Shown piece by piece: positions 1 through 64,000 of a stretch of 64,000 nucleotides of DNA. Position numbers and translations under genes: made by a program. A model generated the notes under the pieces. That model had not been told where the DNA came from. It worked only from the letters and a program-made list of their open reading frames with translations, and searched no databases. Numbering within the stretch: position 1 is the first letter of the stretch; each line of letters starts with the position of its first letter. Origin of the DNA: Alphaproteobacteria bacterium (GTDB taxonomy: Bacteria > Pseudomonadota > Alphaproteobacteria > Rhodobacterales > Rhodobacteraceae); NCBI GenBank assembly GCA_030429495.1, contig JAUIFH010000003.1, positions 124,001 to 188,000 on the forward strand, read 5' to 3'.

Positions 1-2
1 CA

Positions 3-98
3 TACGAGATCGAGGACAAGATCCGCGCGAGCCATGGACTCGACTTCGGGGCGTCGGAGGATGACCTGCCGGGCGACGACGAGGTGGTCGAAGCCTGA
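3..98 (+). CDS. recA: RecA recombinase, C-terminal end (partial)
   Basis: Only the last 31 codons are inside the window; the gene begins before position 1. The readable frame gives YEIEDKIRASHGLDF followed by an acidic tail ending DDEVVEA and a TGA. That helix plus acidic tail matches the C-terminus of alphaproteobacterial RecA as I remember it, and recA directly upstream of alaS is a common order in Rhodobacteraceae. RecA is the cytoplasmic strand-exchange ATPase of homologous recombination and the SOS co-protease. The catalytic core is not visible, so the identification rests on the tail and the neighbour. Confidence 0.75.
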   Translation, partial: YEIEDKIRASHGLDFGASEDDLPGDDEVVEA

Positions 99-120
99 TA
101 GGGCGGGGCAAGCCGAATTT

Positions 121-158
121 GGCGCGCGCGGCCGGTCAGGGGCGCGCGCGCCGACCCT
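121..158 (+). terminator. Candidate terminator after recA
   Basis: A perfect 10-bp stem (GGCGCGCGCG at 121-130, CGCGCGCGCC at 143-152) encloses a 12-base loop and is followed by GACCCTTT. The U-tract is short, so this may be a weak or Rho-assisted end for recA. It lies in the 170-bp recA-alaS gap, which holds no other gene that I can support. Confidence 0.4.
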
Positions 159-268
159 TTCCGGATATCACGGCGTGGATGATGCTGCACCGCAGGAATA
201 TGGACATGGCGCGAGACAAGGGCTAACACGCCAAGGCTGATCCCTTCCGCCCGCGAAAGGCCCCGCCG

Positions 269-2932
269 ATGCCCAGCCTGAACGACATCCGTTCCACCTT
301 CCTCGATTTCTTTCGGCGCAACGACCACGAGATCGTCGCGAGTTCTCCGCTGGTGCCGCGGAACGATCCGACGCTGATGTTCGCCAATTCGGGCATGGTG
401 CAGTTCAAGAACCTTTTCACCGGCGTCGAGACACGCGACTACAAGCGCGCCTCGACAAGCCAGAAATGCGTGCGCGCAGGCGGAAAGCACAATGACCTCG
501 ACAATGTCGGCTATACGGCGCGTCACCATACCTTCTTTGAAATGCTGGGGAATTTCTCCTTCGGCGACTATTTCAAGAGCGCGGCGATCCCCTATGCGTG
601 GGACCTGCTCACCAAGGATTTCGGGCTGAACAAGGACCGGCTTCTGGTCACCGTCTATCATACCGACGACGAGGCCGCGGCGATCTGGAAGAAGGTCGCG
701 GGCCTGCCTGACGATCGGATCATCCGCATCGCGACCGACGACAATTTCTGGCGCATGGGGCCGACCGGCCCCTGCGGCCCCTGCACCGAGATCTTCTACG
801 ATCACGGCGACCACATCTGGGGTGGCCCTCCGGGTTCGGCCGAGGAGGACGGCGACCGGTTCATCGAGATCTGGAACCTCGTCTTCATGCAGTTCGAACA
901 GTTCGAGGACGGCACCCAGAAGGAACTGCCGAACCAGTCGATCGACACCGGGATGGGGCTGGAGCGGATCGGCGCGCTTCTGCAGGGAAAGCACGACAAC
1001 TACGACACCGACCTCATGCGGTCGCTGATCGAGGCATCCGCTCACGGAACCTCCACCGATCCCGACGGTCCGGGCAAGATCCATCACCGGGTGATCGCGG
1101 ACCATCTGCGCTCCACCTCGTTCCTGATCGCCGACGGGGTCATGCCGTCGAACGAGGGGCGCGGCTATGTCCTGCGCCGGATCATGCGGCGCGCGATGCG
1201 GCATGCGCATCTTCTGGGCGCGGACGACCCGCTGATGTTCCGGCTCGTCCCGGCACTCGTGCGCCAGATGGGCGCGGCCTATCCGGAACTGACCCGCGCG
1301 CAGCCGCTGATCGAGGAAACGCTGAAGCTGGAGGAGACGCGCTTCAAGCAGACGCTGGATCGCGGCCTGCGGCTGCTTGACGACGAACTTGACAAGCTGG
1401 GCGAGGGGCAGCCACTGCCCGGCGCCGCGGCGTTCAAGCTTTATGACACCTACGGGTTCCCGCTCGATCTTACGCAGGATGCGCTGCGAGAGATGGGACG
1501 GGAGGTTGATGTCGCGGGCTTCGACCACGCCATGCAGGAACAGAAGGCAAAGGCGCGCGCCGCCTGGGCCGGCTCGGGCGAGACCAAGGATGCTGCGATC
1601 TGGTACGACCTCGCCGAGAAACACGGGCCGAGCGAATTCCTCGGCTACGATACCGAGACCGCCGAGGGGCAGATCGTCGCCATCGTCGCGGACGGGAAGG
1701 AAACCGGCTCTGCCCCGACCGGCGCGGCGGTGCAGATCGTCGTGAACCAGACGCCGTTCTATGCCGAATCCGGCGGTCAGGTCGGCGATACCGGACTGAT
1801 CCGCACCGATACCGGCATGGCGCGCATTACCAACACGAAGAAATCTGCGGGCGTCTTCATCCATATGGCGGAAGTCACCGAGGGCGAAATCGCCCGCGGT
1901 CAGCCGGCGAAGCTTGAAGTGTCGCATGGCCGCCGCACAGCGATCCGCGCCAACCATTCGGCGACGCACCTCCTGCACGAGGCGCTGCGCCGTGCGCTTG
2001 GCGATCATGTCGCGCAGCGCGGCTCTCTCAACGCCGAAGACCGTCTGCGGTTCGATTTCAGCCATTCCAAGGCGCTGACGGGCGAGGAACTGGCCGGCGT
2101 CGAAGTCGAGGTGAACGAATTCATCCGCCAGAACAGCCCGGTCGAAACCCGGATCATGACGCCAGACGATGCACGCGCGCTTGGTGCACAGGCGCTTTTC
2201 GGCGAGAAATACGGGGACGAGGTGCGCGTCGTCTCGATGGGTAGTCTTGCCGGGTCGGGCAAAGGCAGCGATGGGGATACCTATTCGCTCGAACTCTGCG
2301 GCGGTACCCATGTGCGGCGCACCGGCGATATCGGCGCCTTCGTGACGCTGGGCGACAGCGCGTCCTCCGCCGGCGTGCGGCGGATCGAGGCGCTGACCGG
2401 TCAGGCGGCGATGGACTACCTGCGCGGGCAGGACTACCGGCTGGCCGAGGTGGCGTTGGCGCTGAAAGCGCAGGCGACGGATGTACCGGAGCGGGTCCGG
2501 GCGCTGCTCGACGAGCGCAAGGCGCTTGCCAATGAGGTCGCGCAACTGCGTCGTGAACTGGCGATGGGCGGCGGCGGGCAGGGTGCTGCTCAGGACCGTG
2601 AGGTCAACGGCATCCGCTTCCTGCCGCAGATCGTCTCCGGCGTGTCGGGCAAGGACCTGCCGGCGCTGGTCGATGAACTGAAGTCGAGAGTCGGATCGGG
2701 CGCGGTGCTGGTTGTCGCCGATACCGGCGGCAAGGCGGCCGTTGCGGCCGGCGTCACGAATGACCTGACCGCGCGGCTGTCGGCTGTCGACCTGGTGAAG
2801 GCTGCGGCGGCGGCGCTTGGCGGCAAGGGCGGCGGCGGCAGGCCAGACATGGCGCAGGCCGGCGGCGCGGACGCGTCGAAGGCGGAAGAGGCGGTCAAGG
2901 CCGCCGAAGCGATCATCGGAGGAATGACATGA
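269..2932 (+). CDS. alaS: Alanyl-tRNA synthetase
   Basis: Cytoplasmic class II aminoacyl-tRNA synthetase that charges tRNA-Ala and edits mischarged Ser/Gly. The 887-residue product has the usual length. The N-terminus ([15 protein letters not shown], then [10 protein letters not shown]) is the conserved catalytic core. The zinc and editing site is visible as HSATH (His563, His567) and CGGTH (Cys677, His681). The tail holds the DHHA1-type C-Ala domain with a Gly-rich stretch ([16 protein letters not shown]). The first ATG fits the family start. The gene overlaps the next one by 4 bp (ATGA), so the two are probably translationally coupled. No oddities seen. Confidence 0.97.
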
Positions 2933-3225
2933 CCGAAACGAAATCCGCACTCTGGATCGCCCATGTGAAGGTCACGGATGCCGAGGCCTACGGCAAATAC
3001 GCCGAACTCGCCGGCCCGGCGATCGCCAAGCATGGCGGTGCCTTCCTTGCCCGCGGCGGACGCTATGTTCAGCTTGAGGGCAACGACCGGCCGCGCAACG
3101 TCGTGGCGCGGTTCCCGTCGCTCGACGCTGCCGTCGCCTGCTACAACAGCGCCGAGTATCAGGCCGCCCTGGCACATGCGAAGGGCGCGTCGGAACGCGA
3201 CCTGATGGTGGTCGAGGAAGCCTGA
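2929..3225 (+). CDS. DUF1330 family protein
   Basis: A 98-residue protein of the DUF1330 family, a small ferredoxin-like (dimeric alpha/beta barrel) fold. Sequence features are the opening [20 protein letters not shown], the strand region [11 protein letters not shown], and [17 protein letters not shown], which is the typical family signature. No enzymatic function is established for the family. The ATG overlaps the alaS stop by 4 bp, so it is cotranscribed with and probably translationally coupled to alaS. Whether the link to alanylation is functional or only positional cannot be read from the sequence. Confidence 0.85.
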
Positions 3226-3374
3226 CGCGTTTCTGCTCTGCCGCGCTTACGCTACCCCTTTGACGTGAAAATGCCCGAAGGGTAGATTAGGCACGAACCA
3301 CGGCACCTGAGTCCGTGGAGGCTGCGAGGCGGAGCGAGCATGCAGATTGTCTATCCTTCGGGGCGCGGCTGACG

Positions 3375-4166
3375 ATGTGCCGCTGGGCCGCCTATCTCGG
3401 CAATCCGATCTTCATCGAGGATATTTTCAGCCGTCCGGGCCATTCGCTTCTGCATCAGAGCCAGTGCGCATCGGAATGCAAATCGGCGATCAATGCCGAT
3501 GGTTTCGGGGTTGCCTGGTACGGCGAGCGGCGCGAGCCGGGCCTGTTTCGCGACATCCTTCCCGCCTGGTCCGATCCGAACCTCAGATCGCTGACCGAAC
3601 AGGTGAAATCACCGCTGTTTCTTGCCCATGTCCGGGCCTCCACCGGAACCGCGACCAGCCGCAACAACTGCCATCCCTTTGCCGTTGGCGAATGGTCGTT
3701 CATGCATAACGGCCAGATCGGCGGGTACGAGACGTTCCGCCGCGATGCGGAGATGCTGATCCCCGACCATCTCTACCCCCATCGCAAGGGCGCAACCGAC
3801 AGCGAGGCGCTGTTCCTGGTGGCACTTGGCGAAGGGCTGGCGGAGGACCCGAAGGGCGCGCTCGAACGCGCGACCGCGCGGCTTGAAGCACTGTCCCGAC
3901 AGAAGGGCAGCGCACCGTATGTGCGCATGACCGTGGCCTTTTCCGACGGACGGCGGCTTTACGCCGCGCGCTATGCCACCGATGCCAACGCCCCCACACT
4001 CTATCACCGCTGGTCCGAGACCCGCGGCGGACGCGCGGTCGTTTCCGAGCCGCTGGAAACCGGCCAGTGTTGGGAACAGGTGCCGCCGGGCAGCTTCTGC
4101 ATCTTCGACGGGGCAGATGTGATGATCGAGTCCTTTGTCCCCGAGGCCCTCGCGCGCGTCGCCTGA
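3375..4166 (+). CDS. Class II glutamine amidotransferase (YafJ-like)
   Basis: A 263-residue stand-alone N-terminal-nucleophile glutamine amidotransferase domain (GATase_4 type, as in YafJ and EgtC). I chose the ATG at 3375 because it gives MCRWAAYLG: Met removal exposes Cys2, the catalytic nucleophile of the family. The frame stays open 60 bp upstream, but that extension would bury the cysteine. Other family marks are HVRASTGTATSRNNCHPF (oxyanion and glutamine-binding region), MHNGQI, and DSEALFLVAL. The acceptor of the released ammonia is unknown because no synthetase domain is attached. The neighbours do not point to ergothioneine synthesis. Confidence 0.9.
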   Translation: MCRWAAYLGNPIFIEDIFSRPGHSLLHQSQCASECKSAINADGFGVAWYGERREPGLFRDILPAWSDPNLRSLTEQVKSPLFLAHVRASTGTATSRNNCHPFAVGEWSFMHNGQIGGYETFRRDAEMLIPDHLYPHRKGATDSEALFLVALGEGLAEDPKGALERATARLEALSRQKGSAPYVRMTVAFSDGRRLYAARYATDANAPTLYHRWSETRGGRAVVSEPLETGQCWEQVPPGSFCIFDGADVMIESFVPEALARVA

Positions 4167-4272
4167 CGGCGGGTGAAATGTCGTTTTCGCTCACGAAGTG
4201 ACGCATCCCGCAATCGGAAAGCTGCCGATGCGAGTACAAGATGGCCAACCGATTTTTCAGGAGACTCTGGCG

Positions 4273-5817
4273 ATGAGTGAAGTTGCGGAAGGCCGGCGGG
4301 CGCGGGGTGGTGGCGGTGCCGCACGGCGGGCGGAACGGACGGCCGTGCGCATCGAATGCGCGAAGTTCATCGAGCGCAACATTCCCAATCTCGAAATCCT
4401 GCATGAAGAGGCGCTGGAGATCATCGAGGCCAATGCCGAGACGATCCTCCAAGAGGTCGGCGTCAATTTCGTCGAAAACCCCGAGGCTCTGAAGCGCTGG
4501 AAAGACGCCGGCGCCGATGTCGATGGCGAGCGTGTGCGGATTCCGAAGGGGCTCGCCCGTCAGCTTTGCCAGACCGCGCCATCCTCCTATGTCCAGCACG
4601 CCCGCAACCCCGAGCGCAACGTGACCGTGGGGGGCAAGGGCCTTGTCCTCGCGCCGGTATACGGCCCCCCCTTCGTACGCGACGCGGATGGCGGCCGGCG
4701 CTACGCAACGCTCGACGATTTCCATAAGTTCGTGAAGCTCGGCTACATGTCGAAATGGCTTCACCACTCGGGCGGCACGGTCTGCGAGCCGACCGATATT
4801 CCGGTGAACAAACGTCACCTCGACATGTTGCTCGCCCACATGACGCTTTCCGACAAGCCCTATATGGGCTCGGTGACTGAGCCGGTGCGGGCCGAGGACT
4901 CGGTCGAGATGTCGAAGATCCTTTTCGGGTCGGACTTCGTCGACCAGAACACGGTCATGACCTCGCTGATCAACATCAACTCGCCGATGACCTTCGACGG
5001 GATCATGATGGGCGCGCTTGAAGTCTACGCGAAGGCCAACCAGGCCGCGATCATCTCGCCCTTCATCGTCGGCGGCGCGATGGCGCCGGTGACGGTCGCG
5101 GGCACGCTGACGCAGGTTCTGGCCGAGGTTCTGGCCGGCGTCGCCTACAGCCAGCTTGTCCGTCAGGGCGCGCCGGTGATCTTCGGCGCCTTCGTGACCT
5201 CGATCGACATGAACTCAGGCGCGCCGACCTTCGGCACGCCGGAAGCGGCGCACATCACCTACGGAGCGGGCCAGCTTGCCCGCCGCATGGGGCTGCCCTA
5301 CCGCTCAGCCGGGTCGTTCTGCGGATCGAAGCTGCCGGATGCGCAGGCCGCCTACGAGACCTCGAACTCGCTGAACATGGGTCTGCTGGCTGGCGTGAAC
5401 TTCATGCTGCATTCCTGCGGCTGGCTTGAGGGCGGGCTGGTCTCGTCATTCGAGAAGTTCGTGATGGATGCAGACCAGCTTGGCGTGCTTCATCATCTGG
5501 CGCAGGGCATCGACATGTCGGAAACCGGTCAGGCGATGGACGCGATCCGCGAGGTCGGCCCGGGCGGCCACTACCTTGGCTGCGCCCACACCCAGGCGAA
5601 CTTCAAGCAGGCCTTCTGGCGGACTCAACTGCTTGACTACAAGCCTTTCGAGACCTGGGAAGAGGAAGGCGCCCGCGATACCGTGGCGCTTGCACGCGAG
5701 CGTGTCACGAAGCTTCTGAACGATTATCAGAAGCCGGCGATCGACGCGGGCGTCGAAGAGGCGCTGAACGACTATGTCGCCCGGAAGAAGGCGTCGATGC
5801 CGGATGCGTTCATGTAA
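4273..5817 (+). CDS. Trimethylamine methyltransferase (MttB) family protein, non-pyrrolysine
   Basis: A 514-residue TIM-barrel methyltransferase of the MttB superfamily. The start at 4273 has AGGAG 8 bp upstream; an earlier in-frame ATG (4198) adds a poorly conserved tail without a ribosome site. Family stretches include MSKWLHHSGGTVCEPTD, MTSLININSPMTFDG, APVIFGAFVTSIDMNSGAPTFGTPE and CGWLEGGLVSSFEKF. The reading frame has no internal TAG, so this is the non-pyrrolysine subgroup. Characterised members of that subgroup demethylate quaternary amines such as glycine betaine onto a corrinoid protein. No corrinoid protein, corrinoid activase or second methyltransferase is nearby, so substrate and partner remain open. 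Confidence 0.88.
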   Translation: MSEVAEGRRARGGGGAARRAERTAVRIECAKFIERNIPNLEILHEEALEIIEANAETILQEVGVNFVENPEALKRWKDAGADVDGERVRIPKGLARQLCQTAPSSYVQHARNPERNVTVGGKGLVLAPVYGPPFVRDADGGRRYATLDDFHKFVKLGYMSKWLHHSGGTVCEPTDIPVNKRHLDMLLAHMTLSDKPYMGSVTEPVRAEDSVEMSKILFGSDFVDQNTVMTSLININSPMTFDGIMMGALEVYAKANQAAIISPFIVGGAMAPVTVAGTLTQVLAEVLAGVAYSQLVRQGAPVIFGAFVTSIDMNSGAPTFGTPEAAHITYGAGQLARRMGLPYRSAGSFCGSKLPDAQAAYETSNSLNMGLLAGVNFMLHSCGWLEGGLVSSFEKFVMDADQLGVLHHLAQGIDMSETGQAMDAIREVGPGGHYLGCAHTQANFKQAFWRTQLLDYKPFETWEEEGARDTVALARERVTKLLNDYQKPAIDAGVEEALNDYVARKKASMPDAFM

Positions 5818-5843
5818 TGCCTCACGGCTTGGAAGGTAAAAGA

Positions 5844-5869
5844 CGGGCCGCTCCGAACAGAGCGGCCCG
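5844..5869 (-). terminator. Rho-independent terminator for the DUF6477 gene
   Basis: A 10-bp stem (5844-5853 with 5860-5869, CGGGCCGCTC/GAGCGGCCCG) closes a 6-base loop. On the minus strand it is followed by TCTTTTACC, a reasonable U-tract, so it ends the minus-strand DUF6477 gene. It sits 26 bp after the stop of the plus-strand methyltransferase and could act in both directions, though the plus-side tail (ATTGATTC) is poor. Confidence 0.65.
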
Positions 5870-5875
5870 ATTGAT

Positions 5876-6166
5876 TCAGGCCTGACGCGCCGCCGGGAGC
5901 AGCCGGCATTCCGCCATCATCGCGATCAGGACCTCGATATGGCGACCGAAGCTGTAGCTTGCGTCGCCGGCCTGCCGCGTCGCCTCGATGCGCGCCTCCT
6001 CGGAGATCAGCGCATTCAGCGCACGCTCGGGGTCCGGCGCATCCGAGACACGCATCACCCGTTTCAGGTCCCGGCTGCGGTTATATTCCGCCAGCCCGGC
6101 GCGCGCGGCACGAATGAGAAGGCGGGGGCGGCGCAGGGCACCAACGGTCGACAGCAGATCGGACAT
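5876..6166 (-). CDS. DUF6477 family protein
   Basis: A 96-residue protein resembling the DUF6477 family, which I know mainly from Rhodobacteraceae. The N-terminus reads MSDLLSTVGALRRPRLLIRAAR, followed by a charged helical region and RQAGDASYSFGRHIEVLIAMMAE. The start is set by the ribosome site: AGGAGG (6173-6178) abuts the first ATG at 6172 with no spacer but is 6 bp from the second ATG at 6166, so I use 6166. It is divergent from the HTH/DUF6456 gene, and the two may form a lineage-specific functional pair. Biochemical function unknown. Confidence 0.8.
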   Translation of the reverse strand: MSDLLSTVGALRRPRLLIRAARAGLAEYNRSRDLKRVMRVSDAPDPERALNALISEEARIEATRQAGDASYSFGRHIEVLIAMMAECRLLPAARQA

Positions 6167-6385
6167 CGTCATCCTCCTGATTGAACTCTACCAGAGGATG
6201 AAACAAGACGGGGCGCCGTTGCCGATTGTTTCGGGGCAGCGTCCGTAAGTTTCAGAAAAATTTATGAATTATCAACAAATCTCTCGAACGGGTCGCCGGT
6301 TAACGATCAGGTAACCAATGCAACTGACGGTTGAGTGAAATGCAATTCTGGCGGTTGCGGCCGCCGTAGAAATTCGGGGGAAGCA

Positions 6386-7531
6386 ATGACGGTTACGGCC
6401 CGATTGCCAGCGGCTCTGCCCGGCTGGCTGCCAGAGAACGCACGCCTTTATCTGCGTCACGTCGAGGAGGGGCTGTCGCTGCGCGCACTCGCCCGGACAG
6501 AAGGTTGTCACCCCTCGACCGTCCTCCGCAAGGTCCGCGCGTTCGAAAACCGACGGGACGATCCACTGATCGACGAAGCGATGAACCATCTCGGGCACCT
6601 GCATGTGGCCGTCACCGATCCCGCCGGAACACTCACAACCTCGCAACAGACAACAGGACAGGAAGGAAATAACCGTATGAGCGCACCGATCCGTTCGACC
6701 CAGATGCCGATCACAGACGAGCAGACCTTGGACCGCGAGGCGCGCCGTATCCTGCGCCGCCTTTGCGAAATCGGCGCCGTGCTGGTGGTGGCGGCCGAGA
6801 TGGACAAGGCCGTGGTGCTGAAAGGCACGGTGCGCACCGCCGTCGTCGATCGCACGGTTGCGCAGGCTTTCGCAGTGAAGGACTGGATCGCGGTCCAAAC
6901 CGCGGGCCGCGTCACCACGTATCAGATCACGCCGACAGGGCGCGCCGCCTTGAAGCGGCTGCTGGCCGAGGATCAGGCCACCCGTGCGCCGGGCCTGGCA
7001 GAGGCCCAGACGCCGTTTGCCGAACAGCACCGCGACTGGGACGAACGCGCGGTGATGGAGCCGGGCGCTTCGTCGCCCCGGCGGATGCGCTACAACCTTG
7101 CCGAAAGCCCACTTTCCGTGCTCGCACGGCGTAAGGAAAAGGATGGAAAGCCGTTCCTCACCGCCGATCTGGTCGCTGCGGGCGAGCGCCTGCGCGAGGA
7201 TTTCGAACTGGCACAGATGGGGCCGCGCGTGGCACAGAACTGGGACCGGTTCCTGACAGCGGGTGATCGCGGAACCCTTGGCAATGGTGCCGGGGGCGGG
7301 GGCGGTTCAGGTCGCGCCCGCGACCGCGTCGCGGCTGCGCTTCGCGACCTCGGCCCGGGTCTGGGCGACATGGTGCTGCGCTGCTGCTGCTTTCTCGAAG
7401 GGCTGGAAGCGGCCGAAAAGCGGCTTGGCTGGTCGGCGCGGTCCGGCAAGATCGTTCTCCGGATCGCGCTGCAAAGGCTCAAGCGGCACTACGATGAGAC
7501 CAACGGCGGCCGCGCGCCGCTGATCGGCTGA
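6386..7531 (+). CDS. Helix-turn-helix protein with C-terminal DUF6456 domain
   Basis: A 381-residue protein. Residues ~15-55 (YLRHVEEGLSLRALARTEGC, then HPSTVLRKVRAFE) form a helix-turn-helix in which SLRALAR and HPSTVLRKV would be the two helices. A middle winged-helix-like segment (AVKDWIAVQTAGRVTTYQIT) follows. The C-terminal ~130 residues (ESPLSVLARRKEKDGKPFL to LRIALQRLKRHY) match the DUF6456 domain and include the Cys cluster MVLRCCCFLEGLE. The ATG at 6386 follows GGGGGAAG; the frame is open further upstream. It is probably a DNA-binding regulator, but its target is unknown. It is divergent from the DUF6477 gene across a 219-bp gap that contains an AT-rich stretch around 6250-6290. Confidence 0.82.
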   Translation: MTVTARLPAALPGWLPENARLYLRHVEEGLSLRALARTEGCHPSTVLRKVRAFENRRDDPLIDEAMNHLGHLHVAVTDPAGTLTTSQQTTGQEGNNRMSAPIRSTQMPITDEQTLDREARRILRRLCEIGAVLVVAAEMDKAVVLKGTVRTAVVDRTVAQAFAVKDWIAVQTAGRVTTYQITPTGRAALKRLLAEDQATRAPGLAEAQTPFAEQHRDWDERAVMEPGASSPRRMRYNLAESPLSVLARRKEKDGKPFLTADLVAAGERLREDFELAQMGPRVAQNWDRFLTAGDRGTLGNGAGGGGGSGRARDRVAAALRDLGPGLGDMVLRCCCFLEGLEAAEKRLGWSARSGKIVLRIALQRLKRHYDETNGGRAPLIG

Positions 7532-7550
7532 CGGGCCACTGTCTGAAAAG

Positions 7551-7574
7551 ACCGGGGGCGCGAACGCCCCCGGT
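7551..7574. terminator. Bidirectional terminator between DUF6456 gene and aqpZ
   Basis: A perfect 10-bp stem (ACCGGGGGCG at 7551-7560 with CGCCCCCGGT at 7565-7574) closes a CGAA tetraloop. The minus-strand side is followed by CTTTTCAG and the plus side by TACAATA. It lies between two convergent genes and probably ends both, with the better U-tract serving aqpZ. Confidence 0.7.
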
Positions 7575-7594
7575 TACAATATCGGCGGCTGGTA

Positions 7595-8281
7595 TCAACC
7601 ACGTGCGCGGGTCAGGCCGGCACTGTGGGCGATGCCCGCAACCGCACCACCTGCCAGCGGCGCAAGGATGAAGACCCAGAGATCGGCCAGCGCGGCACCG
7701 CCCGCGAAAAGCGCCGGGCCGATGGAGCGGGCCGGGTTCACAGAGACACCGGTCACGTTGATGCCGACAAGGTGGATGCCCGTCAGCGTCAGACCGATGG
7801 CAAGACCTGCCATTGCGGCAGGCGCACCTTCCTGCGTGGCCCCGAGTATCACGGTCACGAAAAGGAACGTCGCCACGAATTCGAAGAGAAGCGCGGCCGT
7901 AACGGTATACTCGCCCAGGTAACCGGGTCCGTAACCGTTCTGGCCCAACCCGTTCTCGGCAACCGAATAGTCGGCCTTGCCGCTCGCGATCATCAGGATG
8001 ACCAGCGCGCCGACGATTGCGCCGGCGACCTGCGCGACGGCGTAACCGATGAAGTCTCCGCCGCTCATGCGACCGGCCGTGACCATGCCCAGCGAGACGG
8101 CGGGGTTCAAATGAGCGCCCGAAATCGCCCCGAGCCCGTAGGCTGCCGCGACGATCGACAGGCCGAAGGCCAGCGCGATGCCGTGCATCCCGATATGTTC
8201 CCCCATCAGCACGGCGGAGCCGACGCCGAAGAAGACGAGGATGAAGGTGCCAATGAATTCGGCGATGAGTTTCTTGGACAT
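7595..8281 (-). CDS. aqpZ: Aquaporin Z
   Basis: A 228-residue inner-membrane water channel of the MIP family with six membrane helices and two half-helices. Both NPA motifs are intact: HLNPAV after the second helix (about residue 57) and SVNPARS in the second half (about residue 182). The N-terminus (MSKKLIAEFIGTFILVFFG) and the GxxxG-rich helices match AqpZ rather than glycerol facilitators, and the Arg after the second NPA is the expected selectivity-filter residue. It is monocistronic between a terminator and the divergent lipA gene. Confidence 0.95.
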   Translation of the reverse strand: MSKKLIAEFIGTFILVFFGVGSAVLMGEHIGMHGIALAFGLSIVAAAYGLGAISGAHLNPAVSLGMVTAGRMSGGDFIGYAVAQVAGAIVGALVILMIASGKADYSVAENGLGQNGYGPGYLGEYTVTAALLFEFVATFLFVTVILGATQEGAPAAMAGLAIGLTLTGIHLVGINVTGVSVNPARSIGPALFAGGAALADLWVFILAPLAGGAVAGIAHSAGLTRARG

Positions 8282-8385
8282 GATGCCTCCCGACCCGTTA
8301 CAGTCGCGCAGGGCGTGCTTCCGCGTTGTATTCCTGCGCCATAAGTCCTATCTGGTGCGCGAACCGCTGTTAGGGGGAAACTTTC

Positions 8386-9336
8386 GTGAGAGACCTCAAG
8401 ATCCCCGGCCAGAGGCATCCTGAGAAGGCCCATCGCCCGGATCAGGAGCAGCCGAAAAAGCCGGAATGGATCCGCGTGAAGGCGCCGACATCCGCCGGCT
8501 ATAAGGCGACCCGCGACATCCTGCGCGACAACAAGCTTGTCACCGTCTGCGAAGAAGCGGGCTGCCCCAATGTCGGCGAATGCTGGAGCCAGGGCCACGC
8601 GACCATGATGATCATGGGCGACATCTGCACGCGCGGCTGTTCGTTCTGCAATATCGCCACCGGCCGTCCCGACGCACTTGACGCGTTCGAACCGGGCCGT
8701 GTCGCCCATGCGGTCGAGACGCTGGGCCTCAACCATGTCGTCATCACCTCGGTCGACCGCGACGACCTCGACGATGGCGGGGCGGAGCATTTCGCCCAGA
8801 CGATCCGCGCGATCCGCCACCGCTCCCCGGCGACGACGATCGAGATCCTGACGCCCGATTTCCTGAAATGCACGCCCGACGTGCTTGAAAAGGTCGTGGC
8901 GGCGAAGCCCGACGTCTTCAACCACAACCTTGAAACGGTGCCCGGCCTGTACCCCTCGGTGAGGCCGGGCGCGCGGTATTTCCACTCGCTGCGCCTGCTC
9001 CAGCGGGTGAAAGAGCTGGATCCGACGATGTTCACGAAGTCCGGCATCATGGTCGGTCTGGGCGAGGACGGGCAGGGCGTTCGGCAGGTGATGGACGACA
9101 TGCGCGCGGCCGATGTCGATTTCCTCACCATCGGCCAGTATCTGCAGCCGACGCCGAAGCATCACCGCGTCGACCGTTTCGTGACGCCCGAGGAATTCGC
9201 GGGCTACGAGAAGGCCGCCTATGGCAAGGGCTTCCTCATGGTCTCCGCGACGCCGCTGACGCGGTCGTCCTACCATGCGGGCGACGATTTCGCGCGGCTG
9301 CGGGCGGCACGGCTTGAAAAGCTCGGCCGGGCCTGA
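8386..9336 (+). CDS. lipA: Lipoyl synthase
   Basis: A 316-residue radical-SAM enzyme that inserts two sulfur atoms into protein-bound octanoyl groups to make lipoyl cofactors for the 2-oxoacid dehydrogenases. The auxiliary cluster ligands are Cys55, Cys60 and Cys66 ([12 protein letters not shown]). The radical-SAM cluster ligands are Cys81, Cys85 and Cys88 (CTRGCSFC). The C-terminal RSSYHAG carries the conserved serine that binds the auxiliary cluster. The start is GTG at 8386, preceded by AGGGGGAAA. It is divergent from aqpZ and convergent with the cytochrome operon, whose last gene ends 6 bp beyond its stop. Confidence 0.97.
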
Positions 9337-9342
9337 TCCGGC

Positions 9343-10233
9343 CTATTCCACCGGCGCGACGCGCTTGAGATAGGCGGCGATGGCCTGCCGGTCCTCGGGC
9401 GGCAGTTTCGCGGTGTTCTGCACCACCAATGCCATATGTCCGCCCGCGCTGTCATAGTCGGGCGTGAAACCCGATGTCAGGTATTCGACGATGTCGGCCT
9501 GCGACCACGAGAGTTTCGCAGGCGTGATGTTCGGAAAACTGCCCTTCCCCGCGGGCACCGGGCCGCCGGCGAACCAACGCGCCTTGTCCATGCCACCAAG
9601 GGCGTTTCGCGGCGTATGGCATTCGCCGCAATGGCCAAGCGCCTCTGCCAGATAGCGCCCGCGCGTCTCTTCCTCGGTCAGGTCGCCGGTAACGACCCAG
9701 TCGGCATCGAGGAACAGCAGCTTCCATCCGCCGAGCGACAGGCGAATGTTGAACGGAAAGCCGACCTCATGGTCCGCGTTCGGCGTCGGATCGGGGGGAA
9801 GCGTGGCAAGAAACGCGCGCAGATCGACGATGTCCTGCAACTCCGCCTTCGCGTAGCTGCCATAGGGAAAGACCGGATAGTAGTGCTGTCCGTCCGGCGA
9901 TACGCCGCGCATCATCGCATTCGCAAGGTCAAGATCGCTCCAGCTTCCGATGCCGGCTTCGGGATCGGTCGAGATGTTCGGCGCGATGAAGGTGCCGAAG
10001 GGCGAGGGAAAACGCTGCCCGCCCTTCAGAACAAGCTTCTCGTCGCCTTCCGCCTTCTCGTCAGCGTGGCATGAGGCACAACCCGCCGCCCAGAAGACCT
10101 TCTCGCCACGTGCGACGTCGGCAGTCAGCCCGGCAAGTGCATCGGCAGGAAGCGGTTTCGGCCGTACCAGCCAGAAGCCCACGGCCGCGCCCACGACAGC
10201 CAGCGCCAGCAGCGTGACGAGAATGCGTTTCAT
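9343..10233 (-). CDS. Diheme cytochrome c, membrane-anchored
   Basis: A 296-residue c-type cytochrome with an N-terminal hydrophobic segment (residues 4-22) that acts as signal or anchor, so it works in the periplasm. Two heme c sites are visible: CASCH at 52-56 and CGECH at 202-206, each in its own cytochrome c domain. The second is followed by TPRNALGGMDK, typical of the diheme cytochromes of dehydrogenase-linked chains. It is the second gene of an operon with cytochrome c', 67 bp upstream, so it may pass electrons to or from that partner or a terminal oxidase. The donor is not evident from the neighbours. Confidence 0.9.
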   Translation of the reverse strand: MKRILVTLLALAVVGAAVGFWLVRPKPLPADALAGLTADVARGEKVFWAAGCASCHADEKAEGDEKLVLKGGQRFPSPFGTFIAPNISTDPEAGIGSWSDLDLANAMMRGVSPDGQHYYPVFPYGSYAKAELQDIVDLRAFLATLPPDPTPNADHEVGFPFNIRLSLGGWKLLFLDADWVVTGDLTEEETRGRYLAEALGHCGECHTPRNALGGMDKARWFAGGPVPAGKGSFPNITPAKLSWSQADIVEYLTSGFTPDYDSAGGHMALVVQNTAKLPPEDRQAIAAYLKRVAPVE

Positions 10234-10256
10234 TCAAGGACCTTTCGACAGAATAC

Positions 10257-10280
10257 GGGGCGGGCCCGCGGACCCGCCCC
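10257..10280 (-). other. Intercistronic hairpin in the cytochrome operon
   Basis: GGGGCGGG (10257-10264) pairs with CCCGCCCC (10273-10280) around a short loop between the cytochrome c' and diheme genes. On the minus strand it is followed by GTATTCTG, not a U-tract, so processing or mRNA 3'-end protection (more cytochrome c' than diheme protein) is likelier than full termination. Confidence 0.45.
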
Positions 10281-10300
10281 GACCCTCAACGGGGACTTGT

Positions 10301-10765
10301 TCAGTTCGTCGGGACGCGGAAGGCCTTGTGGCAGCCGCCGCAACCATCGCCGACGCCTTTCATGGCGCCCTGAAGGCTGGCAAGGTCCACACCTGCTGCC
10401 GCCTGCATCGCGGCGGCGGCATCGGCCATCGCCTTCGCCTTGTCGCCGATGCCCGACCCTTCTTCCCACATCGCGGCAAGTGCGGTCGACGCCGGGTTGG
10501 CGGAGTTGTCCGACCCTTGCGGCCAGAGCATCGACGCGTCGAGCGTGATCGAAGCCATGAGGTTGTCGGCCGCCTTCTGCGCCGCGGCGGCATCGTATTC
10601 CGCTTCGCCCTTCGCCATCGCGCCGAGCACGCCGAGATTGATCGCGCGATACATCATGATGCCCTGGCGCGCCTTGATTTCCCGCGCAAATGGCGCGTCC
10701 TGGGCGATGGCCATGCCGGTGAAGGCAACCGTGGCGAGTGTCAGGCCGGCAAGAATCTTCTTCAT
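10301..10765 (-). CDS. Cytochrome c'
   Basis: A 154-residue periplasmic four-helix-bundle cytochrome. Residues 1-21 are a signal peptide ending AIA/QDAP. The heme site is at the far C-terminus, CGGCH at 142-146 followed by KAFR, which is diagnostic of cytochrome c'. The conserved start of helix A (EIKARQGIMMYRAINLGVLGAM) is present. The start at 10765 has GGGAG 7 bp upstream. In photosynthetic and denitrifying relatives, cytochrome c' binds nitric oxide and protects against it. Here it leads a two-gene operon and is divergent from a LysR regulator with a shared palindromic operator candidate. Confidence 0.93.
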   Translation of the reverse strand: MKKILAGLTLATVAFTGMAIAQDAPFAREIKARQGIMMYRAINLGVLGAMAKGEAEYDAAAAQKAADNLMASITLDASMLWPQGSDNSANPASTALAAMWEEGSGIGDKAKAMADAAAAMQAAAGVDLASLQGAMKGVGDGCGGCHKAFRVPTN

Positions 10766-10793
10766 CGTGAAACTCCCTGTTGAGGACACATGC

Positions 10794-10822
10794 AGGTTAT
10801 CTGTGACGATTTTCATTACCAA
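10794..10822 (-). promoter_or_regulatory. Candidate promoter of the cytochrome operon
   Basis: On the minus strand a TTGGTA -35 box (10817-10822) and a TAACCT -10 box (10794-10799) are separated by 17 bp. It lies upstream of the cytochrome c' ATG (10765), and its -35 overlaps one arm of the ATTACC/GGTAAT palindrome, which suggests direct control by the divergent LysR protein. Confidence 0.4.
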
Positions 10823-10843
10823 CCGAAAATTCCGCATGGTAAT
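10815..10843. promoter_or_regulatory. Palindromic operator candidate for the LysR regulator
   Basis: ATTACC (10815-10820) and GGTAAT (10838-10843) are perfect inverted arms 17 bp apart, with partly symmetric flanks (TTTTCA on the left and TGAAAA on the right). It lies in the divergent cytochrome c'/lysR gap, where LysR-type proteins usually bind. Confidence 0.45.
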
Positions 10844-10949
10844 CGTGAAAAAACGCACAGGCAGGCCGTGAGCCCGGAAATCCTGCGGTTTGACGGACGC
10901 ATGGCCCGGTTTGGCTTTGGTCACAAACGCGTGAGCGGCAAGGTAAAGG

Positions 10950-11813
10950 ATGCGCGACAACTGGGATGATCTTCGCTTCGTTCTCGCGGTGGCCGAGGAA
11001 GGCTCCGTCAGTGCAGCGGCGCGACGGCTTGGCGTGAATCATGCGACGGTGCTGCGGCGGGTCGCTGCCTATGAACACGCCGTGGGCATTGAGCTTTTCG
11101 AGAAGACGGCGCGGGGATACGTGGTTCCGGCCGCGCGCCGGCGTATCATTGACGCGGCGCGCGAGGTCGACCGCGCGGTCCAGTCCGTCGGCCGCATGCT
11201 GCAGGGTGCCCGCGCGCCGGTCGCGGGGACGGTGCGCGTGACCTCGACCGATACGTTCTGCCAGTTGATCCTGCCACCGATCATCCTCGACCTGCGTAGC
11301 CGGGCGCCGGAGCTGAAGGTAGAGCTTCTGTGCTCCAACGCCCATGTCGATCTTGGCCGGGTGCAGGCCGATGTCACGGTCCGCCCCGCGGAAACCCTTC
11401 CCGAAGACCTTGTCGGCGAGGCTGCGGCGACACTCGCCTTTGGGCTATTCCGGCGCAAGTGGAGCGCCACAGGCGCCTGGCTCGGTGTTTCGGGCGCTTT
11501 GTCCCGGTCCTTCCCCGGCCGCTGGATCGGAGAAGAGGTCGATGCCGCCCTGATCGTCGGTGCGGCAGACAGCTTTCCGGTCCTGCGCGAAATGGCGGCA
11601 ACCGGGCAGGGGATGGCGATCCTTCCGCGCTTCATGGGGCAGGAGGACGAGCGGCTGGAAGAGGTTTCCGACACGCTGCCGGACATGGCCGTCGATATCT
11701 GGGTCGCAAGCCATGTCGACCTTGCCGATGTACCACGGATCGCCGAGACGAGGCGCGGCCTTGCCCGTGCGCTGGCGGCGATTGCACCACGCCTCGCCGG
11801 GAACAGGGGCTGA
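10950..11813 (+). CDS. LysR-family transcriptional regulator
   Basis: A 287-residue LysR-type regulator. The N-terminal winged helix-turn-helix is clear (WDDLRFVLAVAEEGSVSAAA, then RRLGVNHATVLRRVAAYE, residues ~5-45), with a linker helix and a periplasmic-binding-protein-like effector domain from ~90. The start ATG follows AAGG. It is divergent from the cytochrome c'/diheme operon, with a palindrome in the shared gap, so autoregulation and control of that operon is the simplest reading. The effector cannot be predicted; a nitrosative signal would fit the cytochrome c' neighbour but is inference. Confidence 0.9.
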   Translation: MRDNWDDLRFVLAVAEEGSVSAAARRLGVNHATVLRRVAAYEHAVGIELFEKTARGYVVPAARRRIIDAAREVDRAVQSVGRMLQGARAPVAGTVRVTSTDTFCQLILPPIILDLRSRAPELKVELLCSNAHVDLGRVQADVTVRPAETLPEDLVGEAAATLAFGLFRRKWSATGAWLGVSGALSRSFPGRWIGEEVDAALIVGAADSFPVLREMAATGQGMAILPRFMGQEDERLEEVSDTLPDMAVDIWVASHVDLADVPRIAETRRGLARALAAIAPRLAGNRG

Positions 11814-11824
11814 CACCGGGGCGG

Positions 11825-12016
11825 TCACGGCAGGGGGCGGATCCTGGGGCGTTCCCCGCCCGGTCGCATCCCGAAATCGTCTGGCCAGAGGTCGAGCCAT
11901 TCAAGGCCCGCAATCGCAAGGCATGCCGCCACCACGACAGCGACAAGGATGACGCGCTTCATCGAAGGCGGCCGCCGTGCCCAGCGGGTCATGCGCAAAA
12001 GGTGGCGGAAGTTCAT
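11825..12016 (-). CDS. Small membrane protein downstream of hpt
   Basis: A putative 63-residue protein starting MNFRHLLRMTRWARRPPSMK. It has a basic N-terminus, one hydrophobic helix (VILVAVVVAACLAIAGLEWL) and a short proline/arginine-rich tail. The ATG at 12016 lies 5 bp after the hpt stop with GAGG close upstream, consistent with translational coupling. It could also begin at the internal MKRVILVAVVV. I do not recognise a family, and the call rests on position, ribosome site and the membrane segment. Confidence 0.5.
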   Translation of the reverse strand: MNFRHLLRMTRWARRPPSMKRVILVAVVVAACLAIAGLEWLDLWPDDFGMRPGGERPRIRPLP

Positions 12017-12021
12017 CGGCC

Positions 12022-12567
12022 TCAGGCGTCCTCGGTGAACCGCACCTTGCCGATGAAGGGAAGGTTGCGGTTGCGTTGCGCGAAGTCGATGCCGTAGCCG
12101 ACGACGAACTCGTCCGGAATCTCGAATCCCGTCCATGTCGCCTTGATCGGCACTTCGCGCCGCGACGGCTTGTCGAGCAGCGCACAGACCTCCAGCCGTT
12201 TCGGATCGCGCGACCGCAGGAGGTTGACGACGTGGTGAAGCGTGAAGCCGGTATCGACGATATCCTCGACCACCAGCACGTCGCGCCCGGCGATCTCGCC
12301 GCGCAGGTCCTTCAGAATGCGCACCTCGCGGCTCGATTCCATCGCATCGCCGTAGGACGACGCCTCAAGGAAATCGACCTCGACCGGCAGGTCGATCTCT
12401 CGCACGAGGTCGGCAATGAAAACGAAAGACCCGCGCAGGAGGCCAACCACGACAAGCTTGTCGGTGCCGTGAAAGGCGCGGGTAATCTCTTTCGCGAGCG
12501 CCTCGACACGGGCGGCGATGGACTTGGCTGAGATCATCTCGTCGATGACATAGGGACGGTGCGGCAT
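12022..12567 (-). CDS. hpt: Hypoxanthine phosphoribosyltransferase
   Basis: A 181-residue purine salvage enzyme that transfers the phosphoribosyl group of PRPP to hypoxanthine (and guanine) to make IMP/GMP in the cytoplasm. The PRPP loop [11 protein letters not shown] is at 97-107 with the catalytic acidic pair. The substrate region [20 protein letters not shown] and the flexible-loop SSYG are present. The ATG at 12567 has AGAGGG 5 bp upstream, so I prefer it to the longer frame that starts nine codons earlier. A small membrane-protein gene follows on the same strand. Confidence 0.95.
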
Positions 12568-12633
12568 GGGACCCTCTTGAATTCGCGCCTTCATTTAGCG
12601 ACACGGGAGGCCGGAGTCACCAAGGACGGATGA

Positions 12634-13089
12634 ATGCCAACCCATTCGGAAACCCGAGTCATGCCCTATACCGCGGCGCAGATGTACGATCTGGTCGCGG
12701 ACGTGGCCCGATACCCCGACTTTCTGCCATGGACGGCCGCCGCCCGCATCCGGTCGCGCGCGGACCGGGGCGACGGTGCGACGGTAATGGAGGCTGATCT
12801 GGTGATCTCCTTCAAGGTCTTCCGCGAACGGTTTGGCAGCCGCGTGACGCTCTGGCCCGCGACGATGCGGATCGACACCGAATATCTTGACGGACCCTTC
12901 CAGCACATGCGGTCTAACTGGGCGTTTCGCGACCGCGAGGATGGCGGGTGCGATGTGTCCTTCTTCGTGGACTTCGCGTTCCGGAACGCAATCCTGCAAA
13001 AGCTGATCGGCGTGGTGTTCGACGAAGCCATGCACCGGGTCGTCCGCGCGTTCGAAGATCGTGCCCGCGCGCTTTACGGGACGGGTTGA
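12634..13089 (+). CDS. Coq10/RatA-type START-domain protein
   Basis: A 151-residue protein of the polyketide cyclase/START superfamily closest to Coq10 (often labelled RatA-like ribosome-association toxin). Visible features are MYDLVADVARYPDFLPWTAAARI at the N-terminus, the amphipathic strand VSFFVDFAFRNAILQKLIG, and a C-terminal helix (VVRAFEDRARALYG). Coq10 proteins bind ubiquinone and support respiratory electron transfer, and that role is the more likely one in an aerobic alphaproteobacterium. It is divergent from hpt. Toxin activity is not supported by anything I can see. Confidence 0.88.
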   Translation: MPTHSETRVMPYTAAQMYDLVADVARYPDFLPWTAAARIRSRADRGDGATVMEADLVISFKVFRERFGSRVTLWPATMRIDTEYLDGPFQHMRSNWAFRDREDGGCDVSFFVDFAFRNAILQKLIGVVFDEAMHRVVRAFEDRARALYGTG

Positions 13090-13138
13090 TCTGGCGGTTC
13101 TGCTACCGAATTTGCGCTATCGGTGTGGTTGACCTGTT

Positions 13139-13612
13139 TCACGCGGACAGTGCGTCAATCAGAAGGTCAAGCGCGTGATCCACGGTCGCGCGACGCACCG
13201 CCGCTCGCCCACGCGCACCGAACTCCACGGTCTCGACCCGTGTTGCGCGGCCGGACTGCGCCAGCCCGAAACAGACCCGGCCCTCGGGCTTGTGTTCAGA
13301 CCCGCCCGGTCCGGCAATGCCGGTGACGGAGACGGCAAGCGCCGCGTCCGAGCGGGACAGGGCACCCTCGGCCATCTCGCGCGCGACGGCCTCGCTGACC
13401 GCGCCGTGGGTCGCAAGTGTCGAGGCGCCGACACCCAGCATCGCCTGCTTGGCCGCGTTGGAATAGGTCACGAAGCCGCGGTCGAATACGTCGGAAGACC
13501 CGGCAATATCTGTGATCGCGGCAGCGATCATGCCGCCGGTGCAGCTTTCGGCCGTCGCAACCATCACGCCCCGCGCCCTCGCAAGGTCAAGAAGCGTATC
13601 TGCCCGGCTCAC
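13139..13612 (-). CDS. cinA: CinA C-terminal domain amidohydrolase (NMN deamidase)
   Basis: A 157-residue stand-alone CinA C-terminal domain, the nicotinamide-nucleotide deamidase PncC fold. Family marks are TAESCTGGMIAAAITDIAGSS near the N-terminus, YSNAAKQAMLGV, VSVTGIAGPGG and EGRVCFGL. I place the start at GTG 13612, which overlaps the pgpA stop by 4 bp (GTGA). Longer in-frame starts would run back through pgpA. It is the last gene of the ispDF-pgpA-cinA operon. The N-terminal CinA domain found in some bacteria is absent, as is usual in this family. Confidence 0.92.
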   Translation of the reverse strand: MSRADTLLDLARARGVMVATAESCTGGMIAAAITDIAGSSDVFDRGFVTYSNAAKQAMLGVGASTLATHGAVSEAVAREMAEGALSRSDAALAVSVTGIAGPGGSEHKPEGRVCFGLAQSGRATRVETVEFGARGRAAVRRATVDHALDLLIDALSA

Positions 13613-14112
13613 AGCCCCATCACCCCGTGCCAGAGTCCGGCGGCGACCATTGTGGCGAGCCCGGCAAACAGCCCCGCCCAGAGGTCGTCCTCCATCGTGC
13701 CCGATGCGGTTCCCTTTGCGTCGGCGCGCCCGATCACGCCCGGCTTCCAGATGTCGAAGAGACGAAAGAACAGGAACGCCGCGACCCAGCCCGGCCATGC
13801 TGCAAGGGCCCAGTCCTCAACCCCGCGTGACCAGAAAGCGGCAGCGGGGAACAGAAGCGCGATCCACTGGCCGGCGACCTCGTCGATGACGATTTCCGAA
13901 GGGTCCTTGTCCTCCTGCCCGGCGACGGCCCCGGCGGTCGCCCAGAATCCGAGCGGGATGACAAGCAGGGTCGCCACAACCAGAACCGGGAAACCGAGAA
14001 ACCGGTCGATCGCGAGCCCGAGAAGGACAGCCACGACCGACCCCCATGTGCCGGGCGCGGGACGCAGCAGGCCGGTGCCAAACCAGGTGGCGATCAGGCG
14101 CGGAAGGGTCAT
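13609..14112 (-). CDS. pgpA: Phosphatidylglycerophosphatase A
   Basis: A 167-residue inner-membrane phosphatase that makes phosphatidylglycerol from phosphatidylglycerol phosphate. The conserved catalytic and membrane regions are visible: [20 protein letters not shown] near the N-terminus and [14 protein letters not shown] in the middle, with hydrophobic helices between. Its ATG overlaps the ispDF stop by 4 bp, and its stop overlaps the cinA GTG by 4 bp, so all three are likely translated in sequence. Confidence 0.95.
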
Positions 14113-15236
14113 GACTTCACCAGTGTGACGGTTGCGAGGGCCGCGATGCCTTCCTCACGACCGGTAAATCCAAGCTGCTCCGAGGTCGTCGCCTTGACGC
14201 TGATGCGGTCCGGGTCAACGTCCATGATACGTGACAGTTCCTTCGCCATATCAATAGCATGCGGGCCGATCTTCGGGCGTTCGCAGATGAGGGTCACATC
14301 GGCGTTCGTGACCCTGTAACCCCGGCTGCGGGCCAGATCGGCGGCATGGGTCAGGAAAATGTGGCTCGCCGCGCCCTTCCATTGGGCATCCGACGGCGGA
14401 AAGTGACGGCCGATATCGCCTTCGGCAAGCGCGCCGTAGATCGCGTCGGTCAGCGCATGCATCCCGACATCGGCATCCGAATGGCCCAGAAGTCCGCGCC
14501 CATGCGGAACGCGTATCCCGCACAATATGACGTGGTCGCCTTCGGTGAAGGCGTGAACGTCGAACCCGTTGCCGGTGCGGATATCCATCTTGCCCCCAAG
14601 CATCCGTTCGGCGCGGGCGAAGTCGTCCGGCCATGTGATCTTGATATTGTCCTCCTCGCCCTCGACGATGGCGACGTCAAGATCTGCCGACAGGGCTACT
14701 TCTACATCGTCGGCGGCGCCACCCGGATGGGCGCGGTGCGCATCGCGGATCGCTCCGAACCGGAATCCCTGCGGCGTCTGCGCGCGAAAAAGGCCATCGC
14801 GGTTTCGGATACCACCCACACGCCCGTCCGACCCGGTCCAGAGCGCGTCCGTCAAAGGAAGCGCGGGGGCGGCCGCAGGTGCGTCGCTGAGCGCCGCGAG
14901 GACACGGCCGACAAGCGCGCGGGAGACGAAGGGTCGCGCGCCGTCATGGATCAGGACCTGCGAAATCTGTTCACCGTCAACGGATTCCAGAGCGTTCCGC
15001 ACCGAGTCCGCGCGGCTTTCACCTCCGGCGATGAGGGTCACGCGACCCTGAAACTCCTCCACGGCCCGGGCCATGTCGTCGGGGCTCACGACCACGATGA
15101 TCCGGCCGAAACCCTGAAACGCGGCGACGGTTCGGGCAAGGACGGTCTGTCCGCCGAGCATCCGCCACTGCTTCGGTACACCGCCTGCGCGCGTGCCGCG
15201 TCCTGCCGCCACGATGATGATTGCCGTTTCTTCCAC
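14109..15236 (-). CDS. ispDF: Bifunctional IspD/IspF isoprenoid enzyme
   Basis: A 375-residue fusion of two non-consecutive enzymes of the methylerythritol phosphate pathway. Residues 1-216 are IspD, the CDP-methylerythritol synthetase ([19 protein letters not shown] nucleotide loop, [10 protein letters not shown]). Residues 217-375 are IspF, the methylerythritol cyclodiphosphate synthase (GNGFDVHAF with metal ligands Asp226 and His228, [30 protein letters not shown]). The fusion is normal in many alphaproteobacteria. It heads the ispDF-pgpA-cinA operon and is divergent from dusB. Confidence 0.97.
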
Positions 15237-15426
15237 GCCACGCCCCCGATTTTCCCTGCTCTAATCCGCCGGGGCCGTGCGGGCAATGCCCGGTGCGTCC
15301 ACAGGTGCCGGCCAGCATGCTTAAACTTTGAGCAGAAACCGCACCCGGGCCGTCAAAGACAGTGTTCCGGTTGCGGATTTGCCTTGCAGAGATTACGACG
15401 GTGGCAATTGCACAAGGATTAGGCGC

Positions 15427-16422
15427 TTGGCCTTCACGCTTGGCGACATGACGCTCTCTCCTCCGGTGTTCCTGGCGCCGTTGGCCGGGATCACCGACCT
15501 GCCGTTCCGGCGGCTGGTGGCGCGCTTCGGCGCGGGCCTTGTCGTGTCAGAGATGGTCGCCTCGGGCGAACTGCTGACGCAGAAGCCATCGGTCCGGGCC
15601 AAGGCGCGCACCGATCTGGGCCTAGCCGACGGCACGGCCACCTCGGTACAGCTTGCCGGACGCGAAGCCGGGGCAATGGCAGAGGCCGCGAAGGTCGTGG
15701 CCGATATGGGCGCGCGGATCATCGACATAAACATGGGCTGCCCGGCCAAGAAGGTGACGGGCGGACTGTCCGGCTCTGCACTGATGCGCGACCCGGACCA
15801 TGCCCTGCGGCTGATCGAGGCGGTCGTGGGCGCGGTCGACGTGCCCGTCACGCTCAAATGCCGGCTGGGTTGGGATACCGACTGCCAGAACGCGGCCGAC
15901 CTTGCGCGGCGGGCAGAGGCGGCCGGAATTCGGATGGTCACCGTTCACGGGCGCACGCGACAGCAATTCTACAAAGGCAGGGCGGACTGGGCAGCCATAG
16001 CCGAGGTCAAGCGCGCCGTCTCGGTTCCGGTGATCGCCAACGGCGACATCGTCGACGTGGCGGCTGCTCGGACGGCGCTCCGGGCGTCCGGCGCGGACGG
16101 CGTGATGGTCGGACGGGGCGCGCAGGGCGCGCCCTGGCGACCGGCCGAGATCGCGGCGGCACTGTTCGGTTCGCCACTGCCGGCCATTCCTGCGGGAGTC
16201 GCACTTTCTGACTTAATATCCGAACATTACGATGACATGCTCAAGTTCTACGGTCGCGAACTGGGCCTGCGCATCGCGCGCAAGCATCTGCGCTGGTACA
16301 CTGATGAGGCTGGCGTGGACCCGGCCGTCAGCGCGCGGATGATGGTGGCGGATACACCGGAGGCAGTGTTGCACCTCATCGCCACGGCGTTCTGCGACGG
16401 CGGCGCGAGGCGCGCCGCATGA
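15427..16422 (+). CDS. dusB: tRNA-dihydrouridine synthase (DusB/NifR3)
   Basis: A 331-residue FMN-dependent tRNA-dihydrouridine synthase. Evidence is the N-terminal LSPPVFLAPLAGITDLPFR, INMGCPAKKVTGG with the catalytic Cys, TVHGRTRQQFYKG, NGDI, and MVGRGAQGAPW phosphate-binding loops. I use TTG at 15427, which has AAGGA 8 bp upstream and gives the short AFTLGDM leader typical of the family. ATG at 15448 is the alternative. It is the first gene of the dusB-ntrB-ntrC operon and overlaps ntrB by 4 bp, the arrangement that gave the gene its old name nifR3 in Rhodobacter. Confidence 0.94.
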   Translation: MAFTLGDMTLSPPVFLAPLAGITDLPFRRLVARFGAGLVVSEMVASGELLTQKPSVRAKARTDLGLADGTATSVQLAGREAGAMAEAAKVVADMGARIIDINMGCPAKKVTGGLSGSALMRDPDHALRLIEAVVGAVDVPVTLKCRLGWDTDCQNAADLARRAEAAGIRMVTVHGRTRQQFYKGRADWAAIAEVKRAVSVPVIANGDIVDVAAARTALRASGADGVMVGRGAQGAPWRPAEIAAALFGSPLPAIPAGVALSDLISEHYDDMLKFYGRELGLRIARKHLRWYTDEAGVDPAVSARMMVADTPEAVLHLIATAFCDGGARRAA

Positions 16423-17498
16423 CACTGCCCGCCGCCGCGACCCTTTGGGCCTCGCTTCCGGTCCCGGCGATCGTGATCGACGCCGACAATCGCGCGGTGG
16501 AGCTTAATCCGGCGGCGGAGTCCTTCCTGAATGTCTCGGTCAAGGCGCTCAAGGGGCAGCCGCTGTTCGACCGCCTCGCTATCGACGCGCCTCTGGAAGA
16601 GGTGTTCGAGCGGGTCCGCGCCAATCATTCCTCGCTGTTCATCAACGATGTCGATGTCGGCACAGGCGACCGCGCGCCGGTGATCTGCAACCTTCAGGCC
16701 GCACCGCTTGGCGAGGCGGCGGGCGCGGTTCTTCTGCTCATCTCGCCGCGTGAGCTGGCGGAGCGGCTGGGGCGGGGCCAAGGCATGAAATCAGCGGCAC
16801 GCTCGGCCATCGGCATGGCCGAGATGCTGGCGCATGAGATCAAGAACCCGCTTGCCGGCATCACCGGCGCGGCCCAGCTACTGTCGATGAACCTCGGCCC
16901 GGAAGATATTGAGCTCGCTGACCTTATCGTCGAGGAAAGCCGCCGCATCGTGGCCCTTCTCGACCAAGTGGAACAGTTCGGGAACCTGCGCCCGCCGGCG
17001 GCGCGGGCGGTCAATATCCACGATGTTCTCGACCGGGCCCGCCGCTCGGCGCTGCTGGGCTTCGCGGCGCATATGGCGGTGCTGGAGGAGTATGACCCAT
17101 CGCTGCCTTCCACCTGGGGCGACGCCGACCAGTTGCTTCAGGTGATACTCAACCTCCTGAAGAACGCGGCGGAAGCCGCGAGGGGCCAGCCGGGCACGAT
17201 TCGCCTCAAGACCTACTATGACCATTCGCTGCGGCTACGCCGGGCCGACGGTGCCGGCACCACGCTGCCGCTTCAGATCGAAGTGACCGACGATGGCCCC
17301 GGCATCCCGCCGGAGATCGCGGGCGACATCTTCGATCCGTTCGTCTCCGGCCGCGACAATGGCACCGGCCTCGGCCTCGCGCTTGTCTCCAAGATCGTGT
17401 CCGAGCATGGCGGCTGGATCAGCGTCGATTCCGTTCCCGGCCGCACGACGTTCCGCCTGTCGCTGCCGGTCGCGCCGAAACCTGAGGAGAATGACTGA
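16419..17498 (+). CDS. ntrB: Nitrogen regulation sensor kinase NtrB (GlnL)
   Basis: A 359-residue cytoplasmic histidine kinase that senses nitrogen status through PII and controls NtrC phosphorylation. An N-terminal PAS domain (residues ~8-110) is followed by the H-box [12 protein letters not shown] with phosphorylated His139. The ATPase domain follows, with the N-box LLKNAAEAA and G-boxes VTDDGPGIP and [11 protein letters not shown]. There are no membrane segments, as expected. It overlaps dusB by 4 bp and ntrC by 1 bp. Confidence 0.96.
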
Positions 17499-18865
17499 TG
17501 GACGGCACCGTCCTTGTCGCCGATGACGACCGCACGATCCGCACCGTGCTGACCCAGGCCCTGACGCGGGCGGGCTGCAAGGTTCACGCGACCTCGTCGC
17601 TCGTCACGCTGATGCGCTGGATCGAGGAGGGGAAGGGCGATCTGGTGATTTCCGACGTGGTCATGCCAGACGGCAACGGGCTTGAGGCCTTGCCCCGGAT
17701 CGCCGCCGATCGTCCCGGCCTGCCGGTGATCGTGATTTCGGCGCAGAACACGATCATGACCGCGATCCAGGCGGCCGAGGCGGATGCCTACGACTATCTT
17801 CCCAAGCCGTTCGATCTGCCCGATTTGATGAAACGCGCGGCCCGCGCGCTTAGCCAGAAGCGACGGGTGGCGACAGCGGCACAATCATCGCGCGAGGAGG
17901 GCGACGACCTGCCGCTGGTCGGGCGGACCCCGGCGATGCAGGAACTCTACCGACTGGTAGCGCGTGTCATGAACGCGGATCTGCCGGTCCTGATCACGGG
18001 TGAATCCGGCAGCGGCAAATCGCTTGTCGCCCGCGCGATCCACGATTTCTCCGACCGACGGACGCTGCCGTTCATCGTAGTGCAGGCGACCGAATTGCAG
18101 GGTGTCGACGGCCCGTCCTCTGTCCTCATGCGCGCGCGGGGCGGGACGCTTGTCTTCGACGAGATCGGCGAATTCGACGCCGAGACGCAGGGCCGGATCG
18201 TGCGGATGCTCGACACGCTTCCGGCGACCGCACCGCGCATCCTTGCCACCAGCCAAAAGGACCTCGCGCGGCTGATGGAAGAGGGGCGGTTCCGCGAAGA
18301 CCTGTTCTACCGCATTGGCGGTGTCACGCTTTCGGTTCCCGCACTCCGGGAACGTGTCGAGGATATCCCGCTTCTGGCCGAGCATTTCCTTGCCCGGGGC
18401 GAGCGGGATGGCGCCCCGGCGCGGCGTTTCGCGCCCGATGCCATGGCGATGATCCGCGGCTATCGCTGGCCGGGCAATGTGCGCCAGCTTGAAAACACGC
18501 TGCGCCGGCTCGTCATCACGGCGTCGGCGCCCGAGATTTCGCGCGCCGATGTCGAGGCGGCCCTTGGCGCGCTGCCCACCGAACTGCCGCGCAGCGACGC
18601 GAGCGAAGAGGGCGAACGGCTCTCGGCCTCGATTGCGCGGCACCTCCGGCGCTACTTCGACCTGCACGGCGACGGCCTGCCGCCGCCTGGCCTCTACGAC
18701 CGAATCCTGCGTGAGATGGAAATGCCGCTGATCGAGACTGCACTGGCCGCGACGGGCGGAAATCAGGCCAAATGTGCCGAACTTCTCGGCATCAACCGCA
18801 ATACCTTGCGCAAAAAGATCACCGATCTGGATATCCGCGTGACACGGCGCCGGAAGTTGATGTAA
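17498..18865 (+). CDS. ntrC: Nitrogen response regulator NtrC (sigma-54-independent type)
   Basis: A 455-residue response regulator with a receiver domain (phospho-acceptor Asp53 in ISDVVMPDG), an AAA+ domain (Walker A GESGSGKS at 168-175, Walker B-type TLVFDEIG at 217-224) and a Fis-type C-terminal helix-turn-helix ([18 protein letters not shown]). The central GAFTGA loop that contacts sigma-54 is absent: after [10 protein letters not shown] the sequence passes almost directly to [13 protein letters not shown]. The same deletion characterises Rhodobacter capsulatus NtrC, which activates the housekeeping polymerase. It follows ntrB with a 1-bp overlap. Confidence 0.96.
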
Positions 18866-18964
18866 AACCGCAACACAAACGTGGCCCATCGGCGTCATCC
18901 GGTGTAAGGACTACGAGATATCGGCGGTTGCCGCGAATGCGGCGCAAGATCAGGGGCGAGCCTC

Positions 18965-21238
18965 GTGCAGGGCTTAGCGCGCAGTGCATCATGGGAACGA
19001 TTTTCGCGGCTGCGCAGACAGCGGCGGTTCCAGAATGTCGCGACGCTCGGTCTGGTCGTCCTGGGGCCGATCCTGGCCCTGGCGACCTTCGTCGCGCTGG
19101 GGCCCTTCGGGCAGGGGGTGGAGTCGAATGCGCTGCGCCTCGTCCTGCTGGCCGACCTCGTCTATTTCCTCGCGCTCGGCGGAATGGTTCTTTCGCGGCT
19201 GGCCCGCATGGTGGCGGCGCGGCGGGCGCGTTCCGCCGGATCGCGGCTGCATATGCGCCTTACCGGCGTTTTCGCGGGCATCGCGCTCGTCCCCGCGATT
19301 CTCGTGGCGATCTTCGCGGGCCTGACGGTGAATGTCGGCCTTGAGGGCTGGTTCTCCGACCGGGTGCGGGGTGTCGTCGCCACGTCGCTGACGGCCGCGG
19401 AGGCCTATCAGAACGAACACCGGCAGGACATCATCGCCGATGCCGAAGCGCTGGCCGACTATCTGAACCGGACCCGCGAGGCGGCCTTCATGCTGTCCGA
19501 CAGCGATCTGCGCCAGATTCTTACGCAGGGACAGGCCCAGATCCAGCGCGGGCTACGCGAAGCCTTCGTGATCGACGGCACCGGGGCGCTGCGTGCCCGT
19601 GGTGAGCGCAGCTATCTTTTCGATTTCGAGGAACCCGACGCCGATCAGATCGCCCGCGCCCGGGAGGGCGAAACGGTGCTGATCGACGACTGGGACAACA
19701 ACGAATTCCGGGCCCTGATCGCGCTGCCGGCCTTCACCGACCGGTTTCTCTATGTCAGCCGCAATGTCGACGGACAAATCCTGAACCTTCTGGACGAGAC
19801 GCGGGCGACGGTCGTGCTCTACCAGCAGCTCGAAGCCTCACGCGGGCGGCTGCTTTTCGAGTTCGGCCTTGTCTATGTGGGCTTCGCCCTGCTCCTGGTT
19901 CTGGCCGCGATCTGGATGGGTCTTTGGTTCGCCGAACGCCTGTCGCGCCCGGTCGGCCGGCTGGCCGGCGCGGCGCAGCGGGTAGGCGCCGGCGATCTGG
20001 AAGTGCAGGTCGTCGAGGAAGAGGGCGACGACGAGATCGCGATGCTCGGCCGCGTGTTTAACCAGATGACCCGGCAACTCAACACCCAGCGCGCGGCGCT
20101 GATTGACAGCCACCGGGCGACCGAGCGGCGGCGGCGTCTGTTCGATTCGGTTCTGTCCTCGGTCACGTCGGGGGTGATCGGGCTGGACGCCGAGGGCCGG
20201 GTGGACTTCCTCAACCGCGCCGCGATGCGGCTTCTCGATCTTGACGAGAATGCTGACCATGACCGTCCGCTGGCCGAGGCGGTGCCGGAATTCGCTGGCC
20301 TCTTCGCGCGGCTGCGCGACGGGATCGGTGAAGTCGCACAGGAAGAGATCAAGATCAGCCGCGGCGGACGGCTTGAAAGCCTGCTGGTCCGAATGGCGAT
20401 CCGTCGCAATTCCGAAGGCCGGCTGGAGGGTCATGTCGTCGCGTTCGACGATGTGACGGACCTCGTCTCGGCGCAGCGCATGGCCGCCTGGGGCGATGTC
20501 GCGCGGCGCATCGCGCACGAGATCAAGAACCCGCTGACACCGATCCAGCTTTCGGCGGAACGGATCCGGCGCAAGTTCATCGGGCTGGTGGGCGACGAGG
20601 CCGACACTCTCGGGCAGATGACCGATGTCATCGTTCGCCAGACCGGCGATCTCAGGCGCATCGTTGACGAGTTCTCCAAGTTCGCGCGGATGCCCGAACC
20701 CGACCGGCGCGACCACGACCTGACGAAGCTCATGCGCGACGCGGTGACCTTGCAGGAAGAGGCGCTTGGCGACGCAAGGCTGGTGGCCGACCTTCCGGCC
20801 GATCCGGTGATGGTGGAGCTTGATGCGACCATGGTGTCGCAAGCCGTCACCAACCTCATCAAGAATGCCGGGGAAGCGATCGAGTCGCTGGTCGAGGCAG
20901 GCGCGCCGGCGGGCTACAAGCCGGAGGTCCGCGTCGCGATGGATGCGAGCGACGCGATGGTGACGATCCGCATAAGCGACAACGGCGTCGGCCTGCCCGA
21001 GGACCGGGCACGGCTGTTCGAGCCATATGTGACGACGCGGGAGAAGGGCACCGGCCTCGGCCTCTCCATCGTCAAAAAGATCATCGAGGAACATGGCGGC
21101 ACGCTGATCCTGACGGATGCCGAGCCGTTCGAGGAGGGCGCCCGACCGGGCGCGATGGCCGAGATTCGTCTGCCGAGGGCGCGGACCGGCCGAGGGCAGA
21201 AGGAAAGGGCCGTCGAAACGGCCGGAGGTGACAGATGA
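18965..21238 (+). CDS. ntrY: Nitrogen regulation sensor kinase NtrY
   Basis: A 757-residue membrane histidine kinase. The N-terminal third has several hydrophobic helices (around residues 23-45, 58-75, 97-120) and a further one near 300. A HAMP linker follows (RLSRPVGRLAGAAQRVGAGDL), then a PAS domain. The H-box [14 protein letters not shown] carries the phospho-acceptor His518, and the ATPase domain has NLIKNAGEAIES and EKGTGLGLSIV. The start is GTG at 18965 after a GGGCGAG-like site, 99 bp after ntrC. It overlaps ntrX by 4 bp. NtrYX tunes nitrogen metabolism, and in related bacteria also redox and envelope responses. Confidence 0.94.
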   Translation: MQGLARSASWERFSRLRRQRRFQNVATLGLVVLGPILALATFVALGPFGQGVESNALRLVLLADLVYFLALGGMVLSRLARMVAARRARSAGSRLHMRLTGVFAGIALVPAILVAIFAGLTVNVGLEGWFSDRVRGVVATSLTAAEAYQNEHRQDIIADAEALADYLNRTREAAFMLSDSDLRQILTQGQAQIQRGLREAFVIDGTGALRARGERSYLFDFEEPDADQIARAREGETVLIDDWDNNEFRALIALPAFTDRFLYVSRNVDGQILNLLDETRATVVLYQQLEASRGRLLFEFGLVYVGFALLLVLAAIWMGLWFAERLSRPVGRLAGAAQRVGAGDLEVQVVEEEGDDEIAMLGRVFNQMTRQLNTQRAALIDSHRATERRRRLFDSVLSSVTSGVIGLDAEGRVDFLNRAAMRLLDLDENADHDRPLAEAVPEFAGLFARLRDGIGEVAQEEIKISRGGRLESLLVRMAIRRNSEGRLEGHVVAFDDVTDLVSAQRMAAWGDVARRIAHEIKNPLTPIQLSAERIRRKFIGLVGDEADTLGQMTDVIVRQTGDLRRIVDEFSKFARMPEPDRRDHDLTKLMRDAVTLQEEALGDARLVADLPADPVMVELDATMVSQAVTNLIKNAGEAIESLVEAGAPAGYKPEVRVAMDASDAMVTIRISDNGVGLPEDRARLFEPYVTTREKGTGLGLSIVKKIIEEHGGTLILTDAEPFEEGARPGAMAEIRLPRARTGRGQKERAVETAGGDR

Positions 21239-22644
21239 GCGACATTCTGATTGTCGATGACGAGCGCGACATCCGCGAACTGATATCGGAAATCCTTCAG
21301 GACGAAGGGTTCACGACACGGCTGGCATCCAATTCCGATGAATGCATGGCCGAGATCAACGCCGAACCGCCGGCGCTGATGGTTCTCGACATCTGGCTCA
21401 AGGATAGCCGGATGGACGGGATCGATATCCTGAAAAGCGTCAAGCGGGACAACCCCGATGTGCCGATCATCATCATTTCGGGACACGGAAACATCGAGAT
21501 CGCGGTCGCCGCGATCAAGCAGGGCGCCTACGATTTCATCGAGAAGCCGTTCAACATCGACCAGTTGACGGTCGTCATCCGCAGGGCGATGGAAACCTCG
21601 CGGCTTCGGCGTGAGAACGCGTCGCTGCGGCGGCGCGACGTGACGTCGTCGGACATGATCGGCTCCTCCCACGCCTTCAAGGCGCTGAAGGCGCAGCTCG
21701 ACAAGGTCACGAAGTCGAACGGGCGGGTCATGCTGACCGGCCAGCCCGGTTCGGGCAAGGAAGTGTCGGCCCGCTACATTCACGTCAATTCCAACCGGGC
21801 AAGCGCCCCCTTCGTTTCCGTCTCCTCCGCCTCGATCGAACCGGACCGGATGGAGGAGGTGCTGTTCGGCCGCGAGACAGCCGACAGGGGGATCGAGAAG
21901 GGGCTGCTTGAGCAGGCCCATGGCGGCGTCGTCTATTTCGACGAGGTGGCAGACATGCCACTTGGAACGCAGTCCAAGATCCTGCGCGTCCTGACCGAGC
22001 AGCAGTTCACCCGTGTCGGCGGCGCGGACAAGGTGCGGGTCGACCTGCGCGTCATCTCCTCGACCACGCGCGACCTCGCAGCCGAGATCACGGCGGGCAG
22101 GTTCCGGCAGGAACTGTTCGACCGGCTGAACGTCGTGCCGATTCCGGTGCCCACACTTGAGGAGCGCCGCGAGGACATCCCCGAACTGGCACAGCATTTC
22201 ATCGACGGCTTCAACAAGGGACAGGGCCTGCCGCTGCGCCCGGTTTCGGAAGAGGCCGAGGCGCTGATGCAGACGATGGCCTGGCCCGGCAACATCCGGC
22301 AACTGCGCAATGTCATCGAGCGGGTCCTGATCCTTGGCGAAGGCACCGGCCCGATCGAGGCGCGGGAACTGCCGGGGCAGGGCGAGGGGCCTGCCGACGA
22401 AGGCCGTATCGTGCTTTCGGGGGGGCTCGCGACGCTGCCGCTACGGGAGGCGCGGGAACTGTTCGAGCGTGAATACCTGCTGACCCAGATCAACCGTTTC
22501 GGCGGCAATATCAGCCGCACGGCGACCTTCGTCGGCATGGAACGCTCCGCACTGCATCGCAAGCTTAAGTCGCTGGGCGTCGTGACCTCATCCAAATCCG
22601 GCACAAGGATCGCCCATCTGGAGGATGAGGAGGCCGAGGTCTGA
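21235..22644 (+). CDS. ntrX: Response regulator NtrX
   Basis: A 469-residue NtrC-family regulator. The receiver domain carries phospho-acceptor Asp52 (MVLDIWLKD). The AAA+ domain has Walker A GQPGSGKE at 169-176 and VVYFDEVAD around 232-240. A Fis-type helix-turn-helix ends the protein (ISRTATFVGMERSALHRKL). The canonical ELFGHEKGAFTGA segment is replaced by VLFGRETADRGIEKG (about 209-223), so sigma-54 contact is unlikely. It overlaps ntrY by 4 bp and is followed by trkA after 94 bp. Confidence 0.95.
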   Translation: MSDILIVDDERDIRELISEILQDEGFTTRLASNSDECMAEINAEPPALMVLDIWLKDSRMDGIDILKSVKRDNPDVPIIIISGHGNIEIAVAAIKQGAYDFIEKPFNIDQLTVVIRRAMETSRLRRENASLRRRDVTSSDMIGSSHAFKALKAQLDKVTKSNGRVMLTGQPGSGKEVSARYIHVNSNRASAPFVSVSSASIEPDRMEEVLFGRETADRGIEKGLLEQAHGGVVYFDEVADMPLGTQSKILRVLTEQQFTRVGGADKVRVDLRVISSTTRDLAAEITAGRFRQELFDRLNVVPIPVPTLEERREDIPELAQHFIDGFNKGQGLPLRPVSEEAEALMQTMAWPGNIRQLRNVIERVLILGEGTGPIEARELPGQGEGPADEGRIVLSGGLATLPLREARELFEREYLLTQINRFGGNISRTATFVGMERSALHRKLKSLGVVTSSKSGTRIAHLEDEEAEV

Positions 22645-22657
22645 CGGGGCGAGCCGA

Positions 22658-22708
22658 CGGGCCTATCAGAATGCACCGCGTTGACCGCCCCCGAATGCGG
22701 GCCTATCA
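22658..22708 (+). repeat. 11-bp direct repeat upstream of trkA
   Basis: CGGGCCTATCA occurs at 22658-22668 and again at 22698-22708, exactly 40 bp apart. The second copy contains part of the candidate trkA -10 box. It may be a duplicated promoter element or a binding site; chance is possible for a sequence this short. Confidence 0.4.
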
Positions 22709-22709
22709 A
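22681..22709 (+). promoter_or_regulatory. Candidate trkA promoter
   Basis: TTGACC (22681-22686) and TATCAA (22704-22709) are separated by 17 bp and lie 30 bp before the trkA ATG. The -35 matches five of six consensus bases and the -10 four of six. This would let trkA be expressed independently of ntrYX. Confidence 0.5.
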
Positions 22710-22738
22710 GGGCCGCGATCGACTGCGAAGGACAGGGC

Positions 22739-24115
22739 ATGAAGGTCATCATCTGTGGCGCGGGCCAGGTCGGTTGGCAGATCGCGCGCCATCTTGCCGG
22801 AGAGAAGAACGACGTCACCGTCGTCGACAACAACGCGGAACTCGTCCGCCGCGCGACAGAGGCGCTTGACGTGCAGGGCGTCGATGGTTTCGCCTCCTAC
22901 CCGGACGTTCTGGAACGCGCGGGCGCGCGCGACGCGGACATGATTATCGCCGCGACACATTCGGACGAGGTGAACATGGTCACCTGCCAGGTGGCGCATT
23001 CCGTTTTCGGCATCACCCGCAAGATCGCCCGCCTCAGGGCACAGTCCTACATGGACGCGATCTATTCCGACCTCTACCGGCGCGACCACCTGCCGATCGA
23101 CGTCGTGATCAGCCCCGAACGCGAAGTGGCGGAGGCCGCGCTTCAGCGCCTTGCAGCCCCGGCAACCTTCGACACCGAAAGCTTCATGAACGGCAAGGCG
23201 CAGCTTCTTGGCGTGGCGCTGGATGAGGACTGCCCGGTCCTGAACACGCCCCTGCGCCAATTGACCGATTTGTTCTCGACCCTCCGTGCCATCGTCGTCG
23301 GGATTCGCCGCGACAGTCGGCTGTTCGCACCGGAGCCGGACGATCAGCTCTTCGCAGGAGATCAGATCTACGTCTTCGCCCATGTGGAGGACGTGAACCG
23401 GACGCTCGACATCTTCGGCAAGGCGACGAAGAAGCAGGAGCGGATCGTCATCATCGGCGGCGGCAATGTCGGTCTTGCCGTGGCCCGCGCGCTGGAAAAG
23501 CGCACCGACCGCATCCGAGCCAAGATGATCGAGAAGAACCGCGCCAGTGCCGAACGTGCCGCAGACGCGTTGGAACGGACCATCGTGCTGAATGGCGACG
23601 GCATGAACATGGAGCTTCTGGCCGAGGCCAATATCGACCGCGCCGACGCCGTTCTGGCTGTAACCGACGACGACAAGACCAACATCCTCGCCGCTGTCCG
23701 CGCCAAGCAGGCGGGCTGCCGTATGGCGATCGCGCTGATCAACGATCCGACGCTGGTTCCGCTGATGGGTGCGCTGGACATCGACGCCTATATCAACCCG
23801 CGCGCGACGACCGTGTCGTCGATCCTGCGCCATATCCGCCATGGCCGGGTCCGCGCCATCTATTCCATCGGCGATGCCGAGGCCGAGGTGATCGAAGCGC
23901 AGGTTCTGTCGACCTCGCCAATTGCCGGCCGCCCGATCCGCGACATCGAGTTCCCCGAGGGTGTGCTGATGGGGGCGCTGATGAAGGGCGACGAAGTCGT
24001 GAAGCCGACCGGCGACACGCGGGTCGAGGAGGGCGACGTCATCGCGCTTTTCGCCATGTCGGGCGATGTGCCGGAGGTCGAGCGTCTTCTCCAGGTCTCG
24101 ATCGACTTCTTCTGA
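22739..24115 (+). CDS. trkA: Trk potassium uptake protein TrkA
   Basis: A 458-residue cytoplasmic gating subunit of the Trk potassium transporter. It has two tandem RCK units, each with a Rossmann NAD-binding domain (GAGQVGWQIARHLA at the start and IIGGGNVGLAVARALE around residue 237) and a TrkA-C domain. It binds the membrane subunit TrkH, encoded 3 bp downstream, and controls opening by nucleotide binding. The placement after ntrYX is conserved in many alphaproteobacteria. Confidence 0.96.
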   Translation: MKVIICGAGQVGWQIARHLAGEKNDVTVVDNNAELVRRATEALDVQGVDGFASYPDVLERAGARDADMIIAATHSDEVNMVTCQVAHSVFGITRKIARLRAQSYMDAIYSDLYRRDHLPIDVVISPEREVAEAALQRLAAPATFDTESFMNGKAQLLGVALDEDCPVLNTPLRQLTDLFSTLRAIVVGIRRDSRLFAPEPDDQLFAGDQIYVFAHVEDVNRTLDIFGKATKKQERIVIIGGGNVGLAVARALEKRTDRIRAKMIEKNRASAERAADALERTIVLNGDGMNMELLAEANIDRADAVLAVTDDDKTNILAAVRAKQAGCRMAIALINDPTLVPLMGALDIDAYINPRATTVSSILRHIRHGRVRAIYSIGDAEAEVIEAQVLSTSPIAGRPIRDIEFPEGVLMGALMKGDEVVKPTGDTRVEEGDVIALFAMSGDVPEVERLLQVSIDFF

Positions 24116-24118
24116 GCG

Positions 24119-25633
24119 ATGCACCGGATCCTTCAGCTTCCGTTCTTCGTGATCCTCATGGGGATCGGATCACTGAGCATGTATGTCCCGGCCGCGCATG
24201 GCTTCGTGACGCGGAACTACCCGGTATCACGCGCTTTCTTTTATGCCGGCACGCTGTTCTTCATCGCCACGGCGCTTATCGCCATCGCGACCGCGGCCAA
24301 CCGCCCCGGTCATCCCGCGCGCAACCAGTTGCTGACGCTTCTCGGCGCCTTCACCGTGCTGCCGGTGATGCTGGCGGTCCCTTTCGCCGAGGCCGTCCCC
24401 GACACGACGTTCTACAACGCGTGGTGGGAGATGGTGTCATCGCTGACCACGACCGGCGCGACACTGTTCGAACCGGCCCGCCTGCCGGGGTCGGTACACC
24501 TCTGGCGCGCGCTTGTCGGCTGGATGGGCGGGTTCTTCGTGCTGGTGACGGCAGTCGCCATCCTCGCCCCGATGAATCTCGGTGGTTTCGAGGTCCTGAC
24601 CGGCGCGCCGGCGGGGCAGGGCGCGGCGCCGGGCGGCCAGACGCTGCGCAACTGGGCGCCGTCCGAACGGCTCTGGCGCTATGCCGTCACGCTCTTTCCG
24701 GTCTATTCCGGGCTTACGCTCGCGCTCTGGATCGCGCTCATTCTTGCGGGCGACCGGCCGCTGGTCGCGGCCTGCCATGCGATGTCCACGCTTGCCACGT
24801 CGGGGATTTCGCCCGTAGGCGGGATGGCGGGTGCGCAATCCGGCGTCGGCGGCGAGGGGCTGATCTTCCTCTTCATGATCTTCGCCCTGTCGCGCCGCCT
24901 GTTCCCGTCCGGGCGGATGGTGCTGAACCGCCGCGGGCTGGCGCAGGACCCGGAGCTGCGCATGGCGCTGCTGTTCGTCACGCTGGTGCCGGCGCTTCTG
25001 TTCCTGCGCCACTGGGTCGGTGCCCTGGAGGTTGACGAGGTTCAGGATACGACCGCCGCGCTCTATGCGCTTTGGGGGACGATCTTCACCGTCCTCTCCT
25101 TCCTGACCACGACCGGCTTTGAATCGGTCGACTGGGGCGAGGCGCGCACGTGGTCCGGGCTGGCGACACCGGGCCTGATCCTCGCCGGGCTTGCAGTGAT
25201 CGGCGGCGGGGTCGCCACGACTGCGGGCGGCGTCAAGCTGCTGCGGGTCTACGCCCTGTTCCGCCATGGCGAGCGGGAGATCGAGCGGCTGGTCCATCCC
25301 CATTCGATTGGCGGCGCCGGGGTTCAGGCGCGGCGCCTGCGCCGCGAAGGGGCGCAGATGGCGTGGATCTTCTTCATGCTCTTCGCGCTCTCGATCGCGG
25401 TCACGATGCTGGCCCTGTCGCTTGCCGGGCTGAATTTCGTGGCCTCGACGACCTTCGCCGTCGCCGCCCTGTCCACGACCGGCCCGCTGGCCTCCGTCAC
25501 CGCCGGAGAGCCGCTGAGCTGGGCCGGTCTCGATGCCTGGGCGCAGATGATCCTCGCCGCGGCCATGGTTCTTGGCCGGCTTGAAACCCTCGCGATCATC
25601 GCGCTTCTGAACCCGGAATTCTGGCGCAGCTAG
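24119..25633 (+). CDS. trkH: Potassium transporter TrkH
   Basis: A 504-residue integral membrane protein, the pore-forming subunit of the Trk system. Hydrophobic segments cover most of its length. Pore-loop selectivity segments are recognisable as [39 protein letters not shown] and [10 protein letters not shown], the four TTxG-like repeats expected of a Trk/HKT channel. Its ATG lies 3 bp after the trkA stop. The gene has the usual family length and no interruptions. Confidence 0.95.
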
Positions 25634-25661
25634 GGCCGCCGCGATCCACCCGCACGCGCTG

Positions 25662-25691
25662 CTTGAATTTTGGGGTGGAAAGTCCCGAAAT
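25662..25691 (+). promoter_or_regulatory. Heat-shock (RpoH-like) promoter candidate for hfq
   Basis: CTTGAAT (from 25662) is followed after 14 bases by TCCCGAAAT (to 25691). This resembles the sigma-32 consensus CTTGAAA-N13/14-CCCCATNT. It lies 86 bp before the hfq ATG. E. coli hfq also has a heat-shock promoter, which supports the reading. Confidence 0.4.
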
Positions 25692-25776
25692 CTTACGCAT
25701 ACTTCGCGCAAGCTCCCGGTGCAGCGCCGAGGGGCGCCAACAAGCGCGAACACAAAAAACAAAGGCGACGATAAAC

Positions 25777-26010
25777 ATGGCTGCCGACAAACAGAATTTG
25801 CAAGATGCCTTTCTGAATCACGTCCGCAAGGGCAAGGTTCCGGTGACGATTTTCCTGATCAACGGCGTGAAGCTTCAGGGTGTTATCACCTGGTTCGACA
25901 ACTTCTGCGTGCTCCTGCGCCGTGACGGCCAGTCGCAGCTTGTCTACAAGCACGCGATCTCGACGATCATGCCGGGGCAGCCGATTTCGCTGTACGAGGG
26001 CGAAGACTGA
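25777..26010 (+). CDS. hfq: RNA chaperone Hfq
   Basis: A 77-residue Sm-like protein that forms a hexameric ring and pairs small RNAs with mRNAs. The Sm1 motif ([23 protein letters not shown]) and Sm2 motif (YKHAIST) are intact. The proximal-face and rim residues match alphaproteobacterial Hfq, which lacks the long C-terminal tail of the enterobacterial protein. The start is the ATG at 25777; the open frame upstream is not conserved coding. The stop overlaps the proposed start of hflX. Confidence 0.97.
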
Positions 26011-27290
26011 CAGACACTCATAGCGTCAAGGACCGCCCGACCCGGGCCTATGTCCTGCATCCCGACCTGAGAACCGGCCGCACCCGCCGGTTGCCCGAAC
26101 ACGCGCTGGCAGAGGCCGTATCGCTCGCCGCCGCTCTCCCTGACCTTGACGTTCTGGGGGCCGAGATCGTGCGTCTGCCCAAGGTGCAGGCAGGAAAGCT
26201 CTTTGGCTCCGGCAAGATTGCCGAGTTGCGGGCGCGGTTCGCCGAGGCCGAGATCGACCTCGTCCTTGTCGACGGCCCGGTCAGCCCGGTGCAGCAGCGC
26301 AACCTTGAAAAGGATTGGGGGGTCAAGCTTCTCGACCGGACCGGCCTGATCCTCGAGATTTTCGCGGACCGCGCGCGCACGCGCGAGGGCGTGTTGCAGG
26401 TGGAACTGGCCGCGCTTTCCTACCAACGCACGCGGCTCGTACGCGCCTGGACCCACCTTGAGCGCCAGCGCGGCGGTCTCGGCTTCGTCGGCGGCCCCGG
26501 CGAAACCCAGATCGAGGCGGACCGGCGGGCGATCGACGAAGAGGTCGTGAAGATCCGCCGGCAATTGTCCAAGGTGGTCAAGACGCGCGAACTGCACCGC
26601 GCCGCGCGGCGCAAGGTGCCGTTTCCGATCGTCGCGCTTGTCGGCTACACCAATGCCGGCAAGTCCACGCTCTTCAACCGCATGACCGGGGCCGAGGTGC
26701 TGGCGAAGGACATGCTTTTCGCGACGCTCGACCCGACGATGCGGGGCGTCACGCTGCCCTCGGGCCGGAAGGTGATCCTGTCCGACACCGTGGGTTTCAT
26801 CTCGGACCTTCCCACGCAACTCGTCGCTGCCTTCCGCGCCACACTCGAAGAGGTGCTGGAGGCCGACCTCATCCTCCACGTCCGCGACATCGCCCACCCC
26901 GAGACAGAGGAGCAGGCCGCCGATGTCGCCGACATCCTCGAAAGCCTCGGCGTGGCGGAAGAGGTGCCGATGTTCGAGGTGTGGAACAAGATCGACCTGC
27001 TCGCCCCCGAGCAGCGCGAGGCGTTGAAGGTGCAGGACGCGCGCAGCCCCGGCATCCATACCGTCTCGGCGTTGACCGGTGACGGGCTCGGATCGCTTCT
27101 TGCTGCCGTTGCCGTCGCCTTGGACGAAGAACGGCAGGAGGAAGAGGTCATCCTGCCCTTTGCCGACGGTCGCGCCCGCGCCTGGCTGCATGGCGAGGGC
27201 CTTGTCCTCTCGGAACATGAGATCGAGAACGGACATCGCCTGCGGGTCAGATGGACCGCCCAGCAGAAGGCCGCGTTCGCGCGCCTGTGA
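26007..27290 (+). CDS. hflX: GTPase HflX, probable CTG start overlapping hfq
   Basis: A ribosome-associated GTPase (about 427 residues) that splits stalled 70S ribosomes. The G domain shows [16 protein letters not shown] (P-loop), LDPTMRG (G2), DTVGFI (G3) and NKID (G4). The HflX N-terminal domain ([20 protein letters not shown]) and GGRGGLG-like linker ([19 protein letters not shown]) are present. The conserved N-terminal segment [13 protein letters not shown] lies upstream of the first ordinary start (TTG at 26091). In that frame the only plausible initiator is CTG at 26007, which overlaps the hfq stop as CTGA and has GAGGG 7 bp upstream. If TTG is used, 28 residues are lost. Confidence 0.9.
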
Positions 27291-27299
27291 ACCCGGCGG

Positions 27300-29765
27300 T
27301 CACGGCTCTGACGCTGGTTCCAGCACCGTTACACCCGTCGCCGCGGCCCGCGCGAGGTCGGGGTCGAGCGACATCGGCACGTATTCCCCGCGCCGCCACA
27401 GGACGCTCAGATCGTCGTAGTGACGGCTGAGCGGGTGGCCGGACTGACCGGTCGAGATGATGAAGACCGAACTGTCCGGATCGGCGAAGTCGTAGACCCC
27501 GCGATAGCCCGCACCGTTCACGTTCAGGAAAGGCTCCGGCCCGGTCCCGACGGTCAGGCCACGGTCGAGAGTGTGGTCGCCGCCGCTCGTCGACTGCCGG
27601 ATATTGACGAACCAGTTCAGGACCGGAACCTCGCCAAGGACCGGATGATCCTGCGTCGCCTGATGCGCGTCGCCCCAGCGCCAGCTTTCGACGTTCTTGC
27701 CGTAGCGCTCTGACAGGTCCAGAAGTGCATCGTCGAGGGCCATCTGTGAAATCACCGGGCAAGTTTCCTCGGGTGCGGACTGCATCACGTCGCACCAGCG
27801 CGACGCGCCGTCGATATCGCGGAAGACGCGTTCGATGAATAGGGGCTCCACATGGGTGAAGCTGTCGGCCAGCGGGCCAAGCTCGTCACGGATCAGACGG
27901 TTCTGGAGCGCCCGGACCCACGCAGCATAGATCAGCGGTTCCGGCAGATGCTCGTTCATGTTGCCGTCCCACTCGGCCAGCACCTCAAGCGCCCGCTGGC
28001 GCAGCCGCTCCGGCGTGCCGGCCGGTGCCGCCTCGCCCGTGAACCACAGGTCGGCGGCAATCAGCGGCAGGATCGTCCGCGCGGCGGGGGAAACGGTGTC
28101 GAGCTGCGCCGCGATGAAGCTTTCGCGGCTGTGGACCTCGCGCTCCTGCATCAGCCGGGACCAGCGCTGGACGCGCTGGGTGTCGCCCCAGGTGAAGCTC
28201 ACATGGCGCGGAAAGGGGCGGTCGACGGTCTTGTTGTTGGTGTTGCCGACGATACCGCCGGTCGGATCGACAAATCGCGGGTTGAGCGCGAAGGGCAGGC
28301 GGCCCTTCCAGCGGTTTTCCGGCATCCAGCCAAGCGCGGGAAGCCGGCCCTGTCCCTGCATCCGCGCATCGCGATCCGGCATCGCGCCGAACATGACCAT
28401 GGAGATGCCGTCCTGATCGGCCATCGTGACGTTCATCGCAGGCGCGACGAAGTCCTTGCCGGCGGCGATCCCCTCGGCTACCGACCCCGCCCGCATAAGC
28501 CCCATCGCCGCCGACATCGACGGATCGTCCGGCGTCAGCGCGGTCCAGCTCAGGGCGGCGACATGGCCGGGCGGCGTGACGGAGGCAAGATCGAAATGGC
28601 TGCCCGGCAGGACCGGCCCGTTGTCGCTCCAGCGCAGGGTGACGGTGATCGGCGGCGCATCCTTGATCTCGATGATCGAGCGCCGGTTCTCGAACGCCTT
28701 CCAGCCGGTGGGCGTACGGTAGCGCTCCGCATCGGCGGGGTCGAGTTCCTCGATCCGCAGATCCTGATCGTCGCTCCAGGCGGCGCTGATGCCCCAGCCC
28801 AGACCGGAATTGCGCCCCGCAAGGACGACAGGAATGCCGGGTATCGTCGCACCGATCACCCCGCCCGAGGAAAGCTCCAGCCGCGCGAGATACCAGAGTG
28901 CCGGCGCGCTGAAATCCAGATGCGGGTCATTGGCCAGCAGCGACCCGCCCGCGGCCGACCGGGACGGTGCCGCGGCCCAGGCATTCGACGCCCCGCCAGA
29001 GGTTCTGGCGGGCAGCGGGGACAGCCCGTCGCTGTCGTGGCGCAGGGCCGCGAAGGATCGCGGCACGCCGGGCACCAGACTGGCATAGGGCGGCAGCGCC
29101 GCGACCCCGTCACCTGGCACGTCGGGCATCAGGTCGCGTGCCCAGTCCGCGGACAGCAACGACAGCCGCGCATTGAGAACCTCGGTTTCCGCCTGCGCCG
29201 TCGTGCGGAAAGCCAGAAGTTTCAGAAGCGCCAGAGAATCGGCCGGCTGCCAATAGGCGATCTCGTTGGAAAAGAGGAAGAATTCCGGCGCACCGCGCCC
29301 TTTCGCCTCGGCATTGACCGTGGCGATCCAGGCATTTACGCCGCGTGAATAGGCCTCCAGCGCGTCGCGTGTCTGTGCGTCCTGCACCGCGAGCGATCGG
29401 TTTGCCAGCCCGTAGAGGTCGAGCCGCCGCATCAGCTCGTCGCTCCGCGCCGTGCGCGTGCCGAACACTTCGGAAAGCCGCCCCTGCACCGTGCGGCGAA
29501 GCACGGTCATCTGCCACAGCCGGTCCTGGGCATGGGCGAAGCCCAGAGCGAAGAACACGTCGGCATCGGTCCCGCCGAAGATATGGGGAACGTCAGCGGT
29601 ATCGCGCACGATCTCAACCGGCGCGCTCAGCCCGTCGAGGGCGAAGTCCTCGTCATAGTCGGGAAGCGAGCGTGCCGCAAAGTAATAGGCCAGCAGCAGG
29701 GCGCCGAGCGAGAGCAGCACGAGGCCCGAAAATATCCGCAGGAGCCAGCGAAAGGCGATAAACAT
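27300..29765 (-). CDS. Penicillin-acylase family amidohydrolase
   Basis: An 821-residue N-terminal-nucleophile hydrolase of the penicillin G acylase / acyl-homoserine lactone acylase family. An N-terminal hydrophobic helix (residues ~6-30) acts as signal or anchor, so the enzyme is periplasmic. The alpha chain (GFAHAQDRLWQM) is followed by a spacer and the autoprocessing site GGASNAW, where Ser260 becomes the beta-chain nucleophile. SLLANDPHLDF and GNTNNKTVDRPFP are conserved beta-chain regions. The ATG at 29765 has GGAG upstream. The true substrate (beta-lactam, AHL or another amide) cannot be told from sequence. It is convergent with hflX, 9 bp away. Confidence 0.9.
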   Translation of the reverse strand: MFIAFRWLLRIFSGLVLLSLGALLLAYYFAARSLPDYDEDFALDGLSAPVEIVRDTADVPHIFGGTDADVFFALGFAHAQDRLWQMTVLRRTVQGRLSEVFGTRTARSDELMRRLDLYGLANRSLAVQDAQTRDALEAYSRGVNAWIATVNAEAKGRGAPEFFLFSNEIAYWQPADSLALLKLLAFRTTAQAETEVLNARLSLLSADWARDLMPDVPGDGVAALPPYASLVPGVPRSFAALRHDSDGLSPLPARTSGGASNAWAAAPSRSAAGGSLLANDPHLDFSAPALWYLARLELSSGGVIGATIPGIPVVLAGRNSGLGWGISAAWSDDQDLRIEELDPADAERYRTPTGWKAFENRRSIIEIKDAPPITVTLRWSDNGPVLPGSHFDLASVTPPGHVAALSWTALTPDDPSMSAAMGLMRAGSVAEGIAAGKDFVAPAMNVTMADQDGISMVMFGAMPDRDARMQGQGRLPALGWMPENRWKGRLPFALNPRFVDPTGGIVGNTNNKTVDRPFPRHVSFTWGDTQRVQRWSRLMQEREVHSRESFIAAQLDTVSPAARTILPLIAADLWFTGEAAPAGTPERLRQRALEVLAEWDGNMNEHLPEPLIYAAWVRALQNRLIRDELGPLADSFTHVEPLFIERVFRDIDGASRWCDVMQSAPEETCPVISQMALDDALLDLSERYGKNVESWRWGDAHQATQDHPVLGEVPVLNWFVNIRQSTSGGDHTLDRGLTVGTGPEPFLNVNGAGYRGVYDFADPDSSVFIISTGQSGHPLSRHYDDLSVLWRRGEYVPMSLDPDLARAAATGVTVLEPASEP

Positions 29766-29824
29766 GTGACTCCGCTGAAGACGAAACCCGATCCCCTGCA
29801 CACGCCGCCGGACCAAGGAACCGG

Positions 29825-29852
29825 TTGACGACGGGGGCAGGGCGGTTAACTA
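29825..29852 (+). promoter_or_regulatory. Candidate promoter of the beta-hydroxyacid dehydrogenase gene
   Basis: TTGACG (29825-29830) is separated by 16 bp from TAACTA (29847-29852), 41 bp before the ATG at 29894. The -35 is strong and the -10 weak, so this is a tentative call. Confidence 0.3.
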
Positions 29853-29893
29853 GGGCAGAACGGGCGCAACCGCAATGATCTTGGGAGGTGGAC

Positions 29894-30766
29894 ATGGCGA
29901 AACTTGCTTTTCTTGGCCTTGGCGTGATGGGGTTCCCGATGGCGGGCCATCTGGCCGCCAAGGGCCACGACGTCACGGTCTATAACCGCACCGCCGCGAA
30001 GGCCACGGACTGGGCGGCGAAACACGGCGGCGCAGCGGCCGCGACGCCGGCCAAGGCTGCCCAAGGCGCCGAGTTCGTCATGGCCTGCGTCGGGAATGAC
30101 GACGATCTCCGGGCGGTCTGCCTCGGCCCTGACGGCGCCTTCGCCGGCATGGCGAAGGGCACCGTCTTCGTCGACCACACGACGGTCTCGGCGGCGGTGA
30201 CGCGCGAACTGGCCGCAGCGGCGGCCGCGGCAGGCATCGGCTATGTCGACGCGCCGGTTTCCGGCGGGCAGGCGGGCGCGGAGAACGGCGTGCTCTCGGT
30301 GATGTGCGGCGGCGACGCCGCGACCTTTGCCCGGGCGGAACCGGTGATTGCCGCCTATTCCCGCATCTGCCGCCGCCTCGGCGATACGGGCGCCGGCCAG
30401 CTTGCCAAGATGGTCAACCAGATCTGCATCGCAGGCCTCGTCCAGGGCCTCTCCGAAGGGCTGCATTTCGCCGAGAAGGCCGGGCTCGACATCGAACAGC
30501 TGGTCGAGGTCATCAGCCAGGGCGCGGCCGGTTCGTGGCAGATGGCGAACCGCCATAAGACGATGGCCGAGGGCAAGTTCGACTATGGCTTCGCCGTCGA
30601 CTGGATGCGCAAGGACCTCGGCATCTGCCTGTCAACGGCCAACGAGAATGGCGCCAGCCTTCCCGTCACCGCGCTTGTCGACCAGTTCTACAAGGACGTC
30701 CAGAAGATGGGGGGCGGACGCTGGGATACGTCAAGCCTTCTGGCGCGGCTCCGCAAGTTCGGCTGA
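29894..30766 (+). CDS. NAD(P)-dependent beta-hydroxyacid dehydrogenase (3-hydroxyisobutyrate dehydrogenase family)
   Basis: A 290-residue cytoplasmic oxidoreductase of the 6-phosphogluconate/3-hydroxyisobutyrate dehydrogenase fold. The Rossmann motif GLGVMGFPMAGHL starts at residue 8. FVDHTTVSAAVTRELAAAAA and DAPVSGGQAGAENG form the substrate loop, and the catalytic lysine lies in GAGQLAKMVNQ. The ATG at 29894 follows GGGAGG by 5 bp; an in-frame GTG six bases earlier overlaps that site and is rejected. Members act on 3-hydroxyisobutyrate, tartronate semialdehyde or succinic semialdehyde-type substrates. The neighbours do not decide which. Confidence 0.9.
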   Translation: MAKLAFLGLGVMGFPMAGHLAAKGHDVTVYNRTAAKATDWAAKHGGAAAATPAKAAQGAEFVMACVGNDDDLRAVCLGPDGAFAGMAKGTVFVDHTTVSAAVTRELAAAAAAAGIGYVDAPVSGGQAGAENGVLSVMCGGDAATFARAEPVIAAYSRICRRLGDTGAGQLAKMVNQICIAGLVQGLSEGLHFAEKAGLDIEQLVEVISQGAAGSWQMANRHKTMAEGKFDYGFAVDWMRKDLGICLSTANENGASLPVTALVDQFYKDVQKMGGGRWDTSSLLARLRKFG

Positions 30767-30797
30767 CCGAACGCGCGGAACCCGTCCGTTACTTTCT

Positions 30798-30866
30798 GTC
30801 CGGAAATACTTCGGAGGGGTCCGGGGAGGCAGCGCCTCCCCGGCGGATCGGCCGCACAAGCGGCCG
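30798..30866. repeat. Intergenic GC-rich double-hairpin element
   Basis: A perfect 10-bp stem (CCGGGGAGGC at 30821-30830 with GCCTCCCCGG at 30834-30843, loop AGC) is followed by a 7-bp stem (CGGCCGC at 30849-30855 with GCGGCCG at 30860-30866, loop ACAA). The leading text GGAAATACTTCGGAGGGGTC resembles an interspersed intergenic element I recall from Rhodobacteraceae genomes. It lies between two convergent genes and may act as a terminator, although the U-tracts are poor. Only one copy is present in this window. Confidence 0.5.
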
Positions 30867-30875
30867 AAACCCCGA

Positions 30876-31433
30876 TCAGGGGATGATGCGGGTGTATTTG
30901 GAGCCTTGAAGCGTCGCGCCGGCGATGAATCCCGACTGTCCGAACACAAACCCGATCACCGGCGCCAAGGTCGTGGTCGTATCGACACCGGCCGAACCGC
31001 CTCGGTCGGGCAGGGCGTAGACGATGTCGGCCCCCGCCGCCCAGCCATCGGCGGCGCGGAAATCGGCCAGCGCCTCCTGCGTCATGAAGAACAGCGCATG
31101 GGCATATTGCTGCGCTCCGATCTGAAGGCCCCAGCTCGCCTGCGTCGCGGAATAGTAGTCGACCGTGACGTCGTTGATCCGCAGCGCCCCGCGCCCGTAG
31201 GCGCCGCCAAAGACGAAGCCCGCTTCGGTGACGAGCGGCATGTAGAGGATGCCCGCGGCCTTGGTCATCAGGTCTGCGGCACCCGGGAAATTGGTTCGCA
31301 GGTAGTCGCGCGTGGCATCGACCCGCGCGTCAAGACGCTCCGCCCCCTGGCTGCCGATGCCATTGCCGCAGGCCGACAGGCCCAGCATTGCGCTTCCCGA
31401 AAGGATCATACCGCGACGGCTTATTCCGGTCAT
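30876..31433 (-). CDS. SYLF-domain (lipid-binding) lipoprotein
   Basis: A 185-residue exported protein of the SYLF/Ysc84 family. The N-terminus has twin arginines (SRRG) and a hydrophobic stretch ending LSACG, a good lipobox, so it is probably a lipoprotein. The SYLF core follows (AAGILYMPLVTEAGFVFGGAYGRG, then TQASWGLQIGAQQYAHALFFMT). SYLF domains bind phospholipids or actin in eukaryotes; bacterial roles are unsettled. It has its own promoter upstream and stands alone on the minus strand between unrelated genes. Confidence 0.87.
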   Translation of the reverse strand: MTGISRRGMILSGSAMLGLSACGNGIGSQGAERLDARVDATRDYLRTNFPGAADLMTKAAGILYMPLVTEAGFVFGGAYGRGALRINDVTVDYYSATQASWGLQIGAQQYAHALFFMTQEALADFRAADGWAAGADIVYALPDRGGSAGVDTTTTLAPVIGFVFGQSGFIAGATLQGSKYTRIIP

Positions 31434-31489
31434 ATCACTGCTCCGCTCTCAACTGCCATTGCCGGCCTGTTCCGACCGGTTCGCCACTA

Positions 31490-31518
31490 TCTATAGGGCA
31501 GAACAACGGCGCTGTCAT
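31490..31518 (-). promoter_or_regulatory. Promoter of the SYLF lipoprotein gene
   Basis: On the minus strand ATGACA (31513-31518, five of six matches to the -35 consensus) and TATAGA (31490-31495, five of six to the -10) are separated by exactly 17 bp, 57 bp before the ATG. Confidence 0.6.
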
Positions 31519-31564
31519 TAAGTGTTGTGGTCTTGCGCCTCACGATCGCGTCTATGCGCCGGTA

Positions 31565-32560
31565 TCAGCCGGCCAGAGCCCGCGCCGCCTCGGGTGCAAA
31601 GTAGGTCAGGATCCCGTCGCAACCGGCCCGGCGGAACGCCAGCAGGCTTTCGAGGATCACATCCTCCTTCACCCAGCCGTTCATGACCGCGCCCTTCAGC
31701 ATCGCGTATTCGCCCGAGACCTGATAGGCGAAGGTCGGCACGCCAAAAGCGTCCTTCACGTCTCGGCAAATATCGAGATAGGGCATCCCCGGCTTGACCA
31801 TGACCATGTCGGCCCCTTCGGAAAGGTCGCGCGCGACGAGCCTCAGCGCCTCGTCCCGGTTGGCGGGGTTCATCTGGTAGGTTTTCTTGTCGCCCTTGAG
31901 TGCTCCGCTCGCGCCCACCGCATCGCGGAACGGGCCGTAGAAGGCACTGGCATACTTCGCGGCGTAGGAGAGGATCGTCACATCCTTGTGCCCCGCGGCC
32001 TCCAGCGCCGCCCGCATCGCCCCGATGCGCCCGTCCATCATGTCCGAAGGGCCAAGGATATCCGCCCCCGCCTCGGCCTGCGCCAGCGCCATTCTGACCA
32101 GCGCCTCGACCGTCTCGTCGTTCAGGATCACGCCGTCGCGGACCAGCCCGTCATGACCGTTCGCGTTGTAGGGGTCGAGCGCCACGTCGGTCATCACCGC
32201 GATCTCCGGCACGGCCGCCTTGATCGCGCGAACGGCCCGGTTCGACAGGTTGTCGGGACTCCAGGCTTCCTCGCAAGTCTCGGTCTTCAGGGCCGGGTCG
32301 GTATAGGGAAAGAGGCAGATTGCCGGAATCCCAAGTCGCGCGGCTTCCTCGGCCGCGCGCACGGCGCCATCGACCGTCAGCCGGGACACGCCTGGCATAG
32401 ACGCCACGGGGCCGTCCGCACCGCCAACGTCGGTCACGAAGACCGGCCAGATCAGGTCCGCGGCACTCAGCCGTGCCTCCGCGACAAGCGCGCGCAAAGC
32501 AGCGGTGCGGCGCAGCCGCCGGAAGCGGGCGGCGGGGAAGGGGGCTTGGGAAGAAGTCAT
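31565..32560 (-). CDS. hemB: Delta-aminolevulinic acid dehydratase (porphobilinogen synthase)
   Basis: A 331-residue cytoplasmic enzyme that condenses two 5-aminolevulinate molecules to porphobilinogen, the second step committed to heme, bacteriochlorophyll and cobalamin. Active-site lysines are seen in SYAAKYASAFYGPF and VMVKPGMPYLDI. The metal-site region reads MTDVALDPYNANGHDG, without the three cysteines of the zinc-type enzyme, so this is a magnesium-type HemB as in Rhodobacter. The ATG at 32560 (MTSSQAPFP) is preferred to the longer frame. A very long antisense frame runs opposite but is not real. Confidence 0.96.
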   Translation of the reverse strand: MTSSQAPFPAARFRRLRRTAALRALVAEARLSAADLIWPVFVTDVGGADGPVASMPGVSRLTVDGAVRAAEEAARLGIPAICLFPYTDPALKTETCEEAWSPDNLSNRAVRAIKAAVPEIAVMTDVALDPYNANGHDGLVRDGVILNDETVEALVRMALAQAEAGADILGPSDMMDGRIGAMRAALEAAGHKDVTILSYAAKYASAFYGPFRDAVGASGALKGDKKTYQMNPANRDEALRLVARDLSEGADMVMVKPGMPYLDICRDVKDAFGVPTFAYQVSGEYAMLKGAVMNGWVKEDVILESLLAFRRAGCDGILTYFAPEAARALAG

Positions 32561-32659
32561 CGGGCGCTCCGCTCTGGGGTGATTCAACCGGTTACACGGA
32601 TCAGGGCGCATCTCAAGGGTGGAAACCGTCGCAGCCCATCGTTAGCATCCGGCCGAAGA

Positions 32660-33211
32660 ATGACGCGGGAGCATGAATTGGATTGGACTCGATTGATCTT
32701 CGACCTCATCGATCTCAGGTCCTTTTCCAATCTTTGGTATTGGATCGCACTCGGCGTGATCTGGTCTTCGGCGTCGCACTGGGTGCTGGGCGTGCCCTAT
32801 GACATGGTCATGCGCGCACGCCGGCAGGGCGGCGACGCCGAGCAGAACCTTCACGACATGGTCCGCATCAATGTCGCGCGCATCCTGTATATCGAACGGG
32901 AGGCAGGCATCGTCCTGATGGCGCTCGGAACATTCGCGCTGACATCGCTCGCGCTTCTTGGCTTCATCTACCGGGTGGAGTTCTGTCAGGCCGTCTTTCT
33001 GATCGCCGCGCCGCTTTCGCTCGTCGGGGTTCTCAGCGTGGCGACCGCACGACAGATTGAAGCGGCGGCTGACGCCGGCGAGGCGCTTCGTCGGCGGCTC
33101 GCTGTGCACAGGGTTGGCGTGCAGATCATCGGAATGGTGTCGATTTTCGTGACGGCCTTCTGGGGAATGTTCCAGAACTTCAACATCTCGATCCTGCCAC
33201 CACCCGGTTGA
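32660..33211 (+). CDS. Conserved multi-pass membrane protein
   Basis: A 183-residue protein with about four hydrophobic segments (LWYWIALGVIWSSASHWVLG, IVLMALGTFALTSLALLGFI, AVFLIAAPLSLVGVLSV, IIGMVSIFVTAFWGMF). The N-terminus FDLIDLRSFSNLWYWIA and the loop VPYDMVMRARRQGG look strongly conserved in Rhodobacteraceae, where I recall database labels such as component of SufBCD complex. I see nothing in the sequence that links it to iron-sulfur assembly. The ATG at 32660 begins after the divergent hemB start; the much longer in-frame extension upstream is antisense to hemB. It is 30 bp upstream of mfd and likely cotranscribed with it. Confidence 0.75.
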   Translation: MTREHELDWTRLIFDLIDLRSFSNLWYWIALGVIWSSASHWVLGVPYDMVMRARRQGGDAEQNLHDMVRINVARILYIEREAGIVLMALGTFALTSLALLGFIYRVEFCQAVFLIAAPLSLVGVLSVATARQIEAAADAGEALRRRLAVHRVGVQIIGMVSIFVTAFWGMFQNFNISILPPPG

Positions 33212-33241
33212 CACCGCCGCCCGGCGGGATAGGTGGGGGCG

Positions 33242-36200
33242 ATGACCACGTCCGGACATATCACGCTGAGCGGTGCCCCCGAGGGCTACGACGCGCGCCT
33301 TCTCGCCCGCGAACTCGCCACGGGCGTGCCGATCCTGCATGTCGCACGCGACGACAAGCGGATGGAGGCGATGCGCGCGGCGCTCGCCTTTTTCGCGCCG
33401 GATGCGCTGGTCCTGACCTTTCCCGCCTGGGATTGCCTGCCCTATGACCGGGTGTCGCCCAATGCCGATACATCCGCCACGCGGATGGCGACGCTTGCGG
33501 CGCTCGCGCAGGGGATGCCGGGACCGTTCATCCTCCTGACCACGCTGAACGCGGCGACACAGCGGCTGCCGGCGCGGGAAGTGTTGAAATCCTCGGCCTT
33601 TAACGCACGAGTCGGTCACCGGGTGGACGAGGCGGCGCTGCGCAATTTCCTCGTCCGCATGGGGTTCAGCCAAAGTCCGACCGTCACCGAGCCGGGCGAC
33701 TATGCCGTGCGCGGCGGTATCATCGACATCTTTCCACCGGGCGAGGGCGGGCCGGTCCGGCTCGACCTTTTCGGCGATGTTCTCGACGGCGCACGGCGAT
33801 TCGACCCGGCGACGCAGCGGACAACGGCAAAGCTCGACGTCGTGGAGCTTGCACCGGTTTCCGAGGTGATCCTTGACGAGGCTGCGATCACGCGCTTCCG
33901 CCAGAACTACCGGATCGAATTCGGCGCGGCAGGGGCCGACGATCCTCTTTACGAGGCGGTCAGCGCCGGGCGCAAGCATGCCGGGATGGAACACTGGCTG
34001 CCCTTTTTCCATGAGAGGCTCGAGACGCTCTTCGACTACCTGCCGGGCGTCTCGATCATGCTCGACGATCAGACCGCGCCCGCACGGCTTTCACGCTGGG
34101 AAGGGATCGAAGATCAGTACGACACACGCCTTGAGGCGATGAAGCGCAAGGACCGGCTGGATTCGGTCTACAAGCCCTGCGCGCCGGGGCTTCTCTACCT
34201 CGATGACGCCGGCTGGGACGCGGCGCTTGCCGGACACCGGGTGATCCAGCTTGTCGAACTGCCGCAGGCGACCGGGCCGGGCGTGCTGGACGCCGGCGGG
34301 CGGATCGGGCGCAACTTCTCCTCTGAAAGACAACTTGAAAATGTCAATCTTTTCAGTGCGCTTGCGGATCATATTCATGCCAGGCGGACGGACGGACAGG
34401 TGGTTGTCGCCTCTTATTCCGAAGGCGCGCGCGAACGTCTGAAGGGGCTTCTGGAGGATGAGGATGTCGTCGGCGTAACGCCGGTCCGAGACATCCGCGA
34501 TGTGCCCGAGAGCAAGGGCGGGCTGTTCCTCGCCGTGTGGGCGCTGGAACACGGGTTCGAGGGTAAGGGCCTCACGGTCATTTCGGAACAGGACGTGCTG
34601 GGTGACCGGCTGATCCGCGGTGCAAAAAAACGCAGAAAAGCCGACAACTTCCTGACCGAAGCTCAATCACTTTCGCCCGGCGATCTGGTGGTCCATGTCG
34701 ATCACGGTGTCGGGCGCTATACTGGGCTTGAGACCATCATCGCGCTCGGCGCACCCCACGATTGCGTGGCGCTCGACTATGCTGAGGGCGCGCGGCTTTA
34801 CCTTCCGGTCGAGAATATCGAACTCCTCAGCCGCTACGGCCATGAAGAGGGGCTGCTCGACAGGCTCGGCGGCGGGGCGTGGCAGGCCAAGAAGGCGAAG
34901 CTGAAGGAACGCATCCGCCAGATCGCTGAAAGGCTCATGCGGGTGGCGGCCGAACGGCTTTTGCGCAAAGCGCCGATCCTCGAGGCGCCGCACCACGAAT
35001 GGGACGCCTTCTCAGCCCGCTTTCCCTATCAGGAAACCGACGACCAGCTGTCGGCCATCGACGAGGTCGTGGACGACCTTGGTGCAGGGCGCCCGATGGA
35101 CCGGCTTATCGTCGGCGATGTGGGATTCGGCAAGACCGAGGTCGCGATGCGTGCCGCCTTCGTCGCCGCCTTGTCCGGCGCGCAGGTCGCCGTCATCGCG
35201 CCGACGACGCTGCTCGCGCGCCAGCATTTCAAGACCTTCGCCGAGCGGTTCCGGGGCACGGCGATCACGGTCCGGCCGCTGTCCCGCTTCGTCAGCGCGC
35301 GGGATGCGCAGGCCACGCGCGAAGGCTTGGCCGAGGGGACGGTGGATATTGTCATCGGCACCCATGCGGTGTTGGCCAAACAGGTGAAGTTCCGCAACCT
35401 CGGCCTGTTGGTCATTGATGAGGAGCAGCATTTCGGCGTTCAGCACAAGGAGCGGCTGAAAGAGATGCGGTCTGAAATCCACGTCCTGACCCTGACCGCC
35501 ACCCCGATCCCGCGCACGCTTCAACTGTCGCTCACAGGTGTCCGGGATCTTTCGATAATCGGCACGCCGCCCGTCGACCGGCTGGCGATCCGCACCTATG
35601 TCAGCGAATTCGACAGCGTCACGATCCGCGAGGCGCTTCTGCGCGAACGCTACCGGGGCGGGCAGAGCTTCTACGTTGTGCCCCGCATCAAGGACCTGCC
35701 CGAGATCGAGGACTTCCTGAAGACGCATGTACCCGAGGTGAGCTACGTCATCGCCCACGGCCAGATGGCGGCGGGGGACCTCGACGAACGCATGAATGCC
35801 TTCTACGACGGCCAGTACGACGTGCTTCTGGCCACTACCATCGTCGAAAGCGGGCTCGACATCCCCACTGCCAACACGATGGTCGTCCACCGGGCCGACA
35901 TGTTCGGGCTGGCGCAGCTTTACCAGATCAGGGGCCGCGTGGGGCGGTCGAAGCTGCGCGCCTATTGCTACCTGACCACCAAGCCCCGCACGCCGCTCAC
36001 ACCCAACGCGCAAAAACGGCTCAGGCTTCTCGGCTCGCTCGATTCACTGGGCGCCGGCTTCTCGCTTGCTTCGCAGGACCTCGACCTGCGCGGGGCGGGC
36101 AATATTCTGGGCGAGGAACAATCCGGTCATATCAACGAAGTAGGCTACGAACTTTACCAGGCGATGCTGGAAGAAACGATTGCGCGCATCAAGTCGGGCG

Positions 36201-36676
36201 ATCTTGAAACCCCGGGCGGCGAGGACGGGCAATGGTCGCCGCAGATCAACCTCGGCGTGCCGGTGATGATCCCGGAAGCCTATGTTCCCGACCTTGACGT
36301 GCGGCTTGGCCTTTATCGGCGGCTGTCCTCTCTGACAACCAAGGTGGAACTGGAAGGCTTTGCCGCCGAGCTGATCGACCGTTTCGGCCCAGTGCCGAAA
36401 GAGGTCAACACGCTGCTTCTGGTGATGCGGATCAAGGCGATGTGCCGGCGCGCGCATATCGGCCGGCTCGATGCCGGACCGAAGGGGGCGACGGTCCAGT
36501 TCCACATGGACAAGTTCCCGAATCCCAAAGGGTTGGTGGACTTCCTTCAGGCGCAGAACGGGCTGGCGAAGATCAAGGATAACAAGATCATTGTCCGGCG
36601 CGACTGGGCGAAGGATAGCGACAAGATCAAGGGCGCCTACGCCATCGCCCGCGACCTCGCCGAGAAGGCGAAGTAA
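33242..36676 (+). CDS. mfd: Transcription-repair coupling factor Mfd
   Basis: A 1144-residue DNA translocase that removes RNA polymerase stalled at lesions and recruits UvrA. N-terminal UvrB-like domains (LTFPAWDCLPYDRVSPN) are followed by the polymerase-interacting domain (LSPGDLVVHVDHGVGRYTG). The RecG-like helicase has Walker A GDVGFGKT at about 625-632, DEEQ box VIDEEQHFG and motif III TLTATPIPRTL. The C-terminal autoinhibitory TRCF domain ends the protein. The ATG at 33242 is preferred to an in-frame GTG 9 bp earlier. Its stop codon directly abuts the stop of the convergent transporter gene, with no bases between. Confidence 0.97.
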   Translation: MTTSGHITLSGAPEGYDARLLARELATGVPILHVARDDKRMEAMRAALAFFAPDALVLTFPAWDCLPYDRVSPNADTSATRMATLAALAQGMPGPFILLTTLNAATQRLPAREVLKSSAFNARVGHRVDEAALRNFLVRMGFSQSPTVTEPGDYAVRGGIIDIFPPGEGGPVRLDLFGDVLDGARRFDPATQRTTAKLDVVELAPVSEVILDEAAITRFRQNYRIEFGAAGADDPLYEAVSAGRKHAGMEHWLPFFHERLETLFDYLPGVSIMLDDQTAPARLSRWEGIEDQYDTRLEAMKRKDRLDSVYKPCAPGLLYLDDAGWDAALAGHRVIQLVELPQATGPGVLDAGGRIGRNFSSERQLENVNLFSALADHIHARRTDGQVVVASYSEGARERLKGLLEDEDVVGVTPVRDIRDVPESKGGLFLAVWALEHGFEGKGLTVISEQDVLGDRLIRGAKKRRKADNFLTEAQSLSPGDLVVHVDHGVGRYTGLETIIALGAPHDCVALDYAEGARLYLPVENIELLSRYGHEEGLLDRLGGGAWQAKKAKLKERIRQIAERLMRVAAERLLRKAPILEAPHHEWDAFSARFPYQETDDQLSAIDEVVDDLGAGRPMDRLIVGDVGFGKTEVAMRAAFVAALSGAQVAVIAPTTLLARQHFKTFAERFRGTAITVRPLSRFVSARDAQATREGLAEGTVDIVIGTHAVLAKQVKFRNLGLLVIDEEQHFGVQHKERLKEMRSEIHVLTLTATPIPRTLQLSLTGVRDLSIIGTPPVDRLAIRTYVSEFDSVTIREALLRERYRGGQSFYVVPRIKDLPEIEDFLKTHVPEVSYVIAHGQMAAGDLDERMNAFYDGQYDVLLATTIVESGLDIPTANTMVVHRADMFGLAQLYQIRGRVGRSKLRAYCYLTTKPRTPLTPNAQKRLRLLGSLDSLGAGFSLASQDLDLRGAGNILGEEQSGHINEVGYELYQAMLEETIARIKSGDLETPGGEDGQWSPQINLGVPVMIPEAYVPDLDVRLGLYRRLSSLTTKVELEGFAAELIDRFGPVPKEVNTLLLVMRIKAMCRRAHIGRLDAGPKGATVQFHMDKFPNPKGLVDFLQAQNGLAKIKDNKIIVRRDWAKDSDKIKGAYAIARDLAEKAK

Positions 36677-37903
36677 TCACTCCGTCGCGCGCGGCAATGT
36701 CAGCATCAGCGGCAGCGCAAGGGCCGTGCAGACGAAAACGCCGGCCATGAGGGGCAGCGGCGTGCCGTCGAAGGCCAGCCCGATCGGTGCCGCCACAAGG
36801 ACCGACAGCACCGTGGCGAGCGCGGTCACGACCGACGCCGCCGTGCCGGCGATGTGGCCCATCGGCTCCAGCGCCAGCGCGTTCAGGTTGCCGATCGTCA
36901 GGCCGGCCATGAAAAACACCGTTACCGTCCAGTAAAGATAGACCCAGAAGACCATCGCGTCGGGCAAGAGGCCAAGGCCGAAAAGCACGACCATGAGGCC
37001 TGAATTGAGCGCCTGCGCGGCAAATGTTCCCGTTACCATTACCCGCATCCCGAGCTTCACGACCAGCCGCGCATTGATCACGCTGGCCAGGCCCGACAGG
37101 AGCGCGATCACGGCAAACCAGCGCGGGAAGGTGTCTGCCAGCCCGAAGCGCTGGTCGAAGACCTGCTGGGTGGAGGAAAGTGTCGCGAACAGGCAGGCAA
37201 AGGCGAGCGTCATCACGAGGATGACCTTCACCACCAGCCGATGGGTCAGGATCTCCCGCACGGACGCGGCGAGCGTTCCGAACCGCAGCGGCCGGCGCGA
37301 GCGGACGGGAAGGGTTTCGGCCTGGCGCAACCAGAACCAGCTCGTCGTCAGGATGGCGAAGATTATGAAGGCGGGGAATATCCCCCGCCAGCCGAAACCG
37401 GCGATGATGTAAGAGCCGAGGAGCGGCGCAACAGCCGGGACCAGTGTGAAGATCATCATGGTGAAAGAGACGATCCGGGCCATCTGGCGGCCGGAATAGA
37501 GATCGCGCACCAGCGCCATCGCGGCGATGCGCGGCCCGGCGACGCCAAGCCCCTGTAGCATCCTCGCGGCAAGCACCAGCCACAGCGACGGTGCGACCCA
37601 GGCCAGCGCCGCACCCAGGCAATAGAGCGCCACACCGCCGATGATCACCCGCCGCCGCCCAAGCGCGTCCGAAAGCGGGCCTGTCAGGAAGGTTCCCAAA
37701 CCCATGCCGAAGACAAAGCTCGTGATGATCAGCTGCGCGCGGTTCGGCGCGTCAGGCGAAAGTTCCGCCGCAATCTCAGGCATCGCCGGCAGCATCGCGT
37801 CGATGGAGAAGGCTGTCATCGCGAACATCATCGCCAGAAGTGCGATGAACTCCGGCAACGGCAGGCGCGGGGGCTGCATCCCGTCGGTCGGGCCGGTGGT
37901 CAT
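36677..37903 (-). CDS. Bcr/CflA-family multidrug efflux MFS transporter
   Basis: A 408-residue inner-membrane proton antiporter of the drug:H+ antiporter-1 group with 12 predicted helices. Family features are the first helix (FIALLAMMFAMTAFSIDAMLPAMP), the motif A loop GPLSDALGRRRV, and the motif C region around LVPAVAPLLGSYI. It is the last gene of a minus-strand operon with a DsbA-family gene (4-bp overlap) and a CoA ligase. The exported compound is unknown. Confidence 0.9.
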   Translation of the reverse strand: MTTGPTDGMQPPRLPLPEFIALLAMMFAMTAFSIDAMLPAMPEIAAELSPDAPNRAQLIITSFVFGMGLGTFLTGPLSDALGRRRVIIGGVALYCLGAALAWVAPSLWLVLAARMLQGLGVAGPRIAAMALVRDLYSGRQMARIVSFTMMIFTLVPAVAPLLGSYIIAGFGWRGIFPAFIIFAILTTSWFWLRQAETLPVRSRRPLRFGTLAASVREILTHRLVVKVILVMTLAFACLFATLSSTQQVFDQRFGLADTFPRWFAVIALLSGLASVINARLVVKLGMRVMVTGTFAAQALNSGLMVVLFGLGLLPDAMVFWVYLYWTVTVFFMAGLTIGNLNALALEPMGHIAGTAASVVTALATVLSVLVAAPIGLAFDGTPLPLMAGVFVCTALALPLMLTLPRATE

Positions 37904-38559
37904 CGCGCCTCGCCTTCGCCCTGTCCGGCGATCTGCCGGTTGATATCCTCGATGATCCGGCCCCAGATATCGGGCGGCTGCGCGCCCTGGAGGACGTGCT
38001 GGTTGGCGATGATGAAGGTCGGCACCGCATTGACGCCCCGTTCGCGCGCATGGGCATCGCGGGCGCGAATGTCATCCGCGTCACCGTCACCATCGAGCAA
38101 CCGGCGCATCATTGCCCGGTCAAGCCCAACCTCGCCGGCGATATCGGCCAAAACCTCGGCATCACCGACATCCCGACCGTCGCGCCAAAGCGCGCGGAAC
38201 AGCACTGTGACCATCGCGGTCTGCCGCCCCTCCAGACCGGCCCAGTGGATCAGGCGGTGCGCGTCGAGTGTATTGGGCGTCCTTGCGATCCGGTCGAGGT
38301 TCAGCTCCACCCCGGCCGTCTCGGCATGCTCGACAAGCGGCGCATAGGCGCGTACGGCGCCTTCCTTGCCGCCGAACTTCGCCTCCATATAGGCGCGCCG
38401 GTCCATCCCGCCTTTCGGCATTTCCGGGTTGAGCTGGAAGGGGTGCCATTCGATTGAGAACGGGTGATCGGCATGCGCCTCAAGCGCGCGGTCGAGATAG
38501 GCCTTGCCGACATAGCACCACGGGCAGGCAATGTCTGAGAGGATATCAAGTCGGATCAT
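37900..38559 (-). CDS. DsbA-family oxidoreductase (FrnE-like)
   Basis: A 219-residue thioredoxin-fold protein with an inserted helical domain, of the FrnE/2-hydroxychromene-2-carboxylate isomerase-like DsbA group. There is no signal peptide, so it is cytoplasmic. The redox motif is CPWC in SDIACPWCYVGKAYL, close to the N-terminus; EWHPFQLNP and GVNAVPTFIIANQHVLQGAQPP are typical of FrnE. The ATG at 38559 overlaps the CoA ligase stop by 4 bp and has GGAAGG 7 bp upstream. FrnE-type proteins are linked to polyketide tailoring and oxidative stress tolerance. Confidence 0.9.
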   Translation of the reverse strand: MIRLDILSDIACPWCYVGKAYLDRALEAHADHPFSIEWHPFQLNPEMPKGGMDRRAYMEAKFGGKEGAVRAYAPLVEHAETAGVELNLDRIARTPNTLDAHRLIHWAGLEGRQTAMVTVLFRALWRDGRDVGDAEVLADIAGEVGLDRAMMRRLLDGDGDADDIRARDAHARERGVNAVPTFIIANQHVLQGAQPPDIWGRIIEDINRQIAGQGEGEAR

Positions 38560-40067
38560 TGGCTTGCCTTCCATTCCTCACGCAATGCGCGGCGATTGAT
38601 CTTGCCATTGGCCGTGACCGGGATCGCTTCCCGGCGCAGGTAGAGTCGAGGCTGCTTGTAGCGGGCAAGACAGGTTTCCGCGTGGCCGGCCAGCGCGTCT
38701 TCTGCCGCTTCACCGGCATAAAACAGCGCGATGACACTCGCATCTGTCTTGACGGGCAGTTCGACCGCCGCGCTGGCGGTGACGCCGGGATACGCGTTCA
38801 GCGCGGCCTCGATCTCTGCCGGCGACACCCTGAAGCCGCCGGCATTGATCATGTCGTCAGCACGGCCCAAGCTGGTGATGGCGCCATCCTGGGCCATCAC
38901 TGCCATGTCGCCGGTTTGGAACCAGTCGCCTTTTGGTGCACAAATTGTTTCTCCCTCGACCGTACCGAGGAACAAGCCGGGATCGCTGTGGTGCACGGCA
39001 AGAATGCCGGCCTCCCCGCGCGGCACCGGGGCGCCATCGGGGCCGAGAATGGCGACATGCCGGCCCGGCTGCGGATAGCCCGTTGCTCCATCCGGCGCGG
39101 GATGGGCAGGCGAGGATGACAGGAAGGTGGAGCATTCCGACATCCCCATCGCTTCATGCAGATCGGTCCCCGTCGCCGCGCGCCAGCTTTCCCGGATCGA
39201 GAGCGGCAGCTTCTCGCCCGCCGACAGGCCGTGCCGCAGGCGGGGCAGGGACAGCGTCGGGTTTTGCGCAAGGATACGACGGTAAACTCCGGGGACAGCG
39301 GCGAAAATTGTCGCGTCGAAGCGTTTGGCGAAAAGCGGCAGTTGGTCGACGGCCACGCCGTCAGCGGCGACCATCGCGGTCGCGCCCACTGCCCAGGGGT
39401 CGAACAAACCGGCCCCCAACGTGTAGGTCCAGTTGAGCGCACCGGCATGAAGCAGCCGGTCGTCGGGACCGATGCCAAGCCAGCCGCCGCGCATCATCCG
39501 CCGCGCCCAGACCGCACGATGAGCATGCGCGACTGCACGCGGCACTCCAGAAGTGCCTGAGGTGAAGACGATATAGGCCAGACGGTTGGGATCGCCCATC
39601 GCCCAGTCCGCCGGCGCCAGCGCCTCAAAACCGCGCAGCTCGGTTTCGCTCAGGACCGGGCAGGGGTTAGCCGCGGGCAGCGCCACGCCCTCCGCCGCGA
39701 CGATCAGCCTTGGGTCGATCACGGCGCAGAGCTTCGCGACCTCGGCCGGCGTCAGGCCGGCTGCCGTCGGCACCGGCACGATCCCGACCGTGATCGCACC
39801 GAGAAAGGCGAGCGGAAAGCTGACCCCGTTGCCCAGCCGCAGCAGCACCCGGTCGCCCGGGCCGAGCCCGCGCGCCAGAAGGCCCGTCGCGACACCGCGC
39901 ACGGCCGCGTCAAGGCGCGCATAGCTCCAACGTTCGGTTCCCGCCGGACGCACGATCTGCAGCGCGATATGGTCGGGGCGCGACTGCGCCGCAGCCAGCA
40001 CATAGTGCGCGAGGTTGAACGGCGCGGGACAGGGCGCGAGGGAGGCGGAGTCGGTGACGGACAGCAT
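38556..40067 (-). CDS. AMP-dependent acyl-CoA synthetase/ligase
   Basis: A 503-residue adenylate-forming enzyme of the ANL superfamily that activates a carboxylic acid to acyl-AMP and then usually acyl-CoA. The P-loop YIVFTSGTSGVPRAV is near residue 170, the A5 region EAMGMSECSTF near 305, A7 DWFQTGD near 375, A8 GRADDMINAGGFRVSP near 395, and the catalytic Lys is in TANGKINRRAL at the C-terminus. Overall it resembles benzoate-CoA-ligase-type enzymes, but the acid is not predictable. It leads the CoA ligase-DsbA-MFS operon and is divergent from an XRE-cupin regulator that may control it. Confidence 0.88.
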   Translation of the reverse strand: MLSVTDSASLAPCPAPFNLAHYVLAAAQSRPDHIALQIVRPAGTERWSYARLDAAVRGVATGLLARGLGPGDRVLLRLGNGVSFPLAFLGAITVGIVPVPTAAGLTPAEVAKLCAVIDPRLIVAAEGVALPAANPCPVLSETELRGFEALAPADWAMGDPNRLAYIVFTSGTSGVPRAVAHAHRAVWARRMMRGGWLGIGPDDRLLHAGALNWTYTLGAGLFDPWAVGATAMVAADGVAVDQLPLFAKRFDATIFAAVPGVYRRILAQNPTLSLPRLRHGLSAGEKLPLSIRESWRAATGTDLHEAMGMSECSTFLSSSPAHPAPDGATGYPQPGRHVAILGPDGAPVPRGEAGILAVHHSDPGLFLGTVEGETICAPKGDWFQTGDMAVMAQDGAITSLGRADDMINAGGFRVSPAEIEAALNAYPGVTASAAVELPVKTDASVIALFYAGEAAEDALAGHAETCLARYKQPRLYLRREAIPVTANGKINRRALREEWKASQ

Positions 40068-40152
40068 GATCCTTCGCTACGCTTCCCGCCGGGGCGTTGC
40101 AAGCCGGGGTCGAAAGGCGGTAATGCACAGGAGCCTCTCCAGGGATGAACAG

Positions 40153-42427
<2,275 letters not shown>

Positions 42428-42483
42428 GGACAACCTCGGGCTTCATCGCGTGAGCCGGAGTTGTTTTCCCCTGTGGAAAGGCC

Positions 42484-43482
42484 TCAGTCCCGGATACGGC
42501 GGCCATTCTCGTCGAACGCAAAGGCGTCGGCCGGATCGAAGGCGAGTGCAATCCGCTGATCGACCCGGTGATCGTGCTGACGGAAAAGGCGGACCGTGAC
42601 CGTATCGCCGGCATCGGTGGTGACCAGGAGGTTGGTGTCACCACCCAGACGCTCGACATGCGCGACGGTTCCCGCGAGCGGGCCATCCGCCGCAACCCGA
42701 AGGTGCTCGGGCCGGATCCCAAGCGTGGCACCCTTCGCCCCAAGCGGGGCGGCGGGCAGGAAGTTCATCGATGGCGCGCCCAGGAAGCCCGCGACAAACT
42801 GGTTGTCGGGGTCGTTGTAAAGCTGCATCGGGCTGCCTACCTGCTCGATCCGCCCGTCACGCAGCACAACGATGCGATCGGCCAGCGTCATCGCCTCGGT
42901 CTGGTCGTGGGTGACGTAGATCATCGACGCGCCGAGTTCACGGTGCAGGCGGGCAATTTCGACCCGCGTGGCCATGCGGAGCGCGGCATCGAGATTGGAC
43001 AGGGGTTCGTCAAAGAGGAACAGTTCGGGCTTGCGCACGATGGCGCGGCCGATGGCGACGCGCTGGCGCTGACCGCCCGAAAGCTCTGCCGGCCGGCGTT
43101 TCAGGTACTCATCGAGCGAGAGCATCCGTGCCGCCATGGCGATGCGTTCGGAGATGACCGTTTTCGCCTCGCCTGCCTGCTTCAGCCCGAGCGCCATGTT
43201 CCCCTCGACATCGAGATGGGGGTAGAGCGCGTAGGACTGGAAAACCATCGCGATGCCGCGTTTGGCGGGGGGCGTGGTCGTGACATCCGACCCGCCGATG
43301 CGGATCGTCCCGGAACTGGCATCTTCCAGCCCTGCGATGACGCGCAGGAGCGTGGACTTGCCGCAGCCCGAGGGGCCGACGAACACAATGAACTCCCCTT
43401 CGGAGACGGTCAGGTCGATATCCTTCAGAACGTGCACTTCGCCGAATGATTTGTTTATTTTTTCAAGTGATAAGGCGGTCAT
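42484..43482 (-). CDS. Sugar ABC transporter ATP-binding protein (UgpC/MsmK type)
   Basis: A 332-residue ATPase of carbohydrate-uptake-1 transporters. Walker A GPSGCGKST is at 36-44, the signature LSGGQRQRV begins at 134, and Walker B FLFDEPLSNLD with the D-loop follows. The C-terminal TOBE domain (TLGIRPEHLRVAADGPLAG) is typical of MalK-like subunits. It is the last gene of the minus-strand operon that starts with the MurQ-like gene, and it would power the two permeases encoded upstream. The gene lies 9 bp after the Gfo/Idh gene. Confidence 0.94.
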   Translation of the reverse strand: MTALSLEKINKSFGEVHVLKDIDLTVSEGEFIVFVGPSGCGKSTLLRVIAGLEDASSGTIRIGGSDVTTTPPAKRGIAMVFQSYALYPHLDVEGNMALGLKQAGEAKTVISERIAMAARMLSLDEYLKRRPAELSGGQRQRVAIGRAIVRKPELFLFDEPLSNLDAALRMATRVEIARLHRELGASMIYVTHDQTEAMTLADRIVVLRDGRIEQVGSPMQLYNDPDNQFVAGFLGAPSMNFLPAAPLGAKGATLGIRPEHLRVAADGPLAGTVAHVERLGGDTNLLVTTDAGDTVTVRLFRQHDHRVDQRIALAFDPADAFAFDENGRRIRD

Positions 43483-43491
43483 CTTAAGGTC

Positions 43492-44511
43492 CTACAATGC
43501 TACGGGGCGGCCGGTGCGGATACTTTCGTCGGCGGCAAGACAGATGGCGAGAGAGGCGACGGCGTCGTCCATGTGGCGGGTCAGGTCGATATCCTCGGCG
43601 ATGGCCCGAAGGATGTACGCCTGCTCGGCGTCGCACAGCGCCTGATGGCCGGGCTCATCGGGGAAGTCGACATCGGTATCGCTGCCGTCTGCCCGGTGAA
43701 TGCGGAGCGCACCGACCTTGGTGTGGCCATCGACACTGTCGCTTTCGGGGTGCGTGCCCGAGAGGATGGAGACCGCGCCGTTCGCCGACACGACATCCTT
43801 CACGAAATAGGCGACCTCGGACATCATCGGGCCCCAACCGGCCTCATACCAGCCCACGGAGCCGTCTTCAAAAACGACCTGGAACTGACCGTAATTGTAC
43901 ATGTTTTCCGCGATCTCATCCGAGAGGCGTAGACCCATGCCATGCACCCGGACCGGCTTCGCATCTGTGATCTGGCACATGATATCGACATAATGAACAC
44001 CGCAATCGACGATAGGCGGTGTCGTCTGCATCAATTGCTTATGCGTCTCCCAGGTTGGCCCGGTCGACTGCTGGTTGAGATTCAGCCGAAAGACATACGG
44101 CCCGCCAAGGGTGCGCGCCTCGGCGACGAGACGGGTCCAGGACGGATGGTGGCGCAGGATGTAGCCGACGACGAGTTTGCGACCGTTGACCTTCGCGCAG
44201 TCTACCACGCGCCGCGCATCGGCGACCGTGGTCGCAAGCGGCTTTTCCACGAAAACATGGGCGCCGGCCTCCATCGCCGCCACTGCATAATCCGCATGGC
44301 TGTCGGAATAGGTTGCGATGACGGCAAGGTCGGGCGGGGTTTCAGCAAGCGCGCGATAGAAGTCGTCGAAGACGGGGTAGGACCGAAGGGCAGGCGTGTC
44401 GCAACGCCCCGACCGGTTCACCAGCCCGACGATCTGCGATTGCCGGTTCTCATGATGGGCGAGCGCGTGACTCATTCCCATATTGCCAAGGCCGGCGATG
44501 AGGACCCTCAT
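43492..44511 (-). CDS. Gfo/Idh/MocA-family oxidoreductase
   Basis: A 339-residue NAD(P)-dependent sugar or inositol dehydrogenase-type protein. The Rossmann domain (RVLIAGLGNMGMSHALAHH) is followed by VFVEKPLATT, the EKP motif with the catalytic lysine, and the C-terminal domain with DCGVHYVDIMCQ. It overlaps the second permease gene by 4 bp, so it belongs to the sugar operon. It could oxidise or epimerise the imported sugar; relatives act on free sugars, anhydrosugars and inositols. The exact substrate is not readable. Confidence 0.9.
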   Translation of the reverse strand: MRVLIAGLGNMGMSHALAHHENRQSQIVGLVNRSGRCDTPALRSYPVFDDFYRALAETPPDLAVIATYSDSHADYAVAAMEAGAHVFVEKPLATTVADARRVVDCAKVNGRKLVVGYILRHHPSWTRLVAEARTLGGPYVFRLNLNQQSTGPTWETHKQLMQTTPPIVDCGVHYVDIMCQITDAKPVRVHGMGLRLSDEIAENMYNYGQFQVVFEDGSVGWYEAGWGPMMSEVAYFVKDVVSANGAVSILSGTHPESDSVDGHTKVGALRIHRADGSDTDVDFPDEPGHQALCDAEQAYILRAIAEDIDLTRHMDDAVASLAICLAADESIRTGRPVAL

Positions 44512-45347
44512 TTGACCGCTCCCGATGTGATGCCGCGGATGAGCTGGCGCGAGAAGATGACGTAGAGGACGAGGACCGGCAGGATCGCCAGCGACAGCGC
44601 CGACAGAACCGCGTTCCAGTCGGTCACGAACTGGCCGATGAAGACCTGGCTGCCAAGCGTCAGGGTCTTTGTACTTTCGCCCGGCGCGAGGATCAGGGGA
44701 AACCAGAGGTCATTCCAGATCGGGATCATGTTGAAGACCGCAACCGTCGCCATCGACGGGCGAACAAGCGGCAATACAAGTTTGAAAAATATGGCATACT
44801 CACTCATGCCATCAATGCGGCCGGCATTCTTGAGGTCATCCGAGACCTGGCGCATGAACTCCGACAGGATGAAGACGGCAAGCGGCAGGCCCTGCGCAGT
44901 ATAGACGAGGATCAGCGCCCAGAGCGTGTTCACCAGCCCCGTCTGCACCATCATGTCAAGGATCGCGACCGTGCCGATACGGATCGGGATCATGATCCCC
45001 AGCGCGAGGTAGAGACCCATCAGCGTATTGCCCTTGAACCGGTATTCCGAAAGGGCAAAGGCCGCCATCGCGCCAAAGAGGAGGATGAAGAACAGGGACG
45101 CGACAGTGACGATGAAGGAGTTCTGGAAGTAGAGGAAGAAATCCCCCTGCTTCATCACCGTCTGGTAACCGATCATCGAGAAGCTGTCGGCATCGGGCAG
45201 GGCGAGCGGTTCGCGGAAGATCGCCTTGCGGGTCTTGAACGAGTTGATGAGGATCACCGCCACCGGGAAGAGGGCGATCACGGTCCAGGTGATCAGCGCG
45301 GCATGGGCGGCGAAGGAATTCAGCGGGTTGTTGCGGGCCTTGTTCAT
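44508..45347 (-). CDS. Carbohydrate ABC transporter permease (MalG type)
   Basis: A 279-residue inner-membrane permease with six hydrophobic segments. The coupling-helix motif EAA-like segment is readable as DDLKNAGRIDGMSEYAIFFKLVLP, which docks on the ATPase. It pairs with the MalF-type permease encoded 10 bp upstream. Length and topology match CUT1 transporters. Its stop overlaps the Gfo/Idh start by 4 bp. Confidence 0.93.
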   Translation of the reverse strand: MNKARNNPLNSFAAHAALITWTVIALFPVAVILINSFKTRKAIFREPLALPDADSFSMIGYQTVMKQGDFFLYFQNSFIVTVASLFFILLFGAMAAFALSEYRFKGNTLMGLYLALGIMIPIRIGTVAILDMMVQTGLVNTLWALILVYTAQGLPLAVFILSEFMRQVSDDLKNAGRIDGMSEYAIFFKLVLPLVRPSMATVAVFNMIPIWNDLWFPLILAPGESTKTLTLGSQVFIGQFVTDWNAVLSALSLAILPVLVLYVIFSRQLIRGITSGAVK

Positions 45348-45357
45348 GTCATTCCCC

Positions 45358-46269
45358 TCAGAACTGATAGCGCCGCATGCGCGTCTGGATCAGGAACAGG
45401 TAGATGCAGACGCCCGTAAGGATGATCGCGAACATCGCCGTGGCGATGGCCGATCCCATATGCGGGTCGCCAAGCTGCAACTGGAAACCGAAGAAGGTGC
45501 GGTAAAGGAAGGTGCCGAGGATATCGGTCGCGAAATCCGGCCCTGCCAGCGCGCCTTGCGCCGCATAGATGAGGTCGAAGGCGTTGAAATTGCCGACGAA
45601 TGTCAGGATCGAGATGATCCCGATCGACGGCAGGATCAGCGGCAGCTTGATCTTCCAGAAGGCCGACCAGCCGGTAATCCCGTCGATCTCGCCGGCTTCC
45701 AGAATCTCCTCGGGGATTGAAAGAAGGGCGGCGTAGATCAGCATCATCGGGATACCGACGAACTGCCAGACCGAGATCAGCGCCAGCGTCGTCAGGGCGT
45801 ATTCCTCTCTCCCCAGCCATGGCGCGAAGAGAGATTTCAACCCCACCGCGTCCAGCATTCCGGGCGCGATGCCCCAGATCGGCGAAAGAATGAGCTTCCA
45901 CGCGAAACCGACGATAACGAAAGACAAAATCGTCGGAATGAAGATCGCCGAGCGGTAGAGCGCAGCGAAGCGCAGGCGCGGATGACTGAGGATCGCCGCC
46001 AGCGCGACGCCGATCGGGTTCTGGACGAGCATGTGCACTACGAAGAACCAGGCATTATTGCCAAGCGCGTTCCAGAAGCTGTCCGACCATCGCGGATCGC
46101 CGAACAGGGTCCGAAAGTTCGCGAGCCCGGAAAACACCCGGCCTTCATCCCCATTCGTATAAAGAGCGAGGCGCAAGGTGTTGAAAAGAGGCCAGATCAT
46201 GATCGCTGTGTAGACCAGAACCGCTGGCGCGAGGAAAACGATCACGTGGCTCTTGATGCGTGTCTGCAT
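45358..46269 (-). CDS. Carbohydrate ABC transporter permease (MalF type)
   Basis: A 303-residue inner-membrane permease with six helices. The coupling motif is EEILEAGEIDGITGWSAFWKIKLP. I use the ATG at 46269 (MQTRIKSHV), which has GGGGGA just upstream; the ATG at 46281 adds four residues but sits directly after a strong hairpin. It follows the binding-protein gene and precedes the MalG-type permease. Confidence 0.92.
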   Translation of the reverse strand: MQTRIKSHVIVFLAPAVLVYTAIMIWPLFNTLRLALYTNGDEGRVFSGLANFRTLFGDPRWSDSFWNALGNNAWFFVVHMLVQNPIGVALAAILSHPRLRFAALYRSAIFIPTILSFVIVGFAWKLILSPIWGIAPGMLDAVGLKSLFAPWLGREEYALTTLALISVWQFVGIPMMLIYAALLSIPEEILEAGEIDGITGWSAFWKIKLPLILPSIGIISILTFVGNFNAFDLIYAAQGALAGPDFATDILGTFLYRTFFGFQLQLGDPHMGSAIATAMFAIILTGVCIYLFLIQTRMRRYQF

Positions 46270-46284
46270 GGCGTCCCCCATTGC

Positions 46285-46306
46285 CCCGGGCGGCTTACCG
46301 CCCGGG
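46285..46306 (-). other. Hairpin between binding-protein and permease genes
   Basis: CCCGGGCGG (46285-46293) pairs perfectly with CCGCCCGGG (46298-46306) around CTTA. It lies just after the binding-protein gene and before the permease start and has no U-tract. Such hairpins commonly protect the binding-protein mRNA end so that it is made in excess over the permeases. Confidence 0.55.
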
Positions 46307-46335
46307 ACACCGTTTCGGAGTGGTGGTGGTCGTTC

Positions 46336-47595
46336 TTATTGCTGCGGCGCGTACCAGGAGGCGAGGCCATCCTGAAGGCGCTGGCCGGCGGCCTCGGGCG
46401 TCTCGGTTCCCCGGATGACGTTGGCGCTGGCATTCCAGGTCTCGTTCTCGAGGTTCGGCGTGCCGCGCGACAGGATCTGGTAGGTCGAGCGGATCGTCGA
46501 ATGGCATTTGTCACGCCACGACACGAATTCCTGCGCCAGCGGGTCCTCCATCGCGACCGGCGCAGAATTCAGCGAGAAGAAGCCGGGCAGGGCGTTGGCA
46601 TAGAGCGTGGCGAATTCGGCCGACCCGACCCAGTCGAGAAACGCCTTCGCCTCATCCGGATGCGCCGAGGCGGCGTTCATGCCGATGGCGATGTCGGTAT
46701 GGTCCGAGATGTAGCACTCGTCCCCGGCATTCGCGACCGGCGGATTGAAGGCGCCCATCTCGAAGTCGACGAGGCTGTTGAAGCCCGAGATCTCCCAGGA
46801 ACCGGCGGGATAGATCGCGGCGCGGCCAAGCGTGAAGAGGTTCTGGCTGTCCGGATAGGTCTGCGCCTCGTATCCGTCGCCCAGATAGGCGCCCCATTTG
46901 GCCAGTTGCCGGAACGGCGCGACCCAGGGCTCGTCCGTCAGCTTCTCTTCGCCCTTGATCAGTGCGAGCCGTCCTTCCTCACCCTTCCAGTAGTTCGGGC
47001 CCACATTGTTGTAGCCCATCGTCGCGGCTTCCCACTGGTCGTTGGTGCCCATCGCCATCGGGATATAGGTGCCGTCTTCCTTGATCTTGTCGAGCGCGGC
47101 GAAGAAGTCGGCCTCGGTCGCCGGAACCTCGATCCCAAGTTCGGCGAAAGCGTCCTTGTTGTAGATGAAGCCGTGGATGACCGAGGCCATCGGCACGCAG
47201 AACGTGGCCGCGCCGTCATCGGTCTGCCAGGCGGATTTCGCGACGTCCGAGAAATTCGCCATCGCCGCAAGGCCCGACAGGTCCGCCAGCTTGCCGCCCT
47301 CGTAAAGCGCGAGCGAAGCGTCGAACGGGCGACAGGTGATCAGATCGCCCGCCGATCCCGCGTCGAGTTTCGAGTTCAGGACGGCGTTGTACTCCGCCGG
47401 CGCCGAGGGCGTGAACTGAACCTTGATGCCCGGATGGCTCGCCTCGAAGGCGGGGATGATCTGGTCCTGCCAGATCGAGAGGTCGTCATTGCGCCAGCTC
47501 TCGATCGTCAGCGTCACATCCTGCGCTGACGCGGCCAGCGCCGAGCCGAGGAATGTCGTGGCCATGAGAAGGCCGGTCAGTCGTTTGGATGTCAT
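46336..47595 (-). CDS. Sugar ABC transporter substrate-binding protein
   Basis: A 419-residue periplasmic solute-binding protein (family 1, MalE-like). Residues 1-24 form a signal peptide ending ASAQDVT. Mature features are LTIESWRNDDLSIWQDQIIPAFEAS and many aromatic residues (YPAGSWEISGF, NYWKGEEGR) that would stack on a sugar. It starts 2 bp after the MurQ-like stop, linking the transporter directly to amino-sugar breakdown. The ligand is predicted to be an amino sugar from context, not from the sequence itself. Confidence 0.92.
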   Translation of the reverse strand: MTSKRLTGLLMATTFLGSALAASAQDVTLTIESWRNDDLSIWQDQIIPAFEASHPGIKVQFTPSAPAEYNAVLNSKLDAGSAGDLITCRPFDASLALYEGGKLADLSGLAAMANFSDVAKSAWQTDDGAATFCVPMASVIHGFIYNKDAFAELGIEVPATEADFFAALDKIKEDGTYIPMAMGTNDQWEAATMGYNNVGPNYWKGEEGRLALIKGEEKLTDEPWVAPFRQLAKWGAYLGDGYEAQTYPDSQNLFTLGRAAIYPAGSWEISGFNSLVDFEMGAFNPPVANAGDECYISDHTDIAIGMNAASAHPDEAKAFLDWVGSAEFATLYANALPGFFSLNSAPVAMEDPLAQEFVSWRDKCHSTIRSTYQILSRGTPNLENETWNASANVIRGTETPEAAGQRLQDGLASWYAPQQ

Positions 47596-47597
47596 CG

Positions 47598-48518
47598 TTA
47601 GCTCCCTGGGTTGGTCTTGTGTTTCCGGTCACTGCCCTCAGTCCGGGCGAGCGCCGCGCGAAGATTGCCGTCGCTGGCGCGCAGCAGCGCCTGCGCTTGG
47701 TCTGACGTGGCACCGCAGGCGATAAGGACGGCCGGCTTGACGGCGCCCTCTGCCGCGTCGAGCGCCGATGCAGCGGCGGCGGCATCGACGCCGGCGATGG
47801 CCTCCACCATAACCCGCGCCCGCATGCGCAGCTTCGTGTTGTCGGCCACGAGGCCGACCATCATCCCGTCATGAACCTGACCAAGACGGATGCCCATCAG
47901 GGTCGACATGAGGTTCAGCGCCACCTTCTGCGCGGTGCCGGCGCCCATTCGGGTCGATCCGGCAATCACTTCGGGCGGGGTCGGAAGGCAGATGGCCACA
48001 TCCGCACCATTAAAGATCGGGGCGCCGTGGTTGTTCGCGACCGCTATGATCCGCGCGCCCCGCGCAAGGGCCGCTTTCGCGGCGGCAAGCGGGTAGGGCG
48101 TCCGCCCCGAGGCGGTGACCGCAATGACGACGTCACCTTCGGCCAGCGCAGCGCCTGCGCGCGCGCCGTCATCGGCGTCATCCTCCGTCACGCCGGGCAT
48201 CCGGGAATCGCTGGGCAGTCCGCCGGCCATCAGAATTACAATCCGGTCGGCGTCGACGCCGAACGTCCCCGGAATCTCCAGCCCGTCAGACATCGCCATG
48301 AGCGCCGACGAACCCGCCCCGACATAGACAAGACGCCCACCTGACCGGATCGACGCCGCCATGATCTCGGCCCCGGCGGCGATTTCCGGCAACGCGCCCG
48401 AGACCGCCTGAAGCGCATCGGCCTGCGCCGAGAGCAGTGCGCCAAGGATGGCGCCGCTTTCGCGGTCATCCAGCCCTTTGGCGGCTGGGTGCAGGCGTTC
48501 AGTGGCAGCTGACGTCAT
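47598..48518 (-). CDS. murQ: N-acetylmuramic acid 6-phosphate etherase (MurQ-like)
   Basis: A 306-residue SIS-domain lyase. MurQ cleaves the lactyl ether of MurNAc-6-phosphate to give GlcNAc-6-phosphate and D-lactate. The signature GSTRMGAGTAQKVALNLMST is intact. The positions I equate with the catalytic glutamates of E. coli MurQ are kept (Glu81 in LEIPGTFG, Glu112 in TEDDADD). The canonical TSGRLGVLDASE segment is replaced by SSALMAMSDGLE, so this is a divergent member. The C-terminus has the usual small helical domain. The ATG at 48518 follows GGGGGG. It heads the transporter operon. Confidence 0.85.
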   Translation of the reverse strand: MTSAATERLHPAAKGLDDRESGAILGALLSAQADALQAVSGALPEIAAGAEIMAASIRSGGRLVYVGAGSSALMAMSDGLEIPGTFGVDADRIVILMAGGLPSDSRMPGVTEDDADDGARAGAALAEGDVVIAVTASGRTPYPLAAAKAALARGARIIAVANNHGAPIFNGADVAICLPTPPEVIAGSTRMGAGTAQKVALNLMSTLMGIRLGQVHDGMMVGLVADNTKLRMRARVMVEAIAGVDAAAAASALDAAEGAVKPAVLIACGATSDQAQALLRASDGNLRAALARTEGSDRKHKTNPGS

Positions 48519-48540
48519 CGAATCCCCCCGATTGCAACAA

Positions 48541-48568
48541 AGCATACCTATCTAATACCTTTTGTCCA
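48541..48568 (-). promoter_or_regulatory. Candidate promoter of the murQ-transporter operon
   Basis: On the minus strand TGGACA (48563-48568) and TATGCT (48541-48546) are separated by 16 bp, 22 bp before the ATG. The two AGGTAT repeats occupy the spacer and -10, so a bound regulator would block polymerase. Confidence 0.5.
48544..48560 (-). promoter_or_regulatory. Operator copy 1: tandem AGGTAT repeat
   Basis: On the minus strand AGGTAT occurs twice with start points 11 bp apart (48555-48560 and 48544-48549), one helical turn. It lies inside the murQ promoter. A second copy with the same layout lies 95 bp away in the opposite orientation. The GntR-family protein encoded in the divergent operon is the obvious candidate ligand. 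Confidence 0.6.
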
Positions 48569-48654
48569 CATCAAATTGCGCACCACCAAGTTTTCCCGCA
48601 GTATCGGCGGATTGGTACCTAAAATTCAGCAGATAGGTCTTTCATTGTCATTAT

Positions 48655-48671
48655 AGGTATTATAAAGGTAT
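48655..48671 (+). promoter_or_regulatory. Operator copy 2: tandem AGGTAT repeat
   Basis: AGGTAT occurs at 48655-48660 and 48666-48671, again 11 bp apart, just before the kinase ATG at 48676 and covering its ribosome site AAAGG. Both copies share the pattern AGGTATTA-N3-AGGTAT. Binding here could block transcription or translation start of the right-hand operon. Confidence 0.6.
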
Positions 48672-48675
48672 TTTC

Positions 48676-49554
48676 ATGATGCAACCCGACTCGATCCTCA
48701 TCGGCCTCGACGGCGGCGGGACCTCCTGCCGCGCGGCGCTTGTTCGCGGGGACGGGTCCGGGCGGATTGAAATGACCGGCGGACCGGCGAACGTCTCCGA
48801 CTTTGCCGGCGCGATGACGCGGGTGCGCGACCTTGTCCTGCGCCTGGCCGCGGCCGCCGGGATCGATTCCGATGAGTTGGGCGGCGCGGCCGTCCATGCC
48901 GGATTTGCCGGCGTGATGGACGACATGATCGCGGCCCGCGTCGCCGCGGAATTGCCCTTCGCCCGCGTAACGGTGACGGACGACCAGCCGACCATGATCG
49001 CGGGCGCGCTCGGCGCGCGGGACGGCGCGGTCGCCGCAATCGGCACGGGGTCCTTCGTCGGACGCCAGTCGGGGGGCGCAATCCATGTGCTTGGCGGCTG
49101 GGGTTTCGCGCTCGGCGACCAGGCATCCGGCGCCTGGCTGGGCCGGAGCCTGCTGTCAGCCGCGCTTCTGGCCGGGGACGGGATCGCACCGGGGAGCGCG
49201 CTGACGAACGCCATTTCCACGCGTCTTGGCGGCGCGCCGGGCATGGTGGCCTTCGCGCTTTCATCCGCGCCAAACGACTACGCCGCGCTCGCGCCCGAGG
49301 TCGTCGCGGCTGCAACAGAGGGTGATGCGGTCGCCGCGCGGCTGATGGGGGAGGGCGCGGCCTATATCGAATCCGCGCTCGCCGCGCTCGGGTTCTCGGC
49401 GGGCGACACGCTTTGTCTTGCGGGAGGGCTCGGACCGGCCTATGGCCAATGGCTTTCCGCCGGAACGGCGGCGGGCATCGCCGCCCCGCAAGGGACCGCA
49501 CTCGACGGCGCGCTTGCGCTTGCCGCGCGTGCGGCGGAAGGGGCGCCGGCATGA
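48676..49554 (+). CDS. BadF/BadG/BcrA-type N-acetylhexosamine kinase
   Basis: A 292-residue cytoplasmic kinase of the ASKHA fold. The phosphate loop GLDGGGTSCRAAL near the N-terminus, TDDQPTMIAGAL, and GTGSFVGR with GGWGFALGDQASGAWLG identify the GlcNAc-kinase branch of the BadF/BadG/BcrA family. That branch includes clostridial MurK, which phosphorylates both GlcNAc and MurNAc. In this context it should make the 6-phosphate needed by MurQ. The ATG at 48676 or 48679 may serve as start. It overlaps the GntR gene by 4 bp. Confidence 0.88.
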   Translation: MMQPDSILIGLDGGGTSCRAALVRGDGSGRIEMTGGPANVSDFAGAMTRVRDLVLRLAAAAGIDSDELGGAAVHAGFAGVMDDMIAARVAAELPFARVTVTDDQPTMIAGALGARDGAVAAIGTGSFVGRQSGGAIHVLGGWGFALGDQASGAWLGRSLLSAALLAGDGIAPGSALTNAISTRLGGAPGMVAFALSSAPNDYAALAPEVVAAATEGDAVAARLMGEGAAYIESALAALGFSAGDTLCLAGGLGPAYGQWLSAGTAAGIAAPQGTALDGALALAARAAEGAPA

Positions 49555-50315
49555 AGATTTCCGACTATCTCGACCCGGAACTCTGGCTCAACCCCGCGAA
49601 CGGGCCGCTCTACGTCCAGCTTCGCAAACGGATCGAGGCCGGGATCGCCTCGGGCTTTCTCGCGCCCGACATGCCGTTGCCGCCAGAGCGGGAGATCGCC
49701 GCGCTGACCGACCTGTCGCGGGTCACGGTGCGCAAGGCTATCGCCGAACTGGTGGACAAGGGGATGATCCTGCAGAAGCAGGGGTCGGGTTCCTATGTCG
49801 CGCCGGCCCGCCCACGCGTCGAACAATCCCTGTCGCGGCTGACGTCCTTTTCCGAGGACATGGCCCGGCGCGGCTTCCAGTCGGAGATGGACTGGCTTGA
49901 ACGCGGGCTGTTCCTGCCGTCGCCGGATGAGGTCACGGCGCTTGGCCTTGGCGCGGGCGATCAGGTCGCACGGCTGGCCCGACTGCGCCGCGCCAATGGC
50001 CGCCCGATGGCGATCGAGCGAGCATCGCTGCCGACCGATATCCTGCCCAATCCCCTGGCCGTCACGCATTCGCTTTACGAGGTTTTGGGCGAGGCCGGGT
50101 TGCGGCCGGTCCGGGCCGTCCAGAAAATCTCGGCCGTCAATCTTGCCGACAACGACGCCGGGTTGCTTGGGGTCGCACCGATGACGGCCGGTCTCAGGAT
50201 CGAACGCACATCCTATCTGCCCGAGGGCCGCGTGGTTGAATACACCCGCTCGCTCTATCGCGGCGATGCCTATGATTTCGTTGCAGAACTACGCCTTCCG
50301 GAGAGCCTGACATGA
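49551..50315 (+). CDS. GntR-family (HutC/NagR type) transcriptional regulator
   Basis: A 254-residue regulator. The winged helix-turn-helix spans about residues 18-80 (PLYVQLRKRIEAGIASGFL, LPPEREIAALTDLSRVTVRK) and the UTRA effector domain about 95-245 (ARLRRANGRPMAIERASLP, RTSYLPEGRVVEYTRSLYRG). This HutC-like architecture matches NagR/DasR regulators, which respond to GlcN-6-phosphate or GlcNAc-6-phosphate. Overlaps with the kinase and SIS genes (4 bp each) place it in the operon. It most likely represses both divergent operons through the AGGTAT repeats. Confidence 0.93.
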   Translation: MKISDYLDPELWLNPANGPLYVQLRKRIEAGIASGFLAPDMPLPPEREIAALTDLSRVTVRKAIAELVDKGMILQKQGSGSYVAPARPRVEQSLSRLTSFSEDMARRGFQSEMDWLERGLFLPSPDEVTALGLGAGDQVARLARLRRANGRPMAIERASLPTDILPNPLAVTHSLYEVLGEAGLRPVRAVQKISAVNLADNDAGLLGVAPMTAGLRIERTSYLPEGRVVEYTRSLYRGDAYDFVAELRLPESLT

Positions 50316-51343
50316 CCGATAACCAAAGCCAGATGCGCCGCGAGATTCTTGAGATTCCGGATGCCGTCGGCCGTCTTCTGGACCAGGGAGGCGCGGCGAT
50401 CCGTGCCACCGCGAAGGCCGCGCGCGATCTCGACCCGGCTTACATCGCAACTGTGGCGCGGGGATCGTCCGATCATGTCTGCACCTACCTGAAATACGTC
50501 TCGGAAATCACGCTCGGACTTCCCGTTGCCTCCATCGGCCCGTCCGTCGCTTCGATCTACCATGCACCGCTGCGGCTTGGTGGCAGTCTGTGCCTGTCGG
50601 TCTCGCAGTCGGGCAAGAGCCCCGACATCGTGGAACTCGCGCGCGTCGCCGGGGCAGGGGGCGCAATGACCGTCGCGGTCACGAACGATGCCGCTTCGCC
50701 GCTCGCGCAGGCAAGCGACCGTGTGCTCAACATCCATGCCGGGCCGGAACTCTCGGTCGCGGCGACGAAGACATTCGTCACCTCTGCCGTTGCCGGTCTG
50801 GCGCTGATCGCCGAGGCGGCGCGCGACAAGGCGCTTCGCGCGGCCATAGCGGGCCTGCCGGCGCATCTGGAGGCCGCCGCGCGGGCGGATTGGGGCGCGC
50901 TTGTCGACCGGCTCGCGCGCGCCGAATCGCTTTATACCCTGGGCCGTGGCCCGGGCTTCGCAATGTCGGGGGAAGCGGCGCTGAAGCTCAAGGAAACCTG
51001 CCAGATCCACGCCGAGAACTATTCCTCGGCCGAAGTGCTGCACGGGCCGGTTTCCATCGTTTCGCAGGACTTCCCGGTTCTGGCCTTCGCCGCCGGGGAT
51101 GCCGCGGAACCCGCGGTTCTCGACGTGGCCGAGGCGCTGGCGGGGAAGGGCGCGTCGGTCTTCGTGACATCCGGCGACGCCACGAACGCACAGGCGCTGC
51201 CACGTGTGGAAACCGGCCATCCGCTGACCGACCCGATCGCGCTCATCGTGTCGTTCTACGCCATGGTAGAGCAGGTGGCGCTGGCCCGTGGGGTCGATCC
51301 CGACCGCCCGCGCCATCTCAACAAGGTGACGGAGACGGTGTGA
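50312..51343 (+). CDS. SIS-domain sugar-phosphate isomerase/deaminase (NagB-II type)
   Basis: A 343-residue protein with two SIS domains, equal to the isomerase half of GlmS without the glutaminase domain. Evidence is ARGSSDHVCTYLKYVSE, VSQSGKSPDIVEL, TVAVTNDAASPLAQAS and LKETCQIHAENYSSAEVLHGP. In amino-sugar clusters such proteins act as GlcN-6-phosphate deaminases that make fructose-6-phosphate and ammonia. It lies between the GntR gene (4-bp overlap) and nagA (1-bp overlap), which supports that role. Confidence 0.9.
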   Translation: MTDNQSQMRREILEIPDAVGRLLDQGGAAIRATAKAARDLDPAYIATVARGSSDHVCTYLKYVSEITLGLPVASIGPSVASIYHAPLRLGGSLCLSVSQSGKSPDIVELARVAGAGGAMTVAVTNDAASPLAQASDRVLNIHAGPELSVAATKTFVTSAVAGLALIAEAARDKALRAAIAGLPAHLEAAARADWGALVDRLARAESLYTLGRGPGFAMSGEAALKLKETCQIHAENYSSAEVLHGPVSIVSQDFPVLAFAAGDAAEPAVLDVAEALAGKGASVFVTSGDATNAQALPRVETGHPLTDPIALIVSFYAMVEQVALARGVDPDRPRHLNKVTETV

Positions 51344-52500
51344 TGGCCGACCTCTATCACGGCGCCGATATCTTCGACGGCACCCGTCTCGGCCCCGGTG
51401 CGCTTTTGGTCGAGGACGGCAGGATCGCCGCGATACTTTCGCCGGATGCGGCGCCCGCCGACGCCAGAAGGATCGCGCTGGATGGCGGTGTTCTCGCGCC
51501 TGGCTTCGTCGATCTGCAACTGAACGGCGGTGGTGGTGTGATGTTCAACGACGCCCCGGACGTCGCCACGCTGCAACGGATAGCCGAGGCCCATGCACGG
51601 CTGGGATCGCTGGCGCTGCTGCCGACGCTGATCACCGACACGCCGGACCAGACCCGTGCGGCGGTGGCGGCGGTCGAGGCGGCCGTTGCCGCCGGTATTC
51701 CCGGCATCGCCGGGCTGCATCTGGAAGGGCCGCATCTCAGCCTTGCGCGCAAGGGCGCGCATGACCCGGCGCTGATCCGGCCGATGGAGCGGGAAGACCT
51801 CGCATTCCTTCTCGACGCGGCAACCCGGCTTCCGTGCCTTCTGCTGACCGTTGCGCCGGAAAGCGTAACGAATACGCAAATCGCGACGCTCGCCGGGGCC
51901 GGTATCGTCGTGTCACTGGGCCATACGGACGCGACATCTGCAACCTGCCGCGCAGCCGCGCGGGCCGGTGCGCATATGGCGACGCATCTCTTCAACGCGA
52001 TGAGCCAGCTTGGAAATCGCGAACCCGGCCTTGTCGGCGCGGTGCTTGCCGATGGCGCACTCAGCGCCGGCCTGATCGCCGACGGCATTCACGTCCATCC
52101 CGAAGCCATGGCGACGGCCTTGCGTGCCAAGACGGGGCCGGGCGCGATATTCCTTGTCACCGACGCAATGGCGCCAGCGGGATCGGACATCACGCACTTC
52201 ACGCTGAACGGACGCGAGATACGCCGCGAGAACGGACGCCTGACGCTCGCCGACGGAACGCTGGCCGGTGCCGATCTCGACATGGCGCGCGCGATCCGCG
52301 TTCTTTGCGACGACGTCGGACAACCGCTCGACCGCGCGCTTGCCATGGCGACAAGCATTCCAGCGCGGATTGTCGGGCTTGATGACCGCCACGGATCGCT
52401 CATTGCCGGCAGTGATGCCGATTTCATCCATCTGTCCGGCAGCCTCCATCTGAAGGGCGTCTGGCGGAAGGGGATCGCGCTGGCGTCCACTTCAGGATGA
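51343..52500 (+). CDS. nagA: N-acetylglucosamine-6-phosphate deacetylase
   Basis: A 385-residue metal-dependent amidohydrolase that deacetylates GlcNAc-6-phosphate to GlcN-6-phosphate. The start of the barrel (GVLAPGFVDLQLNGGGGVMFND), the metal-site Glu128 in HLEGPHLS, the metal-ligand histidines in LGHTDATS and THLFNAMS, and the substrate residues in DGIHVHPEAM and VTDAMAPAG with the catalytic Asp are all visible. The ATG overlaps the SIS stop by one base. It closes the right-hand amino-sugar operon. Confidence 0.95.
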   Translation: MADLYHGADIFDGTRLGPGALLVEDGRIAAILSPDAAPADARRIALDGGVLAPGFVDLQLNGGGGVMFNDAPDVATLQRIAEAHARLGSLALLPTLITDTPDQTRAAVAAVEAAVAAGIPGIAGLHLEGPHLSLARKGAHDPALIRPMEREDLAFLLDAATRLPCLLLTVAPESVTNTQIATLAGAGIVVSLGHTDATSATCRAAARAGAHMATHLFNAMSQLGNREPGLVGAVLADGALSAGLIADGIHVHPEAMATALRAKTGPGAIFLVTDAMAPAGSDITHFTLNGREIRRENGRLTLADGTLAGADLDMARAIRVLCDDVGQPLDRALAMATSIPARIVGLDDRHGSLIAGSDADFIHLSGSLHLKGVWRKGIALASTSG

Positions 52501-52545
52501 TCTAATTATCCGATAATCGATATTATGTAATTAAAATATGCATAC
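52501..52545. other. AT-rich island with nested palindromes
   Basis: This 45-bp segment after nagA has only about 10 G or C bases. It contains ATAAT-CGAT-ATTAT (52513-52526) flanked by TAATTA at 52503-52508 and 52528-52533. It precedes rpe by about 90 bp and could be a promoter/UP region or a bend-protein site. No clear -35/-10 pair could be fixed. Confidence 0.4.
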
Positions 52546-52633
52546 CGAAACCATGACCTGCGCCCGCTATCCAATCTGGCATCGCCTGCCCATTACCGCT
52601 ACAGGATGCGCAACGAACTAACCGGAGCGTATC

Positions 52634-53326
52634 ATGACCTTCGACCGCAGCATCAAGATCGCCCCGTCGATCCTTTCCGCCGATTTTGCCAATTTCGGCC
52701 AGGAGATCCGCGCAATCGAGGATCAGGGCTGCGACTGGGTCCATGTGGACGTCATGGATGGCCATTTCGTTCCGAACCTGACCTTCGGCCCGGCCATGTG
52801 CAAGGCGATCCGGCCGCATATCCGCACCGTGATGGACGTGCATCTGATGATCGCGCCGGTCGATCCCTACATCGAAGCCTTCGCCGAGGCCGGCGCCGAT
52901 GTCATTACCGCGCATCTGGAGGCCGGGCCGCACATTCACCGCACGCTGCAAGCCATTCGCGCCACAGGGAAAAAATCCGGTATCGCGATCAATCCCGGAA
53001 CGCCTGCGGAAGCGGTCGCGCCCGTGCTCGACCTTGTGGACCTTGTCTGCGTCATGACGGTCAATCCCGGCTTTGGCGGGCAGAAATTCATTCATTCACA
53101 GATAGATAAAGTGCTTTCTTTGCGTAAAATGATCGATGACAGGCCGATCCATATCGAGATTGACGGCGGCATCACGCCGGAAACGGCGCCACTTGTCGCG
53201 GCTGCCGGTGCGGACGTGCTCGTCGCCGGTTCCGGCGTCTTTTCTGGCGGATCGGTTGCGAAGCCCGATGTCTATGGCCAGAATATCGCCGCGATCCGCG
53301 CTGCCGCCGAGGCCGCGCAAAGCTGA
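52634..53326 (+). CDS. rpe: Ribulose-phosphate 3-epimerase
   Basis: A 230-residue TIM-barrel enzyme that interconverts ribulose-5-phosphate and xylulose-5-phosphate in the pentose phosphate and Calvin pathways. Metal-ligand and catalytic residues are visible in HVDVMDGHFVPNLTFGP, DVHLMI, MTVNPGFGGQKFI and EIDGGI, and the phosphate loop is AGSGVF. The start is preceded by GGAG. It follows nagA on the same strand across the AT-rich island and precedes a thioredoxin-like gene 10 bp downstream. Confidence 0.96.
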   Translation: MTFDRSIKIAPSILSADFANFGQEIRAIEDQGCDWVHVDVMDGHFVPNLTFGPAMCKAIRPHIRTVMDVHLMIAPVDPYIEAFAEAGADVITAHLEAGPHIHRTLQAIRATGKKSGIAINPGTPAEAVAPVLDLVDLVCVMTVNPGFGGQKFIHSQIDKVLSLRKMIDDRPIHIEIDGGITPETAPLVAAAGADVLVAGSGVFSGGSVAKPDVYGQNIAAIRAAAEAAQS

Positions 53327-53336
53327 GGAGGACATC

Positions 53337-53891
53337 ATGGCCGTTTCCCCGCCCGTCTGCGACTTTGGCTGGAAGGCCGTTCCTTTCACCCTGCCCGGCA
53401 CCGATGACCGCGACTGGACGCTCGATCAGGTCGCCGGCCCGAACGGCACGCTGATCATGTTCATCTGCAATCATTGCCCTTACGTGCAATCTGTGATCGA
53501 CCGCATCGTCCGCGACGCGAAGGAGTTGCAGGCCTTCGGCATCGGCGTTGCGGCGATCTCCTCCAACGATGCCGGCGAATATCCGCAGGACGGCTTCGAC
53601 GCGATGAAAGCCGAGGCCCTGCGCCACGGCTTCACCTTTCCCTATCTCTACGACGAGAGCCAGGAGATCGCGAAAGCGTACGGTGCGGCCTGCACGCCGG
53701 ATTTCTTCGGCTTCAACAAGGATTTCGGCCTTCAATATCGCGGGCGGCTCGATTCCTCGGGTCGTCAGGCCGCCGCGTCGGATGCCAAGCGCGAGCTGTT
53801 CGAAGCGATGAAGCGTGTCGCTGCTTCCGGACAGGGGCCGGAGCATCAGATCGCCTCGATGGGCTGCTCGATCAAGTGGAAGGCGGCGTGA
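53337..53891 (+). CDS. Thioredoxin-family protein with CNHC motif
   Basis: A 184-residue cytoplasmic thioredoxin/AhpC-like fold protein. The redox motif is C-N-H-C in FICNHCPYVQS. The fold continues with GVAAISSNDAGEYPQDGFDAM and YGAACTPDFFGFNKDFGLQYRG, where TP is the cis-proline loop. It is the family often labelled thioredoxin family protein or peroxiredoxin-like. The ATG at 53337 follows GAGGAG. It overlaps gph by 4 bp (GTGA). The partner and substrate are unknown. Confidence 0.88.
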   Translation: MAVSPPVCDFGWKAVPFTLPGTDDRDWTLDQVAGPNGTLIMFICNHCPYVQSVIDRIVRDAKELQAFGIGVAAISSNDAGEYPQDGFDAMKAEALRHGFTFPYLYDESQEIAKAYGAACTPDFFGFNKDFGLQYRGRLDSSGRQAAASDAKRELFEAMKRVAASGQGPEHQIASMGCSIKWKAA

Positions 53892-54550
53892 CCCCTGCCC
53901 CGGCTATCGTCTTCGACCTCGACGGGACGCTGATCGACAGCGTTCCCGATCTGGGCGCCGCAGTGAACCGCACGCTGGCGGCCGAGGGCCAGGCGCCGAT
54001 GCCGCTCGGTGAGATCAAGACCTATGTCGGCGACGGCGCGCCGGTCCTCGTCTCGCGCGTCATGGTGGCGCGCGGGATCGACCCGTCGCGCCACAAGGAG
54101 CTGACCGACCGGATCGTCGGCGACTACACGGCGAATGCCGCGGTGCTGACCCGGATCTATCCGGGCGTCACCGAAGCGCTGACGGTCTTGCGCGAGCGCG
54201 GCCATCCCCTCGGCATCTGCACCAACAAGCCGGGCGGCGCGACCCATTCCGTTCTCGCGGCGCTCAAGCTCGACACGTATTTCGACGCGGTCATTGCCGG
54301 CGACACACTGGCGGAAAGAAAGCCCCACCCTGCCCCGCTTCTCGCCGCGTTCGAAGCGCTCGGGGGTCCGGGCCTCTATGTCGGCGACAGCGAGGTAGAC
54401 GCAGCGACCGCCGTTGCCGCGGGCTGCCCGTTCCTTCTGTTCTCGGAAGGCTATCTGAGGGTTCCGCGCGAGGAAATCGCGGTGACGGCCGAATTCGCCA
54501 CCTTTGCCGATTTGGCCGCACTTGTCGCCGGAATGACCGTGCTACAGTAA
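53888..54550 (+). CDS. gph: Phosphoglycolate phosphatase (HAD family)
   Basis: A 220-residue HAD hydrolase with nucleophile motif FDLDGTLIDS near residue 10, motif II TNKP and motif III/IV AERKPHPAPLL and YVGDSEVDAATA. The helical cap holds TYVGDGAPVLVSRVM, as in Gph. It removes phosphate from 2-phosphoglycolate formed by DNA repair or Rubisco oxygenation. The start is GTG at 53888, overlapping the previous stop by 4 bp. The adjacency of rpe and gph echoes the rpe-gph operons of other proteobacteria. Confidence 0.93.
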   Translation: MTPAPAIVFDLDGTLIDSVPDLGAAVNRTLAAEGQAPMPLGEIKTYVGDGAPVLVSRVMVARGIDPSRHKELTDRIVGDYTANAAVLTRIYPGVTEALTVLRERGHPLGICTNKPGGATHSVLAALKLDTYFDAVIAGDTLAERKPHPAPLLAAFEALGGPGLYVGDSEVDAATAVAAGCPFLLFSEGYLRVPREEIAVTAEFATFADLAALVAGMTVLQ

Positions 54551-54645
54551 TCGGGCAGGCCCGCCCTGCCCGCCAATCACATTCAAGGATTGATATGTGT
54601 TTGGCCCGCACCTATATCTTGCGGGAAAAGATGACGGAGGTGGTG

Positions 54646-55521
54646 ATGAGACCCAATGCGAAGCCCGACGTGCGCGGCTTTTTCGATGATGCGACGAACA
54701 CCGTCACATTCGTGGTCAAGGACCCCGGCAGCAACACCTGCGCGATCGTCGATTCCGTGCTCGATTTCGACTACGCCTCGGGCCGGACCGACACGCAGTC
54801 CGCCGACCGCGTGATTGCCCATGTCCGCGACGTGGGCCTCGACGTGGCCTGGATCCTCGAAACCCATGTCCATGCCGACCATCTTTCGGCCGCGCCCTAT
54901 TTCCAGCAGCAGCTTGGCGGCAAGATCGGCATCGGCGAGAAGATCACCGTCGTGCAGGACACGTTCGGCAAGATCTTCAACGAAGGCACCGAGTTCCAGC
55001 GCGACGGCAGCCAGTTCGACCAGCTTTTCAAGGAAGGCGATACGTTCGAGATCGGCGCGCTCAAAGGCTCTGTCCTTCACACGCCGGGCCATACGCCGGC
55101 CTGCCTGACCTATGTCATCGGTGATGCGGCCTTTGTCGGCGATACGCTGTTCATGCCGGATTTCGGTACGGCACGGACCGATTTCCCCGGCGGCTCCGCC
55201 GAGACGCTCTTCGCCTCAATCCAGAAGATCCTCACCCTGCCCGACGACACGCGCGTCTTCGTCGGCCACGACTACAAGGCGCCGGGCCGGGATGAATATG
55301 CCTGGGAAACCACGGTGGCAGAGGAACGTGCCCGCAACGTCCATGTCGGCGCGGGCAAGTCCGCCGAGGAATTCGTAAAGATGCGCAATGCCCGCGACGC
55401 GACCCTGGGGATGCCGAAGCTGATCGTGCCCTCGCTTCAGGTCAACATGCGCGCTGGCCAGATGCCGCCACCCGAGGATGACGGCAGCACCTACCTGAAG
55501 GTTCCGGTCAACAAGCTCTGA
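54646..55521 (+). CDS. Metallo-beta-lactamase-fold hydrolase (ETHE1/Blh-like, persulfide dioxygenase candidate)
   Basis: A 291-residue MBL-fold protein. The metal motif THVHADH is followed by HTPGHT and GDTLFMPDFGTARTDFPGG, the pattern of ETHE1-type persulfide dioxygenases and the Blh proteins of BigR-regulated sulfide operons. The C-terminus TYLKVPVNKL is typical of the group. I use the ATG at 54646 because GGAGG lies 5 bp upstream; the longer frame from 54595 lacks one. It would oxidise glutathione persulfide to sulfite. The SulP transporter 34 bp downstream fits a sulfur role. Confidence 0.88.
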   Translation: MRPNAKPDVRGFFDDATNTVTFVVKDPGSNTCAIVDSVLDFDYASGRTDTQSADRVIAHVRDVGLDVAWILETHVHADHLSAAPYFQQQLGGKIGIGEKITVVQDTFGKIFNEGTEFQRDGSQFDQLFKEGDTFEIGALKGSVLHTPGHTPACLTYVIGDAAFVGDTLFMPDFGTARTDFPGGSAETLFASIQKILTLPDDTRVFVGHDYKAPGRDEYAWETTVAEERARNVHVGAGKSAEEFVKMRNARDATLGMPKLIVPSLQVNMRAGQMPPPEDDGSTYLKVPVNKL

Positions 55522-55555
55522 CGCAGCCGGAGACCGGCGGACGGGAAATCCTTCG

Positions 55556-57322
55556 ATGCTGAACCGCTTCTTCCCGATCCTCGACTGGGTCCGGCGCTAC
55601 ACGGGCGAGACCCTCTCCGCCGACCTCGTCGCGGCGGTGATCGTAACAATCATGCTGATCCCGCAATCGCTGGCCTATGCGCTGCTGGCGGGATTGCCGG
55701 CGGAAGTCGGGCTTTACGCCTCCATCGCGCCGCTGATCGTCTATGCCATCTTCGGCACATCGAGCGCGCTGGCCGTCGGCCCGGTCGCAGTCGCCTCGCT
55801 GATGACAGCGGCCGCTGTCGGCAAGCTCGCCGAACAGGGCAGCCCGGAATATCTGGGCGCCGCGATCGCCCTGACATTTCTGTCCGGGCTGATGCTGCTC
55901 GCGATGGGGGCGATGCGGCTCGGTTTTCTCGCGTCCTTCCTCAGCCATCCGGTCATTTCCGGCTTCATCAGCGCCTCGGGCATCATCATCGCGGCAAGCC
56001 AGATCCGCCATCTTCTGGGGATCGACGCCGAGGGCCACAACCTGCTCGACCTCGGCCTGTCGATTGCCCGCCACCTTGGCGAGACGAGCCTTACGACGCT
56101 TCTGATAGGCGGTGCCGCGGCGGCGTTCCTGTTCTGGGCGCGGAGCGGCCTGAAGCCGTTCCTGATCGCGCGGGGCGTGACGCCGAAACTTGCGGCCATC
56201 CTCGCCCGGACCGGCCCCGTCGCCGTCGTGGTCGTCACGACGCTGATTTCCGCACTGATCGCCGGGATTGCAGGGGACGGCGTGCTGCGCGTCGTGGGCA
56301 CGGTACCGTCGGGCCTGCCTGTCCCCTCGCTTCCGCCTCTCGATCTTTTGCTCTGGGCGCAGATCGCGGTTCCCGCGCTCCTGATCTCCGTCGTGGGCTA
56401 TGTGGAGACGATCTCCGTCGCCCAGACGCTGGCCGCGAAACGGCGCCAGCGGATCGACCCGGATCAGGAGCTGATCGCCCTTGGCGGCGCCAATCTGGGC
56501 GCTGCACTTTCGGGCGGCTTTCCGGTAACCGGCGGCTTTGCCCGCTCCGTCGTGAACTTCGACGCGGGCGCTGCGACACCGGCGGCGGGCGCCTATACCG
56601 CCGTCTTGATGGCGCTGGCGACGCTGACGCTGACGCCCGCGCTCTACTACCTGCCGAAGGCGACGCTTGCCGCGACGATCATCGTCGCCGTCCTCAGCCT
56701 CGTCGATCTGAAGGCCCTGCCCCGCACTTTCGCCTATTCCCGCGCCGATGGTGCGGCGATGGCCGCGACGATCCTCGTGACGCTGGCCACCGGAGTTGAA
56801 ACGGGCATCCTCGCCGGGGTCGGCCTATCGCTCTTCCTGCATCTCTACCGCTCCTCGCGCCCGCATGTGGCGATCGTCGGCCAGGTGCCGGGGACCGAGC
56901 ATTTCCGCAACGTGAAGCGCCACCACGTCGTGACCGCCCCCGATGTCGTGACGATCCGGGTCGACGAAAGCCTCTACTTCGCCAATGCGCGGTTTCTGGA
57001 GGATGTCGTGCAGGCTGAGGTCGCGGCCAACCCGAAGCTCGCCCATGTCGTGCTGATGTGCCCCGCCGTGAACGAGATCGACGCCTCGGCGCTTGAGAGC
57101 CTTGAGGCGATCGCCCACCGGCTGCGCGACTCGGGCGTGACGCTGCATCTGAGCGAGGTCAAGGGACCGGTCATGGACCGCCTCGGCCCGACCCATTTCC
57201 TCCGCGACCTGACGGGCGTGGTATTCCTGACCCAATGCGACGCGATGCGCGCACTGGCACCGGCACTGACCGAACGCACGCTGGCCGCGCCGCGCCGCGA
57301 AACGCTCCGCCACACGGGCTGA
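55556..57322 (+). CDS. SulP-family anion transporter
   Basis: A 588-residue inner-membrane transporter of the SulP/SLC26 family with about 12-14 hydrophobic segments and a C-terminal STAS domain (from ~440, with VVTIRVDESLYFANARFLED and VVLMCPAVNEIDASALESLEAI). The N-terminal signature MLIPQSLAYALLAGLPAEVGLYAS is diagnostic. Substrates in the family include sulfate, bicarbonate and dicarboxylates. Following an ETHE1-like gene, sulfate or another sulfur oxyanion is the leading guess. It is convergent with the FAD oxidoreductase gene. Confidence 0.92.
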   Translation: MLNRFFPILDWVRRYTGETLSADLVAAVIVTIMLIPQSLAYALLAGLPAEVGLYASIAPLIVYAIFGTSSALAVGPVAVASLMTAAAVGKLAEQGSPEYLGAAIALTFLSGLMLLAMGAMRLGFLASFLSHPVISGFISASGIIIAASQIRHLLGIDAEGHNLLDLGLSIARHLGETSLTTLLIGGAAAAFLFWARSGLKPFLIARGVTPKLAAILARTGPVAVVVVTTLISALIAGIAGDGVLRVVGTVPSGLPVPSLPPLDLLLWAQIAVPALLISVVGYVETISVAQTLAAKRRQRIDPDQELIALGGANLGAALSGGFPVTGGFARSVVNFDAGAATPAAGAYTAVLMALATLTLTPALYYLPKATLAATIIVAVLSLVDLKALPRTFAYSRADGAAMAATILVTLATGVETGILAGVGLSLFLHLYRSSRPHVAIVGQVPGTEHFRNVKRHHVVTAPDVVTIRVDESLYFANARFLEDVVQAEVAANPKLAHVVLMCPAVNEIDASALESLEAIAHRLRDSGVTLHLSEVKGPVMDRLGPTHFLRDLTGVVFLTQCDAMRALAPALTERTLAAPRRETLRHTG

Positions 57323-57328
57323 GTGGCC

Positions 57329-58513
57329 TCAGACCACCGCTTTTTCAAGGAATGGCCGGTTCTCAAGCACGCGCTCCGGGCCAAGCGGCGAGAGGTCGAG
57401 CGTCTGGAAGCCGCCGGTCAGGATCATCTCGGCCAGACCACGCCCCACTGCCGGGGACTGTTGCAGCCCGTGGCCCGAGAAACCGGCGGCGATATGGAAG
57501 TTCTCCGTCCCCGGCCAGCGGCCGAGGATCGCGTTCTGATCGAGCGTGTTGTAATCGTAGTGACCCACCCAGAACCGCGTCACCTTCACTGCATCGAACC
57601 CCTCCGACCGGGCGTAGAGGCGCGGCCAGATCGCGTCCTCGAACTGCGCATGATCCGGTTCCCAGTCACCTTCGTCACAGGGGCCGTCCACTTCGGGAAC
57701 CGTCGCCGTGATCCAGCCGCCATGTTCCGGGCGCAGGTAGATGCCGGAATGGTCGATGATCAGCGGCGCCCCCGGATGGCGGGCATTGGGCGCGTCGATC
57801 ACGAAGACCGTGCGCTTGCGCGGCTCAACCGGAATGTCGATGCCCGCGCTGCGGCAGATCGCGGCAGAGCCGGTGCCGGCGGCGCACAGGAACGCGCCGC
57901 AGGCGATGCGTCCCGCCTGCGCCGCGTGTACCGCCACGATCCGCTCGCCGTCCCGCTCCACCCCCGTCACGCGGTCATGCATGAAAACCGCCCCCATTGC
58001 CCGTGCGCTGGCGCGGAACCCGTTGAGCAACCCCATATTGTCGAACCAGCCCTCATCCCGCGCGCCGATGCTGCCGGCGGTCACATCGTCGAAATTCATC
58101 CAAGGGAAGCGGCGCCGGAGGGCGTCGGGGTCCAGCACCTCTGTCGCCGCGCCAAGGTCGCGCTGCATGGCCGCCAGTTCCTCCATCAGCCGCGCACCAT
58201 CCTCGGTGCCAGCAAGAAAGAGGTAGCCGTTTTCCTTCAGCCCGAGTGATGGAATCCCGCCTTCGGGTCCGATCCGTTCTGCGAAGTTCCGGATGAACTC
58301 GACGCCGAAACGGGAAATCTCGACATTGACCGGGTTGGAGAACTGCTGGCGCACCGAGGCCACGGACAGCGCCGTCGCCGCCTGCGCGTAGCTCGGGTCC
58401 TTCTCGATCACCAGAACCCGCAAGCCCGGCTGCATCCGCAAGAGCCACCACGCCGTGGCCGAACCTGTCACGGCCCCGCCCGCTATCACCACGTCCCATG
58501 GTCCCGTTGTCAT
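57329..58513 (-). CDS. FAD-dependent oxidoreductase (DAO family)
   Basis: A 394-residue flavoprotein of the D-amino-acid oxidase/sarcosine oxidase-like family. The FAD dinucleotide-binding motif reads DVVIAGGAVTGSATAWWLL at the N-terminus, followed by VLVIEKD. The substrate-domain strand GHYDYNTLDQNAILG and the C-terminal FAD loop HIAAGFSGHGLQQSPAVGRGLAEM are conserved, close to FOXRED1-type proteins. The substrate is probably a secondary or N-methylated amino acid, but I cannot say which. It is convergent with the SulP gene and divergent from the LuxR gene. Confidence 0.88.
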   Translation of the reverse strand: MTTGPWDVVIAGGAVTGSATAWWLLRMQPGLRVLVIEKDPSYAQAATALSVASVRQQFSNPVNVEISRFGVEFIRNFAERIGPEGGIPSLGLKENGYLFLAGTEDGARLMEELAAMQRDLGAATEVLDPDALRRRFPWMNFDDVTAGSIGARDEGWFDNMGLLNGFRASARAMGAVFMHDRVTGVERDGERIVAVHAAQAGRIACGAFLCAAGTGSAAICRSAGIDIPVEPRKRTVFVIDAPNARHPGAPLIIDHSGIYLRPEHGGWITATVPEVDGPCDEGDWEPDHAQFEDAIWPRLYARSEGFDAVKVTRFWVGHYDYNTLDQNAILGRWPGTENFHIAAGFSGHGLQQSPAVGRGLAEMILTGGFQTLDLSPLGPERVLENRPFLEKAVV

Positions 58514-58751
58514 GTCTTCACCCGATCATTCTTTTCGGACCGTTGGTATCAGGCCCGACGGAAAACGAAAGGGCTCCTCTCGACAGCCCGTTCCCGGCGT
58601 GGCAAAAGGGAACTGGGGATTGAGATATGACTTTACCGCCGCTCACGATGTCGCGGATAACGTGCCGCATTCGCTTCGGTTTTCCGAAACCGAGTCAGCG
58701 TGCCTATCGTGCCCGATCCCTGTATTCGGGTACCAGAGCACGGTAGCCCTC

Positions 58752-59519
58752 ATGCCCGCATCCGTATCCCTTCTCGACCATCTCGAACGGGTTACCGAGG
58801 CGACCTCGATCGAGGCGATCTGGCAACTGCATCTCGACCGGATGGCGGCATACGGGTTCGAACGCCTTCTCTACGGTTTCACCCGCTTCCGCACGACGAA
58901 TTCCTTCGGCAGCACGGACGATCTTCTGGTCCTGTCCAATCATTGCCAGGAATATCTCGACGAGTTTGTTCAAAGCGGGCTCTACGCCCATGCGCCGATG
59001 GTCCAGTGGGCGGCCGCGAACGAAGGTGCATGTTCGTGGCGCCTGATCGAGACCGTTGCGGCCGCGGGTGACATGACCCCGATCCAGAAGCGCATTCTCG
59101 ACCTGAACCTCAAGCATGGCATCCGCGCCGGGTATTCGATCAGCTTCCGTGACGTGTCCGTTCGCGCGAAGGGCGCTATCGGCCTGTGCGCGCGCAAGGG
59201 CGTGAGCCAGTCGGAGGTGGAGGCGATCTGGGCCGAGCACGGGCGCGAGATCACGGTCATCAACAACGTAACCCACCTGCGGATCACCGCGATGCCCTTC
59301 GCCTCGTCCCGCCGCGCGCTCACGCCGCGCCAGCGCGAGGCGCTTGAATGGGTCGGAGACGGCAAGACCATGCAGGATATCGCGACAATCATGGGTCTTA
59401 CCCCGGCGACCGTCGAAAAACATTTGCGACTGGCGCGCGAGGCGCTGGACGTCGACACCACCGCGCAAGCGGTTTTGAAGGCCTCATTCCAGAACCAGAT
59501 CTTCGTTTTTCCCGCGTGA
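58752..59519 (+). CDS. LuxR-family regulator with autoinducer-binding domain (solo)
   Basis: A 255-residue regulator. Residues ~15-165 form an autoinducer-binding domain (YGFERLLYGFTRF; the conserved Trp is Trp96 in CSWRL). Residues ~190-250 are a LuxR helix-turn-helix (LTPRQREALEWVGDGKTMQD, GLTPATVEKHLRLARE). The Asp that binds the homoserine-lactone amide in LuxR/TraR is replaced by Ala81 (YAHAPMV instead of a DPV motif). The start at 58752 is chosen because the longer frame upstream is antisense to the FAD gene's start. No luxI synthase is in the window. Confidence 0.88.
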   Translation: MPASVSLLDHLERVTEATSIEAIWQLHLDRMAAYGFERLLYGFTRFRTTNSFGSTDDLLVLSNHCQEYLDEFVQSGLYAHAPMVQWAAANEGACSWRLIETVAAAGDMTPIQKRILDLNLKHGIRAGYSISFRDVSVRAKGAIGLCARKGVSQSEVEAIWAEHGREITVINNVTHLRITAMPFASSRRALTPRQREALEWVGDGKTMQDIATIMGLTPATVEKHLRLAREALDVDTTAQAVLKASFQNQIFVFPA

Positions 59520-59662
59520 ATTCAGAACCTTGTGTCGAGGGCGGTGATTCCGGCCAAACGGCTGGCAGGAACACGCAGCGGGCGCAACCGCCGCCTGCAC
59601 GATTCACGGTAAGGATTCCCCTACTTTCTTTACGTAGGGTAAACCGGCAATATTTTCGTGTT

Positions 59663-59877
59663 CCGTGAGTGGTGGCATTAGCCAGGAACAGCGAACCTGA
59701 CCAGCCCGATGGTTTTCGGGGGGAGGGATCGCCCGGGAAACCGGACGCTGGGCCTGTCGGTTGTATTTTCCATCCGGCAGGTCTGGCACCAGACGCGCCC
59801 TGTCCTCATCCCCAACAGGTGCTGGCGCGACATTAGGCGGTGCGACCCGAAAGGCGACGCACCGCCTTTTTTCTTTT
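59663..59877 (+). ncRNA. Candidate small RNA or long 3' UTR ending at a strong terminator
   Basis: The gap 59520-59948 has no gene that I can support. A strong plus-strand terminator ends at 59877, 358 bp after luxR. A candidate promoter TTTACG (59629-59634) / TATTTT (59651-59656) with a 16-bp spacer would give a transcript of about 215 nt. The region before the terminator has further stems (GTCTG/CAGAC near 59782-59795 and CCTGT/ACAGG near 59800-59820). The transcript could equally be the 3' UTR of luxR. Confidence 0.3.
59835..59877 (+). terminator. Strong Rho-independent terminator on the plus strand
   Basis: AGGCGGTGCG (59835-59844) pairs perfectly with CGCACCGCCT (59858-59867) and is followed by TTTTTTCTTTT. 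It points away from luxR but is 316 bp past its stop, so either luxR has a long 3' UTR or a separate RNA ends here. Confidence 0.85.
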
Positions 59878-59901
59878 CCATGCGGCAGTTCGGGCATGAA
59901 A

Positions 59902-59927
59902 AAAGGGCCGGTCGAAACCGGCCCTTT
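59902..59927 (-). terminator. Terminator of the rpsB-tsf operon
   Basis: AAAGGGCCGGT (59902-59912) pairs with ACCGGCCCTTT (59917-59927) around CGAA. On the minus strand it ends in a run of six T, 22 bp after the tsf stop. It is a textbook terminator. Confidence 0.88.
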
Positions 59928-59948
59928 CGGTATTGTCTGTGCGATGGA

Positions 59949-60851
59949 TCAGGCGCCGCGGGTCTTGGCGACTTCGGCGGCGAAGTCTTCCTTTTCCTTC
60001 TCGATCCCCTCGCCAACGGCGACGCGGGCAAAGCCGGTGATCTCGATGCCACCGTCTTTTGCAGCCTGACCCACAGTGGTCTTGCCGTCAGCGCTTTTCA
60101 CATATGCCTGATTTACCAGCGTCACATCGGCAAGGAACTTCTTCATCCGGCCGGGGATGATGTTTTCCCGAATGATATTTTCTGGTTTCGGCTTTGCCGA
60201 GTTAGCGTTTTCTTCCAGCGCGGTTGCAATCTGGACTTCGCGCTCTTTCTCCACCACGGCAGCATCAAGCTTGCTCTCGTCGAGAGCGAGCGGGTTGATT
60301 GCGGCGATGTGCATAGCAATGCCACGTGCCAGCTCTGCATCAGAACCCGTGTAGGCCACCAGCACGCCGATTTTGCCCATACCATCGGAAGCGGCGTTGT
60401 GGACATAGGCCACGACCGAATCACCGGTCACCGACACCATCCGGCGCAGCGTCATGTTCTCGCCGATCTTGGCGATAGCGGCGGTCAGCTTCTCTTCGAC
60501 GGTGGCGCCGTCAACATCCGTCACCTTGAGCGCATCAAGATCGGACGCGCCGAGCGCGGCGCTGGTGATCGACGACACCATCGACTGGAATTCTTCGTTC
60601 TTGGCGACGAAGTCGGTTTCGGAGTTCACCTCGACCGCGACACCCTTGCCACCCGAAACGGCGACACCGATCAGACCTTCGGCGGCCACGCGGCCGGATT
60701 TCTTCGCGGCCTTTGCAAGGCCCTTGGTGCGCAGCCAGTCAACGGCGGCATCCATGTCGCCATTCGTCTCGGTCAGCGCCTTCTTGGCGTCCATCATGCC
60801 TGCGCCGGTGGATTCGCGCAGCTCTTTCACCATTTGTGCGGTGATAGCCAT
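59949..60851 (-). CDS. tsf: Elongation factor Ts
   Basis: A 300-residue cytoplasmic nucleotide-exchange factor that recycles EF-Tu. The N-terminal UBA-like domain ([20 protein letters not shown]) and the core contact sequence [13 protein letters not shown] are intact, with two dimerisation-type subdomains following. The ATG follows AAGGAGAG. It is the second gene after rpsB, with a 98-bp gap containing a GGCGGGGA/TCCCCGCC hairpin (60886-60904). The stretch around 60090-60260 is visibly less GC-rich than its neighbours. Confidence 0.96.
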
Positions 60852-60949
60852 GTCGGCTCTCCTTCGAACATTTTTCAGCGGATCAGGCGGGGACTATCCC
60901 CGCCCGATGAAAGTCTTGTGACAGCGAGAGCGAGCCCCCTGCCCGGGCC

Positions 60950-61714
60950 TCACGCCTCGGCTTCGGCCACGGCTTCCTCGGCCGGCGCTTCGTCGAGCGC
61001 GCCAAGGTCGATACCGGCCGCGCCCATCTGCGCGGTCATGCCGTCAAGCGCGGCGCGGCTGACGAGGTCGCAGTAGAGCGCGATGGCGCGGGCTGCGTCA
61101 TCGTTGCCCGGGATGATGTAATCCACACCGTCCGGCGAGCAATTCGTGTCAACGATGGCCACGACCGGGATGCCCAGCTTCTTGGCTTCGAGGATGGCGA
61201 GGTCTTCCTTGTTCACGTCGATCACGAACAGCAGATCGGGAACGCCGCCCATCTCGCGGATACCGCCGAGCGAGGCCTGGAGTTTCGCCTGCTCGCGCTC
61301 CATGCCAAGGCGCTCCTTCTTGGTCAGGCCTTCGGCGCCCGCACCCAGAACCTCGTCGATGTTCTTCAGGCGCTGGATCGACTGCGACACCGTCTTCCAG
61401 TTGGTGAGCGTGCCACCGAGCCAGCGGTGGTTCATGTAGTACTGCGCGCATTTCTCGGCGGCATCGGCGATCGGCTTCTGGGCCTGACGCTTGGTGCCAA
61501 CGAAGAGGATGCGGCCGTTCTTCGCCACCGTCTCGCGGATTACGTTCAACGCCGCGTCAAGCAGCGGAACGGTCTGCGTCAGGTCGATGATGTGGATGCC
61601 GTTGCGGTCACCGTAGATGTATTCACCCATCCGCGGGTTCCAGCGCTGGGTCTGGTGGCCGTAGTGAACGCCAGCTTCCAGAAGCTGACGCATAGAGAAA
61701 TCAGGGAGCGCCAT
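60950..61714 (-). CDS. rpsB: 30S ribosomal protein S2
   Basis: A 254-residue ribosomal protein of the small subunit. [51 protein letters not shown] and [24 protein letters not shown] are diagnostic. The C-terminus ends in an acidic Ala/Glu-rich tail. The ATG at 61714 is 7 bp from AAAGGA; the ATG two codons earlier is too close. It is the first gene of the rpsB-tsf operon. Confidence 0.97.
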
Positions 61715-61829
61715 GTCCATGTCCTTTCCGGTTTGCGCCTCGGCGAAGCCATCAGGGATCTCTCCCAACCGGCGGACCATTCGGGGATGTCTCCCCCGAG
61801 GGCCCAAGCCTCGCCTGTGAAGTGGCGCG

Positions 61830-61858
61830 CATATAAGATGGATTTGCCGCCTGCGCAA
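61830..61858 (-). promoter_or_regulatory. Candidate rpsB promoter
   Basis: On the minus strand TTGCGC (61853-61858) and TATATG (61830-61835) are separated by 17 bp. Transcription would start near 61823, leaving a leader of about 110 nt with a small stem (TCGGGG/CCCCGA at 61781-61799) that may take part in S2 autocontrol. Confidence 0.5.
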
Positions 61859-61918
61859 GCCCTGCCGGCCACATGCGGCGCCGGACGCCCCGGGCGGGAG
61901 CATTTCGCCCGCAGGTCG

Positions 61919-62599
61919 TCAGAGCGCGTCGAGCCAGGCGATCAGCGGCATCAGGACGCGGATGCGGTCGAGCACGTCATCCACCGCGCGGGCGTCTCCG
62001 ATCCAGCCCGGCATCAGCCGTCCCTCCATCGTGCGCACGACGATGCCCTTGTAGCGCAGAAGGTAGTCCCATCCCGGATCCGCGGCGTGGCCCGGCGGCA
62101 CTTTCTTCAGATGCGGCGCATCCAGATGGCAGCCGACGCTTTCGGCCGCCCTCAACGCGGCCAGCAACGCCTCGCGCGCAACCGGATCGGCCAGCCGCGC
62201 GCGGTAGCGGGCGAGGACCGGCGCATCAAAGGCCCAGCGGCCGGCGCCGTAGCCGATGCCGTCGGGGTGAAGGACGAAATGGACCCCCGCACCGCGATTG
62301 GGGTGATCGCCGGGCCAGAAGATCAGGTGCAACATCGGTTCATAGGGCGCCTTGTCGGCCGAGAACCGCACATCACGATTGATCCGGCGGAGCGAGCCAT
62401 TGATCTTCGCCTCGGCCTTCAGTGGTGGCGCCAGCGCCGCCAGACCGGGCCGTATCGCCTCTATGAAGGCCAGGGCCGGCGCCTTCCAGTGTGCCTCGTA
62501 GCGGTCGCGGTTGGCCTCGAACCAGCTGCGCCGGTTGTTCGCCTTCAGCTCGGCGAGATAGGCGAAGGTTTCCGGCCCGAACCCGATGAAATCCGGCAT
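61919..62599 (-). CDS. DUF2461 (TIGR02453) family protein
   Basis: A 226-residue protein of the DUF2461 family. The conserved pieces are FGPETFAYLAELKANNRRSW at the start, INRDVRFSADKAPYEPMLHLIFW, and GVHFVLHPDGIGYGAGRW. No biochemical function is established for the family. The ATG at 62599 is preceded by AAAGGG. It lies upstream of rpsB on the same strand, separated by about 200 bp that include the rpsB promoter, so it is probably transcribed independently. Confidence 0.88.
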   Translation of the reverse strand: MPDFIGFGPETFAYLAELKANNRRSWFEANRDRYEAHWKAPALAFIEAIRPGLAALAPPLKAEAKINGSLRRINRDVRFSADKAPYEPMLHLIFWPGDHPNRGAGVHFVLHPDGIGYGAGRWAFDAPVLARYRARLADPVAREALLAALRAAESVGCHLDAPHLKKVPPGHAADPGWDYLLRYKGIVVRTMEGRLMPGWIGDARAVDDVLDRIRVLMPLIAWLDAL

Positions 62600-62665
62600 G
62601 GCACCCTTTCTTGATGGATCAACGGAACCACGCCACTATAGCCCGCGTCACGGAAAGGACCAAAC

Positions 62666-63001
62666 ATGCCGCTGCCAGATTTCATCCGCGCATTCCCTGC
62701 CCTCGACCTGCCGTTTCCGGACGACGTCGTGACCACGAACGTCATCCGTTCGGAAAGCGGACTTGCCGTCTTCTTCACGTTCCACAAGAATTTCTCGCTG
62801 CCGGAGCATTCCCACAAGGGGCAATGGGGCACAGTGCTCGAAGGTTCCCTTGAATTGACGATCTCGGGCGAGACGCGGACCTATCGGCCGGGTGAGAGTT
62901 ATTCGATCCCGAGCGGCGCGGTCCATTCGGCAGAGGTGCCGGCCGGCACCGTCGTTGTCGACGTGTTCGAGGAACCCGACCGCTACCCCTTGCGGGGCTG
63001 A
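62666..63001 (+). CDS. Small cupin-domain protein
   Basis: A 111-residue single-domain cupin. Cupin motif 1 is seen around HSHKGQWGTVLEGSLELTI and motif 2 around PGESYSIPSGAVHSAEV, giving the usual metal-ligand histidines (HSH and the later VHS). The likely role is metal-dependent small-molecule binding or catalysis; the substrate is unknown. It is divergent from the DUF2461 gene and upstream of psuK on the same strand with a 50-bp gap. Confidence 0.85.
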   Translation: MPLPDFIRAFPALDLPFPDDVVTTNVIRSESGLAVFFTFHKNFSLPEHSHKGQWGTVLEGSLELTISGETRTYRPGESYSIPSGAVHSAEVPAGTVVVDVFEEPDRYPLRG

Positions 63002-63051
63002 GCCATGGCGGGACCCTTGCGGCGGTGCGCGTTTCCCGGCACATGGGCCGC

Positions 63052-63936
63052 ATGACTGACCGCCCCGACATCCTTTGTATCGGCTCCGTTCTCTGGGACA
63101 TCATTGGCCGTTCGCCCGCGCATATGGCGGCGGGCGCCGACGTGCCGGGCCGGATCACCCGGCTGCCGGGCGGGGTCGCGATGAACATCGCCATGACGCT
63201 GATCCGCTTCGGCATGCGGCCCGCGCTTCTGACCGCCATCGGCCGGGACGCAGAGGGCGACGAACTGGTGGCCGCCTGCGGGCGGATGGGCCTTGTCACC
63301 GACCATATCTACCGCTCCGACGACCTGCCAACCGACCGCTACATGGCGGTCGAGGGCGCCAACGGCCTGATCGCGGCAATTGCCGACGCCCACTCACTTG
63401 AGGCCGCCGGCGACAAGATCCTGCGTCCGCTGGCGAACGGAGCACTCGGCGCGACCTGGGCCGGACCCATCGCGCTTGACGGCAACCTCACCGCCGCATT
63501 GCTGGCCGAGATCGCGCGATCGCCACTTTTCGCCAAGGCCGACCTGCGTGTCGCGCCGGCCTCGCCCGGCAAGGCGGAGCGCCTGCTGCCATTGCTGCCG
63601 GTCGCAAACACGACGCTGTACGTGAACCTCGAAGAGGCGGGCCTGCTCTGCCACCGCCGGTTCACCGGTGCCGCCGAGGCAGCCGATGGCCTGCTTGAGC
63701 GCGGCGCGGCGCGGGTTCTGGTCACCGATGGCGGCCGCGAGACCGCCGATGGTGCGCCCGATGGCATCCTCACCGCCGCGCCGCCATCCGTCCTCGTGAC
63801 CCGCATCACGGGCGCGGGCGACACGTTTATGGCCGCGCATATCGCCGCCGAAACCCGTGGCGCTGTACGTGCGGCGTCCCTCCAGGCAGCGCTCGACGCC
63901 GCCGCGCAATATGTTTCCGGAGATATCGGATCGTGA
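63052..63936 (+). CDS. psuK: PfkB-family kinase, probable pseudouridine kinase
   Basis: A 294-residue ribokinase-family sugar kinase. ILCIGSVLWDIIG and GGVAMNIAMTLIRFG form the N-terminal signature, and TRITGAGDTFMAAH holds the catalytic Asp and anion hole near the C-terminus. The next gene, overlapping by 4 bp (GTGA), begins like a pseudouridine-5'-phosphate glycosidase. Together they would phosphorylate pseudouridine and split the product into uracil and ribose-5-phosphate. The ATG at 63052 is preferred; in-frame starts at 63025 and 63043 are possible. Confidence 0.85.
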   Translation: MTDRPDILCIGSVLWDIIGRSPAHMAAGADVPGRITRLPGGVAMNIAMTLIRFGMRPALLTAIGRDAEGDELVAACGRMGLVTDHIYRSDDLPTDRYMAVEGANGLIAAIADAHSLEAAGDKILRPLANGALGATWAGPIALDGNLTAALLAEIARSPLFAKADLRVAPASPGKAERLLPLLPVANTTLYVNLEEAGLLCHRRFTGAAEAADGLLERGAARVLVTDGGRETADGAPDGILTAAPPSVLVTRITGAGDTFMAAHIAAETRGAVRAASLQAALDAAAQYVSGDIGS

Positions 63937-64000
63937 CTGACCTGCCTCTGACCTTCTCGCCCGAAGTCGACGCGGCACGCCGGGACGGCGCGCCGATTGT
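63933..64000 (+). CDS. psuG: Pseudouridine-5'-phosphate glycosidase, N-terminus (partial)
   Basis: The first 22 codons only, running off the window. The GTG at 63933 overlaps the psuK stop as GTGA. The sequence MTDLPLTFSPEVDAARRDGA matches the family opening LxxSPEVxxALxxGxP. PsuG reversibly cleaves the C-glycosidic bond of pseudouridine-5'-phosphate. The call relies on this short match and on the kinase partner. Confidence 0.72.
   Translation, partial: MTDLPLTFSPEVDAARRDGAPI

Follow-up and report, generated by a model that had tools for sequence, protein, structure and literature searches.

The dre-sites of the regulator DasR are built from inverted half-sites. The same holds for Bacillus subtilis NagR (YvoA), whose dre-sites place inverted half-sites round one centre and are not direct repeats (available part of PMC4333415). 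NagQ, a member of the HutC subfamily of GntR proteins, binds direct repeats of TGGTATT instead (accessible text of PMC4494728, citing Yang et al. 2006). As far as the available text of PMC5343134 goes, NagQ motifs are tandem repeats, and NagQ is counted in 31 genomes of 10 groups, belonging to the alpha- and betaproteobacteria and some gammaproteobacteria. In several gammaproteobacterial groups both the consensus and the structure of the NagQ motif differ (same source); thus, direct repeats do not define every NagQ. Direct repeats are also found in the operator of Escherichia coli NanR, where three dimers bind three GGTATA repeats cooperatively, and a 32-residue N-terminal extension is required for this cooperativity (available part of PMC8012715).

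The locus described here lies in a window of 64,000 nucleotides from a member of the Rhodobacteraceae (contig JAUIFH010000003.1, positions 124,001 to 188,000); all positions below are those of the window. An earlier note, made from the sequence, had described two paired AGGTAT repeats between two sugar operons, lying in opposite orientation and each consisting of two direct repeats one helical turn apart. Both pairs, AGGTATTAGATAGGTAT and AGGTATTATAAAGGTAT, are found exactly where it placed them, on the strands it gave and with no mismatch (Table 1), and their arrangement is as it described. The note also held that a direct-repeat operator would be unusual. This is correct in relation to NagR and DasR, but not in relation to HutC-subfamily NagQ, for which TGGTATT direct repeats are published in the accessible literature. 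The direct-repeat layout is therefore an already known property of this type of regulator and is not new here.

Table 1. Features of the gap between the two operons and of the genes on either side (window positions).
Feature	Position	Strand	Remarks
Two ABC permeases, Gfo/Idh/MocA dehydrogenase, UgpC-type ATPase	42484..46281	minus	remainder of left operon; permease names taken from annotated relatives
Sugar ABC transporter substrate-binding protein	46336..47595	minus	left operon
N-acetylmuramic acid 6-phosphate etherase (MurQ type)	47598..48518	minus	left operon, gene 1
-10 TATGCT, etherase promoter	48541..48546	minus	its TAT shared with the second half-site; sixth-base T in 60/68
Etherase-side repeat pair	48544..48560	minus	AGGTATT-AGAT-AGGTAT; half-sites 11 bp apart; putative NagQ operator, conserved in relatives
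-35 TGGACA, etherase promoter	48563..48568	minus	promoter scan; TNGAC here in 62/68 relatives' etherase-side sites
GGTCTTT, part of conserved GGnCTTT	48636..48642	plus	upstream of kinase operator; CTT in 51/56
Kinase-side repeat pair	48655..48671	plus	AGGTATT-ATAA-AGGTAT; half-sites 11 bp apart; putative NagQ operator, conserved in relatives
Candidate -10 TATTAT, kinase promoter	48658..48663	plus	begins in first half-site; sixth-base T in 55/56
BadF/NagK-like N-acetylglucosamine kinase	48676..49554	plus	right operon, gene 1
GntR/UTRA (HutC subfamily) regulator P0001, assigned NagQ	49551..50315	plus	right operon, gene 2
Glucosamine-6-phosphate deaminase, NagB-II-like (SIS)	50312..51343	plus	right operon
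N-acetylglucosamine-6-phosphate deacetylase NagA	51340..52500	plus	right operon

The names of the kinase, deaminase and regulator are given by family, since their NCBIfam equivalog scores fall below the cut-offs (NagK 136.9 of 370; NagB-II 295.4 of 430; for the regulator, no equivalog reaches its cut-off). NagA (304.3 of 225.65) and the etherase subfamily (287.1 of 168) score above their cut-offs. The mechanical list of open reading frames starts the etherase at 48545, within the operator; the likelier start is the ATG at 48518, with GGGGGG before it. Just beyond the ABC-transporter operon, at 40015-42427, a regulator of XRE-cupin type adjoins a phosphoglucomutase.

The hexamer AGGTAT by itself is unremarkable. 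It occurs nine times in the window against 4.64 expected, and four of 100 shuffled sequences also reach nine. The signal is therefore the pairing at 11 bp. AGGTATTANNNAGGTAT with up to two mismatches has two matches in the 64-kb window, where 0.01 is expected, and exact AGGTAT-N5-AGGTAT occurs only at these two places in the whole 3.83-Mb genome. The genome has 36 matches in total, the 34 others with two mismatches each, compared with 53 for a control pattern. A search of the whole genome for the pattern thus gives no exact site elsewhere, and no candidates there for further members of the regulon.

Conservation was assessed in the loci of 109 relatives (1.07 Mb), made up of 80 from one set and 29 of 30 from a second, with the window's own locus excluded. 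Some loci in the two sets come from the same species, and 157 distinct sites remain once identical ones are removed. The earlier note had proposed to see whether the hexamers are kept in orthologous gaps, and they are strongly kept: direct pairs of GGTAT number 173 at the 11-bp spacing, and no other spacing up to 60 bp has more than nine. A palindromic reading was rejected, as no inverted arrangement of GGTAT stands out in the 109 loci (highest count five), and inverted half-sites round one centre, as in a dre-site, are thus not seen. An exact direct pair is present in 103 of the 109 loci. Three of the other six have pairs with one mismatch (L039, L049, L105), in two the sequence stops less than 700 bp ahead of the gene (L009, L080), and in one (L118) no pair is seen, either exact or with one mismatch. 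Among the 80 loci, 28 have an exact site on only one side and four on neither; two of these four have less than 700 bp upstream.

The closest loci belong to Rhodobacteraceae and their kin, such as Defluviimonas sediminis, whose regulator is 80% identical. Farther away, Sinorhizobium meliloti and Rhizobium leguminosarum, with regulators 58-60% identical to P0001 over the matched part, have GGTATTTTTTTGGTAT upstream of the kinase and GGTATTTTTTTGGCAT on the opposite strand of the same gap. A Paracoccus locus (L124, 60% identity) has only a pair with one mismatch. In distant homologues (45-49% identity) the motif is absent from four of five loci (L122, L123, L126, L127), and the fifth (L121) has a pair with one mismatch. 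By eye, other repeated-looking motifs such as AATTGGTTTTCCAATTT and TTTGTGCGACGCACG are seen in L122 (5780-5910) and in the upstream gaps of L123 and L127 (45-48% identity), and the family may thus have diverged in the operators that it recognises. At two loci, L091 (plus strand, 0-based 591 and 602) and L103 (minus strand), the kinase side shows a series of three half-sites spaced by 11 bp, and half-site repeats may accordingly be gained or lost as units.

The regulator P0001 has a GntR DNA-binding domain and a UTRA effector domain, as in the HutC subfamily, and its gene clusters with the N-acetylglucosamine genes for kinase, NagB and NagA. On family, operon and motif it is assigned as NagQ. 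The likeness to NagQ consists in direct (A/T)GGTATT repeats, here tandem repeats of (W)GGTATT, that accompany nag genes and the operon of the regulator itself, together with a GntR and UTRA protein. The published consensus is TGGTATT in the accessible text, whereas the first base at the present sites is A. NanR shares direct GGTATA repeats with this locus, but these are closely spaced whereas the present ones stand 11 bp apart, and NanR is a GntR protein of the FadR subfamily whereas P0001 has a UTRA domain. A possible counterpart of the cooperativity extension of NanR was sought at the N-terminus: about 17-19 residues precede the DNA-binding domain in P0001 and its relatives, often with FLxP..W; three relatives (L059, L079, L083) have no W in this N-terminal stretch, yet keep exact sites.

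The nearest solved structures to P0001 are NagR (YvoA; E 1.6e-38) and DasR (E 1.5e-34). In NagR, the bases are contacted by Arg38, Arg48 and Gly69 (available part of PMC4333415). These three residues are shared with P0001, where they align with R47, R57 and G78, and all three are the same in every one of 39 aligned sequences (P0001 with 38 relatives). Thus, the GG of each GGTAT would be read as in NagR, and what differs would be the order of the half-sites.

Co-occurrence of site and regulator was followed with a strict pattern, ANWGGTATYNNAWWGGTAT, in 121 genomes of the order. It gives 37 sites in 22 genomes, with no hits for the control, and each of the 37 is no more than 1.1 kb from a P0001 orthologue; none is found away from the nag locus. 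Of 32 genomes that encode an orthologue (E<=1e-84), 22 have the pattern and 10 do not; it is found in none of the 89 others. A looser pattern, applied to 390 genomes, occurs in at least 122 of them among the matches listed, with scattered extra sites. Four of the extra sites were examined. Three are copies of TGGTATCCAGTAGGTAT at the same place near a gene start; they look like coding conservation and were set aside, and where read (L252) the sequence lies inside an aminotransferase-like frame. The fourth (L255, 373-2699) is a second locus with etherase, kinase and regulator, additional to the one that its genome has elsewhere. This second locus has an exact operator on the etherase side with TAGAC upstream. 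Class-wide, the bare motif gives 19 sites in 18 of 289 genomes against 26 control hits, which is chance level and uninformative.

The position of the repeats relative to the promoters was compared in 80 loci, where sites classed by strand only give 68 distinct ones on the etherase side and 56 on the kinase side. The etherase promoter reads TGGACA-16-TATGCT (48568-48541, minus), and its 16-bp spacer is filled by the operator. This agrees with the earlier description of the left copy as lying in the spacer and -10 of that promoter, and the promoter scan finds it as well. A ribosome-site motif then follows in 66 of the 68 etherase-side sites. On the kinase side, the T that completes TAT[TC][AG]T, begun in the first half-site, is present in 55 of 56 sites, against 19 of 68 on the etherase side, and none of the 56 has the -35 of the etherase type (TNGAC). 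Two other elements were considered for the kinase promoter and rejected. GGnCTT is at the location of a sigma-70 -35 but is unlike TTGACA, and for the plus-strand promoter TTGTCA-18-TATTTT given by the scan, the T in the last place is found in only 26 of 56 relatives. The scan also gave a minus-strand ATGAAA-16-TATAAT (48677-48650). The operator would thus appear to sit in two promoters at registers that differ by one repeat, or 11 bp.

The right copy had also been said to cover the ribosome site of the kinase, and it does overlap the AGG of a possible site before the ATG at 48676. The gene opens with ATGATG right behind the operator (48676-48681). Among relatives, the kinase ATG lies 19-21 nucleotides from the first G of the operator in 55 of 56 cases, whereas just 35 of the 56 have an AGG at ribosome-site distance. 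A very short leader on the kinase message is therefore possible.

One further property concerns the distance between the two operators, taken from start to start of the 16-base GGTAT-N6-GGTAT sites and amounting to 112 in the window. Of 159 stretches (the window and 158 loci), 140 give a divergent pair, and 111 of these are distinct in sequence. The distances fall into classes of 90-91 (3 gaps), 99-103 (11), 110-113 (44), 120-123 (34), 132-134 (9) and 143-144 (3), and the remaining seven are 72, 95, 130, 136, 152, 165 and 188. None of the 111 gaps has a distance of 104-109, 114-119 or 124-129. For the 107 gaps of 80-150 bp, the vector strength is 0.81 at a period of 10.5-10.75 bp. After thinning by the tree, which leaves about 35 rows separated by more than 0.4 changes per site, it is still about 0.77 (lowest of 20 draws 0.73), compared with 0.45 for the 99.9% point of a uniform null.

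A tree of 86 regulator sequences, built by a quick method and with many open forks, requires at least 26 changes of distance class. Among 61 pairs of nearest neighbours, which are not fully independent, 36 differ by 2 bp or less, 12 by 9-11 bp, five by 19-22 bp, one by 32, one by 6, and six by 36-64 bp. Differences of 3-35 bp lie within 2 bp of whole turns in 18 of 19 cases in these partly dependent pairs, where chance gives 39%; of the six larger ones, two are in register and four are out. Two members of the Rhizobiales, with distances of 136 and 130, are 6 bp apart and their phases disagree. The shifts by whole helical turns (about 101, 111, 121, 133 and 143) suggest cooperation on the same face or looping. 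Selection for a fixed relative face would thus have acted in Rhodobacteraceae and their kin, most simply through contact between the repressor complexes, and such contact is slightly favoured here.

Several other explanations have to be weighed against paired operators of NagQ. The sites overlap -10 elements, as would be seen if they were chance AT-rich repeats or promoter elements with no operator function. This is scarcely credible, as the 11-bp spacing outweighs all others and the conservation of exact pairs in nearly all loci already contradicts it; a real regulatory role for the paired repeats is very probable. Likewise, a DNA motif alone names no protein, and the genome of the window has eight matches to P0001, itself counted, so that another regulator might use the repeats. 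That strict sites in the 121 genomes stand only beside P0001 orthologues, and that the motif agrees with the NagQ consensus in the accessible literature, makes this very improbable. Conservation and co-occurrence give good support to the earlier proposal of direct-repeat operators for the neighbouring GntR protein, and it is highly probable that both elements serve as operators of a HutC-subfamily repressor of the NagQ type, encoded by the second gene of the right operon.

Whether these operators act together is less settled. They may be independent, one per operon, with the register arising from back-to-back RNA polymerases, a shared activator between the promoters, or the like. Since the position of each operator is fixed relative to its promoter, the phasing of operators and that of promoters are indistinguishable by sequence. 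There is a conserved GGnCTTT ahead of the kinase operator, and the accessible text of PMC4494728 classes double sites close to the operons they belong to as independent. On the other hand, little is conserved farther upstream than some 34 bases from the kinase operator or some 20 bases from the etherase operator, so that no shared middle site is visible. The spacing between start codons, placed by a simple ribosome-site rule, is also far less phased than that between operators (vector strength 0.35 against 0.83 in 104 rows). Independence is thus possible but rather doubtful, and promoter-promoter geometry as the source of the register is a live rival to contact between NagQ complexes. The accessible text of PMC4494728, and that of a second paper in which both NagQ and looping occur, ties looping to proteins other than NagQ. 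Looping by NagQ was not found in a body of literature with few subscription papers, which is weak evidence of absence, and the searchable part of that literature likewise mentions neither a helical register between NagQ operators nor the promoter register of the operator.

In the model proposed for NagQ at this locus, each operator would offer two half-sites, AnWGGTATY, that point the same way and, at an interval of 11 bp, lie on a single face of the helix. On the left, bound NagQ would fill the spacer and overlie the beginning of the -10 in the promoter of the etherase and ABC-transporter operon. On the right, it would cover the probable -10 and the start region of the kinase-nagQ-nagB-nagA operon. 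Since bound NagQ would cover both promoters, both operons, nagQ included, would stay off until an amino-sugar phosphate frees the repressor; by analogy, this effector would be N-acetylglucosamine-6-phosphate. Binding and repression at both operons are in this way predicted from the DNA and its conservation. As the spacing of the operators is conserved in helical register, the two complexes would probably be in contact through a small loop or act cooperatively along a single face of the DNA.

NagQ might bind each operator as one dimer that spans the half-sites head to tail, or as two dimers stacked 11 bp apart. Past the second half-site, little is conserved besides the -10 and the ATG; base conservation gives no support for a full second half there, and does not decide the matter. 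The full picture is tentative, and held to be somewhat short of an even chance. It would have a head-to-tail HutC repressor joining two promoter-embedded operators about 111 bp apart in one small repression loop, with the operator sliding by one repeat relative to the -10, and with whole turns gained or lost while the register is kept.

What looked odd at first glance is thus the direct-repeat layout of NagQ, published as far as the accessible sources show, and what appears novel relative to the known NagQ kind is the helical register. The comparative set provides 111 distinct gaps with a clear signature of this register. The phased pair bears on how a HutC protein reads direct repeats when its solved relative NagR binds inverted half-sites, and it makes both the reading of direct repeats and DNA looping testable with short fragments and one purified protein.
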